Below, in pieces: positions 1 through 25,048 of a DNA stretch of 25,048 nucleotides. The stretch covers positions 1 to 25,048 of IMG/VR virus record IMGVR_UViG_3300009610_000085; one strand, 5' to 3'. A program made the translations under genes and the position numbers. The stretch's first letter is position 1. The number at the start of each line of letters is the position of its first letter. The notes under the pieces were generated by a model, which saw only the letters and a list, made by a program, of their open reading frames with translations, did not search any database and was not told the origin of the DNA. Origin of the DNA: a virus.

Positions 1-123
1 CGGATACTCGTTCTGCCCGTAGGCCGGATCGTCGGCGTTGAGGCCGCCCAGGCCCGAAGGCCCGGTGCCGGCGCCCACCGCCTCGACGCGAAACCGGCCG
101 CTCAAGCGCAACTTCATCGCCAT
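1..123 (-). CDS. N-terminus of a structural-region gene, cut by the window edge
   Basis: Only the first 41 residues are present, beginning MAMKLRLSGRFRVEAVGAG and running off the left edge without a stop. The start is supported by an AAAGGA Shine-Dalgarno about six bases upstream of the ATG; a second ATG two codons later is possible. The gene lies immediately downstream of the capsid gene in the leftward head operon, separated from it only by the oppositely oriented endonuclease gene, so a head or connector role is plausible. I do not recognise the family from this fragment. Confidence 0.7.
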   Translation of the reverse strand, partial: MAMKLRLSGRFRVEAVGAGTGPSGLGGLNADDPAYGQNEYP

Positions 124-189
124 AAGTTTATCCTTTCCCCGCTTTGCCGCCTATGCTACAGTTTCTACACCGCAGACAGGGGAGAAATC

Positions 190-828
190 ATGGACAAGGT
201 ATGCCGCGACTGCGGCGAGACCAAGCCTCTTGCCGAGTACTTCGCCAGCCCGCGCAACGCTGGCGGCTACAGCCCGACCTGCAAGCCATGCTACGCGGCC
301 CGGCAGGCCCGTTACAAGATGAGGCCAAAGAAGGAAGATGCGCCAGATGGCATGAAGCGCTGCTGGAGGTGCAAGAACGCCAAGCCGCCAGCCGACTTTC
401 CTCGCAATAGGGGATTTCACGATGGCCTCGACCGCACCTGCCGCGCCTGCGTTGCCGAGAGGAACGCCAAATATTCGCGCGAGAACCGGGAGCACTTGGC
501 AGCAGCGGCCCTGCGACGATACCACGCCGACCCACTCCGGTACGCAGACTACGAACTCAAGAAAACCTACGGGCTTGAGCCGGGAGCCTACGACAGGATA
601 CTCGCCGCCCAGGACGGGAAATGCGGCATCTGTGGAACGGACGATCCAGGCAGCCGAACCCGGCGGCGCACAAGGCGCTTCGCCGTCGATCACTGTCACG
701 ACACAGGAGCGGTTCGTGGGCTCCTGTGCAGCAACTGCAACCGTGGTATCGGCTACCTGAAGCATTCTAAAGATGCTCTCCTGGCTGCGGTTAAGTATTT
801 AACCTCAGCCGAAAGTACCAGTGCTTGA
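190..828 (+). CDS. Endonuclease VII-type HNH nuclease with duplicated zinc-knuckle N-terminus
   Basis: This 212-residue protein ends in a recombination endonuclease VII-type domain. Residues 128-190 contain YGLEPGAYDRIL, a CGIC pair (C145, C148), the VDHCHDTG core (D167, H168, H170) and a second CSNC pair (C180, C183). The family cleaves branched DNA or nicks DNA through a His-metal centre with a structural zinc. The first 95 residues hold two related modules, each CxxC, then KP..(Y/F), then TCxxC, which suggests an internal duplication of a zinc-binding unit. A GGGGAG ribosome site precedes the ATG. It is transcribed against the head operon and its last 24 bases overlap the end of the capsid gene. 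This is typical of a moron or homing-type gene; an alternative is a phage debranching resolvase. Confidence 0.88.
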   Translation: MDKVCRDCGETKPLAEYFASPRNAGGYSPTCKPCYAARQARYKMRPKKEDAPDGMKRCWRCKNAKPPADFPRNRGFHDGLDRTCRACVAERNAKYSRENREHLAAAALRRYHADPLRYADYELKKTYGLEPGAYDRILAAQDGKCGICGTDDPGSRTRRRTRRFAVDHCHDTGAVRGLLCSNCNRGIGYLKHSKDALLAAVKYLTSAESTSA

Positions 829-2157
829 CGCGGTGCTTTCAATTCTTGCGAGGAACAATTGATTGAGTATAATCCACCCCTCCATAAACTTGTACCCGAT
901 CACGCGCAGCTGGTTGTGGGGGTCCGACTTATCAGCGTTATATAGCCGGTTCCACTCCACGTTCATCAGCTTCAGGCAGGCGAAAGCATCCTTGCCGAAG
1001 ACATATGTCGGGTAGACCGTGACCCCGGTGGCCGGAGCCGCCGGCGGTATCTGGTAGAGCCCGACGCCGGTGATCGTGACGGCGGTGGACGGCGGCAACT
1101 GGATCGCCTGTCCCGAGTAGGGGCCGCTCGAGGGGCCGCTGGTCGTCAGGCCCAGGTTCGTCGGAGCCGCCGCGGCGCCCACCCCGACATAGATCGCGTA
1201 GGTGAAGCCGGCGGTGGACGGCGTGGTCACGGCGATGCCGCCGGTCGTCACGCTGATGTTGTTCGACAGCTGGTAGATGCGAGATTCGTAGAAATTCTGG
1301 TTGTCCCAACCGGTCACCTGGACCGTGTAAGTGGCGGTGGTGAGCGAGCCCACCGCGTTCGCGCCCTGTACGGCGGCGACGCCGGTCCACGACGGCAGCA
1401 TGTTCGATTCGACGATCACCATGCCGCCCCAGGCACCGCTCTCGTTCGTATAGAGGTGCTTCTGGCCGGCGTCGGTGTGCTGGTAGGTCTGCACCACCAG
1501 CGGGTTGCTTTTCACGTCTTGTAAGACAAAGGGGCTGGTTACCGCGATCAGGTGGCCCGAGCGGCCGGGCTGCATCTCGCCCTGGCGCATGTTGTAGTCG
1601 GTGTCGCGGTTGATGGTCTCGCCGGAGGGACCATTCCACAGCGGCGCGCCGATCGCCTTCAGGTTCGTGTAGGTGCGAGTCAGCGTCGTCGGGTCGAGGT
1701 TGTTGCCCGCCACCAGCGCGGCCCGAGAGCCGGCCGCCGCGACGTAGTTGACCTGGCTGACGGCGTTGAGCGCGTTCCAGCCGTTGCGCTCCTTCGTCTC
1801 GGCGAGCTGCATGCCGAGGCGGTCGGAGGCGATCGAGAGCAGGTCCTGCTGCACCGTCACCATCGCGACATCGGTGAAGACGATGCGGCCGGCCCACTGC
1901 AAGGCGATGCCGGTTACCTGGCTGAAGGTCAGCTGGTTCGGCGCCGGCGGCACGCCCTCGGAGACGGGGGCGGTCGGCAATGGCAGGCGGTTCCAGCGGT
2001 TCGCCGTCCAGGTGACGCCGTGGCCGTGATCCAGCGTCTTCTTGTCGGCGAATTGATAAAGGACGAGGTAGCGCTGCGCGACCTGCAACGCCTTCCTGTC
2101 GATGGTGCGGGTGATCGCGCCAGCGAAATTTGCTGAGGTATTGACCGTGGCCGCCAT
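805..2157 (-). CDS. Major capsid protein, N4-gp56 family
   Basis: The 450-residue product has the N4-gp56 capsid pattern: an N-terminal ITRTIDRKALQVAQRYLVLYQF segment in two parts, a GIALQWAGRIVFTDVA stretch, and a C-terminal block with ADKSDPHNQLRVIGYKF and LARIES. It forms the head shell. Residues about 262-378, which are rich in Thr, Gly and Ala and look like beta strands, appear to be an extra inserted domain between the core and the conserved C-terminus, possibly an Ig-like surface domain (inference). It lies directly downstream of the scaffold-like gene. Its AGGGAGGG ribosome site lies within a hairpin just upstream. The 3' end overlaps the convergent endonuclease gene by 24 bases. Confidence 0.88.
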   Translation of the reverse strand: MAATVNTSANFAGAITRTIDRKALQVAQRYLVLYQFADKKTLDHGHGVTWTANRWNRLPLPTAPVSEGVPPAPNQLTFSQVTGIALQWAGRIVFTDVAMVTVQQDLLSIASDRLGMQLAETKERNGWNALNAVSQVNYVAAAGSRAALVAGNNLDPTTLTRTYTNLKAIGAPLWNGPSGETINRDTDYNMRQGEMQPGRSGHLIAVTSPFVLQDVKSNPLVVQTYQHTDAGQKHLYTNESGAWGGMVIVESNMLPSWTGVAAVQGANAVGSLTTATYTVQVTGWDNQNFYESRIYQLSNNISVTTGGIAVTTPSTAGFTYAIYVGVGAAAAPTNLGLTTSGPSSGPYSGQAIQLPPSTAVTITGVGLYQIPPAAPATGVTVYPTYVFGKDAFACLKLMNVEWNRLYNADKSDPHNQLRVIGYKFMEGWIILNQLFLARIESTASSTGTFG

Positions 2158-2165
2158 CGCTTAAA

Positions 2166-2190
2166 ACCCTCCCTGTCCGAGGGGGAGGGT
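2166..2190 (-). promoter_or_regulatory. Hairpin overlapping the capsid gene ribosome binding site
   Basis: In the leftward transcript ACCCTCCC pairs with GGGAGGGT around a nine-base loop and is followed by TTTT, nine bases before the capsid ATG. The right arm is the only good Shine-Dalgarno for the capsid gene. It could act as a leaky terminator between scaffold and capsid genes or as a translational gate; the short U-run makes strong termination doubtful. Confidence 0.55.
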
Positions 2191-2203
2191 CTGGACCGTC
2201 CCC

Positions 2204-3010
2204 CTACAACCGTCCGCCACCCTGGAAATACTGCTGGACGAGCATCTCGTCGTGCTCGGGTGATCCGGGGGCCGGGCGGCGACCGCCGCTGGCTCCGTCC
2301 CCTCGCCCATTGGTCGGGCGCGTCTGCTGGCCCTCAACACGGCGCTGCGCACTGCGGCGCTGCGCAGGAGCTGCCCGCGCGGCACGCTGAACCGCGTCAC
2401 GGCCGACGAGGCGATGCAGGATATCGTCGCGCGAGGCGCGCAGGTTTCCCCGCTGCCGCTCGGCATTAAGCTCGCGCTCGACCTCTTCCCGGTACTGGGA
2501 GTGGACGCGGCTGGTTCGGGCCTGCTGGTCGAAGTCGCGCTTGTCAATCCGGTCCTCGGTTTGCAGCTGCTGCATCAGCATCTGCTGCTGCGTCTGCTGG
2601 ATACCCTTGTTGTAGTAGTAGGCGCTGATCTCCTGCGCCGACATCATCGGGAGATTTTCGTTCTCCCACCTTGCTACCCGCTCCGCCTCGGCGTTAACCT
2701 GCTGCTGCTGGGGCTGGAACCGCTGAAGCTGCTCCGCCGCCTGCCTGAACCCCCGCGCCTCCGCCAGTTCCCGCTCAAGCTGCGCGTTCTTTTCGCGCAA
2801 CCGCTCGGAGCGGCCCGGCCGGCGCCTGGGGCTCGGGTCTACATCTTCTTCGGCGCCTTCTTCGCCATCGGGCCCTTCATCGGGGGCATCCCCTTCTTCG
2901 ACGGCTTCATCGCCATAAAGCCCGGCATCTTGCCCTTCGACTTCTTCGATTTCGCCAAGGTCAAGCTCCTCGCCCCCGTCTACCAGGGGAAGTTTCGGAT
3001 CGTCCGACAT
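2204..3010 (-). CDS. Probable capsid scaffold protein
   Basis: The 268-residue product has the composition of a head scaffold: a very acidic first 60 residues, a basic RRRPGRSERLREK hinge, a coiled-coil-like helix (about 65-105, AQLERELAEARG then glutamine runs), more charged helices (130-215), and a basic glycine- and arginine-rich tail ending VQQYFQGGGRL. It sits between the portal and capsid genes, the usual scaffold position. No catalytic motif is visible, so a fused protease is unlikely. The GGGAG ahead of the ATG supports the start. The family assignment is by position and composition, not by a signature motif. Confidence 0.72.
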   Translation of the reverse strand: MSDDPKLPLVDGGEELDLGEIEEVEGQDAGLYGDEAVEEGDAPDEGPDGEEGAEEDVDPSPRRRPGRSERLREKNAQLERELAEARGFRQAAEQLQRFQPQQQQVNAEAERVARWENENLPMMSAQEISAYYYNKGIQQTQQQMLMQQLQTEDRIDKRDFDQQARTSRVHSQYREEVERELNAERQRGNLRASRDDILHRLVGRDAVQRAARAAPAQRRSAQRRVEGQQTRPTNGRGDGASGGRRPAPGSPEHDEMLVQQYFQGGGRL

Positions 3011-3070
3011 TCGATTCTCCCGTCCCCTGGCTACACGCCGAGCCGGCGATACCGCCCAGGTTCCCGCGCC

Positions 3071-3709
3071 TTACGCGCGCACGATCAGGGTAAGACCGCT
3101 AGATGTGGTTTTGTCAAGCCGCATCTTGCGCGGGAATCCGATGCCCCCAGCTCTCGATAGTTGGTCGGGGTGTATGGCCAGCGCAGCCTCCTTCCACCAT
3201 TTCCCCACGCAAATCTGGAATATGGTTGATGTCGCCACGCCGAAAGCGATGCCGATCCCTTTGTAGGTTTCCCCGCGGGATCGCATCGCCAAGATCGACG
3301 GAATATCGGCCTCGGTAAGTTTGCTGTTCGATACGCGGCTGCCGCGAACCTGGCGGCCATTCGCTATCGCATCCTTGGCATTTTCGGCCCGGGTTCCATA
3401 GTAGAGATTACCGGGGATATTTTTGCGCTTGTCGTCGTCTCGATGGAGCACCCACGCGCCAACTGGCTTTGGGCCAATAAAGGCCAGCGCCACCAGTTCG
3501 TGCACGCCGCATCGCTTTTGGCGCCCACTTCGGTGTAGCGTCACACGTAAATACCCCCACTTGTTGGGGTCTGGCGTGAGCCCCCGTCCCGCGAAACGTC
3601 GGGATTCGCCGCTGGCGCACGGGATCAGGCGCGGCAGAGAGCGGACATCCCCCTCCGCCGAGACCTCATATAACCCCTCATAGCCGGGGATCGGTCGCCA
3701 CTCCAACAT
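3071..3709 (-). CDS. NUMOD4/HNH homing-type endonuclease inserted behind the portal gene
   Basis: The N-terminus WRPIPGYEGLYEVSAEGDV is a NUMOD4 signature (residues 3-22). It is followed by an HNH_3-like core: GYLRVTLHRSG, VHELVALAFIG, WVLHRDDDKRKNIPGNLYYG, then AENAKDA (about 50-115). A helix-turn-helix-like segment follows (about 128-170, LTEADIPSILAMRSRG onward). This layout is that of free-standing phage homing endonucleases. The ATG overlaps the portal stop by one base (TGATG); a GTG one codon earlier is possible. The last 30 residues include RAGGIGFPRKM, which nearly matches the portal C-terminus RAGGISMPRKM, and suggests that the gene inserted at the portal's 3' end and captured the original tail. 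About 60 bases separate it from the scaffold gene. Confidence 0.87.
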   Translation of the reverse strand: MLEWRPIPGYEGLYEVSAEGDVRSLPRLIPCASGESRRFAGRGLTPDPNKWGYLRVTLHRSGRQKRCGVHELVALAFIGPKPVGAWVLHRDDDKRKNIPGNLYYGTRAENAKDAIANGRQVRGSRVSNSKLTEADIPSILAMRSRGETYKGIGIAFGVATSTIFQICVGKWWKEAALAIHPDQLSRAGGIGFPRKMRLDKTTSSGLTLIVRA

Positions 3710-5931
3710 CACATCTTCCTGGGCATCGAGATTCCCCCGGCCCTAGCCATCATATCGGGATGCACCATACCTGGAGGCCCCCGCATCTGCTGCGGGCCGG
3801 CCGGCTGCGAGCCGGGGGCCGGAGGTTGTGCGCCGGGCGGGCGGCCTGGGCCGGCGGGTCCTGGCAGGCCGGGGCGCGGCGGTTGGCCCTGCTGCTGCAT
3901 CGCCATCTGCTGCATCATCTGGGCCTGCACCTTGGCGGCGCGCTGGGCGAGGTGGGCCTGGAGGTGGACCCGCAATGTGCCGTGCGGGTCACCCGTTTCC
4001 TGGATCGCCCGCATGACCTCCGGGATGTGCTCCTCGTCATTGTCGAGCGGGTGCACCGGCACCTCGAACCCGGCCACCAGCATCTCGTTCTCGCGGTCCT
4101 GCGGAAAGGAGAGGCTGTTGCGCTGGTCGAACAGGATGGCTTCGCCCAGTTCCGGGCCAAAGGCGTTGGCGACCATCTGGCTGACCAGCTTGGAGAGGCG
4201 CAACTGGATGCCCTCGGCCTTGAGGCGCTGCTCCAATGCGGGATTCTGCAGCACATTGAGGAGCGCCGTGCCCTGCTGCGCCATCATCGCGTTCTGCCGT
4301 ACCTGCTCGCCGCCGCGCCAGACAAAGGTCAGGCCGTTGCGGTTCTGGAGGGGGCTGACCGACTGCATCTCGGCCTTACGGCCCTCCTCGCCGAACATCC
4401 GGATCAGGATATTGCGGTCGCGGAACTGGTAGTCGAGGTCGACGATCCAGGCGACCGCCTCGGTCAACACGTCCTCCAGGGTCGAGACACCCATCGCCGT
4501 CGTCAGCAGGTCGACCGCCTGCTCCTGGGCGATCTGCGCCTGGGTCGGCTGCGTCGTGCGCGAGGAGGAAGACGGCAGCATCGACGGGTTGACATTCAGG
4601 TTCTGGAATATCGCCTGTAGGGCCATTTGGACGCGAGTTGCCGCGCGAGGGGTAAGGTCGGGAAATGTGAGAAGCTCAACCGAACCGGGAGGCGCATCCC
4701 AGACGGCCCCGACGTTGTAAACAAGCGGACCGTCCACCTTCTCGGGGTCACGGGCAACGATGGGCGCCGCACTGAGTGTCGCCGCGTCGGCACCTTCGTT
4801 AACCGCATCGTTTGCTTCATATTGCAACGATTCCACGTACTTGATCGGGCTCGGCCCCTTGGCGGCGCCGGCCATCTTCTTCACCGGGCGCGAAATCAGC
4901 GGGCAGCGGTCGTTCCAGTAGGGGTTGCGCTTGGCGCCCAATTGGCAGCGCTTCGGGCCGAAGAAGATGCGGCAGAGGCGTTTGCGGCCATCCTCGGCGT
5001 AGCGCCCGGATTTGCCCAGCGGCAGCATCGCCCAGACTTCCCAGACCTGCGCCATCCGCCCCTCGTCGCGGATGCCGACCTGTTCCAGGATGTGGCGCTC
5101 GGTGTTGCGCTCCTCCTCGCCGACCCGGCCCATCTCGGCGACGAGCTTATCCGCCTCGTCCTCGCGGATGTTGCCGGCCCGCGCCATCGCCCGGATCTTG
5201 TCCTTGGACCAGCGGCGGACGATCGTGACGGAGCCGCCGCAGGACAGCGCCTCCTGCACCGTGTCGGCCGTCGGCGGCAATATCAGAACATCGGGGTCGT
5301 GCAACACCTCAAGGACCGGGTAGCCCTCGATGACGGTCTCCTCGGTGATGTCCTCGATTTCCTCGCCCGGCATTTCCTGGCCGGTTTCTGGGTCAATGGG
5401 GCCGTGTGTTTCACGTGAAACAATCTGCCGCTCGACCTCGGCCCAGTCCACGTAGAGGCTGTATTGCCCCTCGACCTGGCCGTTCCTGACCAGGGGTTCG
5501 GCGACCTGGGTCTTGACGCTACCCTGGCGGATATAGTGGTCGAGGATCGCGACGAGCGCGGATTCGGTGTCGCCGTCGGCGCTGATCGCCTGCACATAGC
5601 GGCCGCCCTGCGGGAACAATTGGTTAACATACCTCGTGACGATCGCCTCGATGGCGTCGTGGATGATCGGGAAATAGATGTTGGCGATACCGTTGTAATA
5701 ACGGTGTTGGTTCGCCTCGCAGTTATAGCAGTCCCAATAATCCTGGATGTCGTCGGAGCGGTCTTCCTGGTCGTCGAAGCCGCGTTTGATGTCATCGAAC
5801 AGATCGTCGAGATGGCCGCGGATGCCCGACTTCGGGGAGGCGCCGCCGCGCGGCTGCCGCCCCAGCAAATCCTGGTCGCGATCGACGGTCTCGCGTTCCG
5901 GCGGAAGCGCGATCGCGGGCAGGTCAGACAT
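3709..5931 (-). CDS. Portal protein
   Basis: At 740 residues, with an acidic N-terminus, a long mixed core and a disordered Pro/Gly/Gln-rich tail (about 675-740), this fits the large portal proteins that accompany N4-gp56-type capsids. Recognisable portal-like stretches are YFPIIHDAIEAIVTRYVNQL (88-107), the ring-core segment around PIKYVESLQYEANDAVNEG, and the RTTQPTQAQIAQEQAVDLL helix. The protein would form the dodecameric vertex through which TerL packages DNA. No good Shine-Dalgarno precedes the ATG, yet no better start is near. A perfect parS-like palindrome lies in the codons for residues 170-176, in what looks like a variable loop. Identity as portal is inferred from size, position between TerL and scaffold, and composition. 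Confidence 0.85.
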   Translation of the reverse strand: MSDLPAIALPPERETVDRDQDLLGRQPRGGASPKSGIRGHLDDLFDDIKRGFDDQEDRSDDIQDYWDCYNCEANQHRYYNGIANIYFPIIHDAIEAIVTRYVNQLFPQGGRYVQAISADGDTESALVAILDHYIRQGSVKTQVAEPLVRNGQVEGQYSLYVDWAEVERQIVSRETHGPIDPETGQEMPGEEIEDITEETVIEGYPVLEVLHDPDVLILPPTADTVQEALSCGGSVTIVRRWSKDKIRAMARAGNIREDEADKLVAEMGRVGEEERNTERHILEQVGIRDEGRMAQVWEVWAMLPLGKSGRYAEDGRKRLCRIFFGPKRCQLGAKRNPYWNDRCPLISRPVKKMAGAAKGPSPIKYVESLQYEANDAVNEGADAATLSAAPIVARDPEKVDGPLVYNVGAVWDAPPGSVELLTFPDLTPRAATRVQMALQAIFQNLNVNPSMLPSSSSRTTQPTQAQIAQEQAVDLLTTAMGVSTLEDVLTEAVAWIVDLDYQFRDRNILIRMFGEEGRKAEMQSVSPLQNRNGLTFVWRGGEQVRQNAMMAQQGTALLNVLQNPALEQRLKAEGIQLRLSKLVSQMVANAFGPELGEAILFDQRNSLSFPQDRENEMLVAGFEVPVHPLDNDEEHIPEVMRAIQETGDPHGTLRVHLQAHLAQRAAKVQAQMMQQMAMQQQGQPPRPGLPGPAGPGRPPGAQPPAPGSQPAGPQQMRGPPGMVHPDMMARAGGISMPRKM
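5407..5422. other. parS-like ParB binding palindrome inside the portal gene
   Basis: The sequence TGTTTCACGTGAAACA is a perfect 16-bp palindrome identical to the canonical chromosomal parS site bound by ParB/Spo0J proteins across bacteria. It lies within coding sequence for IVSRET of the portal. No parA or parB gene is in the window, so if it works it would use the host ParB or one encoded elsewhere on the element. Sequence identity is seen directly; function is inferred. Confidence 0.75.
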
Positions 5932-5956
5932 CGACGCTATCAGCTAGTGCGCAGCA

Positions 5957-6544
5957 TCAGCCCTTATCGGGTACCGGCACCGGATGGCGCGCCTCCTCCA
6001 GGCGGGCGCGCATCGTCCGCACCCGGAGGCCGATATTGCGATAGGCCGGGGTCAGGTCGACCATCGCCTCGATCATGCCGAGGAGTTCGTCGATGACCCA
6101 GGAGCCGTCATCCTCGGTCTCTGGCGAGTCGGGCGACATGACGTGGCCGGCGGCCTCCGATTCAGCCATCGACAGGGTGCCCATCTCGGCCCGCTCGCCA
6201 TCCGAAAGGCGGCCCAGTTCGTTGGCGACTCTGAGATCGCGCAGCCGGTTGGCGTCATCCTTCGGCATGTCGACCAGCGGCGCCGGGGCGCGGTCAGGCG
6301 AGAGGTCGCGCTGGATGCGGTCCGTGACGGCGGCGGGCTGCGGCACGTTGCGGGCTTCCAGCCCGGCCAGTTCCGTCTTCTCGTCCGGCGAGCGCTCGGC
6401 CTCGGGCTTGGCGCGGAGTTCCCGTAGCCGGCCCTGCTCGTCGGCGGTCAGGGCGCCCGGCGAGGGGGCTCCGGCGCCGGGCGGATTTGACCTGTCGGCG
6501 GGCTTCGGTGCGTCGGTAGGCCTGTCGTCATGGGATCGTGCCAT
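5957..6544 (-). CDS. Hypothetical protein upstream of portal
   Basis: This 195-residue, Pro/Glu/Arg-rich protein has two similar helical segments: LTADEQGRLRELRAKPEAER (33-52) and, further on, DDANRLRDLRVANELGRLSD (100-119). Both resemble a short charged helix-turn-helix repeat. A third predicted helical block (WVIDELLGMIEAMVDLTP) lies near residue 155. No family is recognised. It lies between the portal gene and a small upstream gene that it overlaps by 17 bases, so it is probably co-translated with head genes and may be a minor head or packaging accessory; that is inference from position. Confidence 0.72.
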   Translation of the reverse strand: MARSHDDRPTDAPKPADRSNPPGAGAPSPGALTADEQGRLRELRAKPEAERSPDEKTELAGLEARNVPQPAAVTDRIQRDLSPDRAPAPLVDMPKDDANRLRDLRVANELGRLSDGERAEMGTLSMAESEAAGHVMSPDSPETEDDGSWVIDELLGMIEAMVDLTPAYRNIGLRVRTMRARLEEARHPVPVPDKG

Positions 6545-6698
6545 CGTCTACCTCCGATTCAGCTTTGTCCCGGCGCCGACGCTGGCGCCGGTTGCCAACA
6601 ACCACCTCATCCACGAACAGGATGCCGCGCCACTCACCTATATAGCCAATGTCAGGCGTCAGCCACGGCATTTCTGGCCACTCAAGAGGTCGGCTCAT
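6528..6698 (-). CDS. Small hypothetical protein
   Basis: A 56-residue product begins MSRPLEWPEMPWLTPDIGY and continues with a hydrophobic GILFVDEVVVG strand and a basic RRQRRRR patch. I place the start at this ATG, twelve codons inside the longest reading frame, because the upstream codons fall in a zone that already shows the pentamer periodicity of the adjacent repeat block. The ribosome site (AAGAAG) is weak. It overlaps the next gene by 17 bases. Function is unknown; it may bind nucleic acid through the basic patch. Confidence 0.6.
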   Translation of the reverse strand: MSRPLEWPEMPWLTPDIGYIGEWRGILFVDEVVVGNRRQRRRRDKAESEVDDGTIP

Positions 6699-6730
6699 CT
6701 TCTTGCTGGCATTGCCGTCCTGAACCGGCA

Positions 6731-7065
6731 CCATACCAGGGCCAGCCGCGCCACACCATGCCTACCCAGAGCCTGCCATGCCGCTCCGCACCCCCGCAGG
6801 CCGCGCCATGCCGACGCCCGCCTGACCACACCTAGCCATTCCGAGCCGCCCCACGGCGTGCCGAATCCGACCTAACCCTGCCGCACCACACCAGGCCCCC
6901 CCGAGCCGTACCGAGACAGACCGCGCCGCGGCCAGCCGCTCCACACCTCACCCGTCCATGCCGGGCATTGCTGCCCCGTACCATGCCGGACCATGCCACC
7001 CCCGGCCATAGCTAACCGAGCCCTGCCATCCCAAGCCGCTCCCTGCCGGACCTATCCCTCGCACA
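6731..7065. repeat. Pentamer array A: about 67 phased CCNNN units
   Basis: Read in steps of five from 6731, nearly every unit is CCNNN (for example ccatg, ccgag, ccaca, cctag). By hand count 55 of 67 units start CC, position 1 is C in 57 and position 2 is C in 65, while positions 3-5 vary freely. No phase slip occurs over about 335 bp. On the leftward coding strand the unit reads NNNGG. The block fills the gap between the RAMP-like gene and the next gene, covers the last three or four codons of the former, and may continue with a one-base slip to about 6705. Reading frames through it encode only G/A/R-rich low-complexity peptide and are not genes. Confidence 0.92.
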
Positions 7066-7756
7066 CCCGATAGGAGACAACGGCGAACCTTCCGTAAGTC
7101 GGCCGGAAGTCGCCGAGACCACCTATTCTACCAGCGGTGGCAATAACCTCATTTAATACTTGCGGCGAGATGTATTCTGGCAGGGTAACCATAAGGAGAA
7201 AAGTCGCGCTCCAACCAACTTTCATAGCTGGGCGAGTCCGATTGATGCCTGATCTCTGAACGACGACTCTTCTTCTGTCTTCATAATCCCACCCGGTCGC
7301 CGCGCCACACCCTGCCTCACCGTGGCTTGCCTTGCCGCCGCTTGCCGAGCCCCGGCTTGCCGCAGAATACATCGGAGCCAAAGGGGTCAATGACACCACC
7401 CCAGCCTTGAACAGGTCCATCGCAGATTTTCTTGGAGAGCGCGGATCTTGGCGAAATTTCGCCGCCCCGACTATAGCCCCGCGCAGATATTCTCCAGGCA
7501 AACAAATCTCTCCCGCGTCGTTCCGATAAACATAGCTTTCGATATTATCGCTCTTTTTTGCAGCGCTCCCCTTGGCCGCTTTCGCCTTTTCGTCCACCGC
7601 CTCCGGGTTCCAGCGGTGGAACAGGATATCGGCCGAACCCTCAATTCTGACCTCAGCCGTGAACGGTTCCAAAAAGGCAATAGCCTCGTCAGATCCATTA
7701 GTTGGAACATCGCCGCCAATTCTGACGACTTCTGCAGTAGCCTTACTTCTCGCCAT
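7052..7756 (-). CDS. RAMP/Cas7-like phage protein of unknown function, interrupted in frame by pentamer repeats
   Basis: The 234-residue product has features reminiscent of RAMP (Cas7/Cas6-type) folds. It opens with a beta strand AEVRIEGSADILFHRW (35-49), then YVYRNDAGEICLPGEYLRGAI (75-95) with a following helix. A strand/Arg-rich block DYEDRRRVVVQRSGI (157-171) and RTRPAMKVGWSATFLLMV come next, and the C-terminal glycine loop is GRIGGLGDFRPTYGRFAV (209-226), resembling the G-rich loop of RAMPs. Residues 131-152 are encoded by 13 pentamer units and look like an insertion in a loop. GGGGAG stands nine bases ahead of the ATG. Array blocks flank the gene on both sides. The RAMP link is inference from motif shape; no catalytic residues can be assigned. 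Confidence 0.8.
   Translation of the reverse strand: MARSKATAEVVRIGGDVPTNGSDEAIAFLEPFTAEVRIEGSADILFHRWNPEAVDEKAKAAKGSAAKKSDNIESYVYRNDAGEICLPGEYLRGAIVGAAKFRQDPRSPRKSAMDLFKAGVVSLTPLAPMYSAASRGSASGGKASHGEAGCGAATGWDYEDRRRVVVQRSGINRTRPAMKVGWSATFLLMVTLPEYISPQVLNEVIATAGRIGGLGDFRPTYGRFAVVSYRVCEG
7300..7364. repeat. Pentamer array B: 13 units inside a coding sequence
   Basis: Thirteen consecutive five-base units (ccgcg, ccaca, ccctg, cctca, ccgtg, gcttg and so on) occupy the middle of the RAMP-like gene. Ten begin CC and three GC; position 2 is C in all. The reading frame is kept, giving residues S131-A152, low-complexity Ser/Gly/Ala. The block is the same repeat type as the arrays on either side of the gene. 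Confidence 0.88.
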
Positions 7757-7765
7757 AACAGTCTC

Positions 7766-7833
7766 CCCGCTCCGGTCCCATCACGCCCGGAGCGCTATGC
7801 ACAGGGGTTGCGTAAAGCAACAACCGGAGCGGG
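7766..7833 (-). promoter_or_regulatory. Structured leader of the RAMP-like gene
   Basis: In the leftward transcript an 11-bp perfect inverted repeat (CCCGCTCCGGT with ACCGGAGCGGG, arms at 7823-7833 and 7766-7776) encloses about 46 bases. These contain a smaller stem, GTTGC with GCAAC (7817-7821 and 7807-7811). The 3' arm ends in the GGGGAG ribosome site, nine bases from the ATG. This suggests control of translation by the leader fold, or an RNA element in its own right. Confidence 0.6.
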
Positions 7834-7881
7834 AAGCTCAAGATTGGTTGTTGCGCTCTCTCGCGGTGATGGCCGCGAAAA

Positions 7882-7961
7882 CCTTACCTAGCCGAACCGA
7901 TCCAGGCCTAAGCGGACCAAAGCCGCCCTAGCCAAACCACAGCGCGCCATGGCCCAGCCAT
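7882..7961. repeat. Pentamer array C: 16 units upstream of the RAMP-like gene
   Basis: Sixteen phased units run from cctta and cctag to gccat. Eleven start CC and five GC; position 2 is always C. It lies in the 225-base gap between the TerL stop and the RAMP-like gene, the rest of which holds the structured leader. No credible gene is encoded in it. Confidence 0.88.
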
Positions 7962-7981
7962 CATAATAGCGCACCCGGTCA

Positions 7982-10078
7982 TTACCGTCTAGCTGGCATT
8001 GCTGTTCGGAATCTATTTCCGAACCGATCCTCGCCCCACGGTTGATCCGTATCCTCGCTTTCGGCGTCCGAGGCAAACGATTTGCGCTGGAGGCCCAGGA
8101 AGCTCTCGACCGCCGCCATCAGGAGAGAGTACGGCCCCTGCTCCGGTTCGTCCTGGAGCCGGCCTCGCACCAGGGCCCGAGAATAACCTCCCGCGCACGC
8201 ACGACATAGCCATCGGGCTCGGGGGGAAGCCGCGACAGCGGGCATGCCTCGGGAGATCCGGCCCAGCATATCTTGCAGATGAACCTGTCCGGCCGCCTCC
8301 GCGCCACCAAGGCGCAGATCAGCCGGAATAGCCCGGATCGACTGAAGCAGCCCGACATTGGTGTACTTGTCCTCGTGGTGCGGCGGCACGATCCAGATGG
8401 GCGGCTGGTTGCGGCTCGTCAGGCGGTCGGGCACCGGCGCCTTCAGCATCGCGTCCCACGAGCGCGGCCGGGAGCGCAACAGCGCGTCGCGCGGCGCGTC
8501 GGCCGACAGCACCGCCTCATTATATATAGGCCCCGCCAATTCGCCCGGATTGCCCTCGCGCACCCAGTCGGCCAACAAGAGGAGCCGGCCGTCGAAATGC
8601 TGCACCAGCGCCGCCGCGGTCATCGCGCCGGTAGCGTTGGCAATGAGGAACAAGGGCCGGGTCGGATCGTGCGCGAGGTCGGGGACGATGTGCTCGGCGC
8701 CGAAGCCGTCGTAGACCGGCAGCCCCGGCCGCATTGTCAGCGCGTAGGCCAGCGCGTTCGGCGCGTCTATCTTGCCCGTCGGGAAGTTGAGAAGCTGTTC
8801 GGCGAGAACTGGTAGGGCTTGCGCGAACTCGACCTCGCGGGCCGAGAAGAACGGCTGGAGCCCTCGGATGAAGTCGAGCTTTCCGCGGGGAGCGCGGACG
8901 CCTCTAAGGGGCAGATAAGTCCCCCTTCGAGCCATTTCGTGCCGCATCGGCTGCAATAGAAATTGTTCAAGGCCGTCAAGCTCCACGCCAACCCACACCG
9001 GATCGAACCGTTCGTGGATGTCGAAGGCAAGGGCAACGATTTCGTCGGGGAGAAGGAAGCTCGCATCGGCGGCCCACACCACGAGGCGGTTGTTGATCCA
9101 GGACCACACGGCCCAGCCGGTGGTGGCGGATTGCGGCCCCGTGGAGCGGGCCGGGTCGATCATCGCGTAGCAGGCCTGCCAGGTCTTCTCCCGGGGCGCC
9201 ACCTTTATCATCTCGCGGGTGAAAATCCGGTCGCTCTCGGAAAAGGCGCGGCACAGCATCTCGCGCTCCCAGACCGCCAATTCCCCGACCCGCTCGTAGC
9301 CCTGGCGCTCGCGGTCGATCTTCGGCAATGGCCACACCTCGGGCCATGACGCCTTGCGCTTACCGTCCTCGTCCAGGTACTCGACCGGGAACGTCTTGGT
9401 CGGCCAGCCCCACTCGTTCTGCAACTTGATCGGCAGGGATTCGGCGTCCATCGGCGTCGCGCGGATGCGGACCCGGCGCTCCGGGGCGCAGGCCGGCAGC
9501 AATTCGGAGAGGAACCATCTCAGCGTCTTCCGGCGCTGGTCCGGGGTCTGCACCGATTCCGGGCTCTCCACGTCATCGACGAAGATGAAATCGGGCCGGT
9601 GGTCGAGGTGCTTGATGCCCCGGATGTCCTGGTCGCGGCCGATCGCCTGCACGCAGACGCCCGTAGTCGTGACGATCTTGGTTTGGGTCCAGGCGTCGCC
9701 CTTCAAATCGCCGAACAGGTCGACGATAAAGGGGTTGGTGGTCAGTTCGTAGGCGACCGCCGCCAGCCGCTCGGCCGCGCGGGTCTCGTTCGAGGAGATC
9801 ACGACGATGTTGCGCCAGGCCATCAGGCACGCCGCCAGCACGATGTCCTCCTCGCCCAGCGTCGATTTGGCGCTGCCGCGGAAGGCGAGGATGATCGAAT
9901 AGGGGTCGCTACTCCAAAAGTCGGAAACCAGCGCCTCGTGGAACTCGGCCGGCACGGTGGGGACGCCGCTGTACTGGTGGCGGTGGCGGAAGAGAATCTG
10001 GTGACTCTTCCACTTGTCGGCGGAGATGATCTGGAGGATTTCGGCCTTGACCGCGCCGAGGTCGGGGGCCGCGCTCAC
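7982..10078 (-). CDS. Terminase large subunit (TerL)
   Basis: This 698-residue packaging motor has an ATPase domain with a Walker A-like FRGSAKST (66-73), a Walker B FIFVDDVES (164-172) and a coupling motif IRATPM (205-210). An RNase H-like nuclease domain follows, with acidic residues in MIDPAR (D308), GVELDG (E367/D368) and KIDAPN (D438). The protein cuts concatemers and drives DNA into the procapsid through the portal. After residue 460 it carries a further 240 residues, with a stretch (475-505, LIANATGAMTAAALVQHF) shaped like a second RNase H strand pair but lacking the acidic residue. The GTG start overlaps the methyltransferase stop (GTGA), so translation is probably coupled. No separate small subunit is adjacent. 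Confidence 0.92.
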   Translation of the reverse strand: MSAAPDLGAVKAEILQIISADKWKSHQILFRHRHQYSGVPTVPAEFHEALVSDFWSSDPYSIILAFRGSAKSTLGEEDIVLAACLMAWRNIVVISSNETRAAERLAAVAYELTTNPFIVDLFGDLKGDAWTQTKIVTTTGVCVQAIGRDQDIRGIKHLDHRPDFIFVDDVESPESVQTPDQRRKTLRWFLSELLPACAPERRVRIRATPMDAESLPIKLQNEWGWPTKTFPVEYLDEDGKRKASWPEVWPLPKIDRERQGYERVGELAVWEREMLCRAFSESDRIFTREMIKVAPREKTWQACYAMIDPARSTGPQSATTGWAVWSWINNRLVVWAADASFLLPDEIVALAFDIHERFDPVWVGVELDGLEQFLLQPMRHEMARRGTYLPLRGVRAPRGKLDFIRGLQPFFSAREVEFAQALPVLAEQLLNFPTGKIDAPNALAYALTMRPGLPVYDGFGAEHIVPDLAHDPTRPLFLIANATGAMTAAALVQHFDGRLLLLADWVREGNPGELAGPIYNEAVLSADAPRDALLRSRPRSWDAMLKAPVPDRLTSRNQPPIWIVPPHHEDKYTNVGLLQSIRAIPADLRLGGAEAAGQVHLQDMLGRISRGMPAVAASPRARWLCRACAGGYSRALVRGRLQDEPEQGPYSLLMAAVESFLGLQRKSFASDAESEDTDQPWGEDRFGNRFRTAMPARR

Positions 10079-11547
10079 TCCGCCGCCTCGCGGAACGCCG
10101 TGATTTCGTCGACGGCCGCGATCCGCTCGCCGATCCAGCCGATCACGGGTACGGCCATCGAGTTTCCGATCGCCCGGTATCTCGGCCCGTCAGCGGCTGG
10201 CTTCCCGCGATAGGGGATCAGCGTGTAGTCGTCCGGCAGTCCTTGCAGGCGCTCGCACTCGCGTGGAGTGAGGCGGCGGACGGACATTGCCGATTGCAGC
10301 AGCGGCGCAGCATCGCCCTTCCCGCTCTGCCCCGACTGCGCCTTGAGTGGCGGTACGATCTCGTCGGGGGCGCCGCGACCGTTGCGCGCGAAGCGGCTCT
10401 CAAACACGGCGGGATAGCCCTGCCCCGGCTTGCCGCCACCGACCTTCAGAGCGCCAGCCGTGTCGCTGAGCGTCGTCTCGGCTCGCTGGTTCTCGTGGAA
10501 CGCAACGGCGTGCGGCGCGCTGTCGAGCGTCGGGGCCGTCTCCTCGTAGACGTTGAAGCCGGGGTCGCGCAGGGAGACGCGGCCATAGCCGTCGTCCGAA
10601 GGCGTCTTCGCCACGCCGTCTCGTCCCGCATCGCGGCGGATGCCGTAAGCCGCGATAGCCCCGACACCGATGCCGCCGCGCCCGCCGTTGGGCGTCAGCA
10701 CGGCGTTTGCGACCCCGTCATCCCGCCATTCCAGATCATGGCTGTCGCCGCGCCCCCGGATCGCGAGTGTCAGCGGCGTGCCGCGCCCGGTCACGTCCTT
10801 GCTGGCGTCGAAGCCATCGGCGCGGAGTGAATGCGCCAGCACCATCGTCTCGGTCTCGTAATCGTAGCGCTGGCCGTTGGTGCCCGTTGCGACGCAACGG
10901 GCGATCAGGTTGTCGGCGGTGTCGGCGTCAAATCGGTAGCCGCTGCCGCCCGGAGCGCAGCTTGCAATTGGCCGGGCAACTCCTTGCCCCGCTTCTCGGC
11001 GCGGCGCAGAATCCCCGCGCAGGCTTTCTGGCTCAAAAAGTACCGCCGCGGCAGGTCGCCAGTCTCCAAGATATCCGACAACGAAGACGCGGCGGCGCCG
11101 CTGTGGAACTCCGAAGTGCTGAGCGTCAAGAACCCGGTAGGCGAACCCATACCCGAGTTCCCCCAGGAGCCCGAGGAAGGCGCCAAAATCCCGTCCTCCG
11201 TCAGACGACAGGACGCCGGGGACATTCTCCCAAACCACCCAACGGGGCCGGATGCGGCCAACCACGCGAAGGCCGACGAGGGCCATGTTGCCGCGCGGGT
11301 CATCCGGGCCGAGGCGCTTGCCGGCGACGCTGAACGACTGGCAGGGCGATCCGAAGACGATGAGGTCAACAGGCTCAACTGCATCGGCGGCGATTTCATT
11401 CACGTCCCCCAGGTTCGGGATCTCGGGATGCCGCGCCGCCATGACGGCGGAGGCGAACTGGTCGGTCTCGGCGCACCAGCGCCAGTCGACCCGCGGCATC
11501 GCGCATTCCGGCGCGCCGATGCCGGAGAACAGCGTGCCGCCCTTCAC
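10075..11547 (-). CDS. DNA (cytosine-5) methyltransferase
   Basis: The 490-residue enzyme carries the ordered C5-methyltransferase motifs: SAM-binding GTLFSGIGAPE (5-15), catalytic PCQSFS (C69), ENVPGV (E107), QHFGVPQRRRRVFVVGY (143-159), and C-terminal RRLTPRECERLQGLP (424-438) and GNSMAVP. The start is the GTG that overlaps the preceding stop (GTGA); the longer open frame upstream is the shadow of the preceding genes. The target recognition region (about 160-420) is unusually long and has several similar A/PxL-type segments, as in multispecific phage methyltransferases. No restriction partner is nearby, so self-protection of phage DNA is the likely role. Confidence 0.93.
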   Translation of the reverse strand: MKGGTLFSGIGAPECAMPRVDWRWCAETDQFASAVMAARHPEIPNLGDVNEIAADAVEPVDLIVFGSPCQSFSVAGKRLGPDDPRGNMALVGLRVVGRIRPRWVVWENVPGVLSSDGGRDFGAFLGLLGELGYGFAYRVLDAQHFGVPQRRRRVFVVGYLGDWRPAAAVLFEPESLRGDSAPRREAGQGVARPIASCAPGGSGYRFDADTADNLIARCVATGTNGQRYDYETETMVLAHSLRADGFDASKDVTGRGTPLTLAIRGRGDSHDLEWRDDGVANAVLTPNGGRGGIGVGAIAAYGIRRDAGRDGVAKTPSDDGYGRVSLRDPGFNVYEETAPTLDSAPHAVAFHENQRAETTLSDTAGALKVGGGKPGQGYPAVFESRFARNGRGAPDEIVPPLKAQSGQSGKGDAAPLLQSAMSVRRLTPRECERLQGLPDDYTLIPYRGKPAADGPRYRAIGNSMAVPVIGWIGERIAAVDEITAFREAAE

Positions 11548-11801
11548 AGCCGCGCCTGACGCCGGATGGCCCCCAGCACGTTGGTAACGTCGACGATGCC
11601 CTGGTCGCCGATCTGCTCGAGCAGTCGCCCGGCCGCCTTCGCCCGCACCATGTGCTGCGCCGTTGCCGAGAGCGAGCCCAGCACGACGGACCACTCGCGC
11701 ACCGTGAGGGTCACATCCGCCAGCCGGTCTGGCCCGGGGCGCGGCTCGCCCCGGCGCTCGGCCTCGATCAGGCGGCTGCTGGGTTGCATTCCTCGACCCA
11801 T
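11544..11801 (-). CDS. Small helical hypothetical protein
   Basis: An 85-residue product reads MGRGMQPSSRLIEAERRGEP and then a helical C-terminal half (VTLTVREWSVVLGSLSATA and ending IRRQARL). I chose the ATG with GAAGGA nine bases upstream; the next ATG four codons later is also possible, but its GAGGA directly touches the start. It overlaps the upstream gene by 34 bases and its TGA overlaps the methyltransferase GTG. The size and place ahead of the methyltransferase and TerL would allow a small terminase-like role, but no HTH is evident. Confidence 0.68.
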   Translation of the reverse strand: MGRGMQPSSRLIEAERRGEPRPGPDRLADVTLTVREWSVVLGSLSATAQHMVRAKAAGRLLEQIGDQGIVDVTNVLGAIRRQARL

Positions 11802-11986
11802 CCCAGGGCGTCCTTCGCCGCATCGCCGTCGATGGCGGCGATCACGAAATATCCGTGGCTGTCCGACCCAAGTGCCACGACGCACTCGACGGCCGAGGTC
11901 CCGCCGCGCTCATTGGCGGCCCGCTCCAGCACGGTGCCGGCCGGGATCACCACGTCGCGCAGCAATACAAAGCGACGATCTCTCAT
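11768..11986 (-). CDS. Small hypothetical protein, beta-rich
   Basis: A 72-residue product contains FVLLRDVVIPAGTVLERAAN and a later strand GYFVIAAIDGDAAKDALGWVE. The 'I-P-A-G-T' strand-turn is also found in the 79-residue protein encoded at 16075 (ITIPAGTLVELVDG), so the two may share a small beta-barrel fold. A strong AGGAGA precedes the ATG. It is the second gene of the leftward operon leading to the methyltransferase and TerL. Function is unknown. Confidence 0.75.
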   Translation of the reverse strand: MRDRRFVLLRDVVIPAGTVLERAANERGGTSAVECVVALGSDSHGYFVIAAIDGDAAKDALGWVEECNPAAA

Positions 11987-12000
11987 TTCTTCTCCTGCGC

Positions 12001-12249
12001 CTATTCGGCGGCGATCCCGGTGGCCGGCTCCGCCATTGCGGGTGGTTTCTGCCTGCCTGGGCGCTGGTGCTTCGGCATCTTCCGCACGCTGTGCGCGGTG
12101 GCGATGACATCCAGGCCAAGACTGGTCAGGATTGCCTGCAATTCCTTGATGGCTTCGCTGACTTTCTCGGAACCAAGGATTTTTGCGCGCTCAAGTTCGC
12201 TGTCCGGCGCGTCTCCAGCGAAAGTTATCTCGATACGGTGGCTGCTCAC
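12001..12249 (-). CDS. Small hypothetical protein, first gene of the leftward packaging operon
   Basis: I start this 82-residue protein at a GTG with an excellent AAAGGAGAG ribosome site; the longer frame upstream overlaps a hairpin and lacks a ribosome site. It reads VSSHRIEITFAGDAPDSELE, then a helix with SEKVSEAIKELQAILTSLGL, then a basic HSVRKMPKHQRPGRQK tail. Its helical centre and basic tail suggest nucleic-acid or protein contact, but no family is recognised. It is the promoter-proximal gene of the leftward operon. Confidence 0.72.
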   Translation of the reverse strand: MSSHRIEITFAGDAPDSELERAKILGSEKVSEAIKELQAILTSLGLDVIATAHSVRKMPKHQRPGRQKPPAMAEPATGIAAE

Positions 12250-12252
12250 GTG

Positions 12253-12276
12253 CTCTCCTTTTGTAACTACGGAGAG
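12253..12276 (-). promoter_or_regulatory. Hairpin sequestering the ribosome site of the first leftward gene
   Basis: In the leftward RNA CTCTCC pairs perfectly with GGAGAG around a 12-base loop, and GGAGAG is the Shine-Dalgarno of the GTG-started gene that follows. A six-pair stem is modest, so this is only a candidate for translational control. Confidence 0.4.
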
Positions 12277-12308
12277 ATTGCCGCAAACTCCGGGGGTTTT
12301 GCAAATGG

Positions 12309-12341
12309 AAAGGCCCGCCACAGGGGACTGAGCGGGCCTTT
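12309..12341. terminator. Bidirectional terminator-like hairpin in the divergent region
   Basis: AAAGGCCCGC pairs perfectly with GCGGGCCTTT around a 13-base loop, with short T-runs on both strands. It separates the leftward packaging operon from the rightward promoter that starts nine bases later, so it probably insulates the two. Weak T-tails leave room for an operator role. Confidence 0.6.
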
Positions 12342-12349
12342 CTGCGCTC

Positions 12350-12379
12350 TTGACCTTTTGGGGGATCAGGCGCTATCGT
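12350..12379 (+). promoter_or_regulatory. Promoter for rightward small genes
   Basis: CTTGACC supplies a -35 box, followed after 18 bases by TATCGT. The transcript leader contains GCCAACCACAGAAG just before the ATG at 12404. The same order, TTGAC then a CAACCAC leader, recurs at other early genes in this window, which strengthens the call. Confidence 0.6.
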
Positions 12380-12403
12380 CTCCGCCAACCACAGAAGAGA
12401 CCG

Positions 12404-12616
12404 ATGACAGATACAACCTCCCCACGACAAAAGCAAGACCTGGCCGAGGTGATCGCAGAAGCGATGTGGATGCACGAGACCGACGGCGCCAGATGGGAGT
12501 ATGCTCAAACCAACTTCGCTCCCAAGCTGCGCGAGCGGGCCGCTTACGTCGTTCTGGTGCTGGAGGAAGAGGGGTACGCGATCGTGCCAGTGGTGACGGC
12601 GAGGCCGGGGCGGTGA
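12404..12616 (+). CDS. Small hypothetical protein
   Basis: The 70-residue product begins MTDTTSPRQKQDLAEVIAEA and includes WMHETDGARWEYAQ and a hydrophobic YVVLVLEEEGYAIVPVV segment. The ATG follows AGAAGAG by about six bases; codons upstream in the same frame overlap the promoter. Its TGA overlaps the next gene's GTG. It looks like one of the short accessory proteins common in phage early regions; no function can be assigned. Confidence 0.75.
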   Translation: MTDTTSPRQKQDLAEVIAEAMWMHETDGARWEYAQTNFAPKLRERAAYVVLVLEEEGYAIVPVVTARPGR

Positions 12617-12957
12617 GCGACATCCTCGATAGCGTCCTCCTGCGTTGCGCCGCGCCAGAATCGGTGGTGATCTCGCCGGTCGCCCATATCGAGGGACGCA
12701 AGCAGCCTTACGGCTTTATCTTGTGTGGCGCGGATGACGAGGATGGCATTTATCTGGCCCACGTCTGCGCTGCCGACCCGGATCTGGTCGAGGCAGCCAG
12801 AAATACCGTCATAACCGAGGCCGCGACGCACCCCTCCCATCTGGTCGTTCATGTTTGCGACAGCGAGCTTCTGGCGGCGAAAACATGCGTTGCGATCTGG
12901 CCGTGCGACAAAGCGATGGGGATTCTCGCGGCGGTCTCGGCGGAGTTGTCATCGTGA
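12613..12957 (+). CDS. Hypothetical protein
   Basis: A 114-residue protein starting from a GTG that overlaps the preceding stop (GTGA). It is a mixed alpha/beta protein with a strand FILCGADDEDGIYLAHVC (about 37-54) and a second HLVVHVCDSELLAAKTCVAI (about 78-97), and is relatively rich in cysteine. A terminator hairpin begins eleven bases after its stop, so it ends a two-gene unit with the 70-residue gene. I do not recognise it. Confidence 0.75.
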   Translation: MSDILDSVLLRCAAPESVVISPVAHIEGRKQPYGFILCGADDEDGIYLAHVCAADPDLVEAARNTVITEAATHPSHLVVHVCDSELLAAKTCVAIWPCDKAMGILAAVSAELSS

Positions 12958-12968
12958 GCCGGAAACAG

Positions 12969-12998
12969 AAAAGCCCCGAAGCTATTGCCGGGGCTTTT
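12969..12998 (+). terminator. Rho-independent terminator
   Basis: AAAAGCCCCG pairs perfectly with CGGGGCTTTT around a ten-base loop, just after the stop of the 114-residue gene. The T-run continues directly into the next promoter cassette (TTTTCCGC, then TTGACC). Confidence 0.85.
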
Positions 12999-13004
12999 CC
13001 GCGC

Positions 13005-13034
13005 TTGACCCGGTCGCGGAACCGGGGCTAAGCT
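13005..13034 (+). promoter_or_regulatory. Promoter for the 113-residue gene
   Basis: GCTTGACC gives the -35 box and TAAGCT, 18 bases on, the -10. It lies immediately after a terminator and is preceded by TTTTCCGC, as at the other cassettes in this window. Here the leader lacks the CAACCAC element. Confidence 0.55.
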
Positions 13035-13076
13035 GATCCCGCTCAAACGGCGTTGAAGCGCCATCGCGGAGAGCCA

Positions 13077-13418
13077 GTGACAGATAGACCACCATTCCAG
13101 CCAAGGCAAGCCCCCAGCAACGTGACGCCGCTGCCGTCCGACGGACGGATGTTCGCGCGCGAGCTGAAGCGCATCAATAAAGGTGCTCTGGTAGGCTTCT
13201 TCGAGCTGCACATCCCCGAGTGGGGGGTGGTTCTCCACGACTGCAAATGGTTCCGCACCAACAAGGGCGAGTGGATAGGCTTGCCCTCTACCAGCTTCAC
13301 GACCCGCGAGGGGGTGAAGACCTGGAAGAATCTCGTCGAGTTTCCAGACCGGGAGGCCGGCGCCCGATTTCAGGAGGCCGCGATGGCGGCTGTCAGGAGG
13401 ATCGCTCCTACAGCATAG
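13077..13418 (+). CDS. Phage protein resembling SpoVG-type small nucleic-acid-binding proteins
   Basis: This 113-residue protein has the core GFFELHIPEWGVVLHDCKWF, then GEWIGLPSTSF, then a Lys-Trp strand and a final helix (EFPDREAGARFQEAAMAAV). The order of strand, 'V-V-h-D' strand, G-x-[W/F]-[I/V]-x-[M/L]-P-S loop and C-terminal helix matches the SpoVG-like layout, a DNA/RNA-binding fold; related phage proteins are common near recombination genes. I chose the GTG with GGAGAG upstream; a TTG eight codons earlier is possible. The likeness is by pattern only. Confidence 0.78.
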   Translation: MTDRPPFQPRQAPSNVTPLPSDGRMFARELKRINKGALVGFFELHIPEWGVVLHDCKWFRTNKGEWIGLPSTSFTTREGVKTWKNLVEFPDREAGARFQEAAMAAVRRIAPTA

Positions 13419-14009
13419 CGGCTCCGTTTGCCGCAGCAGAGCAGGCTCGACCGCGCGAGGAAGTGGGTGACGCACGGAATCCCAGCGAGTTGAGGCCGAT
13501 CAGACCGCAGCGTCGGGGCAGGAGCCTCGATAGAATAGGCGATCGGATAGCCGGTAAACCCTCGTGGCAGCGTCACGGGAAACCCGGCCGAGCCAGGACG
13601 CGTCCTCGCGCGCGCGCGTCCCTATTTAGCGGGCGTATGAAGCAAACAGGCAGCATTTACCCTTGCGTCAGCAAGGGAAGATGCTTTCGATGACCGGACT
13701 TGCCCGCTGTCGCTGTGGCCTCTACAACGATGCGACAGCGATGGCCGCAATCGGTGGAAGCGATGCCGGTAGAGGCACTCGCTGGAGACAGCTTCGATGA
13801 CCAGATTTGCCAAAAACGGTTCCGGCGTATCGAGGTGAACGGATGCGGAACGATTTCCCTAAATTGCTTCCGGTTTGTTCTCACGAGCTCAATTTTCCCC
13901 GTTCCCGGACCGGTCGAGGGACGATTCCCGTACCGTATCGACCGCTCGATCCGATCGGAATAGGTGAACGATATCAGTGTGATACGAGGCGCTGCCACAA
14001 TCGTTCAGG
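13419..14009. other. Gene-poor 590-base region with inverted and direct repeats
   Basis: No convincing long gene lies here. The left part is arginine-codon-rich on all frames and ends in a CG-alternating run (about 13605-13618). From 13637 there is a chain of four very short reading frames of 18, 36, 13 and 42 codons, each start overlapping the previous stop. A 19-bp direct repeat with two mismatches lies at 13686-13704 and 13793-13811. CGCTGTCGC (13705-13713) can pair with GCGACAGCG (13732-13740), and GCCTCTAC (13718-13725) with GTAGAGGC (13769-13776), an interleaved topology compatible with a pseudoknot. A structured RNA or decayed gene is possible. Confidence 0.6.
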
Positions 14010-14747
14010 ATGCTGAACAGCGTGCGAAACCACCAAGGCCTGTCGAAGTTGTGCGGCGCGCGAGGCAAGCGCTCCGGTCTGCCGTGCTCGAGACCGGCGC
14101 TGCTCGGCAAGCGCCGATGCCACCTGCACGGTGGTCGCTGCACTGGCGGGTTCCGGTGGTCCGGCGATCCGCGCGACGCGACGCAAGCCGCATCACGAGC
14201 GTTGCATGCAAGGCAACAGCAATTCCGCGCGTTGCATCTGCCGTGGTACGGTGGGCGCACTCCGAAACCATCGACGGTCAAGCGCCGCATGTCCGATGCT
14301 CTCGAAGCTGCAGACAAGCTGATCAGGCTTGCTGAGCTGCCGCGCGACGAGGCGCCGGCGTTAGTGCCGAGCAATGAGCACGCTGTCGTGCTCGATAGCG
14401 GGTCACTGGCTGGCCTCAGGTTGCAGCGCGATACGGTGCTCTTGGTTCAGCGCGAGCTTGACGCGGCAATGGCCGCTGGGCCGGGAGCGGGGATAGCTGT
14501 CGATGACAAGGGACAGTCGATCGGGCTGCCTACCGCGCTGATCGATGTGAAGCTGCTTCGCGCTGGCAACGAAGCAGCGCGCGACCTGACAAAGCTCGCT
14601 GTGCGCGTCGCGGAGGGGGCCTTTAAGGCGCAACAAGGCAATACGCTGGTGGCGCTGCTGGACGCTCTGAAAGCATCGCAGCCGGGCAAGGATACGGTCG
14701 ACGCTCAGGCCCCTAAGGGCCTGGCGCCGCCGGACGATAAAGGCTAG
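14010..14747 (+). CDS. HGG-motif phage protein, possible terminase small subunit
   Basis: The 245-residue protein opens with the cysteine/histidine motif of the phage HGGxSTG family: LCGARGKRSGLPCSRPALLG, then RCHLHGGRCTG (C15, C26, C37, H40). This motif is usual at the N-terminus of proteins encoded near packaging genes, some of them treated as terminase small subunits. The rest is helical, with a hydrophobic DTVLLVQRELDAAMAAG segment, an IDVKLLRAGNEAARDLTKLA helix and a polar tail. The start is not certain: CAGG abuts the ATG, and a GTG four codons later is possible. It is not next to TerL here, which weakens the terminase idea. Confidence 0.78.
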   Translation: MLNSVRNHQGLSKLCGARGKRSGLPCSRPALLGKRRCHLHGGRCTGGFRWSGDPRDATQAASRALHARQQQFRALHLPWYGGRTPKPSTVKRRMSDALEAADKLIRLAELPRDEAPALVPSNEHAVVLDSGSLAGLRLQRDTVLLVQRELDAAMAAGPGAGIAVDDKGQSIGLPTALIDVKLLRAGNEAARDLTKLAVRVAEGAFKAQQGNTLVALLDALKASQPGKDTVDAQAPKGLAPPDDKG

Positions 14748-14753
14748 GCCGAC

Positions 14754-14936
14754 CTACATCGGCAGAGTGATATACCAGCGCTTGACGTAGCGGCCGCCGA
14801 TGCGCGGCTTGCGGCTCACGATCTCAGGCCATTCGCCTTCGCACACCTCATCACGATTGAACATATCCGCCAGCACATCATCGGCACGCTCCGCCGACTT
14901 GAACGGGCCGGCGTAATCGTATCTCGCCGGGGTCAT
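14754..14936 (-). CDS. Small hypothetical protein
   Basis: A 60-residue protein reads MTPARYDYAGPFKSAERADD and ends with a basic strand GGRYVKRWYITLPM. The ATG overlaps the stop of the upstream 66-residue gene (ATGA), so the two form a pair driven by the leftward promoter near 15185. The stop lies seven bases from the end of the converging HGG-motif gene. Family unknown. Confidence 0.78.
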   Translation of the reverse strand: MTPARYDYAGPFKSAERADDVLADMFNRDEVCEGEWPEIVSRKPRIGGRYVKRWYITLPM

Positions 14937-15133
14937 AGCCCGTGCTCGTGCGTCATGCCGAGCGAGCGACAGCGCTCATAGGCGGCCTTGGTCTTTGCCT
15001 CGATCGCACGCTGACCCATTGGCGTGACAAACACGCTCCCTAGGTAGCGATCCTCCTGTCGCAGCGCATACTCATAAGCTGCAAGCGCCATCTTCTGATC
15101 GCGGGTCAATTTCGGCTTGGTCGTCGTCGCCAT
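14933..15133 (-). CDS. Small hypothetical protein, first of a leftward pair
   Basis: The 66-residue product is basic and helical (KPKLTRDQKMALAAYEYALR, then a second helix from QRAIEAKTKAAYERCRSLG). An AGGAG ribosome site within the conserved CAACCACAGGAG leader precedes the ATG. It resembles small phage DNA-associated proteins in charge and size, but no motif is diagnostic. It is driven by a promoter divergent from that of the 61-residue gene. Confidence 0.78.
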   Translation of the reverse strand: MATTTKPKLTRDQKMALAAYEYALRQEDRYLGSVFVTPMGQRAIEAKTKAAYERCRSLGMTHEHGL

Positions 15134-15160
15134 CGTTCGCTCCTGTGGTTGACAGCGACG

Positions 15161-15190
15161 ATCCTACCGCTCGACAAAATCTCACGTCAA
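15161..15190 (-). promoter_or_regulatory. Leftward promoter of the divergent pair
   Basis: On the minus strand TTGACG (15190-15185) is followed after 18 bases by TAGGAT (15166-15161). Its leader carries GTCAACCACAGGAG, the element that also leads the genes at 12404, 15257 and 20737. Confidence 0.6.
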
Positions 15191-15194
15191 CATC

Positions 15195-15214
15195 TTTTCC
15201 GCTTGACCGGAAAA
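15195..15214. promoter_or_regulatory. Candidate operator between divergent promoters
   Basis: TTTTCCG and CGGAAAA form an inverted repeat around the rightward -35 box (spacer cttgac). It lies between the two divergent -35 elements, so a protein bound here would affect both. A similar TTTTCCGCTTGAC string occurs at 20672. Confidence 0.5.
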
Positions 15215-15230
15215 TAATCGGTGCTATCTT
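15203..15230 (+). promoter_or_regulatory. Rightward promoter of the divergent pair
   Basis: TTGACC and TATCTT are spaced by 16 bases; GTCAACCACGGAG then leads into the ATG at 15257. The boxes are close to the alphaproteobacterial CTTGAC/CTATAT pattern. Confidence 0.65.
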
Positions 15231-15256
15231 AGGGTCGTCAACCACGGAGATACGCC

Positions 15257-15442
15257 ATGAAACGCAAGCAATACCGCGCACCGCGCAATGCCGCCGAGCG
15301 CATCCGGGAAGCCGAGCGCGCGATCTACCGCTTGCGCGAAAGCATGAAAGGCCCGGTTGAGAACCGCGTCGGGTATTACGGCCAGCAGGCCCGTGAGGCG
15401 ATTGCACGCTGGCAACAGGTTATCGATCGCGAGACCGCCTAG
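15257..15442 (+). CDS. Small basic helical protein
   Basis: The 61-residue product, MKRKQYRAPRNAAERIREAE onward, is strongly basic and helical with WQQVIDRETA at its end. A GGAG stands nine bases ahead of the ATG. It has its own promoter, shared in a divergent arrangement with the 66-residue gene. The charge suggests DNA or RNA contact, but I cannot name a family. A short GC-rich hairpin follows the stop. Confidence 0.78.
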   Translation: MKRKQYRAPRNAAERIREAERAIYRLRESMKGPVENRVGYYGQQAREAIARWQQVIDRETA

Positions 15443-15453
15443 ACCATACCGGC

Positions 15454-15475
15454 CTGCCCCGTTACGGCGGGGCAG
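15454..15475 (+). terminator. GC-rich hairpin between small genes
   Basis: CTGCCCCG pairs perfectly with CGGGGCAG around a six-base loop, just after the 61-residue gene. No T-run follows, so it is a weak terminator or an mRNA-stabilising or processing hairpin. Confidence 0.5.
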
Positions 15476-15511
15476 AGCGGTGCGGCCTTCGCACAAACAG
15501 GGGATAACATC

Positions 15512-15811
15512 ATGAATCGCACGACAGTCAAGACACTGCGCATTCTGGTCGACCAGCTCAACGATCTCGCCGGCATGCCGCGCGAGGCATGGGCGCGGAA
15601 CGCCGACGGCTCGAACCGCTCGGTCGAGGGCGTCTATGTCCTCGATTGCGCCTATGGCGGCTACCGCCTGGCGCAGATCGCCGGCGGTAGCGGCGGGGAG
15701 CGCGACATCACCGGCCGCTATGGCGCGGCGATCACGGCCGACCTGATCCGCGCCTACATGGCTGGTATGCAGGCCGGCATGACCCGCCGGCCGATCGCGA
15801 GGGCGGCATGA
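15512..15811 (+). CDS. Hypothetical protein
   Basis: A 99-residue protein with an N-terminal helix (TVKTLRILVDQLNDLAGMPR), a strand-like centre containing GVYVLDCAYGGYRLAQIAGG, and a helical C-terminus with methionine-rich YMAGMQAGM. This profile is found in small phage proteins that carry no catalytic motif. Its TGA overlaps the next start (ATGA), so it is translated together with the next gene. The 70-base gap upstream has the GC hairpin. Confidence 0.75.
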   Translation: MNRTTVKTLRILVDQLNDLAGMPREAWARNADGSNRSVEGVYVLDCAYGGYRLAQIAGGSGGERDITGRYGAAITADLIRAYMAGMQAGMTRRPIARAA

Positions 15812-16078
15812 CCGCTCGAGCACGCTGGCAGCACGCGGCGGCGGCCTGGGGTATCCTGGGCCGCTCGCTGGAACTCAACGCAACGGAAGCGTCCTGGGCC
15901 GTCCAATTAGCCGCGACGCGATTGCGCCAGGCCGGCTTGCCGGACCTCGCCGAGACGGCCGACGAGACTCGCCGGCGACTGGGCGCCCGAGGATATCGCG
16001 GTGCGGGCATTGATGGACCGGGCTTGCGAGGCCGCGGCACTGGAAACCGAACACCTGACAGGGGGAGCGACGACATGA
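15808..16078 (+). pseudogene. Small helical protein gene, probably frameshifted
   Basis: Translation starts at an ATG overlapping the previous stop and reads a convincing helical protein, MTARARWQHAAAAWGILGRS to about ETADETRRRLG. Beyond about 15985 this frame turns into arginine- and glycine-rich sequence and runs without a stop into the next gene. The +1 frame from about 15968 instead reads AGDWAPEDIAVRALMDRACE and ends in HLTGGATT with a TGA that overlaps the next ATG (ATGA), as expected for this tightly packed cluster. One extra base near the GGGCGCCC stretch, a sequencing error, or a real frameshift would explain this. The joined product would be about 89 residues. Confidence 0.55.
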
Positions 16079-16314
16079 ACCGTACGATTCAGGATTGCGA
16101 GACGCCGGTGTTTGAGAACGTGCACGGCACACTGGCGCAACGGATTACGATCCCGGCCGGAACGCTTGTCGAGTTAGTCGATGGCCCGCAAGGGATGTTC
16201 TGGGCGGTCGCGGACGTGCCGCTCCTGATGCGCCTCACCGGCAACACGCATGATCCGAAATACAGGTACATCTGCGTGCCGCACGCGCTCGTCGGGGAGG
16301 CGCTGCGCCCGTGA
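16075..16314 (+). CDS. Small beta-rich hypothetical protein
   Basis: The 79-residue product includes a strand-turn ITIPAGTLVELVDGPQGMFW and ends YRYICVPHALVGEALRP. GGGGGAG stands seven bases before the ATG. An identical 'IPAGT' turn occurs in the 72-residue leftward protein near 11,900, so the two may be distant paralogues. Its last bases overlap the nuclease-like gene that follows (GTGA). No function is assigned. Confidence 0.75.
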   Translation: MNRTIQDCETPVFENVHGTLAQRITIPAGTLVELVDGPQGMFWAVADVPLLMRLTGNTHDPKYRYICVPHALVGEALRP

Positions 16315-16345
16315 GCGGGCGCCTATCCGCCGCCCTGGCCGGCCT
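16311..16345. repeat. Copy 1 of a 35-bp gene-start duplication
   Basis: Bases 16311-16345 and 16670-16704 match at 33 of 35 positions and encode the same residues SGRLSAALAGL at the start of two successive genes. Copy 1 starts GTG and copy 2 ATG. Confidence 0.85.
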
Positions 16346-16673
16346 GGTGCTGGCCGGGGCATGCGCCGCGCTCGCCGTGCCCGATGCATTGTCGCGGAAC
16401 ACGATCCGGGGCGAGGCCACGGTGATCGACGGCGATACAATCGACGTAGGCGGCGTGCGCGTGCGCCTGTGGGGCATAGACGCACCCGAGGGGGCTCAGG
16501 TATGCGGCGGGGTTTCTTGCGGCCTGGCGGCCACGGCAGGGCTCCTACGCCTCATTGGCCGCGACACCGTGACCTGCACCGACCTCGCCCGCGCCCGCGA
16601 CCCGCAGGACTGGGCTAGGGCCTGGGAACAGGCGGTGCGCGAGGTGTTCGACCTGATCTGTAGCGTTGTATGA
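16311..16673 (+). CDS. Membrane-anchored or secreted staphylococcal nuclease-like protein, truncated
   Basis: The 120-residue protein starts with a hydrophobic signal or anchor (LSAALAGLVLAGACAALAV, residues 5-23). A thermonuclease (SNase) half-domain follows: GEATVIDGDTIDVGGVRVRL, then WGIDAPEGAQVC. The Arg and Glu of the RLxGIDAPE motif are present. After about residue 90 (DTVTCTDLA) the usual second half with YGR and the catalytic second Arg is missing and is replaced by an unrelated RARDPQDWARAWEQAVREVF tail. Activity is therefore doubtful. The first 35 bases of the gene are nearly duplicated at the start of the following gene. The GTG start overlaps the previous stop. Confidence 0.75.
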   Translation: MSGRLSAALAGLVLAGACAALAVPDALSRNTIRGEATVIDGDTIDVGGVRVRLWGIDAPEGAQVCGGVSCGLAATAGLLRLIGRDTVTCTDLARARDPQDWARAWEQAVREVFDLICSVV

Positions 16674-16704
16674 GCGGGCGCCTGTCCGCCGCCCTGGCCG
16701 GCCT
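16670..16704. repeat. Copy 2 of the 35-bp gene-start duplication
   Basis: The second copy, 359 bases downstream of the first, begins the 38-residue membrane protein gene. Beyond the copy the two genes diverge at once. Confidence 0.85.
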
Positions 16705-16786
16705 CGCGTGCGACGCGATCGGGCTGGCGCTGGCGATGGTCAATGCAGTGCTCTGGCCTTTCATTTTGTGGGCGATACTCACATGA
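16670..16786 (+). CDS. 38-residue membrane protein
   Basis: A very short gene beginning MSGRLSAALAGLACDAIGLA and ending in a hydrophobic ALAMVNAVLWPFILWAILT. One transmembrane helix is likely. Its ATG overlaps the stop of the nuclease-like gene (ATGA). The shared first eleven residues with that gene indicate a duplicated 5' end; the function is unknown and a holin role cannot be inferred from size alone. Confidence 0.6.
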   Translation: MSGRLSAALAGLACDAIGLALAMVNAVLWPFILWAILT

Positions 16787-16816
16787 CCGCCTACCACGAC
16801 CACGAGGATTGACGCT

Positions 16817-17290
16817 ATGAACCCAATGTACGGCTCAAAGCCTCGGAAAGATCGCGATGGCGACGATAACCCAATCGTCGGGCACAAGACATTCCGAGAC
16901 GCCGAAGGTCACTACTCGCACGAGCCAATCCACAAAGATGAAGCGGACACTTTGTGGGCGTCGATAGAAGCTCATCGAGCGGAGCGGGCGGTACGGCTGC
17001 CTGACGAGCGCACGGCGATCTTGGCGATGTTTGATGCCTACGGCCGACTACGCGAACTAGGCTGGCGAGAGGCGTGCTATTGCCCGAAGGATGGCACGCC
17101 GTTCGATGTAATCGAACCTGGCAGCACAGGCATTCATCCCTGTTTCTACAGCGGAGAGTGGCCGACCGGGTACTTTATGGTCGGCGAAGGAATTGATTGC
17201 GGCCCATCGTCACCGATTTTGTTTCGCCAATCGACCCTGAGGACTGGAGGAAAGGCAAGCGATGAACAAACAGAGGGCGCAACAACTTAA
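16817..17290 (+). CDS. Hypothetical phage protein
   Basis: A 157-residue protein with a charged N-terminus, then TAILAMFDAYGRLRELGWRE (about 67-86) and a cysteine- and aromatic-rich ACYCPKDGTPFDVIEPGSTG segment. After that comes FYSGEWPTGYFMVGEGIDCG. This looks like a known type of short phage accessory protein in which 'GW.EA.YCPKDG..F.VI..GS.G' is the core, but I cannot give a function. No strong ribosome site precedes the ATG. The end overlaps the next small gene by 29 bases. Confidence 0.75.
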   Translation: MNPMYGSKPRKDRDGDDNPIVGHKTFRDAEGHYSHEPIHKDEADTLWASIEAHRAERAVRLPDERTAILAMFDAYGRLRELGWREACYCPKDGTPFDVIEPGSTGIHPCFYSGEWPTGYFMVGEGIDCGPSSPILFRQSTLRTGGKASDEQTEGATT

Positions 17291-17429
17291 CCTGCGGTGC
17301 CGCTGCGGCGCCGATGGCAGCCCCATCCCGTGCAAGGGTGGGTGCGACTTGATCTGCCAGCGGGTCGACGAGCGCGAGGCTGCGGCCGTCACCCGGCGGC
17401 TGAAGATGATCGACGCGGCGGGAGGGTGA
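17262..17429 (+). CDS. Small cysteine-rich protein, probable zinc binder
   Basis: A 55-residue gene starts MNKQRAQQLNLRCRCGADGS and continues PIPCKGGCDLICQ, giving five cysteines within 20 residues, then a charged helix (VDEREAAAVTRRLKMIDAA). A strong GGAGGAAAGG stands about seven bases ahead of the ATG. It overlaps the previous gene's end by 29 bases and stops one base before the next ATG. The cysteine spacing is compatible with one small zinc knuckle; no family is recognised. Confidence 0.72.
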   Translation: MNKQRAQQLNLRCRCGADGSPIPCKGGCDLICQRVDEREAAAVTRRLKMIDAAGG

Positions 17430-17430
17430 G

Positions 17431-17718
17431 ATGGCGATCCAGTTCACACAATACGTCAGGCCGCATGGTCGGAAGCGGCCGGTGTCGATCGACATGCCGG
17501 CCTACGTCGAGGCGCTCGCCCATAAGTTCATCGAGGGCGGCGGCTGGTATGAGGCCGAGGTGCTGCCCGATGGTCAAGTCAGCCTGACGGCATGCGCTGT
17601 CGTCGATGACGAGCCCGACGATGTTGGATGCGTCATCGCCACGAACGGCCCCGGCATGCGAGATGCTGTCGAGCGGCTGGTGCGTGCTTCGGTCAAGCAT
17701 ATCGAGGCAACGCCATGA
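17431..17718 (+). CDS. Hypothetical protein
   Basis: A 95-residue protein with a conserved-looking start MAIQFTQYVRPHGRKRPVSI, a helix AYVEALAHKFIEGGGWYEAE, a strand QVSLTACAVV and an acidic stretch. GAGGGTGAG precedes the ATG. Phages of alphaproteobacteria often carry proteins of this type ('F..Y.RP.GR......D.P..V...A'), but no role is known to me. Its stop overlaps the next start (ATGA). Confidence 0.8.
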   Translation: MAIQFTQYVRPHGRKRPVSIDMPAYVEALAHKFIEGGGWYEAEVLPDGQVSLTACAVVDDEPDDVGCVIATNGPGMRDAVERLVRASVKHIEATP

Positions 17719-18056
17719 CCGAAGCATCCCCCACCGCAGCCGTAAAGCCGCATCGCCCCGAGCCCTGGACTCCGGGACCGTGGTTCGTCAGCGAAGACCC
17801 GCGCGACGGCATGGAGTGGAACCGGCACATCGCCACCGACGAGGCCGGCGAGAACCGGATTTGCTTCATGGCGAATGGCTGCGACGAGCGGGACGAAGAG
17901 TTTGCCGCAAATGCCCGACTAATAGCAGCTGCGCCTGACCTCCGCCTCGCTCTGTCCGCTCTTGTCGGCTGGTACGAAACCGACCCGACGAACATCGGGG
18001 CGGTATACGCCGCGAACCACGCCCGGAAAGTCCTAGCAAAGATCGAGGCCGCCTGA
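17715..18056 (+). CDS. Phage protein with the ANARLIAAAPDL motif
   Basis: The 113-residue product has the common phage layout PWTPGPWFV, a short beta region, and EEFAANARLIAAAPDLRLAL (about 63-82), then ALVGWYETDP and a terminal helix. The ANARLIAAAPDL string is typical of a widespread small phage protein group whose function is not known. The ATG overlaps the previous stop and the TGA is followed directly by the next ATG (TGATG), so it is part of a co-translated string. Confidence 0.82.
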   Translation: MTEASPTAAVKPHRPEPWTPGPWFVSEDPRDGMEWNRHIATDEAGENRICFMANGCDERDEEFAANARLIAAAPDLRLALSALVGWYETDPTNIGAVYAANHARKVLAKIEAA

Positions 18057-18271
18057 TGCCCACCGGGGAACTCGACAGCCGCAGCGACCTGCCGCCTGGA
18101 CCTTACGTCGTCGGATTGACCAAGGGACCGGGCGGCGAATTGGGGCCGCCGCACACCGTCACCTGCGGCACCGGGCAGGCGGTGGCGGCCCACATTCCCT
18201 CGAAGGCCATCGCCGAGAAGATCGCGGCTGCGCTCAACATCATCGAGGCAATGGGCAGTCAGTCGGAATAG
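18056..18271 (+). CDS. Small hypothetical protein
   Basis: A 71-residue protein with PGPYVVGLTKGPGGELGPPH and a terminal helix AIAEKIAAALNIIEAMG. It starts within the previous stop (TGATG). It is the last gene of this rightward string, ending seven bases before the convergent stop of the replication operon. Function unknown. Confidence 0.75.
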   Translation: MPTGELDSRSDLPPGPYVVGLTKGPGGELGPPHTVTCGTGQAVAAHIPSKAIAEKIAAALNIIEAMGSQSE

Positions 18272-18278
18272 CCGGTTC

Positions 18279-18530
18279 TCAGCGCTTGAAGAACCGTTGA
18301 GCAGCCGCCGCGGAGGCCTCATCGTACCACGATCTGTCGGGATCAATGGGCGATGCGGCTTCGTCGGCATTGCCCAGAAAGGTTCGCCGCCAGGCATAAT
18401 CGTATGCGTGGTATTGCCAGCGCTCAGTATCGGTCAGACCGGAATAACTCCGGTTCCGCAGGCTTTTGCGAATGCCGCTGTAATGCGCCTTGCTGGGAAA
18501 CCCGATCATTGTCACGTCCGATGGCGGCAT
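18279..18530 (-). CDS. Small protein overlapping the initiator gene
   Basis: I place this 83-residue gene at the ATG with GGAGA six bases upstream. It reads MPPSDVTMIGFPSKAHYSGI and is rich in Tyr, Trp and Arg (YSGLTDTERWQYHAYDYAWR), ending DEASAAAAQRFFKR. The first 107 bases overlap the end of the initiator gene in another frame, so the two are probably coupled. It lies where lambdoid phages carry a partner of the initiator, but no helicase-loader motif is visible. Confidence 0.65.
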   Translation of the reverse strand: MPPSDVTMIGFPSKAHYSGIRKSLRNRSYSGLTDTERWQYHAYDYAWRRTFLGNADEAASPIDPDRSWYDEASAAAAQRFFKR

Positions 18531-19209
18531 TGCCGTTCTCCAGTCTTGGTGGTGGTGAGGTCGGCTTGATGCGCCGCTGCTCGCTGTCGCCAAAATCATC
18601 GAGCCAGCGCTTCTGATTGAGCCATGTTGCCGGATGGCACCAGTCCCGGTCTTCGGGCTTGTTGGCGATATAGCGGGAAACTCCCGCAATCATGTCGCCG
18701 GCACTGGCTTGCTTACAGGCCCTTGCCCAAGCCCTCTCGGCCGCCCCCTTCCCGATCTTCGCCGGATAGCCTTCCCACCATTTTTCGAAGTCCGTAAGCG
18801 TCGTCCCCCGGCGGGGGACTACAGGGGGAGATTCCTTGAAGGTTCTAAGTGAAGGTTCTGTGTGATCGTCCGTCACGTGCCCGAGTGATCGTCCGTCAGG
18901 TGCCGAGTGATCTTTGGTCACGTGATCTTGGGTCACATGTGATCCTGCGTCACACTGCACAAAATATACATTTGAGTGTTGCCCATCCCTGTCGGCCCTG
19001 TGTTCGACCCGGAGCATTCCGGCGCTGACCAGCTTTTTTATCTGCCGGTTGACCGTCTCGCGGACGATGCCGCACCGCTTGGCTAGATGGGTTTGCGAGG
19101 GCCAGCACTTGCCGTCCATGTCGGCCATGTCGGCCAGGGCCAGCAGCACGATCTTTTCGGCGCAGGGGAGATCCTGCTCGAATGCCCAGCTGAGCAATTT
19201 AAGGCTCAT
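18424..19209 (-). CDS. Phage replication initiator, O/DnaT-like, with HTH domain
   Basis: The 261-residue product has a winged HTH of the helix_turn_helix_36 type at residues about 18-76 (EKIVLLALADMADMDGKCWP, then SQTHLAKRCGIVRETVNRQI). A polar linker (about 85-130) and a C-terminal domain with FEKWWEGYPAKIGKGAAERA and HPATWLNQKRWLDD follow, typical of phage replication proteins. It would bind the origin and recruit the helicase loader. The linker is encoded by five repeated dyads and an AT-rich patch, so the origin appears to lie within the gene as in lambda O. The ATG overlaps the stop of the small HTH gene upstream. Confidence 0.88.
   Translation of the reverse strand: MSLKLLSWAFEQDLPCAEKIVLLALADMADMDGKCWPSQTHLAKRCGIVRETVNRQIKKLVSAGMLRVEHRADRDGQHSNVYFVQCDAGSHVTQDHVTKDHSAPDGRSLGHVTDDHTEPSLRTFKESPPVVPRRGTTLTDFEKWWEGYPAKIGKGAAERAWARACKQASAGDMIAGVSRYIANKPEDRDWCHPATWLNQKRWLDDFGDSEQRRIKPTSPPPRLENGNAAIGRDNDRVSQQGALQRHSQKPAEPELFRSDRY
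18862..18976. other. Candidate replication origin: five iterons plus AT-rich segment
   Basis: Five 15-bp units of the form GTGATCNNNNGTCAC (dyad GTGA-N7-TCAC, one ending TCAG) start at 18862, 18885, 18907, 18922 and 18939. They are followed by an AT-rich stretch (aaaatatacattt, 18961-18973). They lie inside the initiator gene and encode its linker. The arrangement matches lambda ori, where O-binding iterons lie in gene O beside an AT-rich unwinding region. Function is inferred. Confidence 0.7.
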
Positions 19210-19451
19210 GACAGTTCTTTCCACCAGCGGTCCAGGAGGGAGCGGCGCGGCTTGCGCTCGCCGCAGCGGTAGCGCGCCAGCATGTGCGGGCAGACCCCGA
19301 GCCGGCGCGCCATGACCTTCAGCGGGATTGCGCGCTTGCGGTGCGCCAGGCGCAACGCCTCGCGTTCCCCGGCCGAGAGCACGACGAGGGGATCAGCCGG
19401 CGGCTTGATAACGCTGGGGTCTGGTGCTAAATGCAGCGGCGCTGCCGCCAT
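19206..19451 (-). CDS. Small HTH DNA-binding protein
   Basis: An 81-residue protein in which SAGEREALRLAHRKRAIPLK (26-45) then VMARRLGVCPHMLARYRCGE (46-65) forms a helix-turn-helix of the Cro/XRE or resolvase type: the G-V-x-x-x-M-L-x-R-Y-R turn is clear. A GGAG precedes the ATG. Its last bases overlap the initiator start. Within the replication operon it may be a regulator or an origin-binding helper. Confidence 0.8.
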   Translation of the reverse strand: MAAAPLHLAPDPSVIKPPADPLVVLSAGEREALRLAHRKRAIPLKVMARRLGVCPHMLARYRCGERKPRRSLLDRWWKELS

Positions 19452-19487
19452 TGGCGTGCTCCTGACACGTCAAGATCGGCGATTTCG

Positions 19488-19516
19488 GAGGGGTCGGGCT
19501 CCATACCCGGCCCCTC
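19488..19516. promoter_or_regulatory. Strong hairpin between two replication-operon genes
   Basis: GAGGGGTCGGG and CCCGGCCCCTC can pair over eleven positions (one T/G) around a seven-base loop, in the 91-base gap upstream of the small HTH gene. There is no T-run; it may be an RNA processing or attenuation element. Confidence 0.45.
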
Positions 19517-19542
19517 AATCGCGTCGGAGCACAGTCTGACGC

Positions 19543-19725
19543 CTATCCTCGATCCGGGTCAATCTCGAAGTCCCGGTACTTGTCCAGCCACGTCGGATAG
19601 GGCTCGCCTGCCCGGCGCGCGGTCTCCCGAATCTGGTTGGCTGTCCGCGTCCACAGCACGCGCCGCAGCCGCAGCAGCGCCGCCTCGTCCAGCCGACTTG
19701 CCAGCGGAGCTATTCGAGCCGCCAA
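19543..19725 (-). CDS. Small hypothetical protein after RusA
   Basis: A 60-residue basic helical protein starting at a TTG (AARIAPLASRLDEAALLRLR and ending YRDFEIDPDRG). AGGTG lies about seven bases upstream, and the frame overlaps the end of rusA by 16 bases. The uncommon start codon keeps confidence moderate. Such short proteins often follow rusA in phage operons, but no function is known to me. Confidence 0.58.
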   Translation of the reverse strand: MAARIAPLASRLDEAALLRLRRVLWTRTANQIRETARRAGEPYPTWLDKYRDFEIDPDRG

Positions 19726-20099
19726 ACAGACACCTGCAGCGGCTCGGTCGCCGGCACCCGGCGCACTTCGTATTCGTCGACCCAGCGGTCATCCTTGATG
19801 ACGTTCATCGTCTTCAGCACGTCCAGAACCGGCTTCAGGTTATCGATGTCCCGACGATAATCGAGCGGCGCCAGCACCTCGACCCGGACGTGCTTCCAGC
19901 CCTCGCGCGGGCAGCCGGACGCCATGATGAGCATCTGCGCCTCGCGCTGCCATGCCGTGTATTCCGAGGTCTTGGCGCGGCCCTTGCCGTCGCGGCGCGG
20001 CACGTAGAGATTGTTCGTGCTCGGCGGGGCCACCGGCAGCACGACCCGGAAATCCGGCTCAACCACGCGGACCGCCCCGCACGCGCGGCAGCGGGCCAT
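19710..20099 (-). CDS. rusA: RusA-type Holliday junction resolvase
   Basis: The 129-residue protein has the RusA hallmarks: an N-terminal strand ending LPVAPPSTNNLYVPRRDG (21-38) and the catalytic D80-YRR-D84-I-D86-NLKPVLDVL, followed by KDDRWVDEYEVRRV. RusA is a dimeric metal-dependent resolvase that cuts Holliday junctions symmetrically. The start lies in the end of the preceding gene (41-base overlap) without a clear ribosome site. An unusual CxxC-containing N-terminus (MARCRACGAVRVV) precedes the domain. It stands in the replication operon, where it would process recombination intermediates. Confidence 0.92.
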   Translation of the reverse strand: MARCRACGAVRVVEPDFRVVLPVAPPSTNNLYVPRRDGKGRAKTSEYTAWQREAQMLIMASGCPREGWKHVRVEVLAPLDYRRDIDNLKPVLDVLKTMNVIKDDRWVDEYEVRRVPATEPLQVSVWRLE

Positions 20100-20394
20100 C
20101 GGCCGGACGGCGAGCCCGGTACTGCTGCGGCGGCCCGTCCTCCAGAAACGAGCCGCCCTCGACCGGCAGGAGCCACCCCTCGCGCACCATCGTGCGAAAC
20201 GCACGCTCCCCGAGAGGCTTGCCCTTCTCGCCGTGCACCAGGGAGCCATCGTCGTAGCGGTACTCCGGCCCCCCTTCGGTCAGCGTAACGCTGATGTAGC
20301 CGGCGGCGACCCGGCGAAGAACCGTCGTCACGCGCGGGGTCGGCAGCGGCACCTGCTTGTAGCCGAGATTCCGCTCATCCTTGGATAGCGACAC
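20059..20394 (-). CDS. Hypothetical protein of the replication operon
   Basis: A 111-residue protein read from a GTG with GGGAGGGGG upstream. It reads VSLSKDERNLGYKQVPLPTP and has a beta-rich centre (GYISVTLTEGGPEYRYDDGS) and FRTMVREGWLLPVEGG. It overlaps the repressor-like gene by 20 bases and rusA by 41. The 3' overlap with rusA may be where the frame becomes degenerate. No family is recognised. Confidence 0.68.
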   Translation of the reverse strand: MSLSKDERNLGYKQVPLPTPRVTTVLRRVAAGYISVTLTEGGPEYRYDDGSLVHGEKGKPLGERAFRTMVREGWLLPVEGGSFLEDGPPQQYRARRPADGPLPRVRGGPRG

Positions 20395-20653
20395 CGCCCC
20401 CTCCCCTGCGAGTGTATTTACGAGCCGGCCGGGGCTCGACCTTGCACCAGTCGCCGTAAAGCACCTGCGCGGCGATCCCGGTCTCGGCCTCGATCCGCTC
20501 GAGCGTCGAGGTTCGAAAGAACTCCGGCGAGCGGTGCGAGCGGACGCCGGCCAGCGCATAGGCCGCCGCCTTGGAAATGCCGTGGCGCACGGCGAACGCC
20601 GAGGGATTGTCCCCCCGGCCCTCCAGCCAGATCGCGAATGTCGTTTTGTTCAT
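20375..20653 (-). CDS. Small HTH regulator at a divergent promoter
   Basis: This 92-residue protein begins MNKTTFAIWLEGRGDNPSAF and has an XRE/Cro-like HTH (AVRHGISKAAAYALAGVRSH, then TLERIEAETGIAAQVLYGDW). It opens the leftward replication operon and faces the rightward recombination operon across an 83-base gap with shared promoter elements, a layout like cro/cI switches. The basic tail is Gly/Arg-rich. Whether it represses both directions is inference. Confidence 0.8.
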   Translation of the reverse strand: MNKTTFAIWLEGRGDNPSAFAVRHGISKAAAYALAGVRSHRSPEFFRTSTLERIEAETGIAAQVLYGDWCKVEPRPARKYTRRGGGGVAIQG

Positions 20654-20670
20654 TGCGTGGACCGTGTAGC

Positions 20671-20727
20671 ATTTTCCGCTTGACGGCACAATCTCTTTTT
20701 GCGAGTGTCCGGCGTCAACCACGGGAG
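20671..20727 (+). promoter_or_regulatory. Control region for the rightward recombination operon
   Basis: TTTTCCGCTTGACGG (20672-20686) repeats the operator/-35 string found at 15195, and GTCAACCACGGGAG (20714-20727) repeats the leader found at 15237. A clear -10 box is not visible (gagtgt is the best at the right distance), so the exact start is uncertain. Confidence 0.5.
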
Positions 20728-20736
20728 CAGCCGAAA

Positions 20737-20910
20737 ATGTCACAGCTTGAAGAAGTCGCGATGCGCCACGCCAAGGCGCTGGGCTACGCGGAGGCAATGC
20801 TGGTCGCCATCGAGGTCTTGGCGGACGACCCGGTGCGGGTGCGCGCGGCGGTCGCCGAGGCCAAGGCCGAGATCGCGCGGATTTGCGCGGGCGCCGAGGT
20901 GCCGAAATGA
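20737..20910 (+). CDS. Small helical protein, first of the rightward operon
   Basis: A 57-residue helical protein, MSQLEEVAMRHAKALGYAEA onward, ends AEIARICAGAEVPK. The start follows GGGAG in the conserved leader. The stop overlaps the next gene (ATGA). The function is unknown; it is the promoter-proximal gene of the recombination operon and could be a small regulator. Confidence 0.78.
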   Translation: MSQLEEVAMRHAKALGYAEAMLVAIEVLADDPVRVRAAVAEAKAEIARICAGAEVPK

Positions 20911-21386
20911 GCGAGCCCCGACTAACTGGGCGACAGCAAGAGTTTCTCCCGCGATTTGAGGCTGGGTGCGAACCCGAGCCGAACAGCGGCTGCTGGATTT
21001 GGCTAGGGCACCTCACGCCGAAGGGTTATGGCCGTATCCAGTGGGGCGGGACCGAAATCTATGTCCACCGCGCCGCTTGGTTGTTCTTTCGGGGGCCGAT
21101 AGGCGATGGTCTGGAGATTGACCACCTGTGTCGGATGCGCTGTTGCGTCAACCCGGATCACCTGGAGCCGGTGACGCACGCCGATAATGTCAGGCGCAGC
21201 GACGCTGGGAAGCTTCTGCGCGCCAGGATGCTGGCCAAGGATTCTTGCCCAAACGGACACCCCTACGCCGGCTCTCGGATCGATGCTAACGGGCACCGAG
21301 TCTGCTACCAGTGCCAAAAGGCAAAGTGGACAAAAAGGAACGCCCAAATCTCCGAAAAGCGGAGGCTCGCGCGATGCTCGGCCTAA
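20907..21386 (+). CDS. HNH endonuclease
   Basis: The 159-residue protein has the phage HNH pattern GCWIWLGHLTPKGYGRIQWG, then HRAAWLFFRGPIGDGLEIDH, then CRMRCCVNPDHLEPVTHADN. A C-terminal cysteine group follows (CPNGHPYAG and CYQCQKAKW), probably a second zinc site. The histidines and Asn of the HNH core are intact. It starts within the previous stop and ends overlapping the exonuclease gene. It may be a homing-type nuclease or a packaging-type HNH; position in the recombination operon favours the former. Confidence 0.9.
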   Translation: MSEPRLTGRQQEFLPRFEAGCEPEPNSGCWIWLGHLTPKGYGRIQWGGTEIYVHRAAWLFFRGPIGDGLEIDHLCRMRCCVNPDHLEPVTHADNVRRSDAGKLLRARMLAKDSCPNGHPYAGSRIDANGHRVCYQCQKAKWTKRNAQISEKRRLARCSA

Positions 21387-22288
21387 GCAAGGAGCAGATC
21401 GCCGCGCGACGCAGGTACGTCCAAGCAGGCGACGCGGCCAAAATAATGGCCGGCGAGTGGCGCTCGGTGTGGCGCGAGAAGAAGGGTCTTGCTGAGGGGG
21501 ATAATCTGTCTGGCGTGCTGCCGGTACAGCTTGGCAGCATGACGGAACCTTTTAATTTGGCGTGGGCCGAGAGAACTACGGGCCGAGAAATCAACTACTA
21601 CAGCGGCAACCCGCTGATGCGCGAGATATGGAGCGCGCTGCACGGCCCAGACTCGGTGGCGACCGGGTTCTACGCAAATATGTACGAGGATGAGCTTCAG
21701 ATCAGCGAGGCTTATCCCTGGATGGCATGCAATTTGGACGGCATGACAACAACTCCCCAGGGACATCGCTGCGTCATCGACGCCAAGCATTTGGGGCAAG
21801 CCTATGAACAGGAGGTTTTGCGTTATACCGCCGCCGGCACACATCAGGCGACCGTCATGGGCTGCGACTGGTGGGCGCTGTCATGCCTGATCGGAAACCG
21901 CAAGCACGAGATTATCTACCAAGAGGTTGACGTGCTGTACCAGGCGGCGCTGATCGCCAAGGAACGCGCATTCTGGCGGCACGTCGAGGCCGACGAAGAG
22001 CCGCAGGACGAGGCAGCTCCGGTCGCCCCGCCAAAGCCGCAGCCGAAACGCCGCGAGATCCTGCTGGACGTGACGCCGGAGGCCGAGCGGCCGAACTGGG
22101 CCGGGGAATTTCAGCGGCTGGCCCGCGATTTCGCCGAGACGCACGGCGCGGCGGTGAAGCACGCGATCGTGCGCAGGGAGATGACCGCCCTGGTGCCAGA
22201 GGATGTCGGGCTTTGTCAACTGGGGCTGGTTCGCCTGAAGCGCGACGGCAGGGGTGTCTCAATCTCAATGGAGAAACCGGAATGCTGA
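21374..22288 (+). CDS. YqaJ-like PD-(D/E)XK exonuclease
   Basis: A 304-residue protein beginning MLGLSKEQIAARRRYVQAGD, with GGAGG eight bases upstream. It contains the YqaJ/lambda-exonuclease-type pattern: GSMTEPFNLAWAERTTG (about 56-72), ACNLDGM with catalytic-type Asp, CVIDAKHLGQAYEQEVLRYT (about 134-153), and then the HQATVMGCDWWALSCLIGN segment. D...DAK provides the acid-acid-Lys set. It would resect duplex ends 5' to 3' for the ERF annealing protein encoded four genes later. A Pro/Lys linker and an extra C-terminal region (about 215-304) follow. Confidence 0.88.
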   Translation: MLGLSKEQIAARRRYVQAGDAAKIMAGEWRSVWREKKGLAEGDNLSGVLPVQLGSMTEPFNLAWAERTTGREINYYSGNPLMREIWSALHGPDSVATGFYANMYEDELQISEAYPWMACNLDGMTTTPQGHRCVIDAKHLGQAYEQEVLRYTAAGTHQATVMGCDWWALSCLIGNRKHEIIYQEVDVLYQAALIAKERAFWRHVEADEEPQDEAAPVAPPKPQPKRREILLDVTPEAERPNWAGEFQRLARDFAETHGAAVKHAIVRREMTALVPEDVGLCQLGLVRLKRDGRGVSISMEKPEC

Positions 22289-22476
22289 ACCTCGACGACG
22301 AAGAGATCGAGACGCTGCGGCTTGCCCTGGAAATTGCGGTCCAGGCCGCTGGCGATCGGATGGGGTTGCGCACCCGGGCCGACGAGCGCTGCTGCCACTT
22401 TTGCGTCAAGCGCTTCGCGGCGCTAACCGAGCGGCTGATCCAGTACCAGAAAGACATCGCGGAAGGGGAAGTCTGA
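22282..22476 (+). CDS. Small hypothetical protein
   Basis: A 64-residue protein, MLNLDDEEIETLRLALEIAV onward, with a helical N-terminus and a CCHFCVK cluster. The start overlaps the exonuclease stop and GGAG stands ahead of it; the stop is overlapped by the next ATG (TGATG). It belongs to the recombination operon; function unknown. Confidence 0.75.
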   Translation: MLNLDDEEIETLRLALEIAVQAAGDRMGLRTRADERCCHFCVKRFAALTERLIQYQKDIAEGEV

Positions 22477-22622
22477 TGGCTGACGGCCCTGACTTCAACA
22501 GCATCGAGGGCGCTTGGCGGAGCCTTATCAAAGCCATGCCGGGGATGGACAGCCCGGACTTCGAGGGCGGGCCAACGGGAATCGCGAATGTCGCGCCTGC
22601 ATTCGGCGGCGCGCGGCAATAA
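22476..22622 (+). CDS. 48-residue hypothetical protein
   Basis: A very short gene reads MADGPDFNSIEGAWRSLIKA and ends NVAPAFGGARQ. GGAAGGGG precedes it and its ATG overlaps the previous stop. Its coding appears genuine from the spacing of the operon, but nothing can be said of function. Confidence 0.65.
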   Translation: MADGPDFNSIEGAWRSLIKAMPGMDSPDFEGGPTGIANVAPAFGGARQ

Positions 22623-22640
22623 GAAGGAGTAAAATATAAA

Positions 22641-22853
22641 ATGGCAGAAATGAGAGAAGTCCGAAGTAGCAATGTGCGCGCAGTGGGATGGGATGAAGAC
22701 ACTGGAGAACTTTTGGTCGAATTTCGGAATGGGTCACTCTATTCCTACCCCTCTGCCGGCGAGGCCGCATACCAGGACTTGCTTACTACAGACTCCCCTG
22801 GATCGTATGTATCAAAGTGGTTGCGGAACCAACCCTCACGCAAGGTAAAGTAA
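22641..22853 (+). CDS. KTSC-domain protein
   Basis: A 70-residue protein with the KTSC domain: REVRSSNVRAVGWDEDTGEL, then LVEFRNGSLYSYPSAGEAAY and SPGSYVSKWLRN. The fold is small and is often found in or near RNA/DNA metabolism genes in phages and bacteria; its biochemical role is not settled. AAGGAG precedes the ATG. Base composition is visibly lower in GC than its neighbours, which suggests recent acquisition. It stands between the exonuclease group and erf. Confidence 0.9.
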   Translation: MAEMREVRSSNVRAVGWDEDTGELLVEFRNGSLYSYPSAGEAAYQDLLTTDSPGSYVSKWLRNQPSRKVK

Positions 22854-22854
22854 A

Positions 22855-23604
22855 ATGACAATGCCCCCTGAGATCGCCGCCGCTATCGTCGCGGTCAAGA
22901 AGCAGATCCGCCGCCTCGGCGTCGACGAGCGCAACGAGCACGCGCGATACAACTATGTCAGCGTCGACAAGTTCTACGAGATCATCGGCCCACTGATGGC
23001 CGATGCCGGCCTCGCGCTTCTCATCAACGAAGCGGAAAGTGAGGTCCGCGTCTCGGAGGGCGAGAAGAAAACACCCTGGCTGTTCGCCAGCTACGAGCTG
23101 ACGTTCCTGCACGAGTCAGGCGTGATGTCGACGCTGCCGATGTCGCGCACGCTGGCTATGCCGATCAATGGGCCGCAGACCTATGGCGCGGCGCAGAGCT
23201 ACGTCGAGAAGCAGTTCCTGCGGCAGGTCTTCAAGGTGCCGACCGGCGAGAAGGACGCCGACGAGACGGCGCAGGGCGAGGGCGCTCCCGCCAGCGGTGC
23301 CTCGCGCGGCAACGGTGCCACCCGTGCCCCGCAGCGCCAACAGGCCGCACCAGCGCTCTCGGACGCTGCCGCCGAGGTGCAGAAGCGGTGGAAGGAGATC
23401 GCCCGCGACATCGACATCGAGGAGGACAAGGAGATGCTGACGCGCCTTGGCGAGTGGCAGGCGTTCGAGACCCTCGACCGGCTGAGCAGCGAACTCGGGC
23501 CGCCGCCGCAGCATGCGGAACGCATGACCCTGCTTCAAACCCGGGCCGCCAAGCGCCGCGAGCACCTCGTCGGCTCGCTGGCTCCGTTTGGGGGCGAGCG
23601 GTGA
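22855..23604 (+). CDS. erf: ERF-family single-strand annealing protein
   Basis: The 249-residue protein has the ERF core in its first 135 residues: EHARYNYVSVDKFYEIIGPL (28-47), a strand with WLFASYELTFLHESG, then MPINGPQTYGAAQSYVEKQF (103-122) and LRQVFKV. The rest is a linker rich in Ala/Gln/Arg and a helical C-terminus. ERF proteins anneal complementary single strands, here probably with the YqaJ-like exonuclease. Two bases separate it from the KTSC gene. Confidence 0.93.
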   Translation: MTMPPEIAAAIVAVKKQIRRLGVDERNEHARYNYVSVDKFYEIIGPLMADAGLALLINEAESEVRVSEGEKKTPWLFASYELTFLHESGVMSTLPMSRTLAMPINGPQTYGAAQSYVEKQFLRQVFKVPTGEKDADETAQGEGAPASGASRGNGATRAPQRQQAAPALSDAAAEVQKRWKEIARDIDIEEDKEMLTRLGEWQAFETLDRLSSELGPPPQHAERMTLLQTRAAKRREHLVGSLAPFGGER

Positions 23605-23882
23605 GCGGCGAACTCAGGTGCTACTGTGTGTCGATCGTCCTTGAGGGCAACCGCCCGTTCACGAACCTGCTGGTCGCCCCAAGCGCCGAGGCGGCGGCGG
23701 CGATCTCCGGCGTCGTGGCCGGCCGGACGATGCCCGATGGCGAGGTCGCGGCGGTCGTGGTCATGGAGATCGGCGAGGACTGGCTGCGGCGCTCCTTACG
23801 GATGATCGAGGGGAAGCAGCCGGCCGTCGTCTCGCTGGTCAGCGACAACCTGCGGCCGCCAGAGACGCCGGGGGCCGCGTAG
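23601..23882 (+). CDS. Hypothetical protein
   Basis: A 93-residue protein from a GTG that overlaps the erf stop (GTGA). It reads VSGELRCYCVSIVLEGNRPF and contains APSAEAAAAISGVVAG and DGEVAAVVVMEIGEDWLRRS. It is alpha/beta in appearance. The first half is similar in character to small phage proteins with 'Y.V.......P....V.A.S...A', but no function is known to me. Confidence 0.75.
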   Translation: MSGELRCYCVSIVLEGNRPFTNLLVAPSAEAAAAISGVVAGRTMPDGEVAAVVVMEIGEDWLRRSLRMIEGKQPAVVSLVSDNLRPPETPGAA

Positions 23883-24374
23883 GTGGCATCGTTCCTGGCA
23901 GCCGCCCATTTAGACCCATTCGATTTAATTGGGTCTTTACGTCAGAGGATTGGGCTGTTCAAGGACGATGGCGGCGGCACGCTGGTCTGCCCGGTGCGCC
24001 GCCCGCGTGATGACGGCAAATTCACGATCCCACCCTACGCCGCCGCCGGCAAGTGGGCCGAGCTGAACAATGCGATCCAGCGGGTGAGGCGCCTTGGCGA
24101 CCAGATGGGCGGCATAGACCTCGGCCGCATCGACCTGGAGCTGCTGCCGGCCGGGGCCTGCATGGCTTGGCGCCAGGGCGGCGAGGACGAGCACGCGATC
24201 CTGATGCTGCGGACGAGCCCGGCGGTGACGTGGTTCTGCGGCCCCGAGATCATGATGCCGACGACCGGCCTCCTGGTGCTGGTCAACCGCCTCGCCCCCC
24301 GCAGCGCGATCAACATGGGCGACAGCGCGGCGATCTGGCTGGCGATAGATTTCAAGAGGAAGGCTGAGCCATGA
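23883..24374 (+). CDS. Protein resembling a degenerate 2OG-hydroxylase-like double-stranded beta helix
   Basis: The 163-residue product starts from a GTG directly after the previous stop. Its centre, IDLELLPAGACMAWRQGGED, and its end, LLVLVNRLAPRSAINMGDSA then AIWLAIDFKRK, have the shape of an Asp/Asn beta-hydroxylase-like fold, where 'P-G...H.D' and 'H.V.N.GD..R..L..D' are usual. The iron-binding histidines are replaced (W and R/A), so if homologous it is not an active oxygenase. The end overlaps the next ATG (ATGA). Confidence 0.72.
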   Translation: MASFLAAAHLDPFDLIGSLRQRIGLFKDDGGGTLVCPVRRPRDDGKFTIPPYAAAGKWAELNNAIQRVRRLGDQMGGIDLGRIDLELLPAGACMAWRQGGEDEHAILMLRTSPAVTWFCGPEIMMPTTGLLVLVNRLAPRSAINMGDSAAIWLAIDFKRKAEP

Positions 24375-24784
24375 CGGGTGAAGTGACGCGAGAGGATATG
24401 GCAGCGGCGGTACGTCGGGAAGCTGAGGATCGCGGGCGGGCAGAAGGGTACTGGCCGAGCCCGAAAGACGAAGCCCACTGGCGAGCCCTACAGGCGGCTC
24501 AGCGCGAGCTTGAGGCGGGCGGGTGGCGGTCGATAGACGATGCTGCTCGAAATTCGGATGAGGAATGGTTGCTCGGCACGACCGAGAGCGACTTCATGGT
24601 CGTCGCGTTCTGGGACGACACCAAGGACGACTTCCAATGGCAAACTGCTGACGGCCCCGGCTACCGAGCGGGCGCATTCACCCACTACATGCCGAAGCCA
24701 CGCCCTCCCACCGCCAGCGACGGAGGCAAGGAGAAGCTTGATTGGTCCGGCATTCGCTTTCGTGGGAGTTGTACCGATGTCTGA
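24371..24784 (+). CDS. DUF551-like phage protein
   Basis: A 137-residue protein with a charged helical N-terminus and a C-terminal DUF551-like region: GWRSIDDAARNSDEEWLLGT (about 51-70), a tryptophan-containing strand, and AFTHYMPKPRPP (about 101-112), the counterpart of the family's THWMPLPEPP. The family is common and uncharacterised in phages. It starts within the previous stop. The final 20 residues, GKEKLDWSGIRFRGSCTDV, may be a recent addition or read into the next gene's ribosome site. Confidence 0.8.
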   Translation: MTGEVTREDMAAAVRREAEDRGRAEGYWPSPKDEAHWRALQAAQRELEAGGWRSIDDAARNSDEEWLLGTTESDFMVVAFWDDTKDDFQWQTADGPGYRAGAFTHYMPKPRPPTASDGGKEKLDWSGIRFRGSCTDV

Positions 24785-25048
24785 CACCCCCTCCCCGGAG
24801 CGCGCCACGGCCGAGCCGAGCGAGGAGGCCGCACTACGAGCGGAAATTAAACGGGTGTGCTGGGGGCGCTTTATCAGCGAGAGCGAGTTCGATCAACTCC
24901 TCGACCGCTTCCGCGCGGCCGGCGTGCGGGAGGACAGCCTCACGCCACGATTACGCGCACTCTCGATAGCTAATCAACATGCGTCGCTGTTCACTTCAGT
25001 AGGCGCTAGGGAACAAGTTGCAGAGTCTATCGAGAAGCACATCACCGC
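24777..25048 (+). CDS. Hypothetical protein, cut by the right edge
   Basis: An open frame of 90 codons begins MSDTPSPERATAEPSEEAAL and continues to the window end. It has an RAEIKRVCWGRFISESEFDQ segment and ends within EQVAESIEKHITA. GGGAG precedes the ATG, which overlaps the previous stop by eight bases. The mixture of charged helices gives no family. Confidence 0.7.
   Translation, partial: MSDTPSPERATAEPSEEAALRAEIKRVCWGRFISESEFDQLLDRFRAAGVREDSLTPRLRALSIANQHASLFTSVGAREQVAESIEKHIT

Follow-up and report, generated by a model that had tools for sequence, protein, structure and literature searches.

A phage-borne locus with VIPR features whose vipr gene contains an in-frame YNNGG array matching the vipr genes of other phages

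The stretch of DNA analysed here (the window, 25,048 nucleotides) is a virus contig whose head and packaging operon lies on the minus strand. Members of this operon include TerL, vipr, the major head protein gene and, as suggested by position only for these two, a long ORF as the portal gene and a scaffold-like gene. The vipr product contains GGLGDFRPTYGRF. Three blocks of repeats with a 5-nt period lie around and within vipr (Table 1) and read GGYNN on the minus strand, that is, as arrays of YNNGG as found in vrRNAs. The first module of array A is followed by GGGCA-GCAA-TGCCC, which on inspection may form a hairpin, and a search of Rfam gave no match anywhere in the window.

Table 1. Features of the vipr locus, in coordinates of the window
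Feature	Position	Strand	Evidence
vipr (Vipr protein, RAMP/Cas7-like, 234 aa; phrog_4652)	7052..7756	-	phrog_4652 E=1.4e-14, Vipr homology, AlphaFold model
Array A, 68 consecutive GGYNN units, downstream of vipr, overlaps vipr stop codon	6728..7067	-	
Array A first module, 16 units up to GGTAC GGGGC; candidate guide	6973..7052	-	
Array B, 13 GGYNN units in frame inside the vipr ORF, codes for a predicted disordered loop at ~aa 130-151	7297..7361	-	
Guide part of array B, ten units, NN pairs equal to the first two bases of rival vipr codons	7317..7366	-	
Own-vipr site corresponding to guide B (AKGSAAKKSD), 15/20 bases match	7547..7576	-	
3' tail of array-C vrRNA / vipr 5' leader, conserved pseudoknot	7757..7883	-	
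Array C, 14 GGYNN units upstream of vipr, last unit GGTTT	7879..7948	-	

The only family match of the vipr product is phrog_4652, whose function is unknown; Pfam, NCBIfam and PADLOC hold no family for it or its relatives. Viral and genome contigs yielded 87 loci with a homologue, and we aligned the 64 distinct homologue sequences that lack the array-B insert (alignment A2). The profile of this alignment matches a single PDB sequence, 36pp_D, deposited as “SUSP1 Vipr protein” (E=5.9e-12), and it also finds the SUSP1 gene at 28474-29061 (E=4.4e-15; hhalign probability 98.3%). A TIGR03986 RAMP match in one homologue was set aside (E=0.11).

AlphaFold modelling of A2 (pLDDT 87.3) yielded a structure whose best matches are all Cas7/Csm3-type backbone subunits of CRISPR systems of type VII and type III-A (Z 12.3, rmsd 4.4, 164 residues), and the model of the window's own Vipr (pLDDT 83.5) likewise matches Csm3/Cas7 chains (Z 12.2, rmsd 3.9 over 170). 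The loop encoded by array B is predicted to be disordered in the latter model, with pLDDT below 50 at residues 136-146, and the glycine-loop residues of GDFRPTYGRF are mostly invariant across the 64 sequences. The product is thus, to judge from its model, a small RAMP with an RRM core and a glycine loop. An earlier note on this DNA had proposed a RAMP/Cas7-like protein, and this holds on two grounds, the fold (Z ~12) and the homology to SUSP1 Vipr; the fold search against RAMP proteins returned Cas7/Csm3 and no different fold. The residue ranges that the note had marked out for the fold, 30-130 and 153-230, are about right, as the insert occupies approximately residues 130-151, and its span of 7052-7961 includes the vipr ORF and also takes in array C.

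VIPR systems, as described in a 2026 preprint, pair a RAMP protein of phages, named Vipr, with the vrRNAs to which it binds; these comprise 9-16 YNNGG repeats and have a structured 3' tail (PMC13142463). Double-stranded DNA is read by the NN pairs, with one target base skipped per repeat, and transcription is repressed; the systems serve largely in inter-phage conflicts (PMC13142463). Seven types are distinguished, of which SUSP1 represents type II, with a vrRNA tail that forms a pseudoknot in the SUSP1 clade, and the accessory gene vap is typical of VIPR rather than defining (PMC13142463). We consider it very probable that the locus in the window is a phage-borne VIPR system, and since the preprint makes this kind of system already known, the suggestion that it might be undescribed falls. 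VIPR, described only in 2026, has been proposed as an ancestor of CRISPR.

The in-phase GG of all three arrays exceeds that of Markov shuffles, overwhelmingly so for array A, where it is present in 56 of 68 units (mean 20 and maximum 30 in 2000 shuffles). Array B has GG in 10 of 13 units (shuffle mean 4.4, maximum 9) and array C in 11 of 14 (mean 4.1, maximum 10). Set against the 9-16 repeats per vrRNA of known VIPR systems, C and B have 14 and 13 repeats and A is longer, at 68, and the arrays flank vipr as they do there. Across the arrays of the homologous loci, column entropies of 0.33 and 0.83 bits for the two G positions, 1.45 for Y, and 1.98 and 1.99 for the two N positions show that GGY is constant and NN is free.

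Arrays were found within 1 kb of vipr in 83 of the 87 homologous loci, which are not independent of one another and were chosen by homology to the window's Vipr. Almost all array segments (239/245) lie on the vipr strand. The 219 kb around vipr contain 245 segments, whereas only 6 occur in the other 557 kb. The link between protein and pentamer array that the earlier note had drawn is therefore well founded, and array-less homologues do not occur regularly: the four loci concerned include one fragment of 924 bases and two loci with the same protein. Run on SUSP1 as a positive control, the array detector recovered exactly the published set, with one array upstream of vipr and three downstream (PMC13142463); reversed sequence was dropped as a control, since the GG of a YNNGG array recurs at 5-nt intervals in either direction. 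Two loci, L069 and L081, encode Vipr homologues and have no detectable YNNGG array within 1 kb; their arrays may lie elsewhere or be degenerate. Another locus, L018:3565-6483, carries exceptionally long unbroken YNNGG arrays of 83, 115, 98 and 54 units around one vipr.

The segment between array C and the vipr start is conserved in about ten other loci, and it can be folded into a pseudoknotted tail in which 99.2% of cells are paired across nine loci, with compensatory changes at 11 pairs. Sliding one side by 1-3 bases as a control lowers pairing to 40-53%. Array C thus has a structured 3' tail like that of other vrRNAs, and no comparable tail was seen after array A or array B. As the 3' stem spans the purine-rich stretch ahead of the vipr start codon, the tail may also affect translation of vipr.

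The system of Escherichia phage SUSP1 is the closest described counterpart, sharing a Vipr homologue, carriage by a phage, same-strand YNNGG arrays upstream and downstream of vipr, a pseudoknotted tail, and one-nucleotide-skip matching to competing mobile elements. It differs in that the proteins are distant (31% identity over 166 aligned columns by hhalign), the window locus has no vap1, array A continues for 68 units with no obvious tail separating its modules, and array B lies inside the vipr ORF. No conserved neighbour that could be a vap gene was seen within 2.8 kb of vipr in 88 loci, only shadow ORFs and lineage-specific genes, and this absence suggests that the Vipr belongs to the type without vap. 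Phage DSL-LC04 (OR003939; L092:12001-12618) has a Vipr that is 52% identical, with three YNNGG arrays upstream, but its gene lacks an internal array. The DSL-LC04 gene has been deposited as a “helix-turn-helix transcriptional regulator”, an annotation that is probably wrong.

A feature that the earlier note had missed is that array B is itself readable as a guide against the vipr genes of other phages. Its NN pairs, GC AA GG TC AA GC AA AA AC GA, are the first two bases of the codons for A K G S K A K K T D in those genes, in frame and with the wobble base skipped, and AKGSKAKKTD is a conserved Vipr motif. Against 74 vipr homologues outside its own clade, ten consecutive repeats reach 20/20 at a skip of one, while skips of 0, 2 and 3 give 15, 14 and 16 of 20, and 1000 shuffles of the guide reach at most 18 of 20. 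An unbiased search for these 20 bases through 2.9 million viral contigs returned 17 matches, of which 16 fell in vipr genes. The single match outside vipr is AT-rich, and composition therefore matters for the chance estimate; 16-base patterns from arrays A and C gave 2-15 matches, from which approximately 0.01-0.06 occurrences are expected by chance for 20 bases.

Array B thus displays the noncontiguous, one-nucleotide-skip matching of VIPR, and by this sequence evidence the code reported in the preprint is one that holds in a distant clade of phages. The evidence is independent of the published work and extends the skip code to uncultured phages that form a large, distant clade and lack vap; it also points to guides directed against the effector genes of rivals. 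The window's own vipr matches guide B at 15 of 20 bases, with two adjacent repeats wholly mismatched. This is compatible with self-sparing, though a score of 15/20 is ordinary among homologues, 39 of 88 of which score 15 or less, and is not unusually low.

The mechanism that we propose follows the preprint's experiments on other members. Vipr would bind vrRNAs made from the YNNGG arrays that flank its gene, the NN of each repeat in turn would pair with double-stranded DNA at two of every three positions, and guide-bound Vipr would block transcription of the target. Because array B lies in frame within the vipr ORF, one stretch could both encode a tolerated loop of Vipr and spell a guide against rival vipr. 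Its most likely use would be in a conflict of VIPR against VIPR, in which the rival effector gene is silenced and five mismatches largely protect the phage's own copy. On this proposal, array-B RNA would be processed, loaded and active. We hold only tentatively, as quite possible, the full reading in which the embedded array is functional, with the vipr mRNA as guide source and an NN code laid over the loop codons that would silence rival vipr at conserved codons, skipping the wobble base. If array B works in this way, the same DNA is at once protein code and guide code; we know of no precedent for such an overlap in RNA-guided systems, and a guide-bearing effector gene is apparently a new feature.

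The distribution of the insert bears on its history. The earlier note had described a gene flanked by arrays A and C and interrupted by B; the flanking arrays are confirmed, and array B lies within the gene here as well as in the close relatives L005-L009 and in L021. Apart from L010 and L011, which have a shorter version, the other homologues lack it, with SLTPLAS joined directly to WDYED, and among these is L012, which is 73% identical in its best segment. Array B looks like a single acquisition, with the frame always kept.

To a VIPR locus with a working embedded array we must oppose, at close to an even chance, a VIPR locus in which array B is a relic. It would once have been an ordinary guide against vipr, would have entered the gene by recombination and would now persist as a neutral loop, no longer processed. 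A working guide is made less likely by the position of array B in a coding region and by its want of a recognisable tail. The missing tail, the 3 of 13 units without GG and the predicted disorder of the encoded insert agree with a relic, as does the version in L010 and L011, which is shorter by 30 bases, in frame, and has lost the guide core yet kept the loop. An old remnant should, however, lose the GGY frame and the match to its target, whereas all ten target-matching units are intact in the window and in L008, and a single base differs in each of L005, L006, L007 and L009.

Two readings that depart from VIPR altogether fare far worse. It is very improbable that the gene is an orphan phage RAMP beside an unrelated selfish or simple-sequence 5-nt expansion: the arrays do resemble repeat expansions, one of which entered a gene, but 83/87 homologues have same-strand arrays in which GGY is fixed and NN varies freely, the match of array B to rival vipr codons emerges at a skip of one only, and array C has a conserved tail. 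Least probable is class 1 CRISPR-Cas in some degenerate or unusual form, for although Cas7/Csm3 proteins (type III-A, type VII backbone) share the RRM-type RAMP fold and glycine-rich loop and give the best fold matches (Z ~12), identity is 10-14%, the window has no CRISPR repeats, cas operon or contiguous spacer, its repeats are of 5 nt with the guide information in NN pairs, and the sequence match is to Vipr. A tandem-repeat scan of the window, an incomplete genome whose remaining part may carry cas genes, found no CRISPR repeat-spacer array, and PADLOC matched 0 of the 64 homologues.

Returning to VIPR, we matched the NN strings of all arrays to ~1.6 Mb (both strands) of the collected loci with arrays masked. 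Three guides scored above shuffles, array B and arrays in L007 and L027, and all of them aim at the vipr of other phages; the remaining arrays gave target matches at shuffle level in this small set. Matches counted place by place include many repeats of one homologous target, and in the fairer count only vipr-directed guides rise above shuffles. The guide at L007:2998-3147 matches at 22/22, and that at L027:5636-5710 at up to 21/22, the antisense of the vipr glycine-loop codons in other phages (LADFRPTYGRF, GDFRPTYGRF). These matches suggest that anti-vipr guides may be common.

Array C and most of array A gave no convincing target in the viral contig scans with 16 fixed bases: the 2-15 matches per pattern look like chance, because they do not extend. 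The first module of array A matches one phage contig, L130, at 28/32 bases and the homologous contig L144 at 21/32, which makes L130 a suggestive candidate target for this module.

Elsewhere in the window, three HNH-type endonuclease genes are present, at 190-828 (+; Endonuclease_7), 3071-3712 (-; NUMOD4+HNH_3) and 20883-21386 (+; HNH_3); the second, which lies inside the head operon, resembles a homing endonuclease gene. A gene for a winged-helix (HTH_36) protein at 18424-19224 (-) contains short tandem repeats at 18862-18954, GATCACGTGAC-like and with periods of 15 and 22. These may be origin iterons inside an initiator gene, comparable to the iterons inside the initiator gene O of lambda.
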